Assembly (NCBI GenBank): GCA_030426955.1 | Contig: JAUHXS010000002.1 | Coordinates: forward strand, 186,001-250,000 | Origin: Bacteroidia bacterium | GTDB taxonomy: Bacteria > Bacteroidota > Bacteroidia > Chitinophagales > JAUHXS01 | Direction of reading: 5' to 3' | DNA length: 64,000 bases | Part shown: positions 1-64,000 of the stretch, one piece after another | Position numbering within the stretch: position 1 is the stretch's first letter | How the letters are laid out: every line of letters starts with the position of its first letter | Position numbers and translations under genes: made by a program | The notes under the pieces: generated by a model | What the model was told of the DNA's origin: nothing | Seen by the model: only the letters and a program-made list of their open reading frames with translations | Databases searched by the model: none

Positions 1-1205
1 CCTTTAAATGCAATTCGTTCTTCTTGAGTAGCTAAACTACCTGATATGCCACCCATATCGATGGCCAGTGCATCTAAGAATTTAAAAAATTTAGGGTAGG
101 GCATTCTTTCCACGCCAGGGACAAGTTTAGATTTATGATATATTTCGATGTCAGAGCTTAAACCTAATTGAATAGCTGTGTTATAAGCATCATAGTAACC
201 TTTTCCTCTATGAAATTTTCTCGCAGTGGGTGTTGCTTCTTGCTCGTTATTATATTTTTTATATGCAGATATTCCTGTGACTAATTTCAATTTGGGATAG
301 TCTTTCAAAAATTCCTTTACCATTTGAATGGACGGATCGTGTTCTATATTGGATATCCATATTCCAGAAGGAATAGCAGTTTCCGGCCAAACCAAATATT
401 GTGTATTAGCATCGCAACCTTGTTTGGACAGTGAAATGATTTTCTCTAGTTGTTCTGGCGTGCTTAATCCAGAGAATTTTTCTGTATACGGATCTATATT
501 AGGTTGTACAATGGTTACATGAACGGGGTTTTCTTGCTCCTTATAGTTATTGAAAATAGAAACAGATATAAAAATTGGGATTAACAGAAATGTTAATGGT
601 TTAAAATTGATCAAAAAAGACCTTATCGGATGAGGCTTGATGTTGTTTGATATACAATATTGGCGATAACCTATCAGAGATTGAATAGATTCAAAAATCA
701 AAATATTAACTAATAATATCCATAAGCTTCCCCCTAATACCCCTGTATATTCATACCATTGAATCCATGCTATTTTTTTTGCAAATACGTTACCTAGTGT
801 TAACCATGGCCATGTCAATTCCCATCTTAGATGGATAAATTCAAAAGAAGTCCAAAGACAAATCAAGGCCAAGTACCCAGTTGATTTCCCCAGTTTACTC
901 TTAACAAGGTGAAACAAATAAAGAGGTGTAGACATCAATAATGCATTACATATAATTGCCATGACTGCACCACCAGCAGAGGCATTCCATACCCACCACG
1001 TCGTACCAATATTCCATAGTAATAAACCTATGTAGCTATACATCCAAAACTTAGCCTTTTCGCTTTTTGCTTGAGTGGCTTTTTGTAGTTGTAATAATGG
1101 AATCCAGGCAAAAAAGATGAAGAAGCTAAAGTCAAAAGGAGGCCATGCAACACAAGATAGTATGGCAAAAAGTACAGATAAAAGCAAGTACTTAAGTGAT
1201 TTCAT
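1..1205 (-). CDS. lnt: Apolipoprotein N-acyltransferase, 3' end cut off by window
   Basis: Inner-membrane enzyme that adds the third acyl chain to the lipidated cysteine of lipoproteins. I translated it by hand from the ATG at 1205; about 401 codons are visible and the gene runs off base 1. The first ~200 residues are strongly hydrophobic with several membrane segments and a WPPFDFSFF stretch near the N-terminus. A nitrilase-like domain follows from about residue 225 (VTIVQPNIDPY). It contains WPETAIP with the catalytic Glu and HKSKLVPGVE with the catalytic Lys and second Glu; the nucleophilic Cys should lie just beyond the edge. Its start overlaps the end of rsmI by 14 bases, so it is the last visible gene of the pssA-purS-rsmI-lnt operon. 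Confidence 0.9.
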   Translation of the reverse strand, partial: MKSLKYLLLSVLFAILSCVAWPPFDFSFFIFFAWIPLLQLQKATQAKSEKAKFWMYSYIGLLLWNIGTTWWVWNASAGGAVMAIICNALLMSTPLYLFHLVKSKLGKSTGYLALICLWTSFEFIHLRWELTWPWLTLGNVFAKKIAWIQWYEYTGVLGGSLWILLVNILIFESIQSLIGYRQYCISNNIKPHPIRSFLINFKPLTFLLIPIFISVSIFNNYKEQENPVHVTIVQPNIDPYTEKFSGLSTPEQLEKIISLSKQGCDANTQYLVWPETAIPSGIWISNIEHDPSIQMVKEFLKDYPKLKLVTGISAYKKYNNEQEATPTARKFHRGKGYYDAYNTAIQLGLSSDIEIYHKSKLVPGVERMPYPKFFKFLDALAIDMGGISGSLATQEERIAFK

Positions 1206-1893
1206 ATTTCGATTTTCGCTTTTCTTTCTTTCCCTCGATAATTATAACTATTTCTCCTTTAGGTTTATTTTGTTCGAAATGATTTAAAACATCATTCAAC
1301 GTTCCTCTAATATTTTCTTCATGAATTTTAGTTAGCTCTCTTGAAACACAAACTTGTCTATCTGATCCTAGAAAGTCAATTAGATGTCCCAATGTCTTTA
1401 TTATCCTATGAGGAGACTCATATAATACAATTGTTCGGTCTTCTTCTGCAAGTACAGTGAGTCTGGTTTGTCTGCCCTTTTTATGAGGTAAAAAGCCTTC
1501 AAATATAAATCTATCGCATGGAATACCTGAGTTTACCAATGCAGGGACAAAAGCCGTGGCTCCAGGTAAACATTCAACAGAGACGTTTTCTTTAATACAT
1601 TCACGAACTAGTAAAAAACCTGGATCTGATATACCTGGAGTGCCTGCATCTGATACCAATGCATAAGTCTTTCCAGTTTTTATTTGTGCGATTAGTTTTT
1701 TAAGAGACTGATGTTCATTGTGTTGATGGTAAGACTGTAAAGGAGTTTGGACGTCGTAATGAGCAAAGAGCTTTTTTGTTTGTCTGGTATCTTCAGCCAG
1801 AACAATATCGACACTTTTAAGTGTATTTATCGCACGAAAAGTAATATCTTCTAAGTTGCCAATAGGAGTAGGAATAAGATACAACTTACCCAT
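1192..1893 (-). CDS. rsmI: 16S rRNA (cytidine-1402 2'-O)-methyltransferase RsmI
   Basis: Tetrapyrrole-methylase-fold SAM enzyme that 2'-O-methylates C1402 in the decoding centre of 16S rRNA. The 233-residue protein starts MGKLYLIPTPIGNLEDITFR, the typical RsmI opening. AEDTR near residue 34 and SDAGTPGISDPG near residue 81 are family signature motifs. At 233 residues it is shorter than the common ~280-residue form and ends in a Lys/Arg-rich tail, as many Bacteroidota versions do. It lies 14 bases after purS and overlaps lnt by 14 bases, consistent with one transcript. Confidence 0.93.
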   Translation of the reverse strand: MGKLYLIPTPIGNLEDITFRAINTLKSVDIVLAEDTRQTKKLFAHYDVQTPLQSYHQHNEHQSLKKLIAQIKTGKTYALVSDAGTPGISDPGFLLVRECIKENVSVECLPGATAFVPALVNSGIPCDRFIFEGFLPHKKGRQTRLTVLAEEDRTIVLYESPHRIIKTLGHLIDFLGSDRQVCVSRELTKIHEENIRGTLNDVLNHFEQNKPKGEIVIIIEGKKEKRKSKYEIT

Positions 1894-1907
1894 TGGTCGA
1901 TTGAGCC

Positions 1908-2162
1908 TTAAGCTTCCTCAAATAATTCAAATTCGTAATATTCCATTACTGGGTTGCTAAGCACTTTTTTACATGCTTCATCAACTTTTTGTTCCGCAAC
2001 GCTCTTATCATTACTTTCTAGATGGAGTGTAATATGTTTGCCAATCCTTACGTCAGATACTTCCTTAAATTCCATTTTTTGAATACTGGACGCAACTGCT
2101 TTACCTTGTGGGTCTAATAGCTCCTTTAGTGGCATTACATTGATCTCTGCTCTAAACTTCAT
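1908..2162 (-). CDS. purS: Phosphoribosylformylglycinamidine synthase subunit PurS
   Basis: Small subunit of the three-part FGAM synthase of purine synthesis, which helps PurQ-derived ammonia reach PurL. The 84-residue size is normal for the family. The pattern MKFRAEINVMPLKELLDPQG followed by VSDVRIGKHITLHLE is characteristic: PurS has the same V-x-x-R-x-G-K core. Its ATG overlaps the stop of pssA in an ATGA arrangement, indicating translational coupling. purQ and purL are not in the window, so the complex is encoded at separate loci. Confidence 0.88.
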   Translation of the reverse strand: MKFRAEINVMPLKELLDPQGKAVASSIQKMEFKEVSDVRIGKHITLHLESNDKSVAEQKVDEACKKVLSNPVMEYYEFELFEEA

Positions 2163-2857
2163 GATTTGATAAGATTATTAATGATAGACAAAATTAAGTA
2201 TAAAAGTATAATAATTGGAATAGCGGAGAGTTTAAAAAATCCAATCAAGATTAAGGATGCAATAATAAGGAAGTAAGGTAGTCTGTTTTCTTTCCAATTC
2301 AGTGATTTAACTTTTAAATCGAACATTTTGATATGTGATATATTTAGAAAGGAAAGCAAAAAGGATGTAACAATAAGTACTTGCGTATTGAAAAAAATGT
2401 CTTGCATCCATGAAATTTCTGAGGTCAAAATTATAGGAATAGAAGCAACAAAAATGGCACTAGCAGGAGTTGGAAGCCCTGTGAACCCTCCCCCTGAATT
2501 TTGCACATTAAACCTTGCAAGCCTTAAGGCTGCTCCGATAGCGAGCAAAAAACCCAAATACGGAAAGAAATAATTATTTGATATGAAGTCAGTATCGCTT
2601 ACCATAATGAGTTTATACATCAGTAATCCTGGAACGACACCAAAAATAACCATATCGGAAAGAGAGTCCAACTGTGCTCCAATTTCAGACGTAGCTTTAA
2701 GCAATCTAGCCACGAACCCATCCAAAAAGTCTATTACTGCTGCAATGAATATTAAGACAGAAGCAAAGAAAAAATTATCATTAAAAATGTTAGCAATAGC
2801 CAAGCAAGCTAAGAAAACGTTCGTTAAAGTAAGTGTATTAGGGATAAACTTGAACAA
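2159..2857 (-). CDS. pssA: CDP-diacylglycerol-serine O-phosphatidyltransferase
   Basis: Makes phosphatidylserine, the precursor of phosphatidylethanolamine, from CDP-diacylglycerol and serine in the inner membrane. The 232-residue protein is almost entirely membrane segments. The CDP-alcohol phosphotransferase signature is complete: DFLDGFVAR near residues 43-51, then GAQLDSLSD near 60-68. The start must be TTG at 2857: an in-frame stop lies three codons upstream and the next residues (FKFIPNTLTLTN) match the normal start of the family. It is the first gene of the minus-strand operon and overlaps purS by 4 bases. Confidence 0.9.
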   Translation of the reverse strand: MFKFIPNTLTLTNVFLACLAIANIFNDNFFFASVLIFIAAVIDFLDGFVARLLKATSEIGAQLDSLSDMVIFGVVPGLLMYKLIMVSDTDFISNNYFFPYLGFLLAIGAALRLARFNVQNSGGGFTGLPTPASAIFVASIPIILTSEISWMQDIFFNTQVLIVTSFLLSFLNISHIKMFDLKVKSLNWKENRLPYFLIIASLILIGFFKLSAIPIIILLYLILSIINNLIKS

Positions 2858-3019
2858 TGCGAGTTACATTTGTTTTGATACTTGAAAGGTACTAAGAATG
2901 AACAAGAAATAAGAAAATCAGAAAGGGTTTTAGTCATAAATTGATCTTGAATTAACTAAACAGTTGTTCATCTTGTTATCAGTTCAAATTAGTTTGATTT
3001 ACTTTTAAGTGAAACGTTT

Positions 3020-3080
3020 GAGGAGGGGAAAGGTCCAAAGGACTCTCCAAAGGAGCTCTTTGAGCCTTTGGAGGGTGGTG
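3020..3080. repeat. REP-like GC-rich palindromic element, copy A
   Basis: A GC-richer patch in the 300-base AT-rich gap between pssA and the next gene. It contains GGTCCAAAGGACTCTCC and ends GGAGGGTGGT, both nearly identical to copy C at 57968-58025; the ending also matches copy B at 4717-4778. It can fold: CTCCAAAGG at 3045-3053 pairs perfectly with CCTTTGGAG at 3065-3073. I see no gene or RNA gene in the rest of the 2858-3157 gap. Confidence 0.65.
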
Positions 3081-3157
3081 ACATACCATTATCAAGTAAG
3101 CTTTATTTCTATGACACCTTTTATATTGATCTTACTATAGTTTAATATATTTACCAA

Positions 3158-4714
3158 ATGATCAAAGAAGTTCAGGTTAGGATAAGCCTTGCAGAGGAAG
3201 GTAAAGAGGGAGTATTGCTAAATAAGGCAATTACCAAGCTTGGACTTGATCGAAGTGAGAATATCGTCACAAAAGTACTACGTAAGTCTATTGATGCTCG
3301 GGGAAAAGAAGTTTTCTTTAATTATAAGTTGGCAGTATATATAAATGAATCGATACTGGAAAAGTCAGCGTATCAATTTACATATAAAGATGTCTCCAAG
3401 AGTAAAAAAATACACATAATCGGTTGTGGGCCTGCGGGTATGTTTGCCGCTTTGAGATGCATAGAGTTAGGTTGCAAGCCAGTTATTCTAGAAAGAGGAA
3501 AAGACGTTCAAGCAAGACGACGAGACTTAAAGGCCATTAACCAAGATCATATTGTTAATGAAGATTCTAATTATTGTTTTGGAGAAGGAGGTGCTGGAAC
3601 ATACTCAGATGGTAAGCTATATACTCGGTCTTTAAAACGTGGAGATGTTAGGCGTATTTTTGAGAATCTAGTTTTTCACGGAGCATCAGAGCAAATATTG
3701 ATAGATGCACATCCACATATTGGAACGAATAAGTTGCCAAAGATCATTCAAAATATGCGTAAAACCATTTTGGATAATGGTGGCGAAATTCATTTTGAAG
3801 CCAGAGTGACCGATTTTGTCATAAAGGACAATAAGGTCAAAGCCATCCGATTACATGACGATACAGAGCTGGTGGTTAGTGAAGTTATATTAGCAACAGG
3901 ACACTCTGCAAGAGATGTTTTTGAGTTATTGAATAAAAAGGGCATAGCCTTAGAAGCGAAGCCTTTTGCAATGGGAGTGAGGGTAGAGCACCCACAGGAA
4001 ATTATTGATAGCATTCAATACCATTGTAAGGGAAAAAGAAACGGATTGCTACCAGCTGCCTCATATAGTTTAGTGCATCAAGTGAATGAAAGAGGGGTAT
4101 ATTCTTTCTGTATGTGTCCAGGTGGGTTTATTGTTCCAGCGGCAACTGCTCCCGGGGAGGTTGTTGTGAATGGCATGTCTCCATCTAGAAGAGACAATCA
4201 ATATGCTAATTCGGGTATTGTGGTAGAAATAAATGTCGAAAAAGATTTGACAAAATATGATGAGTTTGGTATGCTTAAGGGGTTAGCATTCCAGAAAGAT
4301 TTGGAAGCAATGGCATATCATGCAGGGGGCAAAAGTCAAGCAGCTCCTGCACAGCGTTTAGTTGACTTTGTAGAAGGACGACTCTCGGATACTTTAAATG
4401 ATACCTCCTATCAACCAGGACTAAAATCTTCTCCCTTGCATTCTATTTTGCCTAGAATAATAGGAAGTCGATTGAGAAAAGGTCTAAAAGTGTTCGGGCA
4501 AAAAATGCACGGCTATTATACCAATGAAGCTAACATAGTTGGCGTAGAATCTAGAACATCTTCTCCTGTAACGATACCTAGAAATGAAAGGTTGCAACAT
4601 CCCGAGGTAGAAGGGTTATATCCTTGTGGTGAAGGAGCAGGCTATGCTGGAGGAATTGTCTCTGCCGCAATGGACGGTGAACGATGTGTTGAGGCGGCTA
4701 TAAAATGTTACTAA
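3158..4714 (+). CDS. FAD-dependent oxidoreductase, COG2509 type
   Basis: Predicted FAD-dependent dehydrogenase of 518 residues; the substrate is unknown. An N-terminal ~80-residue domain precedes the dinucleotide-binding motif IHIIGCGPAGMFAALR at residues 85-100. A second family block follows (NYCFGEGGAGTYSDGKLYTR near 145-165), then a GATGHSARD-like stretch (LATGHSARDVF). The C-terminus has the closing FAD motif GLYPCGEGAGYAGGIVSAAM. Length and motif order agree with the COG2509 family found widely in bacteria. It appears to be a single-gene unit flanked by REP-like copies A and B. Confidence 0.8.
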   Translation: MIKEVQVRISLAEEGKEGVLLNKAITKLGLDRSENIVTKVLRKSIDARGKEVFFNYKLAVYINESILEKSAYQFTYKDVSKSKKIHIIGCGPAGMFAALRCIELGCKPVILERGKDVQARRRDLKAINQDHIVNEDSNYCFGEGGAGTYSDGKLYTRSLKRGDVRRIFENLVFHGASEQILIDAHPHIGTNKLPKIIQNMRKTILDNGGEIHFEARVTDFVIKDNKVKAIRLHDDTELVVSEVILATGHSARDVFELLNKKGIALEAKPFAMGVRVEHPQEIIDSIQYHCKGKRNGLLPAASYSLVHQVNERGVYSFCMCPGGFIVPAATAPGEVVVNGMSPSRRDNQYANSGIVVEINVEKDLTKYDEFGMLKGLAFQKDLEAMAYHAGGKSQAAPAQRLVDFVEGRLSDTLNDTSYQPGLKSSPLHSILPRIIGSRLRKGLKVFGQKMHGYYTNEANIVGVESRTSSPVTIPRNERLQHPEVEGLYPCGEGAGYAGGIVSAAMDGERCVEAAIKCY

Positions 4715-4716
4715 GA

Positions 4717-4778
4717 CTCCCTCCTCCCTCGCTTTCGAGAAGCTTCAGCGGAGCAAAGAAGGAGGGGTAAGGGTGGTT
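4717..4778. repeat. REP-like GC-rich palindromic element, copy B
   Basis: Directly after the stop of the FAD protein. It begins CTCCCTCCTCCCTCG and ends GGAGGGGTAAGGGTGGTT, with a self-complementary core (GCTTTCGAGAAGC). The overall plan (C-rich arm, hairpin core, G-rich arm ending GGGTGGT) is shared with copies A and C, although the core differs. It could also act as a transcription terminator hairpin for the upstream gene. Confidence 0.55.
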
Positions 4779-4789
4779 GTTCACTGTGG

Positions 4790-5122
4790 TTAAACAATTT
4801 CTAAACAGTCAGATTCAAGATCCTCTATGAAGTTCTTGATGGTGTTTTTATTATCGCGAATTATTTTTTCGATATTTTTTGTGCTAGTATTCCCTATTCT
4901 TAACCAAATAACTTTTGGTGGTGACTTGAATATGATGCTAAAATCATAGAAATCTGAATCAAAAGTGACAATGGTAAAACTGTTTTTCTTGGCAAATTCC
5001 CATATCTGTTTATCCGAAGAGTTCTCTAACCCAGAAAGTCTTACTTGAGAGGAGTTTGGAAAGTCATCTTGAATAAGTTCGCTAATTCTAAAAGAAATAT
5101 TTTGGTCAAATAGTAGCTTCAT
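4790..5122 (-). CDS. DUF5615 PIN-like protein, putative toxin partner
   Basis: A 110-residue protein with the DUF5615 (Mut7-C/PIN-like) pattern: MKLLFDQNIS at the N-terminus with an early Asp, a central IWEFAKKNSFTIVTFDSDF block with two acidic residues, then KVIWLRIGNTST. These acidic positions are those expected to hold metal in PIN-like nucleases. The family is commonly paired with DUF433 proteins, as here, where its ATG overlaps the upstream gene's stop by 4 bases. The toxin role is inferred from family context only. Confidence 0.75.
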   Translation of the reverse strand: MKLLFDQNISFRISELIQDDFPNSSQVRLSGLENSSDKQIWEFAKKNSFTIVTFDSDFYDFSIIFKSPPKVIWLRIGNTSTKNIEKIIRDNKNTIKNFIEDLESDCLEIV

Positions 5123-5343
5123 GAAGCTATCCTTAGCTTATGCTCTCGGTCTGCTGCATAGCCTAAGCAGGCATTAATTTTACTTTCATCTAGTTCCGGG
5201 TAATCTTGAATGATCTCTTGTTTTGTCATGCCTGAAGCCAACCAGCCTAAAACATCGTAAACTGTGATCCGTGTTCCTTTTACACAAGGCTTTCCAAAAC
5301 GAATGTTTGGATCTATGAAAATAATATCAAGATAATTGTCCAT
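5119..5343 (-). CDS. DUF433 protein, putative antitoxin
   Basis: A 74-residue protein with the DUF433 helix-turn-helix core: ITVYDVLGWLASGMTKQEII, then DYPELDESKINACLGYAADR. The N-terminal PNIRFGKPCVKGTRI stretch is typical of the family. It is the first gene of a two-gene unit, overlapping the DUF5615 gene by 4 bases, which is the standard antitoxin-first order. A DNA-binding, self-regulating antitoxin role is inferred from this arrangement. Confidence 0.78.
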   Translation of the reverse strand: MDNYLDIIFIDPNIRFGKPCVKGTRITVYDVLGWLASGMTKQEIIQDYPELDESKINACLGYAADREHKLRIAS

Positions 5344-5476
5344 TCTAAAAAGGTTATACGATTAAAGTTACGAAAAGTTTTAATGTAAATTACCTCGGGT
5401 ACTTACTTTTACGAATTATAAGAGAATGAATGTGTGGCTTAAACCAAAGTCTAATAATTATGAAAATAGTTAAATG

Positions 5477-6133
5477 TTAGTTACAAAGTTTGTCAAAACC
5501 TATAACGTTTTCTGCTCCTAGCCCTTTAGCTCGTCTATATGATTTACAAGCCTTTTTAATCTTTTTTGATCGAAACTCAACATTGGCTTTTAGTAAGTAT
5601 AATTTTGAATTAAACTTGTTATTCCTTAATGCACTTCGAATTGTACGTTCTGCTTTTTTGTAGTTGCCTTCATTTATATAGTTTTGCGCTTCTTCAATGT
5701 AAAACTGAAGCCACTGTTCTTTTGTGATTAGCTCGTAATTAAAGCGTATCGGTAAATTGAAACTAATTGCTACATGTTTTCCTATCTCACTACTGTATCC
5801 TGGCTGCCATTTGGGCATTTTCTTAACGGCAGACAAAGCCATTTCGTTGCATTCATGATTGATGCCCTTTAATATCTCTACAGAGCTGTCCAAAGTATTT
5901 CCATTCGAATCAATAATAAAAGATACTACTAGTAGCTTATTGATTTTTTCTCTATATACGCTTTTAGGATAGGCTATTTCTTTGTTTAACAAGCTTGCCA
6001 AGCTGTCCATGCCACCGATAAATTGAGGATGTTGATCAACTGTATAAAAGACTTCAGTTTCATCCTCTTGTCCATAGACTACTCTAAGTAAGATGAGTAT
6101 TAGTATTGATATCGATATGGTAATAGGTTTCAT
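5477..6133 (-). CDS. Secreted TonB C-terminal domain protein with TPR-like tail
   Basis: A 218-residue protein with an N-terminal signal peptide (MKPITISISILILILLRVVY then GQ). Next is a TonB-C-type domain at about residues 30-130: QHPQFIGGMDSLASLLNKEI, AYPK, VVSFIIDSNGN and MPKWQPGYSSEIGKHVAISF. The C-terminal ~75 residues are helical, TPR-like (EEAQNYINEGNYKKAERTIR). No proline-rich periplasmic spacer or plug of a classical TonB is present, so it is a periplasmic TonB_C-fold protein rather than an energy transducer. It lies 19 bases downstream of the peptidase gene, possibly co-transcribed. The function is unknown. Confidence 0.7.
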   Translation of the reverse strand: MKPITISISILILILLRVVYGQEDETEVFYTVDQHPQFIGGMDSLASLLNKEIAYPKSVYREKINKLLVVSFIIDSNGNTLDSSVEILKGINHECNEMALSAVKKMPKWQPGYSSEIGKHVAISFNLPIRFNYELITKEQWLQFYIEEAQNYINEGNYKKAERTIRSALRNNKFNSKLYLLKANVEFRSKKIKKACKSYRRAKGLGAENVIGFDKLCN

Positions 6134-6152
6134 ACTCTGATAAGTATCGTAA

Positions 6153-7445
6153 TCATTTTGAATTCATCAATCCCTCAACCTCTTCCACTTCAATAGGGAT
6201 ATTTGCCATCAGGTCTTTTTGTCCATTATCAGTGATGAGAATGTCATTCTCTATTCTAATGCCTAAATTTTCTTCTCTTATATAGATACCCGGTTCGCAA
6301 GTAAATACATTACCCACACGCATGGTCTGGTATTTGTCCCCTACATCATGAACATCTAGGCCAAGGTGATGTGATGTGCCGTGCATGAAGTACTTTTTAT
6401 ACAATGGGTTTTGGGGATCTTGGTTTTTCACATCTTCTTTATCTAATAAGCCAAGATCAATCAAGCCAGAAGTCATAATATTCCCCACCTCTTTATGATA
6501 ATCATCTAGTAAAGTGCCGGGAGTTAATAATTTGCAAGCTTCTCTAAAAACTTTTAGTACCGTATTATAGACTGCCTTTTGTCTATCTGTAAACTTTCCA
6601 TTAACTGGTATCGCTCTGGAAAGGTCCGCACAATAGTTGCCGTATTCCGCACCAAAGTCAAATAAAATCACCTCGCCATCATTACAAACGGCATTATTCG
6701 TAATGTAGTGTAAGACACATGCACTATATCCAGATGCAATGATTGGATCATAAGCATGACCTGTAGCTCGGTTTTTTAGAAACTCATGTGTGATCTCTGC
6801 TTCTATTTCGTATTCTGTGACACCAGGCTTTACAAAATCAAGCACTCTCCTAAATGCTTTGTCTGTGATATTGCAAGCTTCTTGAATTTGGTCTACTTCC
6901 TCATGTTCTTTTGTGGATCTCAAGTCATGCATAATGGGTGCTGCTCTTTCAAAAGCATGCATCGGGTATTGAGCCTTCATTTCATTAGAAAAGCGAAGGT
7001 TTTTATAGGGTACTTCAGTATGAAATCGGTCATGCTCATTTAAACTGATGTAGCAGTTCTCTGTATGATTCATGATCAATTGCAACTGAGCATCAAATTG
7101 ATCATTCCAGAATATGGTTTGAATGCCAGAAGCTTCTCTGGCCTCTTCCATCGTATATTTATGTCCTTCCCAAATGGCGATGTCCTCGTTGGTTTGTCTC
7201 AAAAAAAGTATTTCCCTCATTGCTTCATTAGGATGATCTGGGTTGATAATTAATATAGTCTCTTCCTGATCTATACCTGACAAATAAAATAAGTCTGAAT
7301 TTTGTTTGAACTTGTATTGTGCATCTGCATTTCGAGGCATTAAGTCATTAGCATGAAAAATAGCTACTGAATTTGGCTTCAGTTTTTCGGCAAACTTCTT
7401 TCTATTCTTGATATATAGCGACTTGTTTAATGGAGTATATTTCAT
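6153..7445 (-). CDS. pepP: Aminopeptidase P family metallopeptidase (Xaa-Pro aminopeptidase)
   Basis: A 430-residue pita-bread-fold dimetal peptidase that removes N-terminal residues preceding proline. An N-terminal creatinase-like domain covers roughly residues 1-175. The catalytic domain carries the five expected metal ligands: two Asp in ILFDFGAEYGNYCADLSR, His in HGTSHHLGLDVHD, Glu in TCEPGIYIREE and Glu in RIENDILIT. No signal peptide is present, so it is probably cytoplasmic. It is divergent from rpsL and is followed by the TonB-C gene on the same strand. Confidence 0.9.
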   Translation of the reverse strand: MKYTPLNKSLYIKNRKKFAEKLKPNSVAIFHANDLMPRNADAQYKFKQNSDLFYLSGIDQEETILIINPDHPNEAMREILFLRQTNEDIAIWEGHKYTMEEAREASGIQTIFWNDQFDAQLQLIMNHTENCYISLNEHDRFHTEVPYKNLRFSNEMKAQYPMHAFERAAPIMHDLRSTKEHEEVDQIQEACNITDKAFRRVLDFVKPGVTEYEIEAEITHEFLKNRATGHAYDPIIASGYSACVLHYITNNAVCNDGEVILFDFGAEYGNYCADLSRAIPVNGKFTDRQKAVYNTVLKVFREACKLLTPGTLLDDYHKEVGNIMTSGLIDLGLLDKEDVKNQDPQNPLYKKYFMHGTSHHLGLDVHDVGDKYQTMRVGNVFTCEPGIYIREENLGIRIENDILITDNGQKDLMANIPIEVEEVEGLMNSK

Positions 7446-7549
7446 AGTAGATATCGATTTTTGAGTGACATAAAAGTAGATATTTTGATCTTACTTGACG
7501 GTATTGATTGTGTTTGAATTAATTATTTTTTAAAAAAAGTTTTTAACAG

Positions 7550-7580
7550 TTGGATGTTCAATGAATATTTCCTAATTTTG
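7550..7580 (+). promoter_or_regulatory. Promoter of the ribosomal cluster (TTG-N20-TAnnTTTG)
   Basis: TTG at 7550-7552, a 20-base spacer and TAATTTTG at 7573-7580 form an exact match to the Bacteroidota -33/-7 consensus. It lies 25 bases before the rpsL ATG, which predicts a short leader of about 20 bases without room for a structured regulatory element. Confidence 0.7.
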
Positions 7581-7605
7581 CGTTCCATTTTTTTAAAATA
7601 AAGCG

Positions 7606-7989
7606 ATGCCAACAATACAACAACTGGTAAGAAAAGGAAGGAAAGTCTTTGAAACTAAAAGCAAATCAAGAGCTTTGGATGCTTGTCCACAAAGACGAGG
7701 TGTGTGTACTAGGGTTTATACTACAACGCCCAAAAAACCTAACTCTGCACTAAGAAAAGTAGCAAAGGTTAGATTGACAAATGGTACAGAAATCATCGCC
7801 TACATTCCGGGAGAAGGACATAACCTTCAAGAACACTCTATTGTATTAATTAGAGGAGGTAGGGTAAAAGACCTTCCGGGAGTAAGATACCACATTGTTA
7901 GAGGAGCATTAGATACAGCAGGGGTAGATGGCAGATTGCAAAGTAGATCAAAATATGGTGCTAAAAAACCGAAAGCAGCCAAATCATAA
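7606..7989 (+). CDS. rpsL: 30S ribosomal protein S12
   Basis: Decoding-centre protein. The 127 residues start [13 protein letters not shown] and contain the invariant [11 protein letters not shown] loop (residues ~43-53) and the [14 protein letters not shown] block that contacts 16S rRNA. Length is normal. It is the first gene of the large ribosomal cluster, with rpsG 6 bases downstream. The conserved lysines where streptomycin-resistance changes occur are wild-type in both loops. Confidence 0.97.
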
Positions 7990-7995
7990 GATAAC

Positions 7996-8463
7996 ATGAG
8001 AAAGACAAGAGCAAAAAAACATCCTTTAGATCCGGATCCGCAGTATAATGATACTATGGTGACTCGTTTTGTAAATGGTATTATGCAAGGAGGCAATAAG
8101 AGTACTTCTTACAAAGTATTTTATGACTGTTTAGACTTAGTAGAGAAAAATACAAGCGAGAAAGGATATGATGTTTGGAAAAAAGCATTGAATAATATTA
8201 TGCCTTCTGTTGAGGTAAAGAGTAGAAGAATAGGTGGTTCTACTTTCCAAATTCCTACCGAGGTAAGACCTGAGAGAAAGGTGGCTATTGGTATGAAGTG
8301 GTTGATTGATTTCTCTAAGAAAAGATCAGGAAGGTCAATGGCTGACAAATTAGCAAACGAAATTATTGCTGCATCGAAAGGTGAAGGTGCTGCTGTTAAG
8401 AAGAAAGAAGATACACATAGAATGGCTGAGGCAAACAAAGCATTCTCACATTATAGAGTATAA
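7996..8463 (+). CDS. rpsG: 30S ribosomal protein S7
   Basis: Primary 16S rRNA 3'-domain binder that nucleates the 30S head. The 155 residues include the RRIGGSTFQIPTEVRPERK block typical of S7 and end SHYRV, the usual place for a bacterial S7 to stop. It sits 6 bases after rpsL and 6 before fusA in the str-operon order. Confidence 0.97.
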   Translation: MRKTRAKKHPLDPDPQYNDTMVTRFVNGIMQGGNKSTSYKVFYDCLDLVEKNTSEKGYDVWKKALNNIMPSVEVKSRRIGGSTFQIPTEVRPERKVAIGMKWLIDFSKKRSGRSMADKLANEIIAASKGEGAAVKKKEDTHRMAEANKAFSHYRV

Positions 8464-8469
8464 TTAGAA

Positions 8470-10578
8470 ATGGCAACAAAAGATTTAAAATTTACGAGGA
8501 ATATCGGTATTGCGGCTCACATTGACGCTGGTAAGACAACAACTACTGAGCGTGTTTTGTTTTATACAGGGTTAAGCCACAAAATTGGGGAGGTACACGA
8601 CGGTGCTGCTACAATGGACTGGATGGAACAAGAGCAGGAGAGAGGTATTACCATTACTTCAGCTGCAACTAAAACATCTTGGAAGTGGAAAGATCAGACT
8701 TTTCCAATGAACATCATCGATACTCCGGGACACGTTGACTTTACAGTTGAGGTGAATCGTTCGTTAAGAGTATTAGATGGTCTTGTATTTTTATTTTGTG
8801 CAGTAAGTGGTGTTGAGCCTCAATCTGAGACAAACTGGAGGTTAGCAGATAACTACAATGTGCCTAGAATTGGTTTTGTTAACAAAATGGATCGTTCCGG
8901 TGCAGACTTCTTTGAAGTTGTAAAAGACGTTAAAGAAAAGCTTGGATCAGATGCGATTCCTTTACAAGTACCAATTGGTGCTGAAGAAAACTTTAAGGGA
9001 GTAATTGATTTAATTACAAACAAGGCAATTGTTTGGAATGAGAAAGATATGGGTATGACTTATGAAGAAGTTGAAATCCCTGCTGATTTGAAAGATACTG
9101 TGATGGAATGGAGAGAGAAGTTGTTAGAAGCAGTTGCTGAATATGACGATACGTTGATGGAAAAGTTTTTTGACGATCCAGATAGCATTACAGAAGAAGA
9201 GATGATTGCTGCGGTAAGAGGTGCGGTACTAGATAATAAGTTTGTTCCAATGATGTGTGGATCAGCATTTAAAAACAAAGGTGTTCAAGCAGTATTGGAT
9301 GCTGTTTGTGCTTTTTTACCTTCTCCACTTGACATTGAAGCGGTAACAGGAACAAATCCTAAAACAGAAGAAGAGGTTCAAAGAAAACCTTCTGTCGATG
9401 AGCCATTCTGTGCATTAGCATTTAAGATTGCTACAGATCCGTTTGTAGGAAGATTGGCATTCTTTAGAGTTTACTCTGGAGCATTAGATGCGGGTTCTTA
9501 TATCTTAAATACAAGAACAGGAAACAAAGAAAGAATTTCAAGATTATTCCAAATGCACTCTAACAAGCAAAATGCTGTAGACAGAGTTGAGGCTGGAGAT
9601 ATTGCTGCAGGAGTAGGGTTTAAAGATCTTAGAACTGGAGATACTTTATGTGAGCAAGCACATCCAATCGTATTGGAGAGTATGAAATTCCCTGATCCGG
9701 TGATTAGTATTGCTATCGAAGCTAAGACCCAGTCTGATGTTGACAAACTAGGAGTTGGTCTGGCAAAACTTGCGGAGGAAGATCCAACTTTTAAAGTACA
9801 AACTGACGAAGAAACTGGTCAAACAGTGATTAGTGGAATGGGTGAGTTGCACTTAGATATCATTGTAGATCGCCTGAAAAGAGAGTTTAAGGTGGAGTGT
9901 AACCAAGGTGCACCTCAGGTGGCATACAAAGAGGCAATTACTGCTAGCATTGATCATCAAGAAGTATTGAAAAAACAATCGGGAGGTAGAGGTAAATTCG
10001 CCGATATCGTATTTGAAATGAGCCCAGCTGATGATCCTGAATTTGAAGGATTGCAGTTTGTAGATGAGATTAAGGGTGGTGTGATTCCAAAAGAATTTAT
10101 AGGACCTGTTGAAAAAGGCTTTAAAGAAGCTATGGGAACAGGCGTTCTTGCTGGATATCCTGTTGAAAGCTTAAAGGTAAGATTACACTTTGGTTCATTC
10201 CACAACGTGGATTCAGATCAGCAATCTTTCGAAATCTGTGCAAGAGCTGCGTTTAGGTCTGCTGCTGCAAAAGCTAGTCCGGTGTTGCTAGAGCCTATTA
10301 TGAAAGTTGAGGTAACAACACCTGAAGAATATACCGGAGACGTAGTAGGTGATTTGAACAAGAGAAGAGGTATCATGGAAGGTATGGAGATGAAAGGTAC
10401 GGTTCAGGTAGTAAGAGCAAAAGTTCCTTTATCTGAGATGTTTGGCTATGTAACTCAATTGAGAACATTAACGTCTGGAAGAGCAACATCAACAATGGAA
10501 TTTTCTAACTATGCAGAGACACCTAGAAACATTTCTGAGGAGGTGATTGCAAAAGCACAAGGAAAAGTTAAAGTATAA
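8470..10578 (+). CDS. fusA: Elongation factor G
   Basis: Translocase GTPase of 702 residues. The G-domain motifs are complete: [13 protein letters not shown] (G1), RGITI (switch I), DTPGHVDF (G3) and [10 protein letters not shown] (G4). Domain IV carries [10 protein letters not shown] and the C-terminus has the usual [14 protein letters not shown] stretch. It follows rpsG by 6 bases. In many bacteria tuf comes next; here rpsJ follows after only 4 bases, so tuf is elsewhere. Confidence 0.97.
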
Positions 10579-10582
10579 GATA

Positions 10583-10888
10583 ATGGCGCAGAAAATCAGA
10601 ATTAAATTAAAATCTTACGACCATAACTTAGTAGATAAGTCTGCTGAGAAGATCGTAAAAACTGCTAGGAACTCAGGAGCTGTAGTTAGTGGTCCTATTC
10701 CTTTGCCAACAAAAAAGAAAATATTTACGGTCTTGCGTTCACCTCACGTAAACAAGAGATCAAGAGAGCAATTTCAATTGGCAACTTACAAGAGATTGAT
10801 GGATATCTATAGTTCTACATCTAAGACTATTGATGCATTATCTAAGCTTGAGTTACCAAGTGGAGTAGATATTGAAATTAAAGCGTAA
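10583..10888 (+). CDS. rpsJ: 30S ribosomal protein S10
   Basis: The 101-residue S10/NusE of the 30S head, also a partner of NusB and NusG in antitermination. The start at 10583 ([14 protein letters not shown]) is chosen because it gives the canonical N-terminus and length. An upstream in-frame ATG at 10547 lies inside fusA and would add 12 non-conserved residues. [13 protein letters not shown] is the conserved loop region. It is the first gene of the S10 block, joined directly to the str block. Confidence 0.96.
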
Positions 10889-10899
10889 AACCGAAAGCA

Positions 10900-11517
10900 A
10901 TGAAAGGGATTATCGGTAAAAAAATAGGTATGACTAGCATCTTTGATGATAAAGGCAAGAATGTCTCTTGTACAATCATTGAGGCTGGACCTTGTACGGT
11001 TACTCAGGTAAAAAACATGGAAGACGACAAGTATGTTGCTCACCAATTAAGCTTTGAGGACAAAAAGGAAAAGAATACGACTAAAGCTATGCAAGGTCAT
11101 TTTGCAAAAGCAAAAACTTCACCAAAGAGAAAGTCTGTTGAGTTTAGGGATTTTGAACTAGAAAAGTCTTTAGGTGATACAGTTACACTAGACATTTTTG
11201 AGGAGAATGAAATAGTAAATGTTGTTGGTACATCAAAAGGTAAAGGCTTTCAAGGTGTAGTAAAAAGACACGGGTTTGCAGGTGTGGGCGGCAGAACACA
11301 TGGTCAGCACAACAGAGAGAGAGCTCCGGGTTCAATCGGTGGAGCGTCTTACCCAGCGAGAGTATTCAAAGGAATGAGAATGGCTGGAAGAACAGGAGGA
11401 GATAGAGTTACCGTAAAGAATTTAAAAATTGCGAAAATCTTACCCAGCAAAAATATTTTGCTAGTTACAGGAGCAGTTCCTGGGGCTAAAGGGTCTTATG
11501 TGATTGTTCAAAACTAG
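10900..11517 (+). CDS. rplC: 50S ribosomal protein L3
   Basis: Early-assembly 23S rRNA binder of 205 residues. It opens [15 protein letters not shown], and the extended loop [17 protein letters not shown] (residues ~130-146) reaches toward the peptidyltransferase centre. The Gln in this loop is the position methylated by PrmB in other bacteria. Position and length are canonical. Confidence 0.97.
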
Positions 11518-11525
11518 GTAATAAG

Positions 11526-12206
11526 ATGAAAGTTGATATTTTAAATAAAGAAGGCAAGAAAGCAGGTAAGCAAGTTACTTTACCGACAGATGTTTTTGGT
11601 ATTGAGCCTAACGATCATGCGATTTACCTTGCGGTAAAACAATACATGGCAAACCAAAGGCAAGGGACACATCAAACAAAAGAGAAGTCTCAGTTATCTG
11701 GGTCTACTAGAAAATTGCACAAGCAAAAAGGTACTGGTGGTTCTAGAAAGGGTAGTATCAAAAACCCTTTATTCAGAGGTGGAGCAAGAATTTTTGGTCC
11801 TAAGCCTAGAACTTATGATATGAAGTTGAACAAGAAAGTTAAAACATTAGCTAGAAATTCAGCTCTGACCTATAAGGCAAAAGAAGGCCTTATTGTTTTG
11901 GAAGATTTTGAAATGAAAGCTCCAAAAACAAAAGATTTTTTAAATGTGTTAAACAACTTAAAAGCAGAAGGTAGAACTTTATTTGTAACTGCTGGCAATG
12001 ATAAAAACCTTTTCTTGTCAAGCAGAAATGTACCTAAAGTAGCTGTTACGACATCAAATAGCTTAAGCACTTATGATATTATGAATGCTAAGCATTTAGT
12101 CATGACTGAGAGCTCTATCAAAGCATTTGAAAAAGATTCAAAAAAGGAATCAGAGGCTAAAACAGCTAAAACGTCAACAACCAAAGCAACAGCTGATAAA
12201 AAATAA
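11526..12206 (+). CDS. rplD: 50S ribosomal protein L4 with Lys/Thr-rich tail
   Basis: The 226-residue L4 lines the exit tunnel through its extended loop (STRKLHKQKGTGGSRKGS, then IFGPKPRTYDMKLNKK). The globular part ends near residue 205. About 20 further residues rich in Lys, Glu, Ala and Thr follow (KKESEAKTAKTSTTKATADK) and have no counterpart in E. coli L4. It is 8 bases after rplC and 5 before rplW. Confidence 0.96.
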   Translation: MKVDILNKEGKKAGKQVTLPTDVFGIEPNDHAIYLAVKQYMANQRQGTHQTKEKSQLSGSTRKLHKQKGTGGSRKGSIKNPLFRGGARIFGPKPRTYDMKLNKKVKTLARNSALTYKAKEGLIVLEDFEMKAPKTKDFLNVLNNLKAEGRTLFVTAGNDKNLFLSSRNVPKVAVTTSNSLSTYDIMNAKHLVMTESSIKAFEKDSKKESEAKTAKTSTTKATADKK

Positions 12207-12211
12207 TAGAG

Positions 12212-12505
12212 ATGGCAGAGATATTATTAAAACCATTGATTACTGAAAAAATGACCAACATTAGCGAGCAATACAACCGTTTCGGTTTTATTGTTAATCA
12301 AGATGCTAATAAAATTCAGATCAAGAATGCTGTAGAAAAAACTTATGGCGTTTCTGTAGCAGGTGTGAATACAATGGTTGTTGCAGGTAAAGAAAAACAA
12401 AGGTATACTAAGTCAGGAGTTACTAAAGGAATTAAGTCAGCTTATAAAAAAGCTATAGTAAGCTTAGTAGAAGGAGATAGCATTGATTTTTATAGCAATA
12501 TATAA
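12212..12505 (+). CDS. rplW: 50S ribosomal protein L23
   Basis: Exit-tunnel-rim protein that docks SRP and trigger factor. The 97 residues begin [11 protein letters not shown] after three residues, and include the [15 protein letters not shown] stretch with the conserved V-E-x-x-Y/F-x-V pattern. Normal length and canonical position between rplD and rplB. Confidence 0.96.
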
Positions 12506-12513
12506 TTAAAGAG

Positions 12514-13341
12514 ATGGCACTAAAGAAATTTAATCCTACAACGCCTGGACTAAGGTTCAGAATTGCAAATACACATGACGAGGTCACTACAGCTACACCT
12601 GAGAAGAGCCTTCTTGCAACAAAAAAGCGTAGTGGTGGTAGAAATCATGATGGTAAGATGACCATGAGATACCTAGGTGGAGGTCATAAGAAGAAATACA
12701 GAATCATTGATTTCAAAAGAAATAAAGATGAAATTCCTGCGACTGTAAAGACAATCGAATATGATCCGAATAGAAGTGCTCATATTGCTTTACTAAATTA
12801 TGCAGATGGAGAGAAGAGGTATATCATTGCTCCTAAAGGGTTAAAGGTTGGAGATAAAGTAGAGTCTGGAACAAAAGCTGCGCCTGAAGTTGGCAATGCA
12901 CTTTTCTTTAAAAATATGCCACTGGGAACCACAGTTCATAATATTGAAATGAAGCCTGGTAAAGGTGCTGCGATGGCAAGAAGTGCTGGTACATCGGCTC
13001 AGCTTTCTGCAAAAGAAGGTAAGTATGCCATATTAAGACTTCCCTCTGGAGAGACTAGAATGGTGCTTTTGACTTGCAAAGCAACAGTAGGTGTTGTATC
13101 CAATGCAGATCATAACCTACAAAGTGTAGGTAAAGCAGGTAGAACTAGATGGAAAGGACGTCGACCAAGAGTTAGAGGTTGCGTGATGAATCCTGTGGAT
13201 CACCCAATGGGTGGTGGAGAAGGTAAATCTTCTGGAGGACAACCTAGATCTAGAACAGGAGTTTACTCTAAAGGTCAAAAAACAAGAAACCCTAATAATC
13301 CTTCAAGTAAGTTGATTATTAGTAGAAAGAAGAAGAAATAA
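12514..13341 (+). CDS. rplB: 50S ribosomal protein L2
   Basis: Peptidyltransferase-centre protein of 275 residues. The [13 protein letters not shown] block near residues 55-67, [16 protein letters not shown] near 78-93 and the C-terminal [18 protein letters not shown] with the functionally important His are all present. The tail ends in a poly-basic RKKKK. Length is normal. Confidence 0.97.
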
Positions 13342-13364
13342 AGTAACAAGGATATTTATAAATT

Positions 13365-13634
13365 ATGGCAAGATCAATAAAAAAAGGACCATACGTAGAT
13401 CATAACTTAGATGATAAAGTTGCTAAGATGAATGAATCAGGCGACAGGTCTGTTATCAAGACATGGTCAAGAAGATCTACAATTTTACCTGATTTCGTAG
13501 GTCATACTTTTGCTGTTCACAATGGCAATAAATTTATCCCTGTGTACGTATCAGAAAACATGGTAGGTCACAAATTTGGAGAATTTTCACCTACTAGAAA
13601 CTTTAAAGGACATTCATCCAAGAAAATTAAATAG
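13365..13634 (+). CDS. rpsS: 30S ribosomal protein S19
   Basis: The 89-residue 30S head protein that contacts S13 and the A-site finger. It shows the canonical start [14 protein letters not shown], and [20 protein letters not shown] with GEFSPTR near the end. It has the usual place in the S10 block. The 23-base gap after rplB is among the wider ones in this cluster. Confidence 0.97.
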
Positions 13635-13653
13635 CCTTAAGGTTTAAGAAACT

Positions 13654-14064
13654 ATGGAAGCAATAGCAAAATTAAATAACTGTCCCACTTCACCAAGAAA
13701 AATGAGATTGGTGGCGGATTTGGTTAGAGGCATGAAAGTTGAGAATGCTTTAAGCACATTGAAATATACTCAAAAAGAATCTGCAAAGAGAGTAGAGAAA
13801 CTATTACTTTCCGCTATTTCAAACTGGCAGGTTAAAAATGAAGGTGCTAGAGTAGAGGATAGCGATTTGTACATTAAAACGATTGCTGTAGACAGTGGCA
13901 GAATGCTAAAGCGTTTCAGACCTGCTCCTCATGGTAGAGCGCACAGAATTAGAAAAAGATCTAATCACGTTACGATTGTTGTAGATAGCAAGGTAGAAGT
14001 AAAAGCAGAGCCTAAAAAGGAAACTGCTAAGAAAAAAGAAACAAAGAAAGACGATAAAAAATAA
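13654..14064 (+). CDS. rplV: 50S ribosomal protein L22 with Lys-rich C-terminal extension
   Basis: Exit-tunnel protein whose hairpin ([20 protein letters not shown]) narrows the tunnel. The first ~110 residues are standard, with [15 protein letters not shown] near the start. The last ~24 residues are an extra low-complexity tail of Lys, Glu and Thr ([18 protein letters not shown]), making it 136 residues instead of about 110. Only 2 bases separate it from rpsC. Confidence 0.96.
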
Positions 14065-14066
14065 TC

Positions 14067-14783
14067 ATGGGTCAAAAGGCAAATCCAATAGGTAATAGAT
14101 TAGGTATCATTCGCGGCTGGGATTCCAACTGGTTCGGCGGAGAGAGGTATGCAGATAAGCTAATTGAAGATGACAAGATCAGAAATTATCTAACTGCTAG
14201 ACTTCCTAGAAGAAGTGGTGTATCTAAAATTGTAATCGAAAGAACATTAAAGAGACTAATCATTACCGTACAAACTGCTAAACCTGGCATTATTATTGGT
14301 AAAGGTGGTGGTGAGGTAGATCGTCTTAAAGAAGAGTTGAAAAAGCTAACCAGCAAAGAAGTTCAGATCAACGTTGGTGAGGTAAGAAGACCAGACCTTG
14401 ATGCAAGAATTGTTGCAGAAAACATTGCAAGAAACATTGAAGATAGAATGAACTTCAGAAGAGTTATCAAGATGGCTTTAGCTTCAACCATGAGAATGGG
14501 AGCTGAGGGGATCAAGGTAAGAGCTTCAGGAAGACTTGGAGGTGCTGAGATGTCAAGATCTGAAGAGTATAAGCAAGGAAGAACTCCTTTGCATACCTTT
14601 AGAGCAGATATCGATTACGCTTTAGTTGAAGCACAAACGGTTTATGGAAAGATTGGTATCAAAGTATGGATTTGTAAAGGAGAGGTTTTTGGAAAGAGAG
14701 ACTTATCTCCAATTATCGGTACTCAAGACGGTGGAGGAAAAGGGCCGAAGAGAAAGTTTAATAAGAATTTTAACAGAAATTAA
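14067..14783 (+). CDS. rpsC: 30S ribosomal protein S3
   Basis: mRNA-entry protein with helicase-related function. The 238 residues start [20 protein letters not shown]. The KH-type GxxG loop is [15 protein letters not shown] near residues 75-89, and the C-terminal domain has the [19 protein letters not shown] block. Length and order are normal. Confidence 0.97.
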
Positions 14784-14794
14784 TTTAGGAAGAG

Positions 14795-15214
14795 ATGTTA
14801 CTACCTAAGAAGACGAAATATAGAAAACAGCAGAAAGGACGTATTAAAGGTACTGCTGGAAGAGGAGCTAAAATATCATTTGGTTCATTTGGCATCAAAG
14901 CATTAGAGCCTGCTTGGATTACCAATAGACAGATAGAGGCTGCTCGTATTGCTGTAACAAGATACATGAAAAGGGAAGGTAACGTTTGGATTAGAATTTT
15001 TCCTGACAAACCTATTACATCAAAGCCTGCAGAGGTAAGGATGGGTAAAGGTAAAGGCGCTCCTGAAGGCTGGGTAGCTGTTGTAAAACCAGGAAGAATT
15101 TTATTTGAAGCAGAAGGAGTTCCATTAGCAGTAGCTCAAGAAGCATTAAGATTAGCTTCTCAGAAATTACCAATTAAAACAAAATTTGTCGTACGTAAAG
15201 ACTACGCAGAATAA
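14795..15214 (+). CDS. rplP: 50S ribosomal protein L16
   Basis: The 139-residue 50S protein near the A-site tRNA elbow. It starts [16 protein letters not shown] and contains [14 protein letters not shown] and [19 protein letters not shown], the loop that bears the hydroxylated Arg in E. coli. It is 11 bases after rpsC. Confidence 0.97.
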
Positions 15215-15228
15215 AAAGCTTAACCAAG

Positions 15229-15435
15229 ATGGCTAAGATGAAAAAAGAAGATATTAAAGAATTGTCAACAGAAGAGATAGTGCAAAAGATCTCAGATCAA
15301 AAGCAACACTATATGAAACTGAAGTTTAACCATACAGTTTCTGCAATTGACAATCCACTTGTGCTAAAGTCAATGAGAAAAGATATTGCCAGATTAAGCA
15401 CAGAATTAAGCGCTAGAAAAAACGCTGAAAACTAG
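15229..15435 (+). CDS. rpmC: 50S ribosomal protein L29
   Basis: A 68-residue two-helix protein at the tunnel exit. It matches the family pattern IKELSTEEIVQKISDQKQHY and the end KSMRKDIARLSTELSAR. The ATGGCTAAGATGAAAAAAG start could use either ATG; the first gives the usual length. Confidence 0.94.
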   Translation: MAKMKKEDIKELSTEEIVQKISDQKQHYMKLKFNHTVSAIDNPLVLKSMRKDIARLSTELSARKNAEN

Positions 15436-15441
15436 TAAGTA

Positions 15442-15699
15442 ATGGCTGAAAGAAATTTAAGAAAACAAAGAATCGGTTTAGTAGTGAGTGATAAGATGGA
15501 TAAGTCTATCACAATTACAGTTGAGCGAAAAGTGAAACACCCGATTTATGGAAAGTTTGTAAAGAAAACGACCAAGTTTACTGCTCATGATGAAAAAAAT
15601 GAGTGTGGTATTGGTGATACTGTAAAAGTTATGGAGACCAGACCATTGAGTAAGAACAAAAGATGGCGTTTAGTTGAAATTATAGAAAAAGCTAAATAA
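15442..15699 (+). CDS. rpsQ: 30S ribosomal protein S17
   Basis: An 85-residue OB-fold primary binder of 16S rRNA. It starts [20 protein letters not shown] and contains the conserved [16 protein letters not shown] and [19 protein letters not shown] blocks. It is separated from rplN by one base. Confidence 0.96.
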
Positions 15700-15700
15700 A

Positions 15701-16069
15701 ATGGTACAGCAAGAGTCAAGATTAGCAGTTGCTGATAACAGCGGAGCCAAAGAGGTACTTTGTATCAAAGTATTGGGTGGTTCTAGGAGAAGGTATGCTT
15801 CAGTAGGCGATAAAATTATTGTCTCTGTAAAGGACGCAACTCCTTCAGGGCAGGTAAAGAAAGGAACTGTTTCTCCTGCTGTGGTCGTAAGAGTAAAGAA
15901 AGAAATCAGAAGAAAAGACGGTTCTTATATCCGTTTTGAAGAAAATGCTGCAGTATTGTTAAACCCAAATGACGAGCCAAGAGGAACTAGGATTTTTGGT
16001 CCTGTCGCTAGAGAGTTAAGAGAAAAGCAGTATATGAAGATTGTTTCACTAGCTCCTGAAGTAATATAA
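15701..16069 (+). CDS. rplN: 50S ribosomal protein L14
   Basis: Interface protein of exactly the usual 122 residues. It starts [18 protein letters not shown] and includes the [20 protein letters not shown] block and the [14 protein letters not shown] block, which binds RsfS in other bacteria. It is the first gene of the spc block. Confidence 0.97.
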
Positions 16070-16073
16070 AGTT

Positions 16074-16406
16074 ATGAGCAGCACAAAAAATATCAAGCTA
16101 CATATCAAGAAAGGAGATAACGTAATTGTTATTGCCGGAGCTGATAAAGGTAAGCAAGGAAGAGTTTTATCTGTTGAGAAAAAATCAAACAGAGCTTTTG
16201 TAGAAGGTGTTAGGATTGTTTCACGACACACTAAGCCTAATGCAAAAAATCCTAATGGAGGTATAGTTAAAAAAGAAGCACCTATTCATGTTTCTAATTT
16301 AATGCTAGTTGATCCTAAATCCGGGGAGCCAACTAGAATTTCCAGAGAGAGAAAAGATGGTAAAGTAATTAGAAAGTCTAAAAAATCCGGAGAGGTAATA
16401 AAATAA
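16074..16406 (+). CDS. rplX: 50S ribosomal protein L24
   Basis: Assembly initiator of 110 residues with a KOW motif ([20 protein letters not shown], residues ~13-32) and the [20 protein letters not shown] block. Its stop codon shares one A with the rplE start (TAATG), so the two genes are translationally coupled. Confidence 0.96.
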
Positions 16407-16963
16407 TGAGTTACATTCCAGAAGTAAAACAGAGGTATGTTAAGGATATTGTTCCAGCTTTAAAAGAACAATTCCAATACAAGAGTGTATCACAGGTTCC
16501 AAAGCTGACTAAAATCTCTATCAATCAGGGATTAGGTGCTGCCGTTGCTGATAAAAAATTAATCGATAATGCGGTTAATGAAATGACAGCAATTACAGGA
16601 CAAAAGGCTATTGCAACTTATGCAAAGAAGTCAATCTCTAACTTTAAGTTGAGAGAGGGAATGCCTATTGGAGTAAAAGTGACATTAAGAGGTGAGAGAA
16701 TGTATGAATTTCTTGAGCGTCTTATTAAAGTATCATTGCCAAGGGTAAGAGACTTTAAAGGTATTAATGATAAAAGCTTTGACGGAAGAGGTAACTATAC
16801 CTTAGGAGTTACTGAGCAAATCATTTTCCCAGAAATTGATATCGATAAAATTCCTAAGATTCAGGGAATGGACATTACATTCGTAACAACGGCACAGACA
16901 GATAAAGAGGCTTTTGCCTTACTTAAAGAAATAGGCTTGCCTTTTAAAAATCAGAAAAACTAA
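16406..16963 (+). CDS. rplE: 50S ribosomal protein L5
   Basis: 5S rRNA binder of 185 residues. The P-site-facing loop [20 protein letters not shown] and the block [20 protein letters not shown] are conserved. The start overlaps the rplX stop by one base. Confidence 0.97.
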
Positions 16964-16969
16964 GAGACT

Positions 16970-17239
16970 ATGGCTTCAAAATCTTTTAAAGCAAGAGAAG
17001 TAAAGAGAAGAAGAATGGTAGACAAGTATGCAGAAAAGCGTGCTGAGCTTAAAGCTGCGGGTGACTATAAAGCACTTGATAAGCTACCTAGAAATAGTTC
17101 TAAGATCAGAGTAAGAAACAGATGTATGCTTACAGGTCGTCCAAGAGGTTATCTAAGAACTTTTGGATTATGTAGAATGAAGTTCAGAGAGTTTGCTTTA
17201 GATGGTAAGATTCCTGGAGTAACAAAAGCAAGTTGGTAA
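16970..17239 (+). CDS. rpsN: 30S ribosomal protein S14, zinc-free long form
   Basis: An 89-residue S14 of the C-minus type. It has the long N-terminal half and [20 protein letters not shown], but not the two CxxC pairs of the short zinc-binding form. The C-terminus [11 protein letters not shown] is standard. Its position between rplE and rpsH is canonical. Confidence 0.96.
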
Positions 17240-17257
17240 TAAATTAAGGATAAAGAA

Positions 17258-17665
17258 ATGGTAACAGATCCAATAGCAGATTATTTAACAAGAGTAAGAA
17301 ACGGTCTACAAGCTAAACATAGAATTGTAGAGATACCTGCTTCAAATGTTAAAAAGAGAATTACAGAGATTCTTTATGATAAAGGATACATTTTGAAGTA
17401 TAAGTTTGATGACAAAGCTGGAAAAGGCAACCAAGGTGTTATCAAAGTTGCTCTTAAATATGATGGAGAAACAGGATTACCTGTAATTAGAGGTTTAGAA
17501 AGAATTAGCCGTCCAGGTCTGAGAAGGTTTTCAGGAGCAGATAGCTTGCCAAGAATTTTAAACGGCTTGGGAATTGCTATTGTTTCTACATCGAAAGGAA
17601 TTATGACTGATAAAGAAGCAAGGAAAGAAAACGTTGGAGGAGAAGTTCTTTGCTCTGTATATTAA
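17258..17665 (+). CDS. rpsH: 30S ribosomal protein S8
   Basis: Central-domain 16S rRNA binder and, in E. coli, translational repressor of the spc operon. The 135 residues start [15 protein letters not shown] and end with the conserved [20 protein letters not shown] and GGEVLCSVY. Whether it autoregulates here is unknown; no obvious S8-like target structure was recognised. Confidence 0.96.
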
Positions 17666-17675
17666 ATTATAGATT

Positions 17676-18233
17676 ATGTCAAGAATTGGAAAAGCACCGA
17701 TAAATTTAGCAGATGGCGTTACGCTTACGGTTTCTGATACCAACTTGGTAACAGTTAAAGGCGCTAAAGGTGAATTGCAACATCAAATTGATAGAGATAT
17801 CAAGATAGAAGTAAAGGATAACGAAGTAGTTATTAGCAGACCTACTGAGCAAAAAAGACACAAGTCTATGCATGGACTTTACAGATCTTTGATTGCCAAT
17901 ATGGTAAAAGGTGTATCGGAAGGTTACAAAAAAGAGTTAGAGTTGGTAGGGGTTGGATACAGAGCGAGCAACCAAGGTCAGCTACTAGATCTTGCTGTTG
18001 GGTATTCGCATCCTATTGTTTTTGCATTACCCGATGAGGTAAAAGTAACAACTGAGATGCAAAAAGGTCAAAATCCAAAAGTAATATTAGAGTCTACTGA
18101 CAACCAATTGTTAGGGTTAGTTGCTTCGAAAATTAGATCTATTAGAAAGCCTGAGCCATACAAAGGAAAAGGTATTAAATATAGTGACGAAGTTATTAGA
18201 AGAAAAGCAGGTAAATCAGCTGCAGCTAAATAG
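17676..18233 (+). CDS. rplF: 50S ribosomal protein L6
   Basis: A duplicated-fold protein of 185 residues near the sarcin-ricin loop. It starts SRIGKAPINLADGVTL. The HKSMHGLYRSLIANMVKGVS and LELVGVGYRAS blocks are conserved, and the C-terminus has the KIRSIRKPEPYKGKGIKY motif. Confidence 0.97.
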   Translation: MSRIGKAPINLADGVTLTVSDTNLVTVKGAKGELQHQIDRDIKIEVKDNEVVISRPTEQKRHKSMHGLYRSLIANMVKGVSEGYKKELELVGVGYRASNQGQLLDLAVGYSHPIVFALPDEVKVTTEMQKGQNPKVILESTDNQLLGLVASKIRSIRKPEPYKGKGIKYSDEVIRRKAGKSAAAK

Positions 18234-18240
18234 ATAAATC

Positions 18241-18591
18241 ATGTTAGCAAGAAAAGTAGTAAGAAGAACTAAAATTAAGCAGAGAGTTAGAAAAACAGTT
18301 AAAGGTTCTGCCAGCAGACCAAGACTTTCTGTCTTTAGAAGTAATAAAGATATCTATGCTCAATTGATAGATGATGAAAATGGTCATACTTTGCTTTCAG
18401 CGTCGTCAAAAGAAGTTTCTAGTAAGAAGGGACCTAAAGTAGAGCAATCAAAATCTGTAGGTACACTTGTTGCTGAAAGAGCAAAAGCATTAAAAATTAG
18501 TGAAATCGTTTTTGATAGAGGTGGATACCTTTATCATGGAAGAGTAAAAGCATTAGCTGAAGGAGCAAGAGAAGGCGGACTAAAATTCTAA
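18241..18591 (+). CDS. rplR: 50S ribosomal protein L18
   Basis: The 116-residue 5S rRNA binder: [20 protein letters not shown] in the middle and [20 protein letters not shown] near the end are the family signatures. It is 7 bases after rplF and 7 before rpsE. Confidence 0.97.
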
Positions 18592-18598
18592 AAATATT

Positions 18599-19117
18599 AT
18601 GTCAACAGAAAGTATTCAAAGAGTAAAAGCAAGCGAATTAGACCTAAAAGAAAAGGTTGTTGCGATAAATCGTGTTGCCAAAGTAACAAAAGGTGGTAGA
18701 ACTTTTAGTTTCTCTGCAGTGGTTGTAGTAGGTGATGGAGATGGAATCGTAGGTCACGGTCTTGGAAAGGCTAGAGAGGTAACGGAGGCTATTGCCAAAG
18801 GTATTGACGATGCTAAAAAGAATTTGATCAAAGTACCCGTTTTAAATGGTACAATTCCTCATCAGCAAAGTATTAAGTATCGTTCTGCATGGGTTATTCT
18901 AAAGCCAGCAGCAAGTGGTACTGGAGTAATTGCGGGAGGTGCTGTGAGAGCGGTATGTGAAAGTGCTGGCATTTCTGATATTCTAGCAAAATCTTTGGGT
19001 ACGTCAAACCCACATAACGTTGTAAAAGCAACAATTGAAGCATTGACTCAATTGAGAGACCCCATTACGGTATCCAAGCAAAGAAGAGTCAAATTAGATA
19101 AAGTATTTAACGGTTAA
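18599..19117 (+). CDS. rpsE: 30S ribosomal protein S5
   Basis: Fidelity and mRNA-entry protein of 172 residues. The N-terminal dsRNA-binding part has [20 protein letters not shown]; the C-terminal part has [19 protein letters not shown] and [16 protein letters not shown]. Length is normal for Bacteroidota. Confidence 0.97.
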
Positions 19118-19121
19118 GAAA

Positions 19122-19298
19122 ATGGCTAAGTTAAAATTAACTCAAGTAAAGAGTATAATCAAGCGTCCTAAAAGACAGAAAGCTACAATGCAAGCTTTAG
19201 GACTGACAAAAATTAATAAGACCGTTGAGGTAGAAGGCACTCCGCAAATCTTAGGAATGGTGGAGAAGGTAAGACATTTAATTAAAGTAGAGCAATAG
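19122..19298 (+). CDS. rpmD: 50S ribosomal protein L30
   Basis: A short gene translated by hand: ATG at 19122, TAG ending at 19298, 58 residues. It starts [20 protein letters not shown] and contains the family pattern [13 protein letters not shown] and [13 protein letters not shown]. It lies 4 bases after rpsE and 7 before rplO, the standard spc order. Confidence 0.95.
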
Positions 19299-19305
19299 TC
19301 AAGTT

Positions 19306-19752
19306 ATGGAACTAAGTAACTTAAAACCCGCAAAAGGTTCGGTAAAAAATAAAAAGAGAATAGCACGAGGCGAAGGGTCTGGTAGAGGGGGAACTTCTAC
19401 GAAAGGTCATAAAGGAGCTAAGTCAAGATCTGGCTATAAGTCTAAGCTTGGATTTGAAGGAGGTCAAATGCCTATTCAAAGAAGGTTGCCTAAAAGAGGT
19501 TTCAAAAACATTAACCGTGTTGATTATAAGGTAATCAACTTAGACAGATTGCAAGAGTTTGCTGACAAAACTAAAGCTAAATCTTTTGACGTAGAGAGCT
19601 TGAAGAAATTAATCAATGCTTCTGCTACAGATCAAATTAAAGTATTAGGTAGAGGTGAGTTAAAAGCAAAACTAGATATTAAAGTAAACGCATTTAGCGA
19701 ATCTGCTCAAAAAGCAATTGAAAAAGCTGGAGGTAAAATAGAAAAGGTATAA
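19306..19752 (+). CDS. rplO: 50S ribosomal protein L15
   Basis: A 148-residue late-assembly protein. The glycine-rich N-terminal extension (RIARGEGSGRGGTSTKGHKG) and GGQMPIQRRLPKRGFKN are canonical. The end AFSESAQKAIEKAGGKIE matches the usual L15 C-terminus. It is 6 bases before secY. Confidence 0.97.
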   Translation: MELSNLKPAKGSVKNKKRIARGEGSGRGGTSTKGHKGAKSRSGYKSKLGFEGGQMPIQRRLPKRGFKNINRVDYKVINLDRLQEFADKTKAKSFDVESLKKLINASATDQIKVLGRGELKAKLDIKVNAFSESAQKAIEKAGGKIEKV

Positions 19753-19758
19753 GAGCAA

Positions 19759-21099
19759 ATGAAGGGGCTAATCGAGACAATCAAGAATATTTATAAAATC
19801 GATGATTTAAGAATTCGAATTCTTAATACATTAGGTTTTCTACTGATTTATAGATTAGGCTCTTATGTGGTATTACCTGGAATTGATCCAGCTGCTTTAG
19901 ATAGCTTGAATTCTCAAGGACAGTCTGGTCTTTTGGGTATCTTAAATATGTTTGCAGGAGGAGCTTTTTCTAGAGCTTCTATTTTTGCATTAGGGATTAT
20001 GCCCTACATTTCTGCTTCAATTGTTATCCAACTTTTAGGGATGGCCATTCCATACTTTCAAAAGTTACAAAAAGAAGGAGAAAGTGGCAGAAGGAAGATC
20101 AATCAATATACAAGGTACCTTACTATTGCTATAACAGCTGCGCAGGCATCGGCTTATGTTGTCAACTTAAATGCCATTGCAGAAGGTGCTATAATTATTA
20201 ATCAATCATTATTTTGGTTATCAACTGTAGTCGTATTAACAGGAGGAACCATGTTTGTAATGTGGTTGGGAGAGAAGATTACGGATAAAGGTATTGGTAA
20301 CGGTATATCACTAATCATTATGATTGGTATTATAGCAAACTTGCCTTTTGCTTTATTTGCAGAGTTTACTTCTAGATCAGAATCTGGAGCGTTGGTCTTC
20401 TTTTTGATAGAGATGGTAGCTTTAGCAGCAATAGTTGCCATAACAATTATGTTGGTGCAAGGCACTAGAAGAATTCCTGTTCAGTATGCTAAAAGAATTG
20501 TTGGTAATAAACAATACGGTGGAGTAAGGCAGTACATTCCATTAAAGGTAAACGCAGCTGGAGTAATGCCTATCATCTTTGCTCAGGCATTGATGTTTAT
20601 CCCTGCTACTATAATTCAGTTTTTCCCAGATTCAGAAACAGGGCAAGGTATCGTGAATACAATGTCAGATTATACTTCATTTTGGTATAATTTAGTTTTT
20701 GGACTATTAGTTCTTTTATTTACTTATTTCTATACAGCCTTAATTGTGAATCCAATTCAAATGGCTGATGAGATGAAAAGAAACGGTGGTTTTATACCAG
20801 GTGTGAAGCCAGGAAAGAAAACTGCTGAGTTTATCGATTCTGTTATGTCTAGAATAACATTGCCAGGTGCGATTTTCCTTGCTTTTGTAGCAATACTTCC
20901 AGCTTTTGCTTCCATTTTAGGCGTCAATAGTCAATTTGCTCAGTTCTTTGGTGGAACATCATTATTGATTTTAGTTGGTGTAGTATTGGATACTTTGCAA
21001 CAAGTAGAAAGTCACTTGTTAATGAGACATTATGATGGTTTAATGAAGTCTGGACGAATTAAAGGTAGAGCATCGGCTGGTGCAGGTGCTGCAATCTAA
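19759..21099 (+). CDS. secY: Preprotein translocase subunit SecY
   Basis: Channel subunit of the Sec translocon, 446 residues with ten hydrophobic segments. Recognisable blocks are RILNTLGFLLIYRLGSYV with TM1, the plug region after it, GGAFSRASIFALGIMPYISA, and GMAIPYFQKLQKEGESGRRK. The cytoplasmic loop contains RRIPVQYAKR, and GGFIPGVKPGKKTAEFI precedes the later segments. It sits directly before map; adk, often between the two, is absent. Confidence 0.97.
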   Translation: MKGLIETIKNIYKIDDLRIRILNTLGFLLIYRLGSYVVLPGIDPAALDSLNSQGQSGLLGILNMFAGGAFSRASIFALGIMPYISASIVIQLLGMAIPYFQKLQKEGESGRRKINQYTRYLTIAITAAQASAYVVNLNAIAEGAIIINQSLFWLSTVVVLTGGTMFVMWLGEKITDKGIGNGISLIIMIGIIANLPFALFAEFTSRSESGALVFFLIEMVALAAIVAITIMLVQGTRRIPVQYAKRIVGNKQYGGVRQYIPLKVNAAGVMPIIFAQALMFIPATIIQFFPDSETGQGIVNTMSDYTSFWYNLVFGLLVLLFTYFYTALIVNPIQMADEMKRNGGFIPGVKPGKKTAEFIDSVMSRITLPGAIFLAFVAILPAFASILGVNSQFAQFFGGTSLLILVGVVLDTLQQVESHLLMRHYDGLMKSGRIKGRASAGAGAAI

Positions 21100-21105
21100 A
21101 GCACT

Positions 21106-21906
21106 ATGATCTACTATAAGTCTTCCGATGAAATTGAACTAATTAGAAAAAGTTCTTTGCTTGTTTCAAAAACGTTGGCAGTAGTTGCTGAGGTTATAAG
21201 ACCGGGAATTAAGACAATAGAATTAGATCAAATTGCCGAAGAACACATTCGAGATCATAAGGCAGTTCCAGCATTTAAAGGTTACAACGGATTTTCAGGA
21301 TCACTTTGCATATCTACTAATGAAGAGGTAGTGCATGGTATTCCGGGAGATCGTGAGTTAAAAGATGGAGATATTGTTTCTGTCGATTGTGGTGTTCTGA
21401 TGAACGAATACTTTGGAGATTCTGCATATACATTTATGGTTGGTGATGTTGAAGAGCCAATCATGAAGTTATTAGATGTAACAAAAAAATCATTAGAGTT
21501 GGGAATTGATCAGGCTAGAATCGGAAACCGATTGGGAGATATTGGCTTTGCTATTCAAGATTATACTGAAGTGCAACATGGTTATGGTGTTGTTAGAGAG
21601 TTAGTAGGTCACGGAGTAGGACGCCAGTTACATGAAAAACCTGAAGTAGCCAATTATGGTAGAAGAGGGAAAGGTAACAAGTTGAAAAATGGTTTAGTAA
21701 TTGCTATCGAACCAATGATCAATCTCGGAACACATGAAGTAATCCAACTCGATGATGGATGGACAATTGTTACTGCAGATAATCAACCGTCTGCGCACTT
21801 TGAGCACACGGTGGCAATAACAAAAGAAGGGCCTGAAGTACTTTCAACGTTTGATATAATAGAGCAAGCAATAAAACAAAACAAAGAAATTAAAGAATTA
21901 ATATAA
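21106..21906 (+). CDS. map: Methionine aminopeptidase, type I
   Basis: Removes the initiator methionine from nascent proteins. The 266-residue pita-bread enzyme shows the metal ligands in order: Asp in DIVSVDCGVLMNEYFGDSAY (two), His in GHGVGRQLHEKPEVANYG, Glu in IAIEPMINLG and Glu in HFEHTVAIT. The GFSGSLCISTNEEVVHGIPG substrate loop is conserved. It is co-directional with secY (6-base gap); infA follows after 27 bases containing its own promoter-like box. Confidence 0.96.
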   Translation: MIYYKSSDEIELIRKSSLLVSKTLAVVAEVIRPGIKTIELDQIAEEHIRDHKAVPAFKGYNGFSGSLCISTNEEVVHGIPGDRELKDGDIVSVDCGVLMNEYFGDSAYTFMVGDVEEPIMKLLDVTKKSLELGIDQARIGNRLGDIGFAIQDYTEVQHGYGVVRELVGHGVGRQLHEKPEVANYGRRGKGNKLKNGLVIAIEPMINLGTHEVIQLDDGWTIVTADNQPSAHFEHTVAITKEGPEVLSTFDIIEQAIKQNKEIKELI

Positions 21907-21912
21907 AAGTCG

Positions 21913-21920
21913 TATATTTG
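21913..21920 (+). promoter_or_regulatory. Internal promoter -7 box upstream of infA
   Basis: TATATTTG at 21913-21920 is an exact TAnnTTTG match in the 27-base gap after map. No clear TTG at the proper upstream distance was found (that sequence lies in the map coding end). It would place a start a few bases before the infA ATG, so infA may have an extra, nearly leaderless transcript. Confidence 0.45.
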
Positions 21921-21933
21921 CATCCCTTTTGAT

Positions 21934-22152
21934 ATGGCAAAACAAGATTTAATAGAACAAGATGGCGAAATAGTGGAGGCATTGTCTAATGCAATGTTCA
22001 AAACTAGGCTTGAAAACGGTCATGAAATCGTTTGTCACATCTCAGGAAAAATGAGAATGCACTATATAAGAATTTTACCTGGCGATAAGGTCAAAGTGGA
22101 GATGTCTCCTTACGACCTATCTAAAGGACGTATTACTTATAGGTATAAATAA
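21934..22152 (+). CDS. infA: Translation initiation factor IF-1
   Basis: A 72-residue OB-fold protein that occupies the ribosomal A site during initiation. It starts [20 protein letters not shown], with the conserved [20 protein letters not shown] block and the [15 protein letters not shown] end. Normal length. It is followed 6 bases later by a 27-codon open frame and then rpmJ. Confidence 0.97.
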
Positions 22153-22158
22153 AAAGAT

Positions 22159-22242
22159 ATGAAATATCCATTAATAAAGAGCTATACATCAGCTGATATG
22201 ATTAAAATGGATATTCCATCTGACCATAATATGAAATTTTAA
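22159..22242 (+). CDS. Possible 27-residue small protein between infA and rpmJ
   Basis: ATG at 22159, TAA ending at 22242. The frame begins 6 bases after the infA stop and ends 4 bases before the rpmJ ATG, the same spacing as neighbouring true genes. The peptide starts [13 protein letters not shown], continues [11 protein letters not shown] and ends MKF. It has no Cys and no membrane segment. I do not recognise it. The exact tiling argues for a real gene, but an 84-base open frame in AT-rich sequence can also occur by chance. Confidence 0.4.
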
Positions 22243-22246
22243 ACAG

Positions 22247-22363
22247 ATGAAAGTAAGAGCTTCAATAAAAAAGAGGAGTACTGATTGCAAGATTATCAGA
22301 AGAAATGGGAAGCTGTACGTTATTAATAAAAAGAATCCTAGGTTTAAACAACGTCAAGGATAA
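22247..22363 (+). CDS. rpmJ: 50S ribosomal protein L36, zinc-free variant
   Basis: Short gene translated by hand: 38 residues, starting [20 protein letters not shown] and ending NPRFKQRQG, the L36 signature. Canonical zinc-binding L36 has Cys-Cys-Cys-His ligands; here the first Cys is Ser, the third Asn and the His is Arg, leaving one Cys (residue 14). This is the C-minus form. Position before rpsM is canonical. Confidence 0.94.
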
Positions 22364-22393
22364 TCAATCTTAAGCACAAAATAATAATACTAA

Positions 22394-22771
22394 ATGGCGA
22401 GAATTGCAGGAATAGATTTACCAAAAAATAAAAGAGGCATCATTGGGCTTACTTATATTTTTGGTATTGGCAGATCAACTGCTGCAAAAATTTTAGCGGA
22501 AGCTGGAGTAGATGAAAATATTAAAGTCCAAGATTGGAACGATGATCAAGCAGGTAAAATTCGTTCAATTATTGGAGATACTTATAAGGTCGAAGGTGCT
22601 TTAAGATCTGAAGTAAAAGAAAACATTAAACGGTTGATGGACATCGGTTCTTATCGTGGTGTGCGTCACAGAAAAGGTCTACCTGTTAGGGGACAAAAAA
22701 CAAAGACCAATGCAAGAACTCGTAAGGGTAGAAAGAAAACAGTTGCTAACAAAAAGATGGCTCCTAAATAA
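22394..22771 (+). CDS. rpsM: 30S ribosomal protein S13
   Basis: The 125-residue head protein that contacts the 50S subunit. It starts [20 protein letters not shown], has the helix-two-turn-helix core, and the [28 protein letters not shown] tail that reaches the P-site tRNA. It is the first gene of the alpha block, 30 bases after rpmJ. Confidence 0.97.
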
Positions 22772-22793
22772 TAGGAGATAATAAACAGTCGAT

Positions 22794-23186
22794 ATGGGAA
22801 AAACGGCAAAAGTAGTTAAGAAAAAGAGAAAGGTAAAAGTTGATCCAGAAGGAGTTTGTAGAATACAAGCCAGTTTCAACAACATCATTATTACTTTTAC
22901 AAATAAAGCAGGAGATGTGATTTCTTGGTCATCAGCTGGGAAAATGGGCTTTAGAGGGTCAAAGAAAAATACACCTTATGCAGCTCAGGTGGCTTCAGCA
23001 GAAGCAGCTCAAGTGGCTTATGAAGCAGGATTAAGATCCGTGAAGGTTTATGTAAAAGGACCTGGTGCTGGAAGAGAGTCTGCGATCAGAGCAATCTACA
23101 CAAAAGGAGTAGAAGTAACATTAATTACTGACGTAACGCCATTACCACATAATGGTTGCCGTCCACCAAAAAGAAGAAGAGTATAA
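22794..23186 (+). CDS. rpsK: 30S ribosomal protein S11
   Basis: Platform protein of 130 residues. [20 protein letters not shown] and [20 protein letters not shown] are family hallmarks, and the end is [16 protein letters not shown]. The 79-base gap to rpsD after it is unusually long for this cluster and holds AT-rich inverted repeats. Confidence 0.97.
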
Positions 23187-23191
23187 AATAA

Positions 23192-23262
23192 TTATGAATG
23201 ATGAATTTTGAATGTTAAAATCAACAATTCAAAATTTATAATTTAAAATTCAACATTATCTA
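23192..23262. repeat. AT-rich inverted-repeat spacer between rpsK and rpsD
   Basis: The gap contains GATGAATTTTGAATGTT and, further on, AATTTAAAATTCAACATT: two arms that are reverse complements with a few mismatches, plus a central AATTCAAAATT copy. It can form a long AT-rich hairpin without a T-run directly behind it, so it does not look like a terminator. It may be a dispersed repeat or an RNA processing site; the function is unknown. Confidence 0.5.
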
Positions 23263-23265
23263 GAA

Positions 23266-23871
23266 ATGGCAAGATACACAGGTCCAAAATCGAAAAAAGC
23301 TAGATCATTCGGAGAACCGATTTACGGTTTCGATAAAGCATTTGAGAAAAAGAAATATCCTCCAGGGCAACATGGTCCTTCAAGAAGAAGAAAATCTGCT
23401 TCTGAATATGGTATTCAGTTGAAAGAAAAGCAAAAGGCTAAATACACTTACGGTATATTAGAAAGACAATTCTCCAACTTATTCAAAGAGGCGAATAGAA
23501 GAAAAGGTATTACTGGTGAGAACTTATTACAGTTGCTAGAAGCTAGATTGGATAATACGGTGTTTAGATTAGGAATTGCTCCTACAAGAAGGGCTGCAAG
23601 ACAGTTTGTAACACACAAGCATATTACCGTAAATGGTGATATTGTAAATATCCCATCATTTACATTAAAGCCGGGAGACTTGGTAAGTGTAAAAGATAAA
23701 TCAAAGAAATTAGAAGCTATTCAATCTTCGCTAGCTGGAAAAGGTAAAACCTTTCCTTGGTTAGAGTGGGATGAAGGTAAATTTCAAGGAGTGTTCTTGC
23801 AAATGCCAGAAAGGGAAGCAATCCCAGAGAGCATTAAAGAACAATTAATAGTTGAATTGTATTCTAAATAA
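23266..23871 (+). CDS. rpsD: 30S ribosomal protein S4
   Basis: Primary 16S rRNA 5'-domain binder of 201 residues. It starts [20 protein letters not shown]. The S4 RNA-binding domain is [20 protein letters not shown] then [18 protein letters not shown]. The N-terminal zinc-ligand cysteines found in some S4 proteins are absent. In E. coli S4 represses the alpha operon; the AT-rich spacer upstream is not a recognised S4 target. Confidence 0.97.
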
Positions 23872-23901
23872 ACGTTAAAAAACTTAAGTTAAAAAAACGA
23901 T

Positions 23902-24897
23902 ATGGCACTATTAACATTTCATAAGCCGGATAAAATTATCTTACAGAAAGCTACAGACTTTGAAGGGTCTTTTGAGTTCAGACCTTTAGAGCCAGGATTT
24001 GGGGTAACTGTGGGTAATGCTCTTAGAAGAATTTTACTCTCTTCTTTAGAGGGTTCTGCAATTACAGCTGTTAAGATTGAAGGAGTGGATCACGAGTTTG
24101 CAACAATTAAAGGTGTGATGCAAGATGTTGTTGATATCATTTTGAACCTAAAGCAAGTTAGATTTAAGTCAATTGGCGATGGAGATTCTAGCGAGGAAAA
24201 AATCTTTTTATCATTAAAAGACAAAGAGGAATTTAAAGCTGGAGACATTGAAGGTTTTACCAATAACTACCAAATCGTAAATCAGGATTTAGTGATTTGC
24301 AATATGGAAAAATGGGTAAACCTTGACATTGAATTGACAGTACAGAAAGGAAGAGGTTATGTCCCTGCTGAAGATAATAAGCCTAAGGATGCACCTGCTG
24401 GAACTATTCCTATTGATGCGATCTTTACTCCAATCAAAAATGTTAAGTTCCATATTGAGAATACAAGGGTAGAGCAAAAGACAGACTATGAAAAATTAAT
24501 CATGGATGTCAAAACTGACGGAACTATTCACCCTGAAGAAGCTGTTAAAGAAGCGGCAAAAATCATGATTCAGCATTTAATGTTGATTTCTGATGAGAAT
24601 ATTTCATTCGATATGCATGATGATAGCGAAGAAGATATTGTTGATGAGCATGTATTGCACATGAGAAAGTTATTAAAAACTTCTCTAGAGGATATGGATC
24701 TTTCTGTAAGAGCTTACAACTGCCTTAAAGCTGCTAAGATTAATACTTTAGCAGATATGGTAAAATACGATACTTCTGAGTTATTGAAATTTAGAAACTT
24801 CGGTAAGAAATCATTAGTTGAGATAGAAGCTCTGTTAGTAGAGAAAGGCTTGTCTTTTGGAATGGATATTTCAAAATATAAGTTAGGAGACGAGTAA
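23902..24897 (+). CDS. rpoA: RNA polymerase subunit alpha
   Basis: The 331-residue subunit for RNA polymerase assembly and activator contacts. The N-terminal domain (about 1-235) has [20 protein letters not shown] and [20 protein letters not shown]. The C-terminal domain (about 255-331) has [20 protein letters not shown] and [20 protein letters not shown], the DNA- and activator-binding helices. Normal length. Confidence 0.97.
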
Positions 24898-25011
24898 AAT
24901 ATACTCGTTGTAAATGAATTTGTAATAAATTCTTTTTATAACGAGTTATGCCGCATAACAAAAAGGCTATAATAAAGGAAGTGAAGCGGTATAGCTTAAA
25001 TAAGATAAGTA

Positions 25012-25611
25012 ATGAGACACGGTAAAAGAATTAACCATTTAAGTAGAAAGAGCGGTCACAGAAAAGCTATGTTGGCAAATATGGCTAACTCTTTGATTCT
25101 GCATAAAAGAATCAAAACGACTTTAGCAAAGGCAAAAGCATTAAGAAAGTATGCAGAGCCTGTGATTAACCGTGCAAAGGAAGATACGACTCACTCAAGA
25201 AGAATGGCTTTTAGATACCTTAGAGATAAAGAAGGTGTTAAAGAGCTTTTCAGTGAAGTGTCTCAAAAGATTGCGAATAGACCTGGTGGCTATACTCGAA
25301 TTATCAAGCTTGGAAATAGATTAGGCGATAATGCAGAGATGTGCTACATTGAGCTAGTTGATTTTAATGAGTTAATGCTTAAAACTGGAACAAGCAAAGC
25401 AGCAGCTAAGCCAAAAACAAGAAGAAGCAGAAGAGGCGGCAGCGGTAAAGGAAATGCTTCTAATGAAAAGCAAGCAGATTCGGCGAAGACTGAGGCAAAA
25501 GAAGAAGCAAAACCCAAGGCGGAGGTAAAGCCTGCTGAAGCAAAGAAGGAAGCTCCTAAAAAAGAAGAGCCTAAGTCAGAAAAGAAAGAAGATAAAAAAG
25601 ATGGCGAATAG
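25012..25611 (+). CDS. rplQ: 50S ribosomal protein L17 with long charged tail
   Basis: The first ~115 residues are a standard L17 ([20 protein letters not shown], then [20 protein letters not shown]). About 80 extra residues follow: a basic [12 protein letters not shown] patch, then a Lys/Glu/Ala/Pro-rich low-complexity stretch ending in KKDGE. E. coli L17 has 127 residues. The 114-base gap before the gene includes weak inverted repeats (TACTCGTT with AACGAGTTA). It is the last gene of the cluster, followed by a strong terminator. Confidence 0.96.
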
Positions 25612-25633
25612 CCTTCAAATTGAAAAGACCTTG

Positions 25634-25676
25634 AACGGGGATAAGATGTTAACATCTTATCCCCGTTTTGTTTTAT
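25634..25676 (+). terminator. Rho-independent terminator of the ribosomal cluster
   Basis: AACGGGGATAAGATGTT is followed at once by its exact reverse complement AACATCTTATCCCCGTT, a perfect 34-base palindrome (25634-25667), then TTGTTTTA. It lies 23 bases after the rplQ stop and before the carA promoter box. Confidence 0.88.
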
Positions 25677-25695
25677 AGCAATGTTGTTTTTGGAT

Positions 25696-25703
25696 TAACT
25701 TTG
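25696..25703 (+). promoter_or_regulatory. Promoter -7 box of carA
   Basis: TAACTTTG, an exact TAnnTTTG match, 16 bases before the carA ATG. The -33 element is unclear: the nearest TTGs are too close (25684) or somewhat far (25668, a 25-base spacer). Confidence 0.5.
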
Positions 25704-25719
25704 ACTTAAATTAATAATC

Positions 25720-26808
25720 ATGATGGAAGAAAAAAGCGCAATTCTACTATTAGAAGACGGTACTAAATTTTACGGTCAAGCTGCAGGAAAGATTGGCACT
25801 ACGATGGGTGAAATCTGTTTTTGTACCGGCATGACGGGCTATCAGGAGGTGTTTACAGATCCATCATATTTTGGTCAGATTTTAATTATGACCAATGTGC
25901 ATATTGGTAACTATGGTACGATAGAAGAAGAAGTGGAGTCAGACTCTGTGAAAATCGCTGGGTTGGTTTGTCGTACGTTCACCGAGACTTTTTCTAGACC
26001 AAGAACAAATGAATCTATACAAACCTATTTTGAGAGAGAGGAAGTTGTAGGAATATCTGGCATTGATACACGAGCTGTTGTAAGACATATTAGGCATAAA
26101 GGTGCGATGAATGCTATCATCTCTTCCGAAGATTTAGATGAAAATAGCTTGATGTCAAAACTTAAAGGACATCCTTCCATGGCGGGTATGGAGCTAGCAT
26201 CAAAAGTTTCGACTAAGGAGCCTTACTTTTGGGGCGAAGAAGATGCCAAATATAAAGTAGCAGTCTTGGACTTAGGAGTTAAAAGAAATATACTTAAATG
26301 TTTAGAAGCAGTTGGATGTTATATGAAAGTTTTTCCAGCAAAAACATCCTTTGATGAAATGAAGTCATGGAATCCCGATGGATATTTTATTTCCAATGGT
26401 CCTGGGGATCCTGCTCCTATGGATTATGCTGTAGATGTGGTTAGAAAAATATTGGATGAAGATGCACCGCTTTTTGGAATTTGTCTTGGACATCAAATTC
26501 TGGCAAGGGCATTAGATATTGAGACTTACAAAATGCATAATGGGCATAGAGGCTTAAATCATCCAGTCAAGAACTTAGTAACTGGAAAAAGCGAGATTAC
26601 AACGCAGAATCATGGTTTTGGTGTAAGTCCTGAAGCAATTCAATCTTCTGATAAGGTTGAAATCACCCATATGAACTTAAATGATGAAACAATAGAAGGA
26701 ATTAAGGTAAAAGGAAAAAAGGCTTTTTCAATTCAATACCACCCAGAAGCATTCCCTGGTCCACATGATTCTAGATACCTCTTTGAAGAGTTTACTAAAA
26801 TAATGTAG
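25720..26808 (+). CDS. carA: Carbamoyl-phosphate synthase small (glutaminase) subunit
   Basis: Supplies ammonia from glutamine for carbamoyl phosphate in pyrimidine and arginine synthesis. The 362 residues comprise an N-terminal domain (LEDGTKFYGQAAG, GMTGYQEVFTDPSY) and a class I glutaminase domain from about residue 185. The triad is Cys in FGICLGHQILARA and His/Glu in IQYHPEAFPGPHDS. The partner carB is not in the window. A second ATG directly follows the first; either could be used. Confidence 0.95.
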   Translation: MMEEKSAILLLEDGTKFYGQAAGKIGTTMGEICFCTGMTGYQEVFTDPSYFGQILIMTNVHIGNYGTIEEEVESDSVKIAGLVCRTFTETFSRPRTNESIQTYFEREEVVGISGIDTRAVVRHIRHKGAMNAIISSEDLDENSLMSKLKGHPSMAGMELASKVSTKEPYFWGEEDAKYKVAVLDLGVKRNILKCLEAVGCYMKVFPAKTSFDEMKSWNPDGYFISNGPGDPAPMDYAVDVVRKILDEDAPLFGICLGHQILARALDIETYKMHNGHRGLNHPVKNLVTGKSEITTQNHGFGVSPEAIQSSDKVEITHMNLNDETIEGIKVKGKKAFSIQYHPEAFPGPHDSRYLFEEFTKIM

Positions 26809-26886
26809 TGCTAAAGCTGTCTTTAATCTTTAGGTGATGTTATTTAATCTAATAATCTTCTAATTTTTTAACCTTTAAATCTTTAA

Positions 26887-28182
<1,296 letters not shown>

Positions 28183-28235
28183 CTTTTAAAATTAGAGCCT
28201 TTAAACCTTTCAATATTTTAACCTTCTAATCTATA

Positions 28236-28553
28236 ATGCAGTTAGTTGAATCAATAAAAGAATACTATCAAAAAATTCCTAAAGTCTTTAAAAATAAGTA
28301 TGCTGTAACACTAATTGCATTTACTATTTGGCTGACTTTCTTCGACAGAAATGATTTAATATCTCAATATAAGTTGACGATGCAATTAAAGGAATTAGAA
28401 GACAAAATGGTTTATTACAAAGAGCAACTGGAAGAAGTAAAAAAGACGCAAAAAGAATTATTTACGGATCAAAGCTCAATTGAAAAATTTGCACGTGAGA
28501 AATATTGGATGAAGCGAGATAATGAAGATGTTTTCATTATAGTTGAAGAATAG
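28236..28553 (+). CDS. FtsB/DivIC-family septum formation protein
   Basis: A 105-residue bitopic protein: short cytoplasmic N-terminus, one membrane segment at about residues 23-38 (YAVTLIAFTIWLTFFDRND), then a coiled coil (QLKELEDKMVYYKEQLEEVK) and a small C-terminal part with FAREKYWMKRDNEDVFII. This is the standard FtsB/DivIC architecture: such proteins join FtsL and FtsQ in the divisome. Its position shortly after eno parallels eno-ftsB in many bacteria. Confidence 0.85.
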   Translation: MQLVESIKEYYQKIPKVFKNKYAVTLIAFTIWLTFFDRNDLISQYKLTMQLKELEDKMVYYKEQLEEVKKTQKELFTDQSSIEKFAREKYWMKRDNEDVFIIVEE

Positions 28554-28555
28554 TT

Positions 28556-29257
28556 CTAATTCAAACCATTTTCTACCCAATCAAAAGCTGGATAACCAAA
28601 TTGATTATTATTCCATTTGTAAATAATTCTACCTTGTTTCATATAGAAAATAGTAGGGAAGCTACCATCACATATTTCAAGAACTCCTTTGAAGCTACCT
28701 GAAATTAAGTAATCGGGACTGTAGGCGTCAGTTTCACCTTTGAAGTAGTCAATATCATCTTGTTCAGAGCTCGCTATTATAACAATTACATCAACTTTTG
28801 ATCTATTGACAAGTGTTTCTAGTTTAGGTGCTAATGCGTGACAAAATCCACAATCTTTACTTACAATGCACATTAATCCAGTATAGTTGGAGTTTGTTTT
28901 AGCAATTAGTTTGGCAACTTCATGATTATTGTACTTTTCATCTTGCTTTATTTCTAAGCCTTCACTCCGATAGTCTTCTATGTATATTGGGTTGCAGTAA
29001 AACTCAAATAAAAGACTTGTAAGACACAATAGGATAGCACTAATCATTCTTAGCCATTTGCTAAAATTTATTTTGAATAACAAATACGTGCTTGAAAAAA
29101 TAGTTAATCCGATAACTGCTATGATTGGTAGTAGCCGACTTTGAGTCCAACCTATATCCAATTCTATGAGGAAGTTGCTAATATGATCTGAACAAATAAT
29201 TATGGTTAAGTTTGTAAGAATAGCTACAAATAGTAGAAGAAACTTTTTTTGAGTCAT
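28556..29257 (-). CDS. Membrane protein with C-terminal thioredoxin-like domain
   Basis: 233 residues from the ATG at 29257 (MTQKKFLLLFVAILTNLTII); an upstream TTG at 29290 would add 11 less likely residues. Three membrane segments fill the first ~110 residues. A thioredoxin-like domain follows, with CIVSKDCGFCHALAPKLETL (CxxC) and GSFPTIFYMKQGR, where the Pro after Phe is the probable cis-proline. It is probably a periplasm-facing thiol oxidoreductase. The layout recalls Bacteroidota DoxX/DsbD-like thiol proteins, but I cannot assign a named family. It is convergent with the DivIC-like gene (2-base gap) and divergent from the Cys-rich lipoprotein. Confidence 0.65.
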   Translation of the reverse strand: MTQKKFLLLFVAILTNLTIIICSDHISNFLIELDIGWTQSRLLPIIAVIGLTIFSSTYLLFKINFSKWLRMISAILLCLTSLLFEFYCNPIYIEDYRSEGLEIKQDEKYNNHEVAKLIAKTNSNYTGLMCIVSKDCGFCHALAPKLETLVNRSKVDVIVIIASSEQDDIDYFKGETDAYSPDYLISGSFKGVLEICDGSFPTIFYMKQGRIIYKWNNNQFGYPAFDWVENGLN

Positions 29258-29312
29258 AGAAAAGCTTATTGGTATTGTGGCATAAAGCAAAATAAGGGAA
29301 AATGTAGAACTC

Positions 29313-29341
29313 TTGCATTATTAATTATATAATATATTTTG
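29313..29341 (+). promoter_or_regulatory. Promoter of the small lipoprotein gene
   Basis: TTG at 29313-29315, 19-base spacer, TATTTTG at 29335-29341, a -7 box one base shorter than TAnnTTTG. It is 39 bases upstream of the ATG. Confidence 0.4.
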
Positions 29342-29380
29342 TAGCTTGTGGTATAATTAGTTAAATTAAACAATAGTAAA

Positions 29381-29596
29381 ATGAAAAAAACAGCAAAATT
29401 ATCTCTAGTGGTTTTAGGTATTGCTTTTTTTGCAGCTTCTTGCAAAAAATGTGTGACTTGTTCTTATGAAGTTAATGGTCAAGAATTTACTTCTGGTGAA
29501 ATCTGTGGTAAAAAATCAGAAATTGACGATGTTAAAACAACATGGGAAAACGCTGGTACTGCTGTAGGTGTGGAAACAACTTGCAAAGATTCTTAA
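29381..29596 (+). CDS. Small Cys-rich lipoprotein
   Basis: A 71-residue protein with a lipoprotein signal: MKKTAKLSLVVLGIAFFAAS followed by Cys21 as lipidation site. The mature ~50 residues carry four further cysteines (24, 27, 42, 68), enough for two disulfides. The function is unknown. It is divergent from a membrane thioredoxin-like gene and has its own promoter-like box and a good terminator, so it is monocistronic. Confidence 0.75.
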   Translation: MKKTAKLSLVVLGIAFFAASCKKCVTCSYEVNGQEFTSGEICGKKSEIDDVKTTWENAGTAVGVETTCKDS

Positions 29597-29618
29597 TAGT
29601 TTTTTAACTTATTAAGAG

Positions 29619-29652
29619 GCCGTTGATTTATTAAAAATTAACGGCTTTTTTA
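29619..29652 (+). terminator. Terminator after the small lipoprotein
   Basis: GCCGTT at 29619-29624 pairs with AACGGC at 29640-29645 and is followed by TTTTTTATTTT. It lies between the lipoprotein stop and the convergent transglycosylase gene. Confidence 0.75.
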
Positions 29653-29654
29653 TT

Positions 29655-30554
29655 TTAGCTAGGAATTTTTATCTCGTAATCTTTTCCAGAAATATTTTTA
29701 ATATACGGTTGTCTTAACCAAGGGTTTAATAACTTCAACATCTTGTAATTGGCTCCCTTTCCTTTTGCAAAAGCATTTAGGTCTTCAATATTATTCTCTA
29801 CCTTATAGGCTGTATAGGGAATTGGCTGATATAAATCCTTTTCAGCTATATAAAACCCAAATTTCTTAGGATTTTCTAAAACTGCCTTAATTGCTAAAAT
29901 GCGATAAACGTATCTTCCTGTTTCCGTATTTAAGTATAAGTCATAATAGTTATCAATTCCTTGATCTTCACTAGCATCTTGCAATCGCCTTATACCACAA
30001 TTGTAAGACGCTGCAGCCATTGCCCAAGAGCCAAAATCATCATAGGACTTTTGTAGGTATTTGCAGGCAGCCTCAGTTGCTTTTTCAAGATGATATCGCT
30101 CGTCAATAACATCGTTAACCTCCAAGCCATATTCAATTGCTGTAGCCTTCCTGAATTGCCAAAACCCCTCTGCGCGGGCAGGAGATATTACATTTTGTAA
30201 ACCGCTTTCTGCTACAGCTAGATATTTAAAGTCTATAGGTATGTTGTTCTTTTGGAGAATGGCTTCTATTTGGGGTAGCCATCTATTAGCAAGTTTTAGG
30301 TAATAAAAAGTTTGAGAGTGGAAATATACATTGCTTAATAGTTCTCGCTCTACTCGTTCTTTGACATCGAAGTTGTCTAGAGGAACCTCTTCTCCTGCAA
30401 AAGACATTGATTCTGGGACGGTGACGGGGGTGACTTTTTGTGAAAACTTAAATATTTCATCTTGCTCATAAGACTGACTTGAAATAAGCACAACGCCTAA
30501 GGCAACTGATAAAACTAATGAGGTAGAAAATATAACTGTATTGTTCTTTTTCAT
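29655..30554 (-). CDS. Lytic transglycosylase (SLT domain)
   Basis: 299-residue secreted peptidoglycan lyase. A signal anchor (residues ~7-26) is followed by an SLT domain: IPIDFKYLAVAESGLQN with catalytic Glu116, then SPARAEGFWQFRKATAIEYG and SWAMAAASYNCGIRRLQDAS. The C-terminal ~60 residues (NAFAKGKGANYKMLKLLNPW, then KDYEIKIPS) resemble a degenerate LysM-like end, as in MltD-type proteins. Its start overlaps the DUF2480 stop by 4 bases, so the two are coupled. Confidence 0.87.
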   Translation of the reverse strand: MKKNNTVIFSTSLVLSVALGVVLISSQSYEQDEIFKFSQKVTPVTVPESMSFAGEEVPLDNFDVKERVERELLSNVYFHSQTFYYLKLANRWLPQIEAILQKNNIPIDFKYLAVAESGLQNVISPARAEGFWQFRKATAIEYGLEVNDVIDERYHLEKATEAACKYLQKSYDDFGSWAMAAASYNCGIRRLQDASEDQGIDNYYDLYLNTETGRYVYRILAIKAVLENPKKFGFYIAEKDLYQPIPYTAYKVENNIEDLNAFAKGKGANYKMLKLLNPWLRQPYIKNISGKDYEIKIPS

Positions 30555-31066
30555 GATTTCTTTTTGAATAGTGGAACATTAGAACATGCTTCTCCATACA
30601 TGAGGCTTTTAACTATGGGTACAAGCTTACTGGTTATTGAAACATAAACATAGGGAGGAATGCTTTCTTCGCTACACCCTTTGATAATGACACGCTTGCC
30701 ATTGTAATCTTTGACATTAAGCTGACTGATCTGTTCATCATAATATTGCTTTTGGGCTTCTTCGGGTGTTCCAAAGTATAACTTCTTTACAATACTGCTT
30801 GCATAAACACCTACCAGCATATAGGCCCATCTAGGAATAATGGCATCGGTAGAACAAAAAACAGTTAAAGGTTGGTTTCTATATTGCTCCCAATTGTGTT
30901 TTTTTAGGGAATCCCTGAAGTCCTTTTCTTTCAATAATAACTCCTTAAAAAGATAAGGCTTAACATCAAATGGAATAATTTTAGGTGGAGATAAGAGTTC
31001 CTCTAAATCTAATGTGATGAGACCACTTTGAGCTACCCTGTTTACTATTTCTTTTGTATTAGACAT
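30551..31066 (-). CDS. DUF2480 family protein
   Basis: 171-residue cytoplasmic-looking protein that matches the Bacteroidota DUF2480 pattern as I know it: EIVNRVAQSGLITLDLEEL, KEKDFRDSLKKHNWEQY, CSTDAIIPRWAYMLVGVYAS, IIKGCSEESIPPYVYVSITS and YGEACSNVPLFKKK. The function is unknown. Three cysteines lie in conserved blocks. It is translationally coupled to the downstream transglycosylase. Confidence 0.82.
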   Translation of the reverse strand: MSNTKEIVNRVAQSGLITLDLEELLSPPKIIPFDVKPYLFKELLLKEKDFRDSLKKHNWEQYRNQPLTVFCSTDAIIPRWAYMLVGVYASSIVKKLYFGTPEEAQKQYYDEQISQLNVKDYNGKRVIIKGCSEESIPPYVYVSITSKLVPIVKSLMYGEACSNVPLFKKKS

Positions 31067-31118
31067 TACTATTATAAACGAAAGATTGATACGTTTAGTT
31101 TATTTTTGCGATAGATAA

Positions 31119-31571
31119 CTATTTTGCTATTATAAATCCAGTTAGAAAACCCAGCCCAAGACCTCCTAGGCCCGCAATGAGTTTATTTCTTTTTTGTTTA
31201 TTATCTTTTTGGGAAAGATCGTTTTTAACTTGTGTTAATTCTATTTGCGTCTGATCTAGGTTAGCTTTAGACCTATTGAGTTCCGTAGCTACATTATAAA
31301 GTTGAGTCTCTATATCGATCAAGTGTTCTTTTGATGCAGAGTCTAAAATAAGATATTGAATTTTAAGTTCATTGAAGCTTGAATCAAGAAAGTTAATTCT
31401 GTTTTCGTAACTTTTTATCAATGTCTTTTCCGTTTGTGAGTTTTGTTCAAGAATATAGGACTTCGTTTTTTGATAGAGGTCGTATTCCTCTTTTGTTAAA
31501 GTATGCTTTTGAGCATATGAGCAGCATCCAAAATAAAAACTGAAACATAAATAAAGAAGTAGTTTCTTCAT
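31119..31571 (-). CDS. Exported coiled-coil protein with C-terminal glycine-rich membrane segment
   Basis: 150 residues, not recognised. Signal sequence MKKLLLYLCFSFYFGCCSYA, in which FGC could be a weak lipobox, is followed by about 90 residues of coiled coil (EKTLIKSYENRINFLDSSFN, NVATELNRSKANLDQTQIEL). It ends in a basic patch (KDNKQKRNK) and a C-terminal membrane helix LIAGLGGLGLGFLTGFIIAK with small-residue zipper spacing. It overlaps the upstream gene by 4 bases, and both proteins are membrane-anchored coiled coils, suggesting a complex. Confidence 0.6.
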   Translation of the reverse strand: MKKLLLYLCFSFYFGCCSYAQKHTLTKEEYDLYQKTKSYILEQNSQTEKTLIKSYENRINFLDSSFNELKIQYLILDSASKEHLIDIETQLYNVATELNRSKANLDQTQIELTQVKNDLSQKDNKQKRNKLIAGLGGLGLGFLTGFIIAK

Positions 31572-31939
31572 TTAGTATTGGATTTGATTTCATTTTTTAT
31601 TTGCTCTAAGTCAGCCCATTTTTGATCCAGTACTTCTTTCAAGCTATCAATGGTATTGGTTTTAATATTTGCTGCTGGATTATAGACGCTATCTATGATT
31701 AAGATTTCCTGAGTAATTAAATTAACCTCTTTTCTAAATAGTTTTAGTTGATTTTGTACGTTGTTTAATTCCATAATCGATTCCGTAATTGATATTTCGA
31801 TTGCTTGTAGGCTGTCTATTGTTTGTTGAATATTTTGAATTGAATTAGAATTATGAGTTTGAACGTATGATTTGGCAAGGAGGAATAACAAAACAGCTAT
31901 TAAAAAGTAGGGAGCTAATGTAAATATTTGACGTTTCAT
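31568..31939 (-). CDS. Membrane-anchored coiled-coil protein
   Basis: 123 residues, not recognised. One N-terminal membrane segment (LAPYFLIAVLLFLLAKSYV) is followed by an all-helical, heptad-like region (QNIQQTIDSLQAIEISITES, NQLKLFRKEVNLITQEILII) to the end. The topology suggests an inner-membrane anchor with a periplasmic coiled coil. It is the first gene of a coupled pair with the 150-residue exported coiled-coil protein; the gap to the divergent giant gene is 183 bases. Confidence 0.6.
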   Translation of the reverse strand: MKRQIFTLAPYFLIAVLLFLLAKSYVQTHNSNSIQNIQQTIDSLQAIEISITESIMELNNVQNQLKLFRKEVNLITQEILIIDSVYNPAANIKTNTIDSLKEVLDQKWADLEQIKNEIKSNTK

Positions 31940-32122
31940 ACAACGACTTTATGCAAACTTACTAAAAGAAAATGTTTTAATGAAAGTGATCCATTCGTCT
32001 GATTTATTGTGACTTTCATCTATTAATTAAATTAATACAACAAATACTTTGATTTGATGAAACTTTATTCCTATTTTTTCGTATATGATATAGATAAATA
32101 GTAAGTAAAGTAACATAGTTTA

Positions 32123-35100
32123 ATGAGGGTTAGATTTAAGGTTTTAGTTTTATTGTTATTCGTAACTACACACGTTTCGTTTGCAGCTAAATTCTATTCA
32201 CAAGGAACTGGGAACTTTAGTGCTACAACCAATTGGGACACTAATCCTATTGGAGGTGGTGCAGATCCTGTTGCTGGCGATTTTGTTTCTGGTACACACC
32301 AGTGGGTTATTCAAGATGGAGATAATATCACTTTGGATTTGGATGTTGATTTGGATTCTATTACCATAGGGGAAGGTGTATCTGGAAGTTTAATATTCGG
32401 AAATGATGGCACTGCAGACTCAATGGTAATTCAAAAGGCAATGATAGTTGCACTTGGAGGTTCTGTATCACATTCTGCAATTATTGTTACAGATTACTTA
32501 GAGCTAAGAGGAAGCCTTATTAATAATGGAACTTTTGATTTGAAATCTGGTACGGGGAGGGATGTCGCTACTAAATTTAATAATACTAGTGCTGCAACAA
32601 TTTCAGGAGGCATAATACCGCAATTTAGCAATTTGACATTTGATGGGAGTGCTATTGTTGATGTAACTCAACGAATAGATGTAGAAGGGAGCATTGTTAT
32701 TGAAGATGGAGCAACCTTTGACGATGGAGACTCTACACATACAGTAGCTGGTAATTGGACCGAAAATGGGACAGGGCAAATGATTGGCAACGGTACTATA
32801 ATAATGGACAATGCCCTTACACAGACTATTACTACAACAGCTGCATTTAATAACCTCATTTTTAATGGTGGCGTTGCTGCAACAGCTACCATCGCTGGAG
32901 CCATTACGGTAAACGGAGATTTTTTAGTCACAAATAATACAACTGTAACGTCTAGTATTAACGGTCATACGCTCAATGGAGACTTTCAGGTAGATGTAGG
33001 TGCAACTTACAACCAAAGTGCAGCAGGTAGGGTTTTGTTTTATGGTGTTGACACTCAGAATATAGTGTGTAACGGGGATGTGGACATATTCCAGGTCTTT
33101 ACAGATAATGGTAACAATACTTTGCCCAAGATATTTTCGGGAAGTCTTGGCATTGCGAGTGACTTTAGGGTTTTGAATACTTCTCACGTAATGGGAGATG
33201 TAAATATTTCAATTGCCAATATGCGTTTGAACGGTACGTGTAGTTTTAGTGATACAATAACTTTTACTGGGGGAACATTGAGAGATGATGGAACTGATAA
33301 TAGTTTTACCTTAGGAAGTGCAACTATTAATATAGAAGGTAATACAACACTGAATGCAGGTGATACAATGCATGTAGGAGGAGACTTTGCAATAAGCTCA
33401 AATTACTTGATTATCAACGCTGATGCCCACCTTAAACAAGATAGCTTATTGAAGAGTTTTAGTATGGACGTCTCTACCATATTATACGTTAGAACTGCTG
33501 ATGGCTTTCCTGTTGATTTTTCAACTTACAGCTTAGTAACGGCAAGTCGAGTTCGATATGATCTCAATCAGCCCCAAACAGTTAGAGGAAATATTACCTA
33601 TGGAAACTTAGAGGTTGTGAATGATACAAAAACAGTTGATGGACCGTTAGATGTCGATAACAGATTAAGGCTATACAACGGATGTACTTTGGAGTTGGGA
33701 AGCTATGCTCATACAGTTGCTAATGATGTTGATTATGTTAGCGGTGCTGCATGCACAATTAATAGCTCAGATTCATTAATATTGGATGGTGAAGATAATA
33801 ATCAAACCCTTGATGCAAACATTACTTACAATTTAGAAAATATAGTATTTACAAATACAGCTCCAACAGCAGTACGAACTAAAAATATAGATGCTGACTT
33901 AAACGTAGGGGGAGACTTTATCGTTACAAATACAGGTGGGAGTTCTGCAAATTACTTGATAGTTGACATTGATGGAAGTAATATTATAAATGACGGAGAT
34001 GGTAGCTATTCATTAGGTCAAAATGTTCATCTCCATTCATCAGGTGAATCAAATTTTGACTCTGTTACTACTTTTAATACTGTCACAATGGATTCATTGA
34101 GTTTGATTAGGTTCGATGGTACTGATCAAAATATACCAGCATTAACCTATGGAGCAATTGAGTTAAATGGTAATGGCGCAAAGACTGCTCAAGGAAATAT
34201 TCTGGTTAAAAGGTTTGTCGAACGCGTTGGGGCAACACCAGTATTTGCAGATGCAGGCTTTACACACCAAGTAAAAGGAGACTGGTTAATGGGGCAAGCA
34301 TACGCTACTGCAGCTTCGATGACTGGTAAGATGATTTTTAATGGTGGGGATCAAAATATTAGTGCTTCTTTCTTTGAAACAGTAGAATTTGCTGGAACTG
34401 GAACAAAAACAACAACTGGTAACTTAGATGTAGATGATAGCCTGTTAGTAAAAGACGGTGTGACTTTTAGCACAGATAATAACATTAATGTAGGAGGACA
34501 CATAAGAGTATTTGGAGATGGTTTTTATAAGCAGACAGCTAATACAACAACATTCGATGGCATTGGTTTAATGAACGTGACCTTTAATGATACGAGTTAT
34601 TTTTATAGGTTAACAATAAATCCAACTGCTGGATTGGTTCAAATACTGACAGATATTGCGGTGAAGCAAGATCTGGTTATTGAGAATGGCAAAATTATGG
34701 CAGGTCAGAGCGTCAATATTAAAATCGAGGATGACTTTTATATTGGTACATCTGGAGGAGGAGGTACATATACTACAAATACAGCAAGTACTATAACGAT
34801 GAATGGAGTTGGATTAACTCAAACCATCCTTAACTATGGAAATGCATCTTTTGGAAATCTTGTATTTACTGGTGGCTCAGAAAAAAGACTCGGTATCAAT
34901 ACTTTTGATGTGAGTGGAGATATCACTATAGATGTGGGAACAATATTAGATGCAAATAATGAAGATATTGAAGTAGAAGGAAATTGGATAAACAATGGAT
35001 CATTCAGTCCTACAGGAAGAACGGTAACTTTTGATGGGTCAGTTTCTGGACAAACAATTACTTCATCTGATTTTAATAATCTAACGATAAGTAACTTTGT

Positions 35101-38100
35101 GGACACTGTATTGTTATTAGGAAACCAGACTCTTTCTGGAAATCTTGTTATTGATAATAATGCCATCTTAGATGCCAATGATACAGGCAATTACTTTATT
35201 ACTGTTGAAAACTGGTGGGATAATGATAATGGTGGGGATTTCTTAGCAAGAGAAGGTACAGTAGTATTTAACGGAGCGCAGTCCCGAATATTTACAGGAG
35301 GAACAGGAGCAGGGCACAGATTTTATAATGTCGTAAGTAATTCATTAAGTACTACTAACAATAGGATGGATGGAGATATGGATATTGATGGAGATTTTAC
35401 AATTAATCCAGGATCAGGAATTTGGTATACATATGCGTATGATATGTATTTTTCGGGTAATATTTATGGGGAGACAGATAGGTTTAATTGTAATGGTGTT
35501 AATACATTATATTTTGATGCTATTGCTGGTTCTTTCGAATTTGACCCAGGTAATGCAGCCAGCAACTTTAGAAATATTGAACTTACTGGAGGAGCAACAT
35601 ATTCTTTATTGAATGACTTGGTGCATTCAACTGGAGGCAATTATGCATTAACCGTTTCTTCGGGGATACTTGATCTAAATGGTCACAACCTTCAAATACA
35701 AAGAGCAAATGCTAATTGTGACATTGTAATAAATGGTGGAACATTAGAAGTTGATTCAGGAGCCTCTATTATTATGGCAAACAACAATGATTTCATTTTT
35801 AGTTCAGGGGTTTTTAGATTGGTCGGTCATGAAAATGCTCCTGCAACCCTAACTAGTGCTGGTGGAGGTTTTGATTTTGATATGACAAATGGTACTATTC
35901 ATGCTAGAAATTATAGCATTGAGAGAACTCGAGGAAATGGATTGAACATAACAGGAGGAAATATCGATGCAACAAACAATTTCTCTGATGGGATTTTTGC
36001 AAACGGAGCAGGTAGTTATTACTTAACTTTGGATATTAACTTAAATGATGATACGGCAACAGGAGTGACTTTTAGTAGTGGACCTTCTGGTAACATTAAT
36101 AGACCCAACGCAGCACCGACAGGGGAGCTTACATTCTTAAACCCTAATGGATCACTTGCAGGAGAAATATATGAGAATGATGCAGATGGAGAAATCCATT
36201 GGGATTTTTCAGGAAATATTACTTGGGACGGAGGAGGTTCAAGTAACTCTTGGTTTCACCCAGACAACTGGAATCCTAATGGTGTGCCGACAGATAGTGA
36301 TAATGTATTGATTGACCATTCTATTATTTTGGCTTCAGACATCATAGTAGAGATAGATTCAGCTAAGTTAGCAGTATGTAATAATCTTACGATTACAACT
36401 AATGGGGCTAATAATATTGACTTGAACTGGGTTGGAGGAAATCGAGATTTACAGGTTTATGGTGATGTAACTTTAAGTGACGGAAGAGCAGGAATAAACT
36501 TGGCTAGTGCGAATGATACGATGAATGTATATGGATCTTGGGATAATAATGGGACATTTGTATCAGCCTCTGGAGTAGTCGTTTTTAATGATACTACAGG
36601 AGGGGTGCATAATATTACTTCTGGTGGAACTGGCAATAACAATGACTTTGATCATTTAGTTGTTAATGCATCTTCTTCAACGTATAACTTACAAAGCGAC
36701 ATAGATATTGATGAAGACTTTGTTTTAATAGATGGAACATGGAACACTGGAGGAAGCCAAATGAACGTGGCAGGTAATTGGACTAAATCAGGGACAGCTA
36801 CTTTCTCCTCAACTGATGCAGTAATATTTGATGGGGCAAATAGCGTTCAAACTGTGTCAGGAGCTACAGTGTTTTATAATTTAACAATAAACGGCTCAGG
36901 CACAGATACTGTTAGATTAGATGCTAACATCACAGTGGAAAATAATGTGCAAATTTTGACAGGTGTTATGGATGCACAAAATAATAACATTTTTGTACTA
37001 AGACATTGGAGAAATAATGTAGGGCTAGCAGGTTTTATTCAAAATGGGATAGGAACAGTAATCTTTAATGGTACTGCAACCCAAATTGTTGGTACTGGCG
37101 GTAGTGCAACAACTTTTGCTAATGTATTAATGCAAAATAGTGGACGTAAAGAAATTAGGCAAGACATGAACGTTACAACTAATTGGACGATCAATGATGA
37201 GCCAAATAGAGTTGAGATTGAGCCTGGAGTTACCATTAACTCAACTTTCTCTGGAAATGATTTTACAATGACTGGTAGTAATTTATGGGTTTATGGTGCC
37301 AATAATTTTCCAGATAGCTTTGCCACAATAGCTTTGCAAGCTGGTTATGTAACTTATCGATGTGATTGTGATCAAATGATTTCTAGTCAGGAGTATTATA
37401 ATATTGACTTTGACTATAATGGTGCAGGGGCTAGAACAAAGACAGCTAAAGGAAATATTACAATTAAGAATTTCGGTAGGATTTTAGATACGGATACTCG
37501 GTTAGATATGGATAACTTTGATATGGAGCTGACGCGTATATCAGGGGGGGAGAGTAATGATCTACAATTACCAACAGGAGGAAAGCAGATTGACTGGGGT
37601 ACAGGTACCTTGACTCATAGTGGTGATGGCTGGGATATAGATGCAGATATCGATACAATAAATAATTTGGTGCTTATTGATGGAGATGGTAGCAACAGGA
37701 ACAAAGAACTGAATAGCGATATGATCTTTACTGGAGATGTAACCGTTCAGGCTGGCTCTAGGTTTGATATGGATGTATACACAGCACGTTGTATTGCCGC
37801 TGGAAAAACTTTCACACTTGCGTCGGGTACTAGATTGCTTACCTATACGCCTAGTCCTGATACTGCATTTCCAACAGGATTTACCACATATGATATAGAT
37901 GAAAACACCTTAACCTGGTTTTTAGATAATGGGGGACTTCAGTTAATGTATGATGTGCCAACATATGGAAATGTTATTGCGCAAAACACAGGCACATTAA
38001 GACTATTAGGCGATATTGACGTTAATGGTGATTTTGATATTTCGAATGGAGGTGAGCGTGTAACGCTCGACGATAATGGCTTTGACATGAACCTAGCAGG

Positions 38101-41100
38101 TTCGGATATTCGTTTAGTAGATTATACACCTTCAGCAAATACAACTGTCACATTTGATGGGGGAGATCAGACGATGGTAGATGATGATGGAGGATTTAAT
38201 GATCAACTTTTTTATAATGTTAGGTTTACTAATGCAGGAGTAAAGACATTTTCTGATGGAGGAGAAACTATTGATATACAGGGTACATGGCGAATTGATA
38301 GTGCCGTTGTTGTTTCGTTAGCACAAAACACGTTCTTTTCAGGAGACTCTATAATCAATTATTATGGGAGAATTGTTTACTCTGACAACTCTTTAATTTT
38401 TGATGGAGATGGGAATCAAATCGTTCAGCTTGGTGAGCATGATACTTTAGGAGGGCTAACATTTTCTGGAGATGGAGGTGGAAATGATACGGTTACTTTT
38501 ATCGAGTACGGTATAGATCAGGAATATTTGGGAGACCCCGAAGATTTTATTATTGATGCGGGAATGGTAGTAGAAATGGGAAGCTTTACTCATAAGCTTT
38601 CGTCAAATGACATTGTAAATAATGGAACGTGGATTACAAAAAATTCACGATTAGTATTTGATCGAGATGGGCAACAAGATATAGCAGGTATTGACACAGC
38701 AAGGTCTATCTTGTTACAAGGAAGTAATGATAAAGATATGCAGGGAAGTTGGGTAATGATTGACAGTATTATTATAGATGCAGGTGTTACGTTAGATGCG
38801 ATCGGGGCTAACCACATTAGCTTGACAGGTAGTTGGATAAGTAATGGTACTTATAATGATAGAGATGCTTCCATAACAACCTTTGAAAGTACAGACGGAA
38901 CAGCTCAAAGTATTAATAACAATGGATCAAATTTTTACTTAGTTAAGTTTAATCAAGTAAATACCAATGCTAGAACATATACTTTGTTGAGTGATGTTCG
39001 GATCGAAGATAGTTTACTGATAAGCAATGGAGCAACTTTTGACATTAATGGCAATACATTGACTCTTGGAGATAACGATGGGGGTACTCCTGCTGGCGAA
39101 GTTATCATTGTTGATGCTGGGGCAACTTTGGAGGTAGATGCAGATGCAGTTTTGAGTTTTAATCATGCAGACTTAGATCCGTATGTGATTGTTAATGGAA
39201 TGCTCCGACTGGTAGGTACAGATGGTAACCCAGCAACTGTTACACGAGAAGCAGGTACTAATGGTAGAACAAGAGTGGACGTTGTAAATGGTACAATAGA
39301 GGCTCAATATTATAATTTTGAGTATTTAGGAGATACTGGTATATGGGTGCGTTCAGCAGCGACACTGCATGATACAAGAAATTTTTCAAATGGTGTTTGG
39401 GGACAGATGAGAACAGGAGGTGCAGGTAGTAGAAAATATCTACAATTGGATGCAGACTTAACTACAGTTGACTCAATCCGAGATGTAACTTTTGACTATG
39501 GAGGAACACCTGCTGCTGGAACAACTTTTAATGTTGGTCGTGCCGCTGGAGCAACAGACACCGCTTTTTTTACAGGTGATATCAGTGGAATTCTAGCAGG
39601 TTATGTTTATGAAGATGATGATAACTCAGACACAACAGGGTTAATTAGGTGGAATCAAGTCAATCAAGTAACATGGATAGGTGGTGTGAGCATTAACTGG
39701 CATAACCCTAATAACTGGTCTCCGGCAACAGTACCTACACCTACTATTACCGCTAATATTCCTGCAGGTGCTCCTAATGATCCAACTGTATTTGCTGATT
39801 CTGCAGAGTGCTTAGACTTAAATATTACAAATGGAAACTTAATCCTTGAATTGCCAATTGAGGTATTTGGGGATGTCTCGCTAGGAAATACGACAGCAGG
39901 TTTGATAGCAGTAGCAAACGATTCAGCACTGATTTCAGTTGGAGGGAGTTGGGCAAAAGGTAATGGTGGGACATTTACACATGGAAACTCAAAAGTAATA
40001 TTCAGTGCTTCAGCAGGAGTTGTTAATATTACACCTAATGGAGCACCTTTTAATAAAATTGAATTTACAGGAGCGGCTCAATCAAACATAGTGGGGAATA
40101 CAATTACTGTTGAAGATAGTTTTATAGTTTCTGCCCATTCTCAAGTAACTCCTACTACTGGAAATTATACTTTGAACTTAGAAGGAGATTTTGTAAATAA
40201 TGGTACTTACGATAATACAACAGCAGGAACAACCATTTTCAATGGAAACGTAGCCCAAAGCATACATCGAGGAAGATTTTATAATTTGACGATAAGTGGA
40301 AGTAATATCAAGACAGTATCAGATACATTAGATGTATTAAGAGATGTTATTGTTAACTCTACGTTAGCCTCAGGAGGAACTGGATTTATGCAGCTTTCCT
40401 CAGCAGGAGTGAATAATACAGGTGTTACAATAAATGTAAGTGGAACTTTTGATGATGGTAATAGAGATCACGAATTTTATGGCAGAAATTGGATCGGTAC
40501 AGGTAACTATTCTGGAACAGGAACGATAACCTTTCTTGGGAATAGAGAAAAAGATATATACGATTCAAAATTTGCTACACTAGTTTTAAATGGTACGGCT
40601 AATGTTGAACTACTAGGTGCGGTATCAATGACGGGAGACTTAACGGTCAAAAATACTATTAATGTATTTGACTTAAATAGCGAGCAAATTACCGCTACAG
40701 GAGCTGGTCAGGTATTGACTATTGAAGCTGGAGAGAGAATGGATGTTACTGGCGCAGCCAACTTCCCAGATGGTTTTGCTTCTTTTGTTATGGATACAAC
40801 AAGTATTGTGAGGTATGATGGAGTTGTTGATCAGATGGTAGGAGCGGCTACTTATGGGACGATTCAACTATACAATACGGCTAAAACCTTAGAAGGGAAT
40901 ATCGATATAGAGGGGAATATGATGTTATATAGCGGATCGTTAGATGTCTCCGCTAGTAACTATTCTATCAATTGTGCAGGAAGATTTTATACAGCAGGAG
41001 GAACAGATTTTATAGCCAGAAGTGGGACGATTACATTTGACGGCTCAGTAGCTGGAAATCAAGATGTCGATCATGTGCTTCCAGGAACAAAAGATTTTTA

Positions 41101-44100
41101 TAATGTTGTAGTCAATAAAAGTGCAGGTACATTAAGATTTGACTTAGAAGATCAAATGATATTACGAGATTTAACCGCTCAGAATGGTATTGTAAGTGCA
41201 GACGGTCATACTATAACTATTGGTAGAAGTCTTTTAGCAACCAATGGTACTTATGCTACAAGTGGTACTTATAGACTGACACATTCAACCGCTGCTGCAA
41301 CAGCATTTATTCAGACTAATGGTTCAACTCTAAATGACTTAACGGTTGTTGCTGGTGCTACGACAACTTATCAGTGCCTAGATGATTTAGACGTTGGGAA
41401 TAACTATACGTTAACAAGTGGAACTGTTGATGGGAATAGCTTTATTGTATATATGGGGAATGGATCAGATGTGGCTGCTGTAAATGGAACGCATAAAGTT
41501 GGTGCAGGAGGCGAAATACGTATTGGTAATGATGCTTCTTTAACAATAGGAACCACTGGTAGCATTGAGATAGTAGGCAACTCTAGTAACTTGTCAACTG
41601 TTACGAGAAGAAATGTAGGAAGATATAACCTTACTATTAATGGTCGTATTAAGGCACAGTATGCATTGTTCGAATACATGAAGGGAACAGGAGTGTACCT
41701 AACAACCACTGCGAAAATAGATACTACCGATAACTTTAGTCATTGTACTTTTACGAATGGTGCAGCTAATGGTGTTTTCTTAAGAGTAGAAACAAACCAA
41801 AATATGGATGGAACTGCTGGAACCAACCGTATTGAAAATGTCTCTTTCCCATCTAATCCAGGAGGAGGAGCTACAAATGTGTCAAAAGTCACTACATCCA
41901 CAGGGAATATCCTGTTTTATGCATCTAGTGGAAATTTTGAGGGTGAAAGTTTTGATAATGATCCTAATAACCTGATAGATTGGGAAAGTACGCCAAAGTT
42001 AATATGGAAAACAACTGCCGCAAATACCGATTGGTATAATGAGAATAACTGGACAGCAACTAGTGGACCAGATACATTCCCTTATTGTGGAATTGATGTC
42101 TTGATTCCTTCAGGAGCTACAAACTATCCTATTATTACTTCTGCAGGAGCTAGGGCTGGGAATTTAGAAATCGAATCAGGAGCATTCTTAACTTTAAACA
42201 CACCTGCTGATTCAGATACCGACTTAGTGGTATGTGGAGATATGGAAATAGATGGAAGTTTTACATTGTCTAGTTCTACAGATTCAGCTGTTGTCACTGG
42301 GAACTGGCTCAAAACAGGTTTGTTTACCCCATCTACAGGTACAATCTTACTATTATCTGATGGACCTAATTTCATGAATAATGGAATTACACCTTTCTAT
42401 AATCTAGTTATTGGAGGTACTGGATCTGTGCAATTTTTCGCTAGTACAACTACTAATGGCGATTTTGATATCTTGCCAGGGGGCACTGCCGATTTTGATA
42501 TTTATGACTTTGATGCTAATAAAAACTTTAGAAATAATGGAACCTTAAATCAAAACTCAGGTATCGTTCAGTTTTCTTCTCCTGATGCAACAACTTATGA
42601 TTTTGAACCAGGAGGAGCAACCTATAATCAGTTACGTTTTAGTGGAGGAGCCTCAAATATTATTCAATTAACAGGAGCTTTGTCTAATACTGGAAATTTG
42701 AATGTTGTCAGTGGTACATTTACGACAAATGGTCAGATTTTTAACTTTGGAAACGGAGCAGATGTAATCTCTGTATCAGGAACAGGTACGTTTGATGTAG
42801 ATGAAAACTCATCCCTAAGGATGGCACCAGGAGCATCCATGTCAGTAACCAGTGGCGCCACATTCAGACTAGTAGGGTTGAATAATGCGAACCCAGCTCA
42901 ACTGACTAGGCAAAGTACAGGAAATTACGGTGTTACAATTAGTTCTGGCGCTACAGTTCATGCCAATTATTATACAGTTGATTATATCAATACATCAGGT
43001 ATTGTTGTTAACAATGGTGTTACCGTAAATACTGTTAATAATTTTTCTAATGGCACTTTCTCAAATGGACAAACAGGTGGTAGATACTTATTGCTAAATG
43101 CAGACTTTGCGGTTACAGATACGATTGAGGAAGTTGATTTTAATACTGGACCTACATATAACGTAGCGCGTACAACTGGAGCTAATGAAGCAGTCTTTAA
43201 GAACTCAGGAGGTACACTATTTGCTTGGTTGTATGAAAATGATGTGCCAGCCAATCAACCCAATACGGGAGAAATTAGGTGGGTGTTTGACTATCCAGTA
43301 GCAGCTTGGTTAGGTGCAGCAGATTCTAATTGGCACAATGCAGCAAATTGGGATTGCGGATGTGTGCCTGATGAGACATATGGTGTTTTTATACCCAATA
43401 GACCTAAAGACCCTGTGATTTATGCAGCAGATGCAGAAGCGTTAGAAATCAATATGTATCAGGCATCATCTGAATTAGAAATTAGAGATGATAACGACCT
43501 AAGTGTACTGGGTGATTTCTCCAACCTTGGTACAATAACAGTTCAACCTGGATCTGCTTCTAATATTGAAGTACACGGTCTATGGGCAATGGCCAGCGGA
43601 GCAACATTTACAAATGGAGGAGCCTCTACAGTTACCTTAAAAGCACCTTCTGGAGCAAATGTGATCACAACAGGAGGGGATTGTTTCTATAATTTGACTA
43701 TTGATAGTACAGGCATCATGCAATCATCGAGTAGCATATGTGTTGAAGGAGACCTTCAGATTCTACAAGGTACATTCAATATGTCTTCTGCAGCACATAC
43801 CTTAACGGTAAAAGGAGATTTTATAAACAATGCAATCTTTAGTAATAGCGCCACTCTAGTTACATTTGATGGTACAAATGATCAAAGTATAGATGGAGCA
43901 ACATTTACCGATTTAACATTTGGAGGTACTGGTACAAAAACGTTAACAGGAAAGGTTATTGTCAATGGTGATGTGGGTCAATCAGCAGGAGTAACTTTGG
44001 ATGGAGGAGTAGGAGGAGATACATTAGCGCTAAACGGAGATTGGGATTTGGCATTCGGATCATCATTTAATGCTAATACGAGTACTGTCACCTTTGTGGG

Positions 44101-45355
44101 AAGCTCTATCCAGAATGTAAATAATGCATCGGGTAATGACATGATATTTAATGATCTTGAGATAAACAATACGGCAGTTGATGCTTTGAAGCCACAAATA
44201 AGAACAAATGGAAATATTGAAATCTTAGCAAGTGGTTCTTTGAAGTTAACAGATGGAGTCTTTTCAATGGCAACAACTTCTGATACTATGATTGTAAATG
44301 ATGATGTAACGCTTATAGGTGGTAATATGGAAGCTAGTTATGTTTCTGGTTGGATGAAAAAAGTGGGGGATGATGCTTGGACTTTTCCAATAGGTTCTAG
44401 TGATCGATTTGCTAGAATAGGAATTTCTGCTCCTGCAACGGCTACCAGTGCTTTTGCTGCAAGATATAATGAGGGGAATACTGGTAATTATTGGGTGCCG
44501 CCAGATTCTGTAATGACTCGAGTGAGTAGTTTAGAATATTGGGATTTAGATAGAGTGACTGGTAGTGACGATGTATTTGTTACGCTATACTGGGAAGATG
44601 GCTCATTCAGTGATATAGATGACTTAGATAGTTTAGTAGTAGCACATTTTGATGGTGCTTATAAATGGGATAATATGGGGCAAAGCGCTACAACAGGAAC
44701 TGTGGCACAAGGCTCAATAACATCTGGAAGAGCAGTAAGTAACTTTAGTCCATTTACCTTTGGGTCTATTGGAGAGGTTGCTAATCCATTGCCTATTGAG
44801 CTGATTAGTTTTGAGGCTCAATTGTTGTCAAGTGTTGTTGAATTGAACTGGTCTACTGCCTTAGAAGTTAATGCCAACCAATTTGTTATCCAAAGATCTT
44901 CTGATGCTAGTAATTTTGAAGTTGTTGGAAGTGTCGAGGCCATTGGAAATGGATTTGAGGTCAGCGATTACGTATTCCATGATGAAAGCCCATTAAGCGG
45001 GGTTAGTTATTATAGACTAAAAATGCTGGATAATGATGCTTCATTTGAATATTCTGGAGTAAGAGTGATTAATAATGATTTTGAAACACATGAAAATCAG
45101 TTGTTAATAGTGCCCAATCCAGCAACTTCTCTTAATGCAAAAGTTATCATTGACTTAGATAGATCAGAAGGTGATGTGAATTACACATTGCAAGACATAT
45201 CTGGAAGGCTATGTTATGCTAAGATAATACCTAGCGATCAAGAAGGCATTGTGATCATTGATGTCGATCCTGAAAATAAACTGAAGAAGGGCATTTACTT
45301 TGTTGCAATCAAAACCTTTTCGGGATATATTAGTAAGAAGTTGGTATTGGAATAG
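32123..45355 (+). CDS. Giant 4,410-residue T9SS-secreted repeat protein
   Basis: One uninterrupted 13.2-kb frame. Signal peptide MRVRFKVLVLLLFVTTHVSFA. The body consists of many degenerate beta-rich repeats built on themes such as F-N-N-L-x-I/F, G-N/D-x-x-V/I and NWxNNGTF (FYNLTINGSG, DVEGSIVIEDGATFDDGD), probably beta-helix or beta-sandwich. Four longer junction modules begin at residues 1282, 2416, 3200 and 3636. Near the end are a domain with GWMKKVGDDAWTFPIGSSDR (~4075), an FnIII-like domain with VELNWSTALEVNANQFVIQR (~4235-4320), and a type A T9SS sorting domain (VPNPATSLNAKVII, GIYFVAIKTFSGYISKKLVL). It is likely surface-bound or released; an adhesin role is inferred. It has few Cys and no recognised catalytic motif. 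Confidence 0.88.
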   Translation: MRVRFKVLVLLLFVTTHVSFAAKFYSQGTGNFSATTNWDTNPIGGGADPVAGDFVSGTHQWVIQDGDNITLDLDVDLDSITIGEGVSGSLIFGNDGTADSMVIQKAMIVALGGSVSHSAIIVTDYLELRGSLINNGTFDLKSGTGRDVATKFNNTSAATISGGIIPQFSNLTFDGSAIVDVTQRIDVEGSIVIEDGATFDDGDSTHTVAGNWTENGTGQMIGNGTIIMDNALTQTITTTAAFNNLIFNGGVAATATIAGAITVNGDFLVTNNTTVTSSINGHTLNGDFQVDVGATYNQSAAGRVLFYGVDTQNIVCNGDVDIFQVFTDNGNNTLPKIFSGSLGIASDFRVLNTSHVMGDVNISIANMRLNGTCSFSDTITFTGGTLRDDGTDNSFTLGSATINIEGNTTLNAGDTMHVGGDFAISSNYLIINADAHLKQDSLLKSFSMDVSTILYVRTADGFPVDFSTYSLVTASRVRYDLNQPQTVRGNITYGNLEVVNDTKTVDGPLDVDNRLRLYNGCTLELGSYAHTVANDVDYVSGAACTINSSDSLILDGEDNNQTLDANITYNLENIVFTNTAPTAVRTKNIDADLNVGGDFIVTNTGGSSANYLIVDIDGSNIINDGDGSYSLGQNVHLHSSGESNFDSVTTFNTVTMDSLSLIRFDGTDQNIPALTYGAIELNGNGAKTAQGNILVKRFVERVGATPVFADAGFTHQVKGDWLMGQAYATAASMTGKMIFNGGDQNISASFFETVEFAGTGTKTTTGNLDVDDSLLVKDGVTFSTDNNINVGGHIRVFGDGFYKQTANTTTFDGIGLMNVTFNDTSYFYRLTINPTAGLVQILTDIAVKQDLVIENGKIMAGQSVNIKIEDDFYIGTSGGGGTYTTNTASTITMNGVGLTQTILNYGNASFGNLVFTGGSEKRLGINTFDVSGDITIDVGTILDANNEDIEVEGNWINNGSFSPTGRTVTFDGSVSGQTITSSDFNNLTISNFVDTVLLLGNQTLSGNLVIDNNAILDANDTGNYFITVENWWDNDNGGDFLAREGTVVFNGAQSRIFTGGTGAGHRFYNVVSNSLSTTNNRMDGDMDIDGDFTINPGSGIWYTYAYDMYFSGNIYGETDRFNCNGVNTLYFDAIAGSFEFDPGNAASNFRNIELTGGATYSLLNDLVHSTGGNYALTVSSGILDLNGHNLQIQRANANCDIVINGGTLEVDSGASIIMANNNDFIFSSGVFRLVGHENAPATLTSAGGGFDFDMTNGTIHARNYSIERTRGNGLNITGGNIDATNNFSDGIFANGAGSYYLTLDINLNDDTATGVTFSSGPSGNINRPNAAPTGELTFLNPNGSLAGEIYENDADGEIHWDFSGNITWDGGGSSNSWFHPDNWNPNGVPTDSDNVLIDHSIILASDIIVEIDSAKLAVCNNLTITTNGANNIDLNWVGGNRDLQVYGDVTLSDGRAGINLASANDTMNVYGSWDNNGTFVSASGVVVFNDTTGGVHNITSGGTGNNNDFDHLVVNASSSTYNLQSDIDIDEDFVLIDGTWNTGGSQMNVAGNWTKSGTATFSSTDAVIFDGANSVQTVSGATVFYNLTINGSGTDTVRLDANITVENNVQILTGVMDAQNNNIFVLRHWRNNVGLAGFIQNGIGTVIFNGTATQIVGTGGSATTFANVLMQNSGRKEIRQDMNVTTNWTINDEPNRVEIEPGVTINSTFSGNDFTMTGSNLWVYGANNFPDSFATIALQAGYVTYRCDCDQMISSQEYYNIDFDYNGAGARTKTAKGNITIKNFGRILDTDTRLDMDNFDMELTRISGGESNDLQLPTGGKQIDWGTGTLTHSGDGWDIDADIDTINNLVLIDGDGSNRNKELNSDMIFTGDVTVQAGSRFDMDVYTARCIAAGKTFTLASGTRLLTYTPSPDTAFPTGFTTYDIDENTLTWFLDNGGLQLMYDVPTYGNVIAQNTGTLRLLGDIDVNGDFDISNGGERVTLDDNGFDMNLAGSDIRLVDYTPSANTTVTFDGGDQTMVDDDGGFNDQLFYNVRFTNAGVKTFSDGGETIDIQGTWRIDSAVVVSLAQNTFFSGDSIINYYGRIVYSDNSLIFDGDGNQIVQLGEHDTLGGLTFSGDGGGNDTVTFIEYGIDQEYLGDPEDFIIDAGMVVEMGSFTHKLSSNDIVNNGTWITKNSRLVFDRDGQQDIAGIDTARSILLQGSNDKDMQGSWVMIDSIIIDAGVTLDAIGANHISLTGSWISNGTYNDRDASITTFESTDGTAQSINNNGSNFYLVKFNQVNTNARTYTLLSDVRIEDSLLISNGATFDINGNTLTLGDNDGGTPAGEVIIVDAGATLEVDADAVLSFNHADLDPYVIVNGMLRLVGTDGNPATVTREAGTNGRTRVDVVNGTIEAQYYNFEYLGDTGIWVRSAATLHDTRNFSNGVWGQMRTGGAGSRKYLQLDADLTTVDSIRDVTFDYGGTPAAGTTFNVGRAAGATDTAFFTGDISGILAGYVYEDDDNSDTTGLIRWNQVNQVTWIGGVSINWHNPNNWSPATVPTPTITANIPAGAPNDPTVFADSAECLDLNITNGNLILELPIEVFGDVSLGNTTAGLIAVANDSALISVGGSWAKGNGGTFTHGNSKVIFSASAGVVNITPNGAPFNKIEFTGAAQSNIVGNTITVEDSFIVSAHSQVTPTTGNYTLNLEGDFVNNGTYDNTTAGTTIFNGNVAQSIHRGRFYNLTISGSNIKTVSDTLDVLRDVIVNSTLASGGTGFMQLSSAGVNNTGVTINVSGTFDDGNRDHEFYGRNWIGTGNYSGTGTITFLGNREKDIYDSKFATLVLNGTANVELLGAVSMTGDLTVKNTINVFDLNSEQITATGAGQVLTIEAGERMDVTGAANFPDGFASFVMDTTSIVRYDGVVDQMVGAATYGTIQLYNTAKTLEGNIDIEGNMMLYSGSLDVSASNYSINCAGRFYTAGGTDFIARSGTITFDGSVAGNQDVDHVLPGTKDFYNVVVNKSAGTLRFDLEDQMILRDLTAQNGIVSADGHTITIGRSLLATNGTYATSGTYRLTHSTAAATAFIQTNGSTLNDLTVVAGATTTYQCLDDLDVGNNYTLTSGTVDGNSFIVYMGNGSDVAAVNGTHKVGAGGEIRIGNDASLTIGTTGSIEIVGNSSNLSTVTRRNVGRYNLTINGRIKAQYALFEYMKGTGVYLTTTAKIDTTDNFSHCTFTNGAANGVFLRVETNQNMDGTAGTNRIENVSFPSNPGGGATNVSKVTTSTGNILFYASSGNFEGESFDNDPNNLIDWESTPKLIWKTTAANTDWYNENNWTATSGPDTFPYCGIDVLIPSGATNYPIITSAGARAGNLEIESGAFLTLNTPADSDTDLVVCGDMEIDGSFTLSSSTDSAVVTGNWLKTGLFTPSTGTILLLSDGPNFMNNGITPFYNLVIGGTGSVQFFASTTTNGDFDILPGGTADFDIYDFDANKNFRNNGTLNQNSGIVQFSSPDATTYDFEPGGATYNQLRFSGGASNIIQLTGALSNTGNLNVVSGTFTTNGQIFNFGNGADVISVSGTGTFDVDENSSLRMAPGASMSVTSGATFRLVGLNNANPAQLTRQSTGNYGVTISSGATVHANYYTVDYINTSGIVVNNGVTVNTVNNFSNGTFSNGQTGGRYLLLNADFAVTDTIEEVDFNTGPTYNVARTTGANEAVFKNSGGTLFAWLYENDVPANQPNTGEIRWVFDYPVAAWLGAADSNWHNAANWDCGCVPDETYGVFIPNRPKDPVIYAADAEALEINMYQASSELEIRDDNDLSVLGDFSNLGTITVQPGSASNIEVHGLWAMASGATFTNGGASTVTLKAPSGANVITTGGDCFYNLTIDSTGIMQSSSSICVEGDLQILQGTFNMSSAAHTLTVKGDFINNAIFSNSATLVTFDGTNDQSIDGATFTDLTFGGTGTKTLTGKVIVNGDVGQSAGVTLDGGVGGDTLALNGDWDLAFGSSFNANTSTVTFVGSSIQNVNNASGNDMIFNDLEINNTAVDALKPQIRTNGNIEILASGSLKLTDGVFSMATTSDTMIVNDDVTLIGGNMEASYVSGWMKKVGDDAWTFPIGSSDRFARIGISAPATATSAFAARYNEGNTGNYWVPPDSVMTRVSSLEYWDLDRVTGSDDVFVTLYWEDGSFSDIDDLDSLVVAHFDGAYKWDNMGQSATTGTVAQGSITSGRAVSNFSPFTFGSIGEVANPLPIELISFEAQLLSSVVELNWSTALEVNANQFVIQRSSDASNFEVVGSVEAIGNGFEVSDYVFHDESPLSGVSYYRLKMLDNDASFEYSGVRVINNDFETHENQLLIVPNPATSLNAKVIIDLDRSEGDVNYTLQDISGRLCYAKIIPSDQEGIVIIDVDPENKLKKGIYFVAIKTFSGYISKKLVLE
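35966..36293 (+). repeat. Junction module 1 inside giant protein gene
   Basis: Encodes from DATNNFSDGIFANG to NITWDGGGSSNSWFHPDNW and NPNGVPT. It shares the order NFSxG - L-x-L-D/N - VTF/VDF - EN/ED-D acidic patch - hydrophobic-W - S/N-W - NW with modules 2-4. It is preceded by a shared RLVG..NPATLT and HARNYSIE-like stretch of about 55 residues. Confidence 0.7.
39368..39738 (+). repeat. Junction module 2 inside giant protein gene
   Basis: Encodes from HDTRNFSNGVWGQ through YLQLDADL, IRDVTFDYGG and GYVYEDDDNSDT to VTWIGGVSINWHNPNNWSP. Preceded by RLVGTDGNPATVTREAG and GTIEAQYYNFEYLG, matching the pre-module stretch of modules 1, 3 and 4. Confidence 0.7.
41720..42080 (+). repeat. Junction module 3 inside giant protein gene
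   Basis: Encodes from DTTDNFSHCTFTNGA through IENVSFPSN, ESFDNDPNNLIDW and LIWKTTAANTDWYNENNWTA. Preceded by IEIVGNSSNLSTVTRRN and GRIKAQYALFEYMK. It is the most diverged of the four: the proline after NW is missing. Confidence 0.65.
43028..43374 (+). repeat. Junction module 4 inside giant protein gene
   Basis: Encodes from NTVNNFSNGTFSNGQTGG through LLLNADFAVTDTIEEVDF, WLYENDVPANQPNTGEIRW and AAWLGAADSNWHNAANW. Preceded by RLVGLNNANPAQLTRQS and ATVHANYYTVDYIN. Confidence 0.7.
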
Positions 45356-45410
45356 TTGATTTTTCCAGTCATGTAAGTAGCAGAATATTTTTGTCAGTAT
45401 TTCTGACCTT

Positions 45411-45444
45411 TTGGATAAAGTTATCTTTTCATTAGGTATATTTG
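45411..45444 (+). promoter_or_regulatory. Promoter of the cation/proton antiporter gene
   Basis: TTG at 45411-45413, a 23-base spacer and TATATTTG at 45437-45444 (exact TAnnTTTG), 17 bases before the ATG. The spacer is at the long end of the usual range. Confidence 0.55.
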
Positions 45445-45461
45445 GTTTCTAATTAATAAGT

Positions 45462-46736
45462 ATGCAAGCATTAAACTCTTTTTGGATGATTATTGCCTTT
45501 TCGGTGATAGTGATTCTCTCTTTTTTGTTTAATATTTTATCTAAAAAGACCAACATTCCAAGTGTATTAATGCTGATATTAATGGGTTTTTTGATCAAGG
45601 AGGGCTTAAGTGCAGTAGATGTGAAAATTCCAGATTTAAAACAGATGTTGGAAATTATAGGTGTAGTGGGATTAATTATGATAGTATTAGAAGCAGCATT
45701 AGACTTAAAGCTTAAAAAGGATAAGACGATATTAATTTTAAAGGCATTTTTTATATCATTGGTATTATTACTAGCTACTTCTTTAGTAATAGCGTATATT
45801 TTTCAATTTTTTATACAAATGGATTTATTTACTGCAATGATATACGCTGTACCATTATCTATTATGAGTAGTGCCATTATTATACCCAGTGTGGCTAATC
45901 TTACGGAGGAAAATAAAGAATTTATGATATATGAGGCTACTTTCTCTGATATATTAGGGATTATGTTGTTTTACTTCTTATTAGATACGCAGGGCATTGA
46001 AAGTGGAAAGCAAATTGCGGTAAACGTAACTTCAAATATAGGATTAACAATAGTTGCTTCTGTCTTATTAAGTTACTTGCTCGTTTTTTTATTTCAATAT
46101 ATTAAACAGATGCATGGAAGGCTATTTTTGATGGTTGCTGTATTAACGCTATTATACTCTGTCGGTAAACTATTTCATTTATCCTCTTTATTAATCATAC
46201 TAACCTTTGGCTTAGTGCTTAATAATAGAAGATTATTTATCAGAGGGGTATTGAAAAAAATTATCAAAGCAGAAGATTTTAAAGTAATATTTAAAGATTT
46301 TAAGACTTTGATTGAGGAAAGTTCATTTGTCATCAGGACATTCTTTTTTGTGCTTTTTGGCTTGACTATTCATTTTGATAGTCTGGGTGGTATTTTCATT
46401 TATGCGATTACAATATTGATTCTTCTTGTCTTATATGGTATAAGGTATCTAAACTTAAAGATAGTAACAAAAGATAAGGTAATGCCATTGCTATTTATTG
46501 CACCTCGTGGGTTGATAACAATATTATTGTTTTACGCCATTCCTCAAGAGTTGATAGACCCATATTTTGATTCCAATATCTTGTTGTTCGTAATTCTATC
46601 CACAAATGTAATTATGATGATAGCCTTGATGCGAAGTGGTGGGGATTATGAAGAAGTGGATAAAATGAATTTTGGTTCCCTAGAAAGAGAAGTCGAATTT
46701 AATACCTTAAACAAGCCTGTAAAACCTACTGAATAG
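45462..46736 (+). CDS. Cation:proton antiporter (CPA family)
   Basis: 424-residue inner-membrane protein with about 11-12 hydrophobic segments. Features of the sodium-proton exchanger fold: NIPSVLMLILMGFLIKEGLS at TM2, EIIGVVGLIMIVLEAALDLK at TM3, and YAVPLSIMSSAIIIPSVANL followed by IYEATFSDILGIMLFYFLL, where the E and D sit at the usual ion-binding TM5. RGLITILLFYAIPQ resembles the late conserved Arg/Gly segment. There is no TrkA-N domain; the C-terminal tail is short and acidic. Exchanged ion not predictable. It overlaps the convergent MFS gene by 11 bases. Confidence 0.82.
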   Translation: MQALNSFWMIIAFSVIVILSFLFNILSKKTNIPSVLMLILMGFLIKEGLSAVDVKIPDLKQMLEIIGVVGLIMIVLEAALDLKLKKDKTILILKAFFISLVLLLATSLVIAYIFQFFIQMDLFTAMIYAVPLSIMSSAIIIPSVANLTEENKEFMIYEATFSDILGIMLFYFLLDTQGIESGKQIAVNVTSNIGLTIVASVLLSYLLVFLFQYIKQMHGRLFLMVAVLTLLYSVGKLFHLSSLLIILTFGLVLNNRRLFIRGVLKKIIKAEDFKVIFKDFKTLIEESSFVIRTFFFVLFGLTIHFDSLGGIFIYAITILILLVLYGIRYLNLKIVTKDKVMPLLFIAPRGLITILLFYAIPQELIDPYFDSNILLFVILSTNVIMMIALMRSGGDYEEVDKMNFGSLEREVEFNTLNKPVKPTE

Positions 46737-47925
46737 ATTTAATCTTTCTCCCCAGAAAAATAGCAATGAGGCTTGTTGCGATAGCAAGATAACCAACATA
46801 GTTATAATTAAGCAATTCTCCAGTATTAGCTTCAGTAATTATTACGCCACTTACTAATGAGGCTAGACCAGCGGAGAGCTGTTGTACAGAAAAGTTAATA
46901 CTCATAAAGCCTCCTCTTTGGTTTGGCTTGACCACAGAGGTAATCATTGCCATAAATGGGATCATTCGCCCACTAATTAATATGAAAAATGAAGTTGAGA
47001 CAATAAGTGCTATGATGATATGGACACTACCTAAGTGTGTTGTCAGTAGTAGGGGGGCAGTAGATAATAAACCAATGATTGTAAAAGCGGTAGGTTTGCC
47101 ATACTTATCAGAAAGTCTGCCAATTATTGGTGCTGTGAACATAGTAGCCCCACCACCTAATAGATAAACGAGCGTTAGTTGTATTTCCGTTATACCTACA
47201 TTTGATACATAGTAAGGACTGATGAATGGGATAACAGAAAATTGACCAATAATTAAAAAAAACATCGTTATGGGTGCTCTTAATTGGTTTTTGTCCTGCC
47301 AGATATTTGTTAAAATAGACAAAGGGTTTGGTTTTGGAGAGCCTATCTCAATATGCTGCTTCATATTAGGGATTAACAACAGTATGAGTATTGATATGAT
47401 TATACCTAATCCCCCTAACATATAAAAAGGAGTATGCCAAGTGAATTGCGTCGCTAAAAATAATCCTAACGGTACGCCTAAAACAGCTGCCAATGAAAAA
47501 GATGCCATTACAATTCCTGTTGCGCTTCCTCTTCTGCTTTCTGGGAATACATCTCCTATAATGGAAAGCACTAATGCACTTTGAATGCCACCAAAAGCTC
47601 CAGTAAGACACCTTGTAATGATTAGAAAATAATAATCATTTGCGGTAGCACAAGCTAATGTGCCTAAAGTAAGTCCAATATAGACAACCAATAGTGCCTT
47701 TTTTCTATCAAACTTGTCAATTAAGAAAGCTCCGAAAAAACCTACTATTCCTGCGCTAATGGTATATGACGAGACGATCATTCCAAACTGTTGAGGATTG
47801 ATCTCAAATAGCCTCATGAGTTGCGGACCTAAAGGCATTACAATCATAAAATCTACAATATGTGTAAATTGTGCGGCAGCTAGTAGATATAATATTATAC
47901 GCTCCTTAGATATAGTCATATGCAT
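46726..47925 (-). CDS. MFS transporter
   Basis: 399-residue 12-segment major facilitator protein. The motif A-like loop between TM2 and TM3 is FFGAFLIDKFDRKKALLVVY; the repeat in the second half is IIGRLSDKYGKPTAF. The TM4 region RCLTGAFGGIQSALVLSIIG and EGFP-like loop DVFPESRRGSATGIVMASFS resemble drug/sugar efflux members (AraJ/YdhP-like). Substrate unknown. The second ATG (codon 3) is an alternative start. Confidence 0.85.
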   Translation of the reverse strand: MHMTISKERIILYLLAAAQFTHIVDFMIVMPLGPQLMRLFEINPQQFGMIVSSYTISAGIVGFFGAFLIDKFDRKKALLVVYIGLTLGTLACATANDYYFLIITRCLTGAFGGIQSALVLSIIGDVFPESRRGSATGIVMASFSLAAVLGVPLGLFLATQFTWHTPFYMLGGLGIIISILILLLIPNMKQHIEIGSPKPNPLSILTNIWQDKNQLRAPITMFFLIIGQFSVIPFISPYYVSNVGITEIQLTLVYLLGGGATMFTAPIIGRLSDKYGKPTAFTIIGLLSTAPLLLTTHLGSVHIIIALIVSTSFFILISGRMIPFMAMITSVVKPNQRGGFMSINFSVQQLSAGLASLVSGVIITEANTGELLNYNYVGYLAIATSLIAIFLGRKIKSIQ

Positions 47926-47976
47926 ACCATTTACTAGGTAATCTTTCCCTTAAATACCTTTTTTATAGAAAAGGTT

Positions 47977-47984
47977 CAAATATA
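47977..47984 (-). promoter_or_regulatory. Minus-strand -7 box of the MFS gene
   Basis: CAAATATA on the plus strand is TATATTTG on the minus strand, an exact TAnnTTTG match 51 bases upstream of the MFS ATG. No clear TTG at the -33 distance. On the plus strand TAACTTTG (47990-47997) is a matching box in the other direction, possibly serving the desaturase 110 bases downstream. Confidence 0.45.
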
Positions 47985-48107
47985 AGTCTTAACTTTGTGT
48001 TAATACAGATAAACTAAAATAGTTATCTGTTTAATAGCTTGCTTTGGTAGAATGATAGTGCGGGTTTTATCCTTGATTCAGATACGCAGTGAGTTTAAAG
48101 TGAAATT

Positions 48108-48872
48108 ATGGAAGTAGTTATATTTTTTATTGCACATTGGTATCTTTCTCTTTTTTGTCAAACATTTTTTCATCATAGATATTCTGCTCATAGAATGTTT
48201 ACTATGTCAAAAGGTTGGGAGAAATTTTTTTACATATGCACTTATATTTTCCAGGGAGCTTCATTCTTAAGCCCTCGTGCTTATGGTATTATGCATAGAT
48301 TGCATCATGCTTATGCAGATACAGAAAAAGATCCCCATTCACCAAAATATGATCATAATATTTTTAAAATGATGTGGAAGACAAAAAATATTTACAACTC
48401 TATATTATATGATAAAGCTGGAGTAGATGAGAAATTTAAGAAAAATGTACCTAATTGGGAGTTTATCGAGCGTTTAGGCGATATGTGGATTTCTAGACTT
48501 TTTTGGGCTGGGGTTTACATCGCTTTTCATGTGTATTTTATAGATCTTCCTGAAGAATGGTACTTGTACATTTTCCTTCCTTTAAACTTTATCATGGGGC
48601 CACTACATGGTGCTATTATCAATTGGTTTGCACATATTGTAGGCTATAGAAATTTTGATGTCAAAGATACCTCTACTAATATGTGGCCAATAGAAATAAT
48701 TATGTTTGGAGAGGGGTTGCATAATAATCATCATGCACGTGGTAATAATCCCAATTTTGGCTTTGCTAAATGGTGGGAATTTGATCTGGCCTATCCTATC
48801 ATTTGGACTTTTAATAAGCTTGGTATTATCCGTTACCGAAAGCCTGCTACACCAACTAGTTTTTTTGAGTAA
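48108..48872 (+). CDS. Acyl-CoA/fatty acid desaturase
   Basis: 254-residue membrane di-iron desaturase. All three histidine boxes are visible: HHRYSAHRMF (residues ~22-31), MHRLHHAYADTEKDPHSP (~64-81) and EGLHNNHHARGNN near residue 205. Membrane segments separate the first two from the third, and YRNFDVKDTSTNMWPIEI before the last box is typical of delta-9-type acyl desaturases. It probably adjusts membrane fluidity. Single gene between two divergent or distant neighbours. Confidence 0.88.
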   Translation: MEVVIFFIAHWYLSLFCQTFFHHRYSAHRMFTMSKGWEKFFYICTYIFQGASFLSPRAYGIMHRLHHAYADTEKDPHSPKYDHNIFKMMWKTKNIYNSILYDKAGVDEKFKKNVPNWEFIERLGDMWISRLFWAGVYIAFHVYFIDLPEEWYLYIFLPLNFIMGPLHGAIINWFAHIVGYRNFDVKDTSTNMWPIEIIMFGEGLHNNHHARGNNPNFGFAKWWEFDLAYPIIWTFNKLGIIRYRKPATPTSFFE

Positions 48873-49045
48873 TTAAGTCAAAGTATTACGTTTATAATAC
48901 AATCCTCTGAAAAACACCAAGAAAGTAGAAGAACTGAGTTTAAGATTTTGAGGATGTGATCTATTCCACTCTTATCGACTACTTTTTTTTGAAATACTTT
49001 GATTGAGTAAAATATCTACTAACTATTAGCTTTAAAAAAGCTAGT

Positions 49046-52000
49046 ATGAGCAGATCATTTTACAGCATATTACTGTTCCTCTTTTTATCTCATGTTTCAT
49101 GGGGACAGTTCAATATTATTTCTGATACGATTTTTGGTACAAACAAAGACGAACATATTTATGCCATAAAACAAACACTAGATAGTTGTTATATTGGTGT
49201 CGGATATACCAATACCGAGGTTGAAAATGGAGATATCTTGATTACAACTGATCCAGATGGAAGTGGTCCCCATGGAGGTGAAGATATATGGGTAGTAAAA
49301 TGGGATAAAGATGGAGATATCGTCTGGCAAAATTGTATTGGAACCTCTAGTAGTGAAAGGGGGTATGATATTGTGGTTACTGATCAGAATGAGTATGTCT
49401 TAGTAGGATATACCTACTCGGATTCTTTGGAGGGAGATTTAGACTTAGCTACAGCTTCAGATAGCACTGGGCCATTTCCTAGGAAAGACTTATGGGTTGT
49501 AAAGCTAAATACTGCAGGTAATATAGTTTGGCAAAACGTAATTGGTGGTTCAGGAGATGACCGTGGCTTATTCGTATTGCAGACAAAAGATAAGGGCTTG
49601 TTTATTTCTGCACACAGGTCTCATAGTCAACCATATCCTGCCCATGATGGGGATTTTATTGCGTTTGCTGATGCAGATGGTAGTATTCCCATTGACACAG
49701 TTAATGCATTTGCTAATGCCTTTTACATAAAACTAGACTCCAATGGAAGAGTTGAGTGGCTTAATACACTTGTTCCTACCAATTATTCTCTTAATTACCC
49801 TATTAGTTCAGTAGAATTAGAAAGTGGAAACTTTATTGTGGGAGTAAATGATTTGTGGTTCCCAACAAAATCTTATCAGTACGATGTTGATTCAGTTAAT
49901 GATTTAGATGGTGTGAAGCCTTGGAGCGATACTGATTTATGGCTCGTCAAGTTAGATAAGAATGGTCAGATTGTTTGGCAAAATACTTATGGTGAAGATG
50001 CTCTATTTTCAGGCTGCTGTAGGGAAGAAAGAGGAGGTATGATAATTGGCAATGACGGCAATATAGTCATTGCAGTAACTATAACCGCTACAGGAAATGA
50101 TTTCTTTGAGCCAAGCTTACAAGTAGATCAAGTTGGAATGAAAGGAAATGATGATATATGGATTTGTAAGATAGATACTAATGCTAATATTTTATGGAGT
50201 AATATCATTGGGGGTGATGCACAAGATAATTTTTGGCAAATAGTTAAGGATCAAAGCTGTGATTCGGGATATGTATTAAGTATAAACAGTAGTTCTGGAA
50301 TTTCCGGAGATAAATCTATCGTGAATCATTATCCTTCAGGGCTTCCTGTTTCAAATTGGCTGGTTACGATAAGTGAAGATGGTTGGGTGGTTGATGATGA
50401 TATTATATCGCAGGGTAGTCTCTTGTCACTAGTACCAGCTTTTGAGGAAGATAAATACGTAGCTGTTGCAAGAGTTGACTCATTGACTCATGATGGTTCT
50501 TTACAATTAAAGGGCTCAGCAGATGTCAACTTTATGTTTTTAGACAGAGATTTTGAGGAGACCACAGATTTTATATTTGATACGACAAAGGTTTGTGCTG
50601 GTGATTCTGTTAATTTTTTTCACACCCCATTTAGATATAATGGTAATTACTTGTGGGAGTTGAAAAATGACAATTTTGTAACATTAAATACATCTCAAGG
50701 GCTAGCTCCATCATTTTATATGGCTGATTCTGGAACTTATCATGTTAAGCTAAAAAGCTACAAGTTGTGTGAGTGGGATTCTGTAGAAAAAACAATCCTC
50801 ATTGATAAACAACCAGATATTCAAGTTTTGGGTGATGATGGAATATGTAGAGGCGATTCTACGCAACTAATACTTAAAGGAGCGTGGAATTATAGTTGGG
50901 AGCCTGAGCTATACATAAGTTGTGATACATGTGATACTATAGAAATATTTCCCCTGAATTCCATGGTTTACGAGGTAATTGGTTTTTCTGAGAATAATAA
51001 CTGTCCTGATACAAACTCATTTATATTTGAGGTTCTTGATAAACCGTATTCAGTTTTAGCAGATGATACTGCTATGTGTAAAAACTCTGAAATTACCTTG
51101 AATGCTGAAAATTTGGGACAACACTATCTATGGAGTAGTGGTGAAACTGCTCAAGAGATTACAATTGAGGATACTGGTTATTACTATGTACGTATTTATA
51201 ATGAGTATTGTTTCAAATTTGATACTATAATTGTCTCTATATTAGAAGTCATTCCAGAGTTTAGCATAATAGCAGATTCTACAGTTTGCGAAGGGGATAG
51301 CTTGCAAGTTCAAACAGTAGGAACGCAGACACACTTATGGTCACCTAATGAATCGTTTTTTTGCGACACGTGTGATATCACAAACGTTTTTCTTGATGCG
51401 TCAGATTACATTTACATAACTGCTTTTTCTGAGACAAAAAAATGCAGTGAGAGCGATTCTTTATTTATAGAAGTATCTCCTCCAATAGAGCTTTCTCTGA
51501 GTTTAGATACGGTTATCTGTGAGTTAGAGGCTTATAGTATAGTGCTTCCACCAAAATATAATTATACGTGGTTTGATAGCACAACAGGCAATATTTATAA
51601 TGTTGCTCAAGAAGGAATATACAAAGTAGAAATCTCAGACGGCACTTGTACAAAGGTAGATTCTATTTTGATTGAAAATCAAAGCTATCCAGATATTGAA
51701 GATATGCTAGATACAACTATTTGTATCGATGAAGCAATTGTAATAGGGCATAAAAATACAAACCCTCTGTATGATTACATCTGGAATAACGATTTTATTG
51801 GAAGTTTGTTGGAGGTTTTCAACCCAGGCAAATATATTTTGGCCGTTAAAAATGAAAGTTGTATCTCAAGGGACACAGTAATCGTAGAGTTATCCTGTCT
51901 TTCTGATATTTTCGTTCCAAATGTATTTACACCAGATGGGAATGGAGATAATGATGATTTTAAAGCTACCTACAAAGGTATAACGTCACTCACGCTGAGA

Positions 52001-52171
52001 GTTTATAATAGATTAGGAACGTTGTTGTTTATAGGTAATAAAGGTGATACTTGGGATGGAAAATACAAAGGAAAGCGACAACAATCAGGGGTATATACTT
52101 ATAGTTTATATGCAGAGGGGGTTGATGGTAAAGCTTATGAGAAGACAGGTGTCTTTAACTTAAAGCGTTAG
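49046..52171 (+). CDS. Large T9SS type B (gliding motility-associated C-terminal) secreted protein
   Basis: 1,041 residues. Signal peptide MSRSFYSILLFLFLSHVSWG. The N-terminal ~480 residues hold about four repeats of the form DIWVVKWDKDGDIVWQNCIG, DLWVVKLNTAGNIVWQNVIG, DLWLVKLDKNGQIVWQNTYG and DIWICKIDTNANILWSNIIG, each followed by S/D-rich and GY-type strands, probably a beta-propeller. Next are several Ig/PKD-like domains with paired Cys (VCAGDSVNF, ICRGDSTQL, VCEGDSLQV). The end is the CHU/TIGR04131-type domain: DIFVPNVFTPDGNGDNDDFK, LRVYNRLG, GDTWDGKYKGKRQQSGVYTY. Likely outer-membrane-attached via T9SS. A hairpin-like AGCTTTAAAAAAGCT lies just before the ATG. Confidence 0.88.
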   Translation: MSRSFYSILLFLFLSHVSWGQFNIISDTIFGTNKDEHIYAIKQTLDSCYIGVGYTNTEVENGDILITTDPDGSGPHGGEDIWVVKWDKDGDIVWQNCIGTSSSERGYDIVVTDQNEYVLVGYTYSDSLEGDLDLATASDSTGPFPRKDLWVVKLNTAGNIVWQNVIGGSGDDRGLFVLQTKDKGLFISAHRSHSQPYPAHDGDFIAFADADGSIPIDTVNAFANAFYIKLDSNGRVEWLNTLVPTNYSLNYPISSVELESGNFIVGVNDLWFPTKSYQYDVDSVNDLDGVKPWSDTDLWLVKLDKNGQIVWQNTYGEDALFSGCCREERGGMIIGNDGNIVIAVTITATGNDFFEPSLQVDQVGMKGNDDIWICKIDTNANILWSNIIGGDAQDNFWQIVKDQSCDSGYVLSINSSSGISGDKSIVNHYPSGLPVSNWLVTISEDGWVVDDDIISQGSLLSLVPAFEEDKYVAVARVDSLTHDGSLQLKGSADVNFMFLDRDFEETTDFIFDTTKVCAGDSVNFFHTPFRYNGNYLWELKNDNFVTLNTSQGLAPSFYMADSGTYHVKLKSYKLCEWDSVEKTILIDKQPDIQVLGDDGICRGDSTQLILKGAWNYSWEPELYISCDTCDTIEIFPLNSMVYEVIGFSENNNCPDTNSFIFEVLDKPYSVLADDTAMCKNSEITLNAENLGQHYLWSSGETAQEITIEDTGYYYVRIYNEYCFKFDTIIVSILEVIPEFSIIADSTVCEGDSLQVQTVGTQTHLWSPNESFFCDTCDITNVFLDASDYIYITAFSETKKCSESDSLFIEVSPPIELSLSLDTVICELEAYSIVLPPKYNYTWFDSTTGNIYNVAQEGIYKVEISDGTCTKVDSILIENQSYPDIEDMLDTTICIDEAIVIGHKNTNPLYDYIWNNDFIGSLLEVFNPGKYILAVKNESCISRDTVIVELSCLSDIFVPNVFTPDGNGDNDDFKATYKGITSLTLRVYNRLGTLLFIGNKGDTWDGKYKGKRQQSGVYTYSLYAEGVDGKAYEKTGVFNLKR

Positions 52172-52186
52172 GGGAAAATTTTAGAT

Positions 52187-54619
52187 TTACTCTATCTCAG
52201 GAAATCCTTCTGGATCACTTTCATGCATCATTGTGTAAATAGCCTCAAATACATCCTCAGCATTAGGTTTGCTAAAATAGTCACCATCTGATCCATAAGG
52301 GCTGCGATGTGGGTGTGCCGCAAGTGTAGCTGGTTTAGCATCTAGTTGCTCATATCCGTTTTGAATTTCTAGAACCTGTTGCATCATATAGGCTGAAGCT
52401 CCACCTGGTACGTCCTCATCCAAGAATAGAACCTTATTAGTTTTGGCTAAAGATTCAACAATAGAGTGGTTGATGTCAAAAGGAAGTAATGTTTGTACAT
52501 CAATAAGCTCGACAGAAATACCGACTTCTTCTAATTGATCAATTGCCTCTTGAGCAATTCTAACACAAGAGCCGTAGGTGACAATAGTAATATCTGTTCC
52601 TTCTTGCAATACTTCTGGCACGCCAAGCGGTACTCTAAACTCACCAATATTATTAGGGAGTTGCTCCTTTAGTCGGTAACCATTTAGACATTCAATTATA
52701 ATAGCTGGTTCATCAGACTGTAGCATCGTGTTGTAAAAACCTGCTGCTTGCGTCATATTTCTAGGAGTTAGTACATGTACCCCTCTTACAGAGTTGATAA
52801 TCATACCAATTGGAGAGCCTGTATGCCAAATACCCTCTAATCTATGACCTCTGGTTCTAATAATTAGTGGAGCTTTCTGACCACCTTTAGTTCGGTATTG
52901 TAATGTAGCTAGGTCATCTGCGATAGGTTGTAGTCCATAAATTAGGTAGTCTAAATACTGAATTTCAGCAATCGGACGTAGGCCTCGCATAGCCATTCCA
53001 ATGCCTTGACCAATAATTGTGTTTTCCCTTATACCCGTATCTGTAATTCTCAACTCTCCATATTTATCTTGCAGACCTGCGAATCCTTGATTAACATCAC
53101 CAATTTTACCTACATCTTCACCAAAAGCGAAAACGTGGTTGTGCTTTTTAAATGCTTCATCAAAACAAGCATTAAGTATTTCAAACCCATTGACCGTTTT
53201 AGAAGAGTCATCATATTCTGGTGCTATGGGGGATATATTAGTTGCTGACTCAGCAGATTCGCTAAATAGATAAGTGTTGTAAAATGATTTAGCTTGTTCT
53301 AAAACACCGTTTTTCCAATTAATAAGTTGGGTTCTCTCTTCGGAGCTTTCCTTTCTAGTTATTCGTAATATCTTCCGAACAGATTTAATAGCATCTTTTC
53401 TAAGAGGATCCATTAAAGCTTTTAAGTCTTTTTGCTCCTTTTCAATAAACTCTCTGTGCTGAGAGGTTTTAGCTAGTTCGCTGTAAAGGCTATCCAATTC
53501 GCTAAAAAGGCTTTTGATTTGATCTTGAAGTTCTTTTAAAGCTTTCTTTTGACAGTCTCTGACATGATTTTTTGCATCTGATTCAATTTTAGCCAATTCC
53601 TTGTCTGTTGCAATAGCAGACGAAGTCATCCACTCGCGCATTTTCTTTATACAATCAAAATCAATTTCCCATTGTAATCTTTCTTTTGACTTATACCTTT
53701 CATGAGACCCCGATGTGCTATGTCCTTGAGGTTGTGTCACATCTGTAATGTGAAAAATAGCTGGAATATGTGTGTCTCTTATTTTCTCAACACCTTTGGC
53801 ATACATCTCGCATAAAGCGGGATAATCCCAACCTTTTGCCGTATAAATGTCATACCCTTCTCCTTTCTCATTTACGGCAAAACCACTTACGATTTCAGAC
53901 AAGTTGCTCTTTGTAGTTTGATACTTTTGTGGAACAGAAATACCGTATCCATCATCCCAAATTGAGACAGCCATTGGAGCTTTTAATACGCCAATAGCGT
54001 TCAACGTTTCCCAAAAAGGACCTTCAGAAGTACTTGCATCACCAATGGTACAGAAAGTAACTTCATTTCCTTTATTTGAGAAACCCTTGTGATTTTTGAG
54101 TTCTTTAACTTCTCTATATAGTTTCGAGGCATATGCTAACCCCACGCCTCTTGCCATTTGGCTTGCAGTAGGAGAGGAGTCAGCCGCTGTATTGTTCATT
54201 TTGGTTAAATCTTTCCAGCTTCCATCGCCGTTTAAACTTCTAGTGGCAAAATGTGCATTCATTTGTCTTCCTCCAGAATGAGGCTCTGCCTCAATGTCTA
54301 CGTTGGCATATAACTGTGCAAAAAACTGCTCAATTGTACCCATACCTGTTGCAAATATGAATGTTTGGTCGCGGTAATAACCAGATCTGAAATCTCCATT
54401 CTTAAAAGACTTTGCTAAAGCAATTTGTGCTACTTCCTTTCCATCGCCAAAAATGCCAAATTTTGCTTTTCCAGTCAATACTTCTTTTCTGCCGAGTAAG
54501 CTGGCCTCTCTACTCTCGCAAGCAAGCTTGTAATCTGCCAATACTTCTTTTTGGAACTCTTTAAATGACATTTTACTGTCTTTTTGACCCGACTTTGTTG
54601 CTTGCTTTGCTCTACTCAT
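52187..54619 (-). CDS. 2-oxoacid dehydrogenase E1, fused alpha and beta subunits
   Basis: 810 residues from the ATG at 54619 (MSRAKQATKSGQKDSKMSFK). A longer frame from 54811 would add 64 residues of non-conserved sequence. The alpha part (about 1-370) binds thiamine diphosphate (TIGDASTSEGPFWETLNAIG, then SIWDDGYGISVPQKY). A helical linker (~370-490: KKALKELQDQIKSLFSELDS) joins it to the beta part (~490-810: FAFGEDVGKIGDVNQGFAGL, RGHRLEGIWHTGSPIGMI, FLDEDVPGGASAYMMQQVLE). This is the Bacteroidota branched-chain/2-oxoisovalerate-type E1. E2 and E3 genes are not nearby. Subtype is inferred. Confidence 0.87.
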   Translation of the reverse strand: MSRAKQATKSGQKDSKMSFKEFQKEVLADYKLACESREASLLGRKEVLTGKAKFGIFGDGKEVAQIALAKSFKNGDFRSGYYRDQTFIFATGMGTIEQFFAQLYANVDIEAEPHSGGRQMNAHFATRSLNGDGSWKDLTKMNNTAADSSPTASQMARGVGLAYASKLYREVKELKNHKGFSNKGNEVTFCTIGDASTSEGPFWETLNAIGVLKAPMAVSIWDDGYGISVPQKYQTTKSNLSEIVSGFAVNEKGEGYDIYTAKGWDYPALCEMYAKGVEKIRDTHIPAIFHITDVTQPQGHSTSGSHERYKSKERLQWEIDFDCIKKMREWMTSSAIATDKELAKIESDAKNHVRDCQKKALKELQDQIKSLFSELDSLYSELAKTSQHREFIEKEQKDLKALMDPLRKDAIKSVRKILRITRKESSEERTQLINWKNGVLEQAKSFYNTYLFSESAESATNISPIAPEYDDSSKTVNGFEILNACFDEAFKKHNHVFAFGEDVGKIGDVNQGFAGLQDKYGELRITDTGIRENTIIGQGIGMAMRGLRPIAEIQYLDYLIYGLQPIADDLATLQYRTKGGQKAPLIIRTRGHRLEGIWHTGSPIGMIINSVRGVHVLTPRNMTQAAGFYNTMLQSDEPAIIIECLNGYRLKEQLPNNIGEFRVPLGVPEVLQEGTDITIVTYGSCVRIAQEAIDQLEEVGISVELIDVQTLLPFDINHSIVESLAKTNKVLFLDEDVPGGASAYMMQQVLEIQNGYEQLDAKPATLAAHPHRSPYGSDGDYFSKPNAEDVFEAIYTMMHESDPEGFPEIE

Positions 54620-54853
54620 AACTATTCTTCTTTGTATCAAAAATACAGAAAAATGAGCTAAAAATGGCGAGGTAATTAATGAAATCTCGTCAAGTATATG
54701 AATAACTAGTTGCCTTATAAACTCTAAATTCGTAACTAAAAACTCTAAACTAAGATATACTTTGGCACGAATTTTGCTGTTAATTAATTGTATGTTGCAG
54801 TAATAATGCAATATTTTGTATATTAGTCATTCGAAAAATTAAATTATAAGAAA

Positions 54854-55288
54854 ATGAAGAGAGTTATCAGTTTATTTATGCTATTAGCAATTGTTACTTT
54901 AGGAGTTAATGCTCAAAATAAAGGGCCTGTTATGAAAATGGATGAAACAAAGCATAGCTTTGGCGAAGTGACGGAAGGAGAAAAAGCAAGACATGAATTC
55001 CATTTTACAAATGATGGAAAAGAGCCTTTGATTTTAACAAACGTAAAAGCTTCATGTGGTTGTACAACTCCAGAGTGGCCAAGAGAGCCTATTATGCCAG
55101 GACAACGTGCTAAAGTTACTGCGGTTTATAATTCAAAAGGAAGACCAGGTCGATTTAATAAATCTATTACGATTACTTCTAACGATGTTACACAACCAAC
55201 GAGAGTGGTTTATATTGATGGAACAGTAATTAAACCGCCAACAGTTGTTCCTGGAGAAAAAGAAAAATCTATGATGAGTGCTGATTAG
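54854..55288 (+). CDS. DUF1573 domain exported protein
   Basis: 144 residues with a signal peptide (MKRVISLFMLLAIVTLGVNA) and a DUF1573 Ig-like beta domain: HSFGEVTEGEKARHEFHFTN, VKASCGCTTPEWPREPIMPG and SITITSNDVTQPTRVVYIDG. The SCGC pair is a family hallmark. The family is very frequent in Bacteroidota; its role is unknown. Upstream, TTG (54789) and TATTTTG (54813-54819) make a plausible promoter; a terminator follows. Confidence 0.85.
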   Translation: MKRVISLFMLLAIVTLGVNAQNKGPVMKMDETKHSFGEVTEGEKARHEFHFTNDGKEPLILTNVKASCGCTTPEWPREPIMPGQRAKVTAVYNSKGRPGRFNKSITITSNDVTQPTRVVYIDGTVIKPPTVVPGEKEKSMMSAD

Positions 55289-55318
55289 CACCGTATCAAT
55301 TTGGTAACTATATTTTAA

Positions 55319-55354
55319 ACTCCGAAGAATAATTATTTTTCGGAGTTTTTTATT
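55319..55354 (+). terminator. Terminator after the DUF1573 gene
   Basis: ACTCCGAA at 55319-55326 pairs perfectly with TTCGGAGT at 55339-55346, then TTTTTATTT. It ends 43 bases before the aminotransferase ATG. Confidence 0.8.
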
Positions 55355-55396
55355 TAGGATCAGTTATTTCAATCTTTAAATATTTAATCAATAACA

Positions 55397-56626
55397 ATGC
55401 CATCTATATCAGAAAGAGGACTTAATATGCCAGCTTCTCCGATTCGTAAATTGGTGCCATTTGCAGAAAAAGCGAGAAGCGAGGGGAAAAAGATATATCA
55501 TTTAAACATTGGTCAACCAGATATTGAGACGCCGCCTGAAATGCTCCAAGCGGTTAAAGATGCAGATATTAAAGTTTTAGAATATAGCCACTCAGCGGGT
55601 TTTGAGTCTTACAGGAAAGGATTGGTTGGTTATTATCAACAATTTGGCATTGAAGTTTCTCATGAGGAAATTTTAATTACAACTGGCGGGTCAGAGGCTG
55701 CTTTGTTTGGATTAATGTCTTGCTTAGATGATGGTGACGAAATCATCATTCCAGAGCCGTTTTATGCCAATTACAACGGTTTTGCAATCGCTGGTAAGAT
55801 TAATATAAAGCCTATTAACTCAACAATTGAAACGGCTTTTGCATTGCCGCCAATTAGTGATTTTGAAAACATGATTACGGAGGAGACAAAGGCCATCATG
55901 ATCTGTAATCCTAATAATCCAACGGGGTACTTATATTCGAAAGAAGAGTTGGAGCAACTTAGGGAGATTGTACTAAAACATGATTTATTTTTATTTGCGG
56001 ATGAAGTATATAGGGAGTTTGCTTATGATGGCAGAGAACACACTTCAGTTTTAACATTAGAAGGATTGGAGAATCATGCGGTAGTTATTGATTCGATATC
56101 TAAAAGATATAGTGCTTGTGGAGCTAGGGTAGGAGCTCTTGTTACTAAAAATAAAGCCGTTTATAGTGCTGCTTTAAAATTTGCACAAGCCAGGCTTAGT
56201 CCGCCAACTCTTGCGCAAATTGCAGCTGAGGCTGGACTCAAAGTAGGTAAGGATTATTTTGATGCAGTTAAGGAGGAATATGTTGAAAGACGCAATTTGG
56301 TAGTAGAAGCTTTGAATAACATGGATGGTGTGATTTGTCCATCACCTGGAGGTGCATTTTATACAATAGCACGACTACCCATTGATGATGCAGATGCTTT
56401 TTGTCAATGGTTATTAGAATCTTTTGAATATAAAGGCCAAACGGTTATGTTAGCACCAGCTACTGGGTTTTATGCAACACCAGGGTCGGGAAGGCATGAA
56501 GTGCGAATTGCTTATGTCTTAAATAAAGAGGAACTTGCTAACGCCATGGAATGTCTTGCTGAAGCATTGAAAGTTTATCCTGGCCAGGTGAATATGTTAG
56601 AACCAATAATGGCTACTTATTCTTGA
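55397..56626 (+). CDS. PLP-dependent class I/II aminotransferase
   Basis: 409-residue fold type I enzyme. Motifs: YHLNIGQPDIETPPEM near the start, TTGGSEAALFGLMSCL (phosphate site), CNPNNPTGYLYS (~170-181) with the conserved Asn, ADEVYREF with the Asp202 that contacts the pyridine nitrogen, and DSISKRYSACGARVG with Lys236 forming the Schiff base. A conserved Arg lies in GSGRHEVRIAYVL near the end. Aspartate- or aromatic-type substrate cannot be settled from sequence reading. Single gene. Confidence 0.85.
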   Translation: MPSISERGLNMPASPIRKLVPFAEKARSEGKKIYHLNIGQPDIETPPEMLQAVKDADIKVLEYSHSAGFESYRKGLVGYYQQFGIEVSHEEILITTGGSEAALFGLMSCLDDGDEIIIPEPFYANYNGFAIAGKINIKPINSTIETAFALPPISDFENMITEETKAIMICNPNNPTGYLYSKEELEQLREIVLKHDLFLFADEVYREFAYDGREHTSVLTLEGLENHAVVIDSISKRYSACGARVGALVTKNKAVYSAALKFAQARLSPPTLAQIAAEAGLKVGKDYFDAVKEEYVERRNLVVEALNNMDGVICPSPGGAFYTIARLPIDDADAFCQWLLESFEYKGQTVMLAPATGFYATPGSGRHEVRIAYVLNKEELANAMECLAEALKVYPGQVNMLEPIMATYS

Positions 56627-56741
56627 ATTTCTTTTAATATCCACTTTGAATAAGTAAATAAAAGGATGTAATACTATGCTTATTCTAAAATGAATGTTTT
56701 GAGTTTTATTGTTAGAATATGAATTTATGATTAATTCATAA

Positions 56742-56772
56742 TTGATTTTTATTCTTCAAGTTTCTAGCTTTA
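56742..56772 (+). promoter_or_regulatory. Putative promoter of the peptide/oxygenase-like pair
   Basis: TTG at 56742-56744, 20-base spacer and TAGCTTTA at 56765-56772, seven of eight matches to TAnnTTTG. It lies 31 bases before the peptide ATG. The gap 56627-56803 otherwise shows only AT-rich sequence. Confidence 0.4.
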
Positions 56773-56803
56773 TTATACAACTGTTTAACCAAAAAAAATA
56801 AAC

Positions 56804-56962
56804 ATGAGTGTAATAGCAAAAATGAAGCAAGAAAAATCCATCAAAGTAATGACTAATGACGAATGTAACTTACTAGGGGCTGGTATAGAGTCTGAAGCTG
56901 GAATTTTATTTATGGTAGAGTCTGATTTAATTGCTGAGATAATAAAGAAAAAAGGGCAGTAA
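56804..56962 (+). CDS. Small 52-residue peptide, possible double-glycine-leader precursor
   Basis: ATG at 56804, TAA ending at 56962. Residues 16-27, MTNDECNLLGAG, fit the leader consensus L-S-x2-E-L-x2-I-x-G-G when G27 is the last leader residue: M/T at -12/-11, Glu at -8, Cys at -7, Leu at -4, Ala-Gly at -2/-1. The rest (IESEAGILFMVESDLIAEII then KKKGQ) would be a 25-residue core that is acidic and hydrophobic and has no Cys. It is followed 40 bases later by a putative iron oxygenase-like gene. No transporter or C39 peptidase is near, which weakens a bacteriocin/RiPP reading. I do not recognise the sequence otherwise. Confidence 0.5.
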   Translation: MSVIAKMKQEKSIKVMTNDECNLLGAGIESEAGILFMVESDLIAEIIKKKGQ

Positions 56963-57002
56963 GGCTAATCTGAAAAATCAACCCTAATGAAGTTTTGATA
57001 CT

Positions 57003-57692
57003 ATGTTAGTTAAAACCATTAGACCAGAACTTTTTCATTTAAAAACAAGGGTAAGTATCAACGTAAAAAAAATACTTACCCTTATTAACGATATAATAGA
57101 AAAAAGTTCGCCTGATAACTTTCCTGTTATATTATTCTCCTCAGAATCTAATTATAAGGATATTGTAAATCGTATATATAATTATTCTCCGAAGGATGAA
57201 AATGATCTTTATGAATGGTTGCGAAAAATCTCAACTTCTGAGCAAGTTGGTATGCAGATAGCTCAGATTCAAAAATGGAATGAGGAGCTGCATGAAGAAA
57301 TAAGTTTATTAACAGATAAGATCAAGAAAAAAGTTTCTTTAGATGATTGCTACTTGTCTTCCAGTATTATTGCTGGTAATTATGGTTATACTCCTTATGG
57401 AGTTCATAAAGATAATGACGAATTTGTAGCAGCAATACATTATAATTTGGGTCCTGGAGAGAAGCATATGGCATTATGGAAGCCGGATTTGTTTTATCAA
57501 TTAACAGGGAGTTGGAAACCATATGATAGACCAATTGACATTATTGACCATGCAGATATATATACTTATAAGCAGGACGAAGGCTTTATCTTACCATATG
57601 ATGATTACCACATAGGTTTTGCAGATGAATTCTCGATTAGTATTGTGTCAATAGTATATGAGAAAAAAACAACTCAGACTAACTCTAGATAG
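57003..57692 (+). CDS. Putative cupin-like/2OG-Fe(II) oxygenase
   Basis: 229 residues, not recognised as a named family. The C-terminal half has a pattern like the JmjC/cupin-8 or 2-oxoglutarate oxygenases: YTPYGVHKDNDEF with H135 and D137 (HxD), strand AAIHYNLGPGEKHMALW, then GFILPYDDYHIGFADEFSIS with H203, giving the HxD...H iron triad in the expected order. The N-terminal ~110 residues are mixed helical and have no recognised motif. It follows the 52-residue peptide gene by 40 bases and overlaps the next (convergent) gene by 8 bases. Function as a peptide-modifying enzyme is inference. Confidence 0.5.
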   Translation: MLVKTIRPELFHLKTRVSINVKKILTLINDIIEKSSPDNFPVILFSSESNYKDIVNRIYNYSPKDENDLYEWLRKISTSEQVGMQIAQIQKWNEELHEEISLLTDKIKKKVSLDDCYLSSSIIAGNYGYTPYGVHKDNDEFVAAIHYNLGPGEKHMALWKPDLFYQLTGSWKPYDRPIDIIDHADIYTYKQDEGFILPYDDYHIGFADEFSISIVSIVYEKKTTQTNSR

Positions 57693-57924
57693 ACTGTTTC
57701 TTATAAAATTTTTTATACCAGTATATACCACCAATTATAATAATGAGATAGGGCATTGCCAATAGGTATAAAATTCCAATATTAAGCCCAACGGCAGCAG
57801 TACTGGATGCTTCTAATGACTTTTCAGCCGTTCCTTTACACATAGCACATTGTGCAAAGATTTGTTGCATTGACACAATCTTGAGAAGAATAATTGAAAT
57901 TGCTAGTATTAAAACTTTTCTCAC
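57685..57924 (-). CDS. Small membrane protein with CxxC motif
   Basis: 79 residues from a GTG at 57924. A signal/anchor segment (MRKVLILAISIILLKIVSMQ) is followed by QIFAQCAMCKGTAEKSLEAS, with CAMC, and a second membrane segment GILYLLAMPYLIIIIGGIYW with a basic tail. Small CxxCK membrane proteins of this kind recur in Bacteroidota; I know no function. A minus-strand -7 box TATCTTTG (57929-57936) lies only 4 bases upstream of the GTG, so the transcript may be leaderless or the start may lie further in (ATG at codon 19). Confidence 0.6.
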   Translation of the reverse strand: MRKVLILAISIILLKIVSMQQIFAQCAMCKGTAEKSLEASSTAAVGLNIGILYLLAMPYLIIIIGGIYWYKKFYKKQSI

Positions 57925-57967
57925 AATGCAAAGATATGAACTATAGTGAAATAATAAAATTGTAAAA

Positions 57968-58025
57968 CTCCCCTCCTTTTTTAAGGAAGGGGATAGGTCC
58001 GAAGGACTCTCCTTTGGAGGGTGGT
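57968..58025. repeat. REP-like GC-rich palindromic element, copy C
   Basis: Between the small membrane protein gene and slyD. It has the arms CCCCTCCTT and AAGGAAGGGG (hairpin with one bulge) then GGTCCGAAGGACTCTCC and CTTTGGAGGGTGGT. The latter part is nearly identical to copy A (one changed base in the GGTCC-AAGGAC loop). Same strand as copies A and B. Confidence 0.65.
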
Positions 58026-58049
58026 TATGTAAACTAATTAAAACATTTG

Positions 58050-58556
58050 TTAATGATGCACGCCACCTTCACCATGAACATGTCCATGATCCAGCTCTTC
58101 TGGGGTAGCTAGCCTTACATTTAATACCTTGCCTTTAAAATTCAAATCAACTCCTGCCAAAGGATGATTAAAATCCATTTTTACTTTTTCTGCTCCTACC
58201 TCAAGAACCCTTCCTTGCATTGGATTCCCTTCTTGATCTTGCATATCGATTGTATTGCCAATTTTTAGCAAATCGCTTTTTTCCTGACCATCAATTTGAA
58301 AAACGTTTCTTGCTAGTTCTACTATTGCTTGCTGATTGAATTCCCCATAAGCATTTTTGCTTTCAATATTAAAATCAAATGAGTCTCCTGTAGCTTTATC
58401 TCTTAGGTTGTCTTCAAAGTCTTTAAGTAAATGTCCTAGACCGAATAAAAAGACAAGAGGGTTATTGTTGTCAGTCTTCTCAATTAACTGATTGTCTTTA
58501 TTAGTTGCGTATAATTCGTACGAGACACTTACAACGTGCCCTTCTTTTACTTGCAT
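58050..58556 (-). CDS. slyD: FKBP-type peptidyl-prolyl isomerase SlyD
   Basis: 168-residue prolyl isomerase and chaperone. The FKBP part starts VKEGHVVSVSYELYATNKDN, with FLFGLGHLLKDFEDNLRDKA, then the insert-in-flap (IF) domain around residues 70-130 (YGEFNQQAIVELARNVFQID). It ends MDFNHPLAGVDLNFKGKVLN and a His-rich tail (ELDHGHVHGEGGVHH) able to bind nickel or other metals. Length is near the SlyD norm (E. coli 196, with a longer tail). It is 42 bases upstream of the dehydratase gene on the same strand. Confidence 0.92.
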   Translation of the reverse strand: MQVKEGHVVSVSYELYATNKDNQLIEKTDNNNPLVFLFGLGHLLKDFEDNLRDKATGDSFDFNIESKNAYGEFNQQAIVELARNVFQIDGQEKSDLLKIGNTIDMQDQEGNPMQGRVLEVGAEKVKMDFNHPLAGVDLNFKGKVLNVRLATPEELDHGHVHGEGGVHH

Positions 58557-58598
58557 AAATTTATTGATATTGGTTTTGCTTGAAGATACTTTTTATTT

Positions 58599-59537
58599 CT
58601 ACCAATGAAAATTTTTGAGGTCTATATTTCCCCCAGATACTATAATTCCTGCTTTTTTATTGACTATATTGATTTTTTCCTCCAATAAAGCAGCCAACGG
58701 AACGGCTGAAGATGGCTCGATAACGATTTTCATGCGTTCCCAAATTAATTGCATCGCATTTTTAATGGTACTCTCCTCAACTGTTATAATTTCATCAACA
58801 TATTGTTGGATATATTTAAAATTAATGTCTCCCAGAGAAGTTCTTAGTCCATCTGCAATAGTTTGAGGATTCGTTTGTGGTATTAGTTTTCCTGATTTGA
58901 ATGATTGATAGGCATCGTCAGCACCTTTGGGTTCAACTCCAATTACTTTAGTTTTTAGAGAAACTGACTTAGCAACTATTGCACTTCCGCTTAATAAGCC
59001 ACCACCACCAACGGGAACCAGTATATAATCTAAATCGTCGACTACTTCAAAAAACTCTAGTGCTGCAGTACCCTGTCCTGCAATGATGCGTACATCATTG
59101 TATGGTGGTATGATTTGTGCTCCAGTTTCCCGAGCAACTTGATTGCAAGTTTCCTCTCTGGATTTTAAGGTAGGCTCACAAATAATAATTTCAGCACCAT
59201 AATCTTTTACAGCATTTTTCTTTACCTCTGGGGCATTGGAAGGCATTATAATGTAAGCCTTGATCCCTCTGTTTTTTGCAGCTAGTGCTAATGCTTGTGC
59301 ATGATTTCCGGAAGAGTGGGTGACAACTCCTTTTTGAGCTTCTGATTCAGTTAGAGAAAAAACAGCATGATGTGCACCACGAGCTTTGAAGGCTCCTGCT
59401 TTTTGGAAATTTTCACACTTGAAAAAAATCTCAGTGTTGAAATGTTTGTTAAGATATTGATTGGTGAGAACGGGGGTTTTGTGGATGAATGGCTTTATTC
59501 GTTGGTGAGCATTTTGGATTTCTTGTAAGGTTAACAT
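58599..59537 (-). CDS. Threonine/serine dehydratase-like PLP enzyme
   Basis: 312-residue fold type II PLP enzyme. FKCENFQKAGAFKARGAHHA carries the Schiff-base Lys51; VTHSSGNHAQALALAAKNRG holds the PLP phosphate/hydroxyl contacts; LVPVGGGGLLSGSAIVAKS is the glycine loop that binds the phosphate. No C-terminal ACT domain, so it resembles biodegradative (TdcB-type) threonine dehydratase or a serine racemase rather than IlvA. Which it is cannot be told from the sequence alone. It is monocistronic or co-transcribed with slyD. Confidence 0.85.
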   Translation of the reverse strand: MLTLQEIQNAHQRIKPFIHKTPVLTNQYLNKHFNTEIFFKCENFQKAGAFKARGAHHAVFSLTESEAQKGVVTHSSGNHAQALALAAKNRGIKAYIIMPSNAPEVKKNAVKDYGAEIIICEPTLKSREETCNQVARETGAQIIPPYNDVRIIAGQGTAALEFFEVVDDLDYILVPVGGGGLLSGSAIVAKSVSLKTKVIGVEPKGADDAYQSFKSGKLIPQTNPQTIADGLRTSLGDINFKYIQQYVDEIITVEESTIKNAMQLIWERMKIVIEPSSAVPLAALLEEKINIVNKKAGIIVSGGNIDLKNFHW

Positions 59538-59615
59538 GATCTTAAATTTATGAAGTACAATTTTAGATTTTTAGAATGACCTCTTATTCGTAAATCTACA
59601 TTCCAAAATTGTAAA

Positions 59616-61274
59616 TCAGTCTAGTCTTTCCTTTATATCTAACCCAAACTTTCTAGCCGTATCTTTTGCAATATCATATCCAGCATCTGCATGTCTAATA
59701 ACACCCATAGCTGGATCATTATTTAAAACTCTTTTAAGTCTTCTAGCTGCATCTTCTGTTCCATCAGCTACGATAACCATACCTGCATGTAAAGAGTAGC
59801 CAATACCAACGCCACCTCCATGGTGAAAAGAAACCCAGCTGGCACCTCCGGCAGTATTAATTAAAGCATTTAAAATAGGCCAATCTGCCACAGCGTCCGA
59901 GCCGTCTTTCATGCCTTCTGTCTCTCTATTAGGAGAAGCAACAGATCCTGTGTCTAAGTGATCTCGCCCGATTACAATAGGAGCTTTTACCTTTCCTGTT
60001 TTGACTAAATCATTAAAAAGTAAGCCTGCCTTTTCCCTTTCTCCCATACCTAGCCAACAAATTCTACAAGGTAATCCTTGAAAGGCTATTTTTTCTTGTG
60101 CCATTTTGATCCAACGTTCAAGGCCTTTGTTTTCTGGGAATAGCTCTAAAAGGGCTTTATCTGTTTCGTAAATATCTTGTGGATCACCAGATAATGCAGC
60201 CCACCTAAAAGGACCTTTCCCCTCACAGAATAGTGGACGAATGTATGCAGGGACAAATCCAGGGAAATCAAAAGCATTTTTAACACCCATTTCTAAAGCC
60301 TGTCCTCTTAGGTTGTTGCCATAATCAAAAGTAATGGCCCCCTTGTTTTGTAATGCCAACATTTGTTTTACATGCAATGCCATAGTCTCACTAGACTTTT
60401 GAACATATTCTTTCGGATTACTCTCGCGAAGTACTTTAGCTTGCTCAACGGATAAATCCTTTGGAAAGTATCCAACTAGTGCATCATGAGCAGAAGTTTG
60501 ATCTGTTAAGGTATCTGGAGTAATATTTTGATCAATCAAGACTTGTAAAAGATCAACTACATTGCAAACTACTCCAATGGAAATGGCTTCCCTCTTTTCT
60601 TTTGCATCTAATGCCCATTGAATACCTTCTTCAATAGAATGTGTTTTTTTATCAATATATTTTGTCTCTAAACGTTTATCAATTCTCCATTCTTCCATTT
60701 CAGCGGCTAGGCAAACACCTTCATTCATGGTGATGGCTAGTGGTTGAGCGCCGCCCATTCCTCCAAGACCTGCTGTTACGTTAAGTTTGCCTTTCAGTGT
60801 GCCACCAAAATGCTTATCTGCAAGTGATAAAAATGTCTCATAAGTACCCTGCACAATACCTTGTGAGCCTATATATATCCAAGATCCAGCGGTCATTTGA
60901 CCATACATCATCAATCCCTTTTGTTCCAACTCTCTAAAGTGATCCCAATTAGCCCAGTGTGGTACAAGGTTAGAATTAGCGATGATAACTCTCGGCGCAT
61001 CTTTATGTGTAGGAAGAATGCCAACTGGTTTGCCAGATTGCACTAAAAGTGTTTCATCATCATCTATATCTTTCAAGGCTTTAACGATCAACTCAAATGA
61101 TTCCCAATTACGAGCTGCTTTCCCCGTTCCGCCATATACGACCAAGTCTTCTGGACGTTCCGCAACTTCTGGATCTAGGTTGTTATGAAGCATTCTTAGT
61201 GCGGCTTCTTGAACCCACCCTTTGCATGAAATATCCGTTCCAGTTGGTGATTTTAAAATTTTTGTAGCAGCCAT
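59616..61274 (-). CDS. hutU: Urocanate hydratase
   Basis: 552-residue NAD-dependent enzyme of histidine breakdown that converts urocanate to imidazolone propionate. Recognisable blocks: [20 protein letters not shown] at the N-terminus, [60 protein letters not shown] (NAD-binding) and [20 protein letters not shown]. Normal length. hutH, hutI and hutG are not next to it, so the pathway is split. Its promoter region is shared with the divergent thioredoxin-like gene. Confidence 0.95.
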
Positions 61275-61293
61275 TTTTCTTTCTTTTATAAAA

Positions 61294-61301
61294 CAAAAGT
61301 A
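61294..61301 (-). promoter_or_regulatory. Minus-strand -7 box of hutU
   Basis: CAAAAGTA on the plus strand is TACTTTTG on the minus strand, an exact TAnnTTTG match, 19 bases before the hutU ATG. The operator-like palindrome at 61328-61342 lies about 27 bases upstream of it, so the same regulator could act on hutU. Confidence 0.5.
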
Positions 61302-61327
61302 GAAAAAATGATAAATAATTTTTTATT

Positions 61328-61350
61328 GTTAGGAGTCCTAACTATATTTG
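61328..61350 (+). promoter_or_regulatory. Palindromic operator 1 with -7 box, upstream of the thioredoxin-like gene
   Basis: GTTAGGAGTCCTAAC at 61328-61342 is a perfect 15-base palindrome with a central G. It abuts TATATTTG (61343-61350), an exact TAnnTTTG box. The ATG of the thioredoxin-like gene is 36 bases downstream. A near-identical palindrome is found upstream of the globin gene. Confidence 0.7.
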
Positions 61351-61386
61351 TGTCGACAATATGTCATAACTATTAAATATAAAAAA

Positions 61387-61620
61387 ATGAGTAAGTCAGT
61401 ATTTTATCACGCAGGTTGTCCTGTTTGCGTAAGTGCAGAACATGAAGTAATCGAATTATTAGGAGCTGAAAATGTTGAGGTAGTGCATTTTGGAAATGAC
61501 AAGTCTAGAATTGATGAGGCAGAACAAATAGGAGTTAAATCAGTCCCTGCCTTAGTTACACCAAGTAAAAATGTATTACATATCAACTTTGGAGCGTCTA
61601 TGGCTGATGTAAGAGGATAA
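61387..61620 (+). CDS. Small thioredoxin-fold protein with CPVC motif
   Basis: 77 residues from the ATG at 61387 (MSKSVFYHAGCPVCVSAEHE); an in-frame ATG at 61348 lies within the promoter box and is rejected. It has the CxxC pair (Cys11, Cys14) at the end of strand 1, followed by EVIELLGAENVEVVHFG, and GVKSVPALVTPSK, where the Pro before Ala is the expected cis-Pro. Glutaredoxin or thioredoxin-like, about 77 residues, no signal peptide. The two genes downstream (globin, MarR) share a promoter of the same type, so this looks like a co-regulated redox group. Confidence 0.75.
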   Translation: MSKSVFYHAGCPVCVSAEHEVIELLGAENVEVVHFGNDKSRIDEAEQIGVKSVPALVTPSKNVLHINFGASMADVRG

Positions 61621-61669
61621 AAAATTTGCCCCATATTGTTAGGATTCCTATCTTTGTGGGGCGAATTTT
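61621..61669 (+). promoter_or_regulatory. Operator 2, promoter and terminator-like hairpin upstream of the globin
   Basis: AAAATTTGCCCCA (61621-61633) pairs with TGGGGCGAATTTT (61657-61669), 13 bp with one wobble, directly after the thioredoxin-like stop, so it can serve as its terminator. Inside are TTTG (61625-61628), a 20-base spacer and TATCTTTG (61649-61656), together a complete promoter for the globin, and the palindrome GTTAGGATTCCTATC (61638-61652) overlapping the -7 box. It matches operator 1 with two base differences. Confidence 0.65.
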
Positions 61670-61692
61670 GTTTTACTGAAGGCGTCTAGGTA

Positions 61693-62067
61693 ATGAAAAG
61701 AGACATAGAAACCAAAGCAGACATTATCTTATTGGTGGACACTTTTTATGACGTGATAAAAAGTAATAAAACATTAGGATATATATTTAATGATGTTGCA
61801 CAAATTGATTGGGAAGAGCATTTGCCCAAGATGTATTCTTTTTGGGCTAGCATTTTACTAGGTGAACATAGTTATTCTGGCAATCCGATGCAAAAGCATA
61901 TTGCATTGAGTAAGAAGACTGCATTAGGGGAACAAGAGTTTTCCGAATGGGTAAAGATATTTTTTGAAACGATTGATCATTTATTTGAGGGAGAGAAGGC
62001 AAATGAGGCAAAAATTAGAGCTGAGAATATAGCTCGACTAATGCATCACAAAGTTCAGTCTATATGA
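61693..62067 (+). CDS. Group III truncated hemoglobin
   Basis: 124-residue heme protein of the trHb group III family. Evidence: an N-terminal helix with KADIILLVDTFYDVIKSNK, where Tyr19 is the probable B10; HLPKMYSFWASILLGEHSYS; the GNPMQKHIAL block with His69 as probable proximal F8 heme ligand (family pattern Y-x-G-x-P-x3-H); and EWVKIFFETIDHLFEG with the conserved Trp. Members handle NO or O2 in other bacteria; the role here is not known. ATGA overlap with the MarR gene. Confidence 0.83.
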   Translation: MKRDIETKADIILLVDTFYDVIKSNKTLGYIFNDVAQIDWEEHLPKMYSFWASILLGEHSYSGNPMQKHIALSKKTALGEQEFSEWVKIFFETIDHLFEGEKANEAKIRAENIARLMHHKVQSI

Positions 62068-62675
62068 AAAAATCAGCTTTTGATTTAAATTTTCAGAATT
62101 TAAGCATTGACAGTAAAATCATTGCTTCCTTAGAGCGTATTGCTCAAATCTTTAGAGTCTTGTTATGGGAAGAAAGCAAGGAGTTTGCTTTAAGCCCCAT
62201 ACAGGTGCAAGTGCTCATTTTCGTACTATTTCATTCTGAAGAAAAGAGAAAAGTAAGCTACTTGGCAAGTGAGTTTAATATGACCAAAGCTACTATAAGT
62301 GATGCCATTAAGTCATTAGAGCAAAAACAATTGATAGAAAAAGAGTACGAACTGCATGATACTAGAAGTTATGTGATTCACTTGACTTCTAAGGGACGTG
62401 ATATTGCTCATAAAACTTCTTTGTTTACAAGTCAATTACAGATTCCTATAGAAAAGCTACCTGATCCTGATAAAGGAAGTTTGCTATCAAGTTTATTGGA
62501 CATAATAAAGCATTTGCATGGAGCAGGGTTAATCTCTACCCAAAGGATGTGCCTAAGTTGTAGGTTTTATAAGGCAGGCCAAGGTAAGCAAGACCATTAT
62601 TGCCACTTGCTAGATCAGACACTTACTTCAAATGAATTGAGAGTTGATTGTCTAGAACACCAACTAGTGAACTGA
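62064..62675 (+). CDS. MarR family regulator with four-Cys C-terminal extension
   Basis: 203 residues. The winged-helix core (about 40-115) has SPIQVQVLIFVLF, YLASEFNMTKATISDAIKSL as the recognition helix region, EYELHDTRSYVIHLTSKGRD as wing. Unlike typical ~145-residue MarR proteins, it continues with ~60 residues that contain Cys163, Cys166, Cys180 and Cys196 (CLSC-x13-C-x15-C, with His178 and His181 nearby). That spacing suggests a zinc or Fe-S site. Overlaps the globin stop by 4 bases, so likely made from the globin transcript and possibly self-regulated through operators 1 and 2. Confidence 0.82.
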   Translation: MKKSAFDLNFQNLSIDSKIIASLERIAQIFRVLLWEESKEFALSPIQVQVLIFVLFHSEEKRKVSYLASEFNMTKATISDAIKSLEQKQLIEKEYELHDTRSYVIHLTSKGRDIAHKTSLFTSQLQIPIEKLPDPDKGSLLSSLLDIIKHLHGAGLISTQRMCLSCRFYKAGQGKQDHYCHLLDQTLTSNELRVDCLEHQLVN

Positions 62676-62682
62676 AAATGAA

Positions 62683-64000
62683 TTACTCTACCGTGACTGA
62701 TTTAGCCAGATTCCGTGGTTGGTCGACGTTGCAACCTCTCATCACTGCAATATGATAAGCTAGTAATTGCAATGGAATAGTAGACAGAAGAGGGGTTAAA
62801 GGCTCTTCTGTTTCAGGAATTTCGATTGTAAATTCAGCTATATCTCGAATGATTTTATCCCCTTTAGAAACAATAGCTATAATTCTGCCACCACGAGCTT
62901 TTACCTCCTGAATGTTGCTGATGATCTTATCATAAGCACTTCTGTTAGTAGCTAATACTACAACAGGCATATGTTCATCGATCAAAGCAATTGGTCCATG
63001 TTTCATTTCCGCAGCGGGATATCCTTCTGCATGGATATAAGAAATTTCTTTGAGTTTAAGAGCTCCTTCCAATGCGACTGGAAAATTATAGCCCCTTCCT
63101 AGGTATAAGAAGTTGGTTGCGTCTTGAAATGTCGTTGCAATCTCTTGGGATTGTTCATCACACTTAAGCGCTTCCTTTACTTTTTCTGGGATTAAATCTA
63201 ATTCTCTTAAGATCTTTTGAAACTCCGACTTAGGCAGCACGCCTTTCTCTTGTGCTATGGATAACGCCATTAATGTCAACACTGTAACCTGAGCTGTAAA
63301 AGCCTTAGTCGAGGCTACTCCTATCTCTGGCCCTGCATGTGTGTATGATCCAGCATGAGTACTTCTTGCAATAGATGATCCCACAACATTGCAAACGCCC
63401 AATACAGTTGCACCTTTAGACTTAGCTAATTCAATGGCGGCCAATGTATCTGCGGTTTCTCCAGATTGAGAGACAGCAATTACTACGTCCTTTTCAGAAA
63501 TTATTGGATTCCTGTATCTAAATTCAGACGCATATTCTACTTCCACGGGTACTCTTGCTAAATCTTCAAATAAATACTCAGCAACTAAACAAGCATGCCA
63601 AGATGTACCACAAGCAATCATTATAATACGGTCAGCATTTACAAGTCTTTTATGATAATCTTTAATGCCACCAAGTCCCACAAGGCCTTCTTGAGCATTT
63701 AGCCTTCCTCGTAAACTGTCCTTAATAGAGTTAGGTTGTTCGTTGATCTCTTTTAACATGAAGTGATCATAGCCACCTTTCTCCAGCATTTCCAGTTTCA
63801 ATTCTAGTTCATGAATGTAAGGCGTTTTTACCTTGTCTTGAATTGTCTTGATGTTTAATCCGCCATTAATGTCAACTACAGCAATTTCTTCATCGTTTAA
63901 GTAAACAACATTTTTGGTATGCTCTACTATTGGTGTTGCATCTGAAGCTAAAAAGAATTCATTATCACCTACACCAATTACTAATGGACTTCCCTTTCTT
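62683..64000 (-). CDS. glmS: Glutamine-fructose-6-phosphate aminotransferase, 5' end cut off by window
   Basis: Makes glucosamine-6-phosphate, first step of amino-sugar synthesis. The visible part (~438 codons) begins inside the linker (KGSPLVIGVGDNEFFLASDA) and covers the two SIS domains: GGYDHFMLKEINEQPNSIKD, CGTSWHACLVAEYLFEDLAR, VIAVSQSGETADTLAAIELA, GVASTKAFTAQVTVLTLMAL, and the end PRNLAKSVTVE. The N-terminal glutaminase domain lies outside. Reading frame continues without break to base 64000. Convergent with the MarR gene; 7 bases apart. Confidence 0.95.
   Translation of the reverse strand, partial: RKGSPLVIGVGDNEFFLASDATPIVEHTKNVVYLNDEEIAVVDINGGLNIKTIQDKVKTPYIHELELKLEMLEKGGYDHFMLKEINEQPNSIKDSLRGRLNAQEGLVGLGGIKDYHKRLVNADRIIMIACGTSWHACLVAEYLFEDLARVPVEVEYASEFRYRNPIISEKDVVIAVSQSGETADTLAAIELAKSKGATVLGVCNVVGSSIARSTHAGSYTHAGPEIGVASTKAFTAQVTVLTLMALSIAQEKGVLPKSEFQKILRELDLIPEKVKEALKCDEQSQEIATTFQDATNFLYLGRGYNFPVALEGALKLKEISYIHAEGYPAAEMKHGPIALIDEHMPVVVLATNRSAYDKIISNIQEVKARGGRIIAIVSKGDKIIRDIAEFTIEIPETEEPLTPLLSTIPLQLLAYHIAVMRGCNVDQPRNLAKSVTVE

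Follow-up and report, generated by a model that had tools for sequence, protein, structure and literature searches.

A single-domain JmjC-type oxygenase gene beside a candidate peptide gene, and its RiPP-associated relatives in Bacteroidota

Introduction

Two neighbouring open reading frames on the same strand, of 52 and 229 codons, raise the question of whether an oxygenase and the small peptide encoded just before it may form a peptide-modifying unit. They lie in a 64 kb stretch of Bacteroidota DNA that was analysed as a whole (hereafter, the window), and an initial annotation read them as a possible minimal hydroxylated-peptide system. JmjC oxygenases acting on ribosomal peptides have been characterised only recently (PbsQ and BipG, 2025), and for their bacterial relatives with RRE-like domains the literature offers no more than brief mentions. 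Both the assignment of the enzyme and the overall idea were found to be good, while the specific claim for this peptide is unproven.

Organization of the Locus

The promoter-like site and the two genes are located in the window as follows:

56742..56772, plus strand: Bacteroidota-type promoter-like site TTG-N20-TAGCTTTA, read directly from the sequence
56804..56962, plus strand: open reading frame of a 52-aa peptide, candidate substrate or precursor (MSVIAKMKQEKSIKVMTNDECNLLGAG-IESEAGILFMVESDLIAEIIKKKGQ), ATG start, from the ORF call
57003..57692, plus strand: gene for a 229-aa single-domain JmjC-type Fe(II)/2-oxoglutarate oxygenase-like protein, ATG start, assigned by homology, AlphaFold and structural matches

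The two frames are 40 bases apart on the same strand, as had been described, and the promoter-like site, also reported initially, ends about 31 bases 5' of the peptide ATG. Plus-strand sites of this type number two in 64 kb with the exact spacing and six with a spacing of 19-21; because there are just six, coincidence is unlikely to account for the one lying in front of this ATG; this is an indication and not proof. A Sigma-70 consensus site was not found near the peptide, and no Rfam RNA elements were found in the region. The neighbouring genes are of the housekeeping type (aminotransferase, dehydrogenase E1, DUF1573, FKBP isomerase, PLP enzyme, urocanase, globin, and MarR-type regulator). 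Exporter, protease, and receptor genes adjoining the pair were not found, in agreement with the earlier remark that no transporter or protease is near, and no OMP_b-brl_3 gene was detected near it.

The 52-Codon Open Reading Frame

The 52-codon frame sits in a 376-base gap between genes. Frames of at least 52 codons arose in 36 of 3000 dinucleotide shuffles of this gap when only ATG starts were counted and in 82 of 3000 when ATG, GTG, and TTG were allowed, so its length is modestly above chance expectation. The codon score was 0.126 versus a long-gene mean of 0.142, and 12% of spurious frames scored equally well. Because the length is slightly above chance and the codon use is gene-like, the frame is likely, but unproven, to be a real gene. 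Toxin-antitoxin and regulatory-uORF readings were also considered, and no positive evidence was obtained for either.

The proposed processing site within the peptide is the following:

56876..56884, plus strand: Gly-Ala-Gly, residues 25-27, proposed double-glycine-like processing site, read directly from the sequence

The initial annotation had fitted a double-glycine leader consensus to the peptide at seven key positions. With the classical residue classes (no Cys at -7, no Ala at -2), the peptide fits five of the seven, and two adjacent registers, ending in LLGA and LLGAG, tie at this value. Scores as high or higher were reached by 21% of the peptide's own shuffles and by 29 of the 218 small ORFs of the window, the 52-mer counted in. 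With the relaxed classes (Cys at -7, Ala at -2), 117 of 100,000 shuffles match and the 52-mer is the sole match among the 218 ORFs; these relaxations were picked post hoc, after the peptide had been seen. A matrix built from 24 real leaders beside enzyme relatives gave the 52-mer -6.5 bits, a value equalled by 38% of shuffles, and at this score the family-type leader FLxxxxLSPLEexkixGG was not found adjoining the window enzyme. A GG-leader profile, which recovers both Zobellia peptides, had no match over the whole source genome. Since the unrelaxed match is common in shuffles, the relaxations are post hoc, and the matrix score is poor, the double-glycine leader has no independent statistical support and is not better than chance.

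No convincing paralog of the 52-mer occurs in its own genome, and searches of this genome, of plasmids, and of the neighbours of all enzyme homologs returned nothing convincing. None of the 206 candidate peptides beside enzyme relatives resembled it. Conservation of the peptide next to homologs of the enzyme was therefore not observed; this test is weak, since none of the collections searched yielded a close relative of the window enzyme.

Fold and Family of the Oxygenase

The residues of the predicted active site are encoded as follows:

57405..57413, plus strand: H135-x-D137, predicted iron ligands, H135 being invariant in 47 aligned sequences
57462..57464, plus strand: K154, candidate 2-oxoglutarate-binding residue in an invariant column, its role suggested by known JmjC enzymes
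57609..57611, plus strand: H203, third predicted iron ligand, invariant among 47 aligned sequences

Searches of Pfam, NCBIfam, and PDB sequences with the window proteins gave no match above cut-off; because no Pfam family reaches cut-off on the enzyme, its JmjC assignment rests on its homologs and fold. In a tblastn search against plasmids, most of the enzyme aligned with the N-terminal half of proteins labelled cupin or hypothetical, with E values down to 3e-13. A single-protein scan of genome contigs yielded no relative; an alignment-based scan of 85,000 species genomes, with a three-sequence alignment as the query, recovered 54 loci with relatives, nearly all in Bacteroidota. No relative was detected in phage and viral contigs, and no close relative in any collection searched. 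The family-level search covered one genome, the source's family being a singleton in the searched set; at the order level, family members were present in 3 of 398 genomes. The identity between the window enzyme and its relatives is about 20-27%. JmjC_2 (PF08007) was found above cut-off in relatives, 15 of 33 of which match at E 0.01.

The AlphaFold model of the window enzyme, built with 42 sequences, reached a pLDDT of 90.1 and a pTM of 0.86. Its structural matches (YxbC of B. subtilis, NO66, FIH, YcfD, and JMJD5) are all of the JmjC type, with YxbC as the best Foldseek match (1.5e-10) and VIA Z scores of 13.9 for YcfD and 13.8 for JMJD5. The model thus has the double-stranded beta-helix of the JmjC/cupin fold. 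The window enzyme preserves twelve columns that are uniform across the 42 aligned sequences, H135, K154, and H203 among them; the family-invariant residues retained are T130, P131, G133, H135, G150, K154, W159, P198, H203, and S211, and of the most conserved family columns, it keeps 17 of 32. By the family profile, the motif around H203 aligns with the P..YWH catalytic-histidine motif of JMJD5/KDM8. The position of K154 presumably corresponds to the lysine that binds 2-oxoglutarate in FIH and JMJD5. The HxD/E...H triad is represented by H135-x-D137 and H203, at the positions given in the initial annotation, and the predicted iron site has intact triad residues in a JmjC-type fold. The JmjC/cupin-like oxygenase proposed at the outset is thus supported by homology and structure prediction. 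With confidence for the fold, the window enzyme can be assigned to the JmjC-type Fe/2OG oxygenases, and it is predicted to be catalytically active.

Peptide Clusters of the Relatives

The intact relatives examined have two domains, a JmjC domain and a C-terminal winged-helix/RRE-like domain, the latter comprising strands at 344-374 and helices at 377-418 in the Zobellia model. The best full-length structural match of these two-domain relatives is to the YcfD-type ribosomal oxygenases, which also carry a C-terminal winged helix. Fusions of RRE-like domains to JmjC (PF08007) were noted in PMC12710340, together with bacterial homologs found in RiPP-like contexts; the earlier statement that the usual RiPP rules miss such a system is in part out of date.

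In the phylogenetic tree, the Bacteroidota relatives split into two groups. Double-glycine leader peptides, usually located just upstream, were present in 21 of the 26 loci of one group (the peptide-associated clade) and in 0 of the 27 loci of the other. The leader pattern search retrieved 33 peptides in 19 clade loci, with 2 further loci recognised by eye; the pattern was tuned on clade peptides, yet applied equally to both groups. A few of the loci nearly duplicate each other, and some of the stretches are short. The C39-peptidase ABC exporter was found in 20 of 26 clade loci versus 0 of 27 other loci, and an OMP_b-brl_3 outer-membrane beta-barrel protein in 17 of 26 clade loci. Examples of the leaders are MKNKSFNAKSFLNAKTLSPLDESKIRGG (Chryseobacterium) and MKNSNPEKFLDTQELSALENQTLTGG (Zobellia), and the cores of the clade peptides are Lys/Val-repeat, Lys/Glu-rich, or poly-Gln. 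The initial annotation's association of such enzymes with small precursor peptides is borne out by these relatives, and because GG peptides and C39 exporters occur in most clade loci, the idea of a peptide-modifying unit appears right for the family, judging from gene content.

The OMP_b-brl_3 protein, about 790 aa long (for example, L021 5088-7466), is encoded alongside the precursor, the JmjC protein, and the exporter, and it is possible that it serves as a receptor or an outer-membrane passage for the product. Five loci (L024, L030, L033, L034, and L046) encode double-glycine precursors upstream of the JmjC gene with a core that is mostly poly-glutamine (7-17 Gln); each contains the two-domain JmjC oxygenase, the C39 exporter, and an extra protein of about 124 aa without a known family. 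In Aquimarina agarilytica (L026 9805-12715), the JmjC gene has its own GG peptide, a second GG peptide carries a CC motif, and ATP-grasp-like and SPASM-domain genes adjoin the JmjC gene; the locus looks like a mixed RiPP cluster. A JmjC copy on a Bergeyella plasmid (L007 7766-8985) is split by frameshifts into several short ORFs.

Among the more distant homologs, Nostoc and Streptomyces plasmids carry peptides of 44-57 aa with repeat cores (GLKTGVRPD, LKVGVRPDA, KLGMRPG) beside the JmjC homolog, and a further group of loci lies in Pantoea, Klebsiella, and Xenorhabdus:

L003 7645-7818, L004 7569-7703, L005 5243-5392, and L009 5154-5294: repeat-core peptides of Nostoc/Streptomyces plasmids
L002 6258-10971, L008 6239-10947, and L038 7518-8885: loci of Pantoea, Klebsiella, and Xenorhabdus

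The Nostoc and Streptomyces loci also hold genes for a DUF3865-type protein and the GFA family, and those of Streptomyces additionally contain an amidinotransferase and an arginine-deiminase-family gene. In these homologs, HxG replaces HxD, a feature of the halogenases of the Fe/2OG group. On the Pantoea and Klebsiella plasmids, a 57-aa peptide ending in HIDIGGGGLGRDRRDTGH is encoded beside an arginase-family gene, together with two cupin/JmjC genes and GNAT and MFS genes; in Xenorhabdus, a 52-aa peptide ending in AGPRRDIGPRTHV precedes the JmjC homolog. These three may represent an arginine-modifying RiPP type.

The Window Locus Measured against the Family

The window enzyme is the sole single-domain member seen among the relatives. 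Its ORF stops at residue 229, where an opposite-strand gene ends, so that the C-terminal winged-helix/RRE-like domain is missing, and it is also without the N-terminal 20-30 or so residues of the relatives. In the tree, it was placed with the peptide-associated clade and L017 (support 93/88.8; 93 in the other tree), although an alternative placement was not rejected (AU test p 0.204) and its terminal branch spans about 4 changes per site. At L017, which is gammaproteobacterial, a 59-aa peptide ORF is accompanied by genes for a TldD-type protease, an ABC transporter, and an ATP-grasp protein.

The enzyme may instead be a stand-alone protein hydroxylase that targets a cellular protein, for example a ribosomal one, the 52-codon ORF in its 5' region having arisen by chance or being a small gene of no relevance to it. 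YcfD and NO66 modify ribosomal proteins, and hydroxylases of ribosomal and other proteins are among the closest solved structures. Neither a GG-leader peptide nor a C39 exporter accompanies the 27 relatives that fall outside the peptide clade, and the 52-mer has no homolog, its ORF length by itself reaching only 1-3%. Against this, the tree ties the window protein, if only weakly, to the peptide-associated clade, and members of the family are rare in the order, as a housekeeping hydroxylase would not be; we regard such a role as somewhat unlikely.

The missing domain, the lost N-terminal residues, the long branch, and the many conserved columns lost would also suit a decaying RiPP locus, in which an ancestral cluster of precursor, JmjC-RRE, and C39 genes had shed its exporter, leader consensus, and RRE domain, leaving the pair as a remnant. 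The Gly-Ala-Gly site, GG-like but degenerate, and the lack of a nearby exporter fit this scenario. However, none of the invariant catalytic positions has been lost, the reading frame is uninterrupted with gene-like codon use, and the model is confident; unconstrained drift should have hit the triad as well, which makes decay improbable.

The window locus has no C39-peptidase ABC exporter, and the genome's single one lies on another contig. It exceeds the Pfam cut-off at G000:C9:49140 (L016 9626-13192, contig 9) and has behind it a 453-aa gene resembling a membrane-fusion partner; a recognisable GG peptide beside it was not found. Since the enzyme's relatives pair with such exporters, a full secreted-peptide system acting in trans may be envisaged, in which the 52-mer would be a genuine double-glycine precursor, hydroxylated by the JmjC protein and cleaved and exported by this transporter. 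However, the profile that recovers both Zobellia peptides detects no family-type leader anywhere in the genome, the processing site is GA or AG rather than GG, and the exporter is far away. This version is very unlikely.

Proposed Explanation

The preferred reading, to which we give a probability of roughly 0.4, is that of a lone JmjC relative of RiPP oxygenases whose most likely substrate is the upstream 52-mer and whose reaction would be the oxidation of a peptide side chain. The product of 57003-57692 would depend on Fe(II) and 2-oxoglutarate and act on a side chain of a peptide or protein by hydroxylation or some other oxidation. It probably descends from the two-domain, RiPP-associated family with JmjC and RRE-like winged-helix domains, the second domain having been lost. 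The translated product of the 52-codon gene immediately upstream would be its most likely substrate, and the two genes probably share a promoter. The product might also be exported, the sole C39 exporter being on another contig.

The fold, the iron-triad residues, and the homology to RiPP-associated JmjC proteins were established by computation. That the oxygenase modifies the adjacent 52-mer in this bacterium is only plausible, because the leader is at chance level, the 52-mer is unlike the partner peptides of the family, the RRE-like domain is absent, the enzyme has diverged strongly, and the exporter is encoded on a different contig. The 40-base gap, the promoter-like site before the peptide, the gene-like codon use, and the tree place on the RiPP side speak for this explanation; the chance-level leader, the dissimilarity to partner peptides, the absent RRE-like domain, the long branch, the 17 of 32 conserved columns, and the lack of an adjacent exporter speak against it. 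The peptide-modification unit of the initial annotation accordingly stands for the family, with its GG peptides and C39 exporters, and is only plausible for the window, where the 52-mer differs from its counterparts and the divergent enzyme is without an RRE.

The JmjC domains of FIH and JMJD5 are able to bind peptides directly. A minimal two-gene unit may be considered, in which the lone JmjC protein would recognise and hydroxylate the neighbouring 52-mer directly, without an RRE, exporter, or protease. It would derive from a little-described Bacteroidota RiPP class with GG leaders, Lys/Val-repeat or poly-Gln cores, a JmjC-RRE oxygenase, a C39 exporter, and OMP_b-brl_3. We hold this proposal to be rather doubtful.

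If true, the pair would illustrate to what size such a system can shrink; the interest of the locus lies mostly in the family to which it leads. The relatives outline a recurrent Bacteroidota cluster of precursor, JmjC-RRE oxygenase, C39 exporter, and outer-membrane beta-barrel protein, with unusual low-complexity cores, which is directly testable in a laboratory host.

Comparison with Known Systems

PbsQ and BipG are JmjC/cupin-like ornithine hydroxylases acting on biphenomycin RiPP precursors (PMC12257519, PMC12707348). The proposed window enzyme would resemble them as a JmjC-type Fe/2OG hydroxylase acting on a precursor from the same cluster, a likeness in mode of action. The biphenomycin clusters also hold an MNIO, an arginase, a B12 radical SAM enzyme, and a protease, none of which is near the window genes. 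The JmjC_2-RRE proteins (PMC12710340; the Bacteroidota clade with GG leaders) share with the window pair a homologous JmjC domain and, preceding it on the same strand, a gene for a small peptide, whereas the window protein lacks their winged-helix/RRE-like domain and has no family-type GG leader, C39 exporter, or OMP_b-brl_3 protein nearby. YxbC of B. subtilis (1vrb, 7zcc), the best Foldseek match, is 12-15% identical to the window protein and larger, at about 340 aa. With the PF08007 ribosomal oxygenases YcfD/RoxA, NO66, and MINA53, the window protein has the JmjC fold in common at about 12% identity in structural alignments; their plan of JmjC plus winged helix is shared by the two-domain relatives, whereas the window protein is single-domain.

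Follow-up and report, generated by a model that had tools for sequence, protein, structure and literature searches.

Gene organization at the locus

The window, by which we mean the entire 64,000-nucleotide stretch of DNA analyzed, carries three plus-strand genes, trxL, a globin gene, and marR, which occupy the gap between hutU and glmS (Table 1). Both of these neighbors lie on the minus strand, with the 5' end of hutU, the urocanase gene, at 61274. The globin scored above the cut-off of the Pfam Bac_globin model (25.9 against 21), and its sole PDB match at E<=0.001 was 2ig3, annotated as 'Group III truncated haemoglobin' (E 1.7e-17), which we take to be Campylobacter Ctb, an NO-linked globin. 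By this closest relative, the window globin is assigned to the group III truncated hemoglobins and is a putative heme binder. The trxL product scored below the Pfam cut-offs and matched the solved 'Thioredoxin' 2k8s (E 6.3e-23), indicating homology to the thioredoxin fold in a protein with a CxxC motif. The regulator exceeded the cut-offs of two MarR models in Pfam (PF12802, 34.7 against 27; PF01047, 30.9 against 24.6), and the start of its gene lies within the globin stop codon in an ATGA overlap. Elsewhere in the window (57965-58025), we noticed by eye an intergenic stretch resembling an inverted repeat, CCCCTCC...GGAGGGTGG, possibly a dispersed repeat.

Table 1. Positions of the genes and regulatory features of the trxL-globin-marR cluster in the window
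Feature	Position	Strand	Evidence
Operator 1, GTTAGGAGTCCTAAC, perfect 15-base palindrome	61328..61342	.	
-7 element TATATTTG of promoter 1, immediately 3' of operator 1	61343..61350	+	register +15
trxL, thioredoxin-like protein, 77 aa, CPVC motif	61387..61620	+	
Likely -33 element TTTG of promoter 2	61625..61628	+	sequence
Operator 2, GTTAGGATTCCTATC, one mismatch to the palindrome	61638..61652	.	
-7 element TATCTTTG of promoter 2, starting within the last bases of operator 2	61649..61656	+	register +11
Group III truncated hemoglobin, 124 aa	61693..62067	+	Pfam PF01152 and PDB 2ig3
marR, MarR-family regulator, 203 aa, C-terminal Cys4 domain	62064..62675	+	

Operators and promoters

The Bacteroidota promoter consensus is TTTG / TAnnTTTG, and both promoters of the cluster hold GTTAGGAnTCCTAAC between their -33 and -7 elements. 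The register of each site was expressed as the start of the -7 element counted from the operator start, which is 15 bases at site 1 and 11 bases at site 2. Given that operator 2 precedes the globin-marR pair, the palindrome lies at the promoter of marR itself, where it is a putative binding site. Across the whole genome (3,408,186 bases), operators 1 and 2, located 310 bp apart, were the only sites within one mismatch. With up to three mismatches, matches occurred at chance level in the window (4 compared to 2.72 expected) and at background level in the genome (99 sites compared to 138 for the reversed control). The -7 element was checked at 15 genome loci (L020-L034), comprising both operators, all six sites with two mismatches, and seven of those with three, and TAnnTTTG was in register at operators 1 and 2 alone. 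A wider regulon in the host genome was rejected for the six sites at two mismatches and for those examined at three, given that they lack a -7 element in register. The first-pass annotation had described the three-gene cluster, the ATGA coupling of globin and marR (confirmed at 62064-62067), and a nearly identical 15-base palindrome in both promoters, and had read the whole as a self-contained unit. The sequence establishes the gene set and the operator placement as described, with one perfect palindrome and one carrying a single mismatch. The regulatory unit also looks self-contained among the sites examined, since no further one combines the motif with a promoter in register.

Co-occurrence of the regulator and the operator

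Relatives were gathered by protein, not by motif, using a profile of ten MarR relatives. The named set consisted of 80 MarR loci (874 kb), the best of 499 confirmed relatives and hence close ones, and the sampled set consisted of 30 MarR loci (106 kb) from 29 of 392 genomes of the phylum, at E<=1e-20. At up to two mismatches, the operator was present in 75 of the 80 named loci (101 sites; reversed control, 3) and in 23 of the 30 sampled loci (42 sites; reversed control, 3), and it was not found at this threshold in the remaining 7 sampled loci. L133, which is among these 23, has its sites away from the operon start. Nearly all sites of the named loci (97/101) fall within 2.6 kb upstream of marR, and among these 97 a -7 element was in the +15 register in 59 and in the +11 register in 12, together 71, with neither in 26. 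TTTG at the -33 offset of promoter 2 was found at 14 of the 97 sites.

A search for trxL at E<=1e-8 over the same 392 genomes returned 17 genomes, of which 13 also encode the MarR. The operator (up to two mismatches) was upstream of trxL in all 13 genomes with MarR compared to none of the four without it (Fisher p 4e-4), and in each of the 13 it starts 52-69 bp upstream of the trxL start codon. Two DUF2024 loci that lack MarR (L187 and L188) also lack the operator at two mismatches. The palindrome therefore tracks the regulator rather than the target gene in this sample of 392 genomes. In eight genomes of relatives, the exact 13-base core occurred once in each of five, always inside the marR locus as verified by sequence, and was absent from three. 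With up to one mismatch allowed, each of the eight had fewer copies of the core than of the reversed control, and so only exact or well-placed sites count.

These comparisons establish the co-occurrence of operator and regulator, and we are highly confident in the link between the two, with binding of the MarR to this DNA predicted from sequence. A regulatory link through the shared palindrome, which had been suggested from the window alone, thus gains strong comparative support (13/13 versus 0/4; 75/80; 23/30). The check proposed along with it, a search of related genomes for the palindrome upstream of homologs of the cluster genes, was run for trxL and favored the link: in the 392-genome sample, trxL genes without MarR lack the palindrome, and those with MarR keep it. 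The further suggestion that the three genes form a unit stands with a refinement. Recurrence of trxL and marR was confirmed, but the trio as such is not conserved, given that the globin is interchangeable and DUF2024 is a usual member.

Partner genes of the regulator

The most recurrent arrangement is trxL with marR, usually together with DUF2024, and the globin is exchanged for a protoglobin or a cytochrome P460/c'-beta. In the sampled loci, trxL was present in 13, DUF2024 in 13, and c12, a recurrent secreted protein, in 7, while 14 contained a heme gene (truncated hemoglobin in 4, protoglobin in 5, P460 family in 5). At least one partner was found in 25 of the 30, and no tested partner in 5. 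The named loci contained trxL in 64, DUF2024 in 57, and a heme gene in 21 (truncated hemoglobin in 10, protoglobin in 13, HTHP in 1, P460 in none), with no partner in 2. The control set of 30 loci included six (L210-L215) picked for having trxL or DUF2024; the control counts per gene equal those of these six, so the partner genes occur in none of the other 24. The genome of the window organism gave no match to DUF2024.

The c12 protein has SHPDFDDTPLWDE and HxHW invariant in 11 aligned rows, gave no Pfam or NCBIfam match and no PDB match at E<=0.001, and was modeled by AlphaFold with a pLDDT of 67. Genes for c12 (with a SHPDFDDTPLWDE-like motif and HxHW) lie at or near the four-Cys marR in Bacteroidota and Alphaproteobacteria (L118, L124, L125, L129, L132, L146, L148, L149, L150, L151, L205, L207, and L208). 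Three loci (L047, L052, and L087) carry tandem protoglobin genes, and by eye the second of each pair appears to encode a signal peptide, which suggests an exported protoglobin; the Pfam Protoglobin assignment was confirmed in L047. Another protoglobin (L053:4847-5428) is very near that of Methanosarcina acetivorans (2veb, E 6.4e-74), a similarity in sequence that suggests gene transfer. In loci without MarR, trxL or DUF2024 is found with GntR-aminotransferase, cupin, and DHDPS genes (L211 and L212; Pfam-checked in L212) or with alanine-racemase-like genes of the YggS type and AAA genes (L213 and L214; Pfam-checked in L213).

The C-terminal Cys4 domain of the regulator

The four cysteines of the window MarR are arranged as C163-x2-C166-x13-C180-x15-C196. 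Comparison establishes their conservation: Cys163, 166, 180, and 196 do not vary across the 62 MarR rows selected for alignment, and the four cysteines are likewise invariant in 24 C-termini that include Thermus and alpha-, beta-, and gammaproteobacteria. When all loci were scanned, the pattern C-x2-C-xn-C-x15-C was found in every named locus (80/80) and in all but one of the sampled loci (29/30), and the exception, L144, keeps four cysteines with a longer last loop. The AlphaFold model of the MarR (mean pLDDT 92.9) predicts that the C-terminal domain is ordered and includes a small beta-hairpin. All 50 of the Foldseek matches listed were of MarR type; the top solved matches were chains of MepR, ST1710, and AbfR, with HsmR chains also among the matches. 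The alignments of the 60 solved chains listed, of 90 in all, stop at or before query position 155.

None of the named NCBIfam MarR equivalogs, among the best 25 of 30, reached its cut-off (BilQ, 33.1 against 125; AdcR, 33 against 175), and none of the matches listed for four relatives did so either. The Rrf2 domain was absent from the 25 matches of the window MarR at E<=1; among 17 members, the Rrf2 model matched weakly in 8 (best E 0.0021), as did other winged-helix models to a similar degree. Descent of the Cys4 domain from a HiPIP was considered, given weak Pfam matches (E 0.016-0.18; HIPIP 15.6 bits against a cut-off of 22, in 3 of 24 members), and was rejected, as profile comparison with hhalign gave a probability of 2.1%. 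A PDB profile search with the Cys4 domain at E<=10 returned two unrelated chains and nothing else.

Because the four cysteines are conserved, we consider the domain a probable metal site. Given that the HiPIP link is unsupported, the sequence does not discriminate between Fe-S and Zn, and our estimate for Fe-S as the cofactor, which is judged and not computed, is close to an even call.

Occurrence beyond Bacteroidota

Using tblastn, we found MarR relatives in 181 plasmid records and examined 17 loci, 15 of them outside Bacteroidota. A whole-locus scan of the plasmid loci for TAGGAnTCCTA with at most one mismatch gave 12 sites, compared to 2 for the reversed control, and it also located the operators in Rhizobium L150 and Spirosoma L207. 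The core was near marR in 9 of the 15 non-Bacteroidota loci: it was exact in Defluviimonas, Sinorhizobium, Rhizobium SSA_523, Shinella (two), Ensifer, and Sphingopyxis and had one mismatch in Tistrella and Thermus HB27. In Thermus HB27 the core is followed by a cytochrome P460-family gene and then marR. The product of this partner gene matched the solved 7ead, 'Cytochrome_P460 domain-containing protein' (E 1e-94), and is presumably the Thermus cytochrome c'-beta of PMC11928373. One site in Rhizobium SSA_523 precedes a TlpA-SOD-marR run, and another precedes a c12 homologue on the opposite strand. The gene order in Sphingopyxis is marR-trxL-redoxin, and nnrS (NnrS) lies near the regulator gene in Defluviimonas. 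As for Bacteroidota, Spirosoma has GTTAGGATTCCTAAT followed immediately by TATATTTG, about 210 bp before DUF2024, and Hymenobacter has only a two-mismatch form of the operator, before c12.

A variant core accompanies a variant recognition helix. In Enterobacter, trxL is divergent from marR with TAGTATCGATTCGATACTA, and two Phaeobacter loci carry TAGCGAGTCGCTA. The helix reads GTxSQ in these three loci, compared to SD, SE, or TD where the core is GGAnTCC. The change in the helix together with the change in the core from GGAnTCC to CGAnTCG would fit direct contact between the two, as judged from three sequences.

The core was not found near marR in Paraburkholderia L147 or L206 (in L147 a copy lies at a distance of 4 kb) or in Thermus SG0.5JP17-16, where the start region of marR is lost together with the operator. 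The four-Cys marR of the latter strain (L209:3070-3531) adjoins nitrite-reductase genes, and no P460-family gene was found in the 6.5-kb stretch. The arrival of the denitrification cluster may have disrupted the scavenger locus of this strain.

Proposed mechanism and alternatives

We propose that the MarR would act as an autoregulated repressor of both promoters of the cluster, a reading adopted because the operator is placed between the promoter elements. A MarR dimer on GTTAGGAnTCCTAAC would fill the space from -33 to -7 and thereby block RNA polymerase. The C-terminal Cys4 domain would bind a metal center, with Fe-S more likely than Zn, and NO or a related heme-binding nitrogen species (HNO, hydroxylamine) would damage or nitrosylate this center. 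The damaged MarR would leave the DNA, allowing synthesis of a heme protein, here the group III truncated hemoglobin, that would bind or remove the ligand. The small CPVC thiol reductase would be produced at the same time and may reverse S-nitrosation or disulfide damage. With marR on the same transcript as the globin gene, repression would be restored once the signal fades. We hold this explanation as a whole, from NO-damaged repressor to induced scavenger and reductase, to be evenly balanced between right and wrong.

The choice of an NO-type signal derives from the interchangeable heme proteins, the P460-family cytochrome, the group III globin, and the nearby nnrS. Several points count against the explanation as a whole. 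The ligands of heme proteins extend to O2, CO, cyanide, sulfide, and peroxide, and only 4 of the 30 sampled loci have a truncated globin. Some sampled loci are without any tested partner (5/30) or without the operator at two mismatches (7/30), the sites of L133 are displaced from the operon start, and the two Paraburkholderia loci gave no core near marR. The neighbors of the MarR-less relatives include YggS-type, GntR-aminotransferase, cupin, and DHDPS genes, which have no clear NO role. The partner genes nevertheless lead us to favor NO or a related nitrogen species over oxygen or sulfide as a likely, rather than a proven, signal, and we judge, without computing it, that the chance of an NO-type signal is somewhat better than even. 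In its available text, PMC11928373 describes an NO-binding role as proposed for cytochromes c'-beta.

With the same repressor and operator, the Cys4 site could instead work as a switch, either a Zn-thiolate or a bare thiol, that responds to electrophiles, disulfide stress, or sulfane sulfur, with the trxL product as the main effector and the heme proteins as accessories, for example, against peroxide or sulfide. That the CPVC protein is the commonest partner in the named loci (64/80) argues for this possibility, along with the redoxin or TlpA-type genes that adjoin marR or lie one gene off in Sphingopyxis, Tistrella, and Shinella and the operator before the TlpA-SOD-marR run of Rhizobium SSA_523. 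The predicted beta-hairpin of the C-terminal domain would also be compatible with a metal knuckle. However, MarR and operator are both kept in loci that have P460 or protoglobin but lack a thioredoxin-like gene (L135, L138, and L119), and conservation of all four cysteines would suit a metal better than a two-Cys switch. We regard a thiol switch as unlikely, though a serious contender.

A signal such as hydroxylamine, cyanide, or another heme- and carbonyl-reactive poison, perceived through the small-molecule pocket of the MarR with the Cys4 domain holding a structural Zn, is in our estimation improbable. Two pieces of background bear on it: many Thaumarchaeota are ammonia oxidizers, which we invoke in its favor, and globins and cytochrome c'-beta are more familiar as binders of NO or O2, which speaks against it. 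According to the accessible parts of the sources, cytochromes P460 oxidize hydroxylamine (PMC11928373), and DUF2024 is conserved in 29 of 30 Thaumarchaeota (PMC6393860). Of the 30 sampled loci, 5 have a P460-family gene next to marR, and of the 80 named loci, 12 have YggS-type genes at a distance of up to 6 kb. A GntR-aminotransferase gene is found in Hymenobacter, and MOSC genes adjoin marR in Phaeobacter and Hymenobacter and are nearby in Shinella. Against these stand the 80 named loci, none of which was matched by the MOSC, GntR-aminotransferase, or P460 query.

We also considered that the MarR could sense oxygen and tune heme proteins for low oxygen without any poison alarm. Its setting near ccoN of a cbb3 oxidase in Shinella is in keeping with such a role, as are the FixO and COX1 subunits of a cbb3-type oxidase beside the MarR-less trHb-trxL-DUF2024 genes of L210. 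The operator, in contrast, is placed to block polymerase and not upstream of -33 like that of a classical activator, and 1 of the 80 named loci gave a match to a FixO-type query; we consider an oxygen sensor very unlikely. As an observation apart, the neighborhoods of L210-L214 hint at other regulators for the trxL and DUF2024 proteins.

Under the preferred reading of an NO-type signal, the recurrence of MarR and operator in distant bacteria suggests a little-noticed alarm system, most likely for NO or a similar poison. We tentatively put forward, at somewhat less than even confidence, a further class of dedicated NO-type sensor, made up of MarR repressors whose C-terminal domain is a Cys4 metal site and whose operator core is TAGGAnTCCTA, in Bacteroidota, MAGs labeled Ignavibacterium and Acidobacteria, Thermus, and Proteobacteria. 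Such a sensor would control interchangeable heme scavengers (globin III, protoglobin, cytochrome P460/c'-beta, and HTHP), the CPVC thioredoxin, DUF2024, and the secreted c12 protein, with core CGAnTCG and helix SQ (versus SD, SE, or TD) in Phaeobacter and Enterobacter. If true, distant phyla would share one operator with a small regulon and a sensor of heme-ligand stress open to testing, and several proteins of solved structure but unclear role (the Thermus P460-family cytochrome, protoglobins, DUF2024, and the 2k8s thioredoxin) would gain a physiological context. The idea could be tested directly in T. thermophilus HB27, a laboratory model that has the operator with the cytochrome-marR pair.

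Comparison with known systems

The thiol- or metal-responsive MarR repressors OhrR, MepR, MexR, AbfR, and AdcR have the winged-helix core and a promoter palindrome in common with the window MarR but differ in that the latter continues into an additional C-terminal domain, ~45 residues long, in which four cysteines are conserved. Campylobacter Ctb, presumably the protein of 2ig3, is the sole PDB relative of the window globin and is under NO-induced control by a Crp-type regulator, in contrast to the MarR proposed here. The heme-sensing MarR proteins PefR and HsmR are likewise tied to heme biology but control heme efflux or sequestration genes, and a Cys4 domain is not mentioned in the available portion of PMC11442138.

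The proposed logic resembles that of NsrR, an Fe-S NO sensor of the Rrf2 family that regulates NO-handling genes; in Thermus it carries an iron-sulfur cluster and targets the nir/nor promoters (PMC5748679). NsrR nonetheless belongs to another protein family, and the word MarR occurs 0 times in the main text of PMC5748679. The norR of Thermus denitrification clusters is called a MarR-family factor in the accessible text of PMC9270275. We did not accept NsrR/NorR of Thermus as the published name of the four-Cys MarR, given that PMC7694296 and PMC5748679, in their available text, do not use the term MarR and place NsrR in Rrf2/BadM. CioR of Chromobacterium violaceum is a MarR-type repressor of a heme-enzyme operon involved in NO, sulfide, and cyanide tolerance but belongs to the GbsR subgroup and controls cytochrome bd; neither a Cys4 domain nor this operator is mentioned in the available portion of PMC11837568. 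A description of the four-Cys MarR regulator was not found in the literature searched, which included few subscription papers or preprints. CioR and Thermus NsrR were the nearest in function that we found, and in the available text of these papers their authors place both in other groups.
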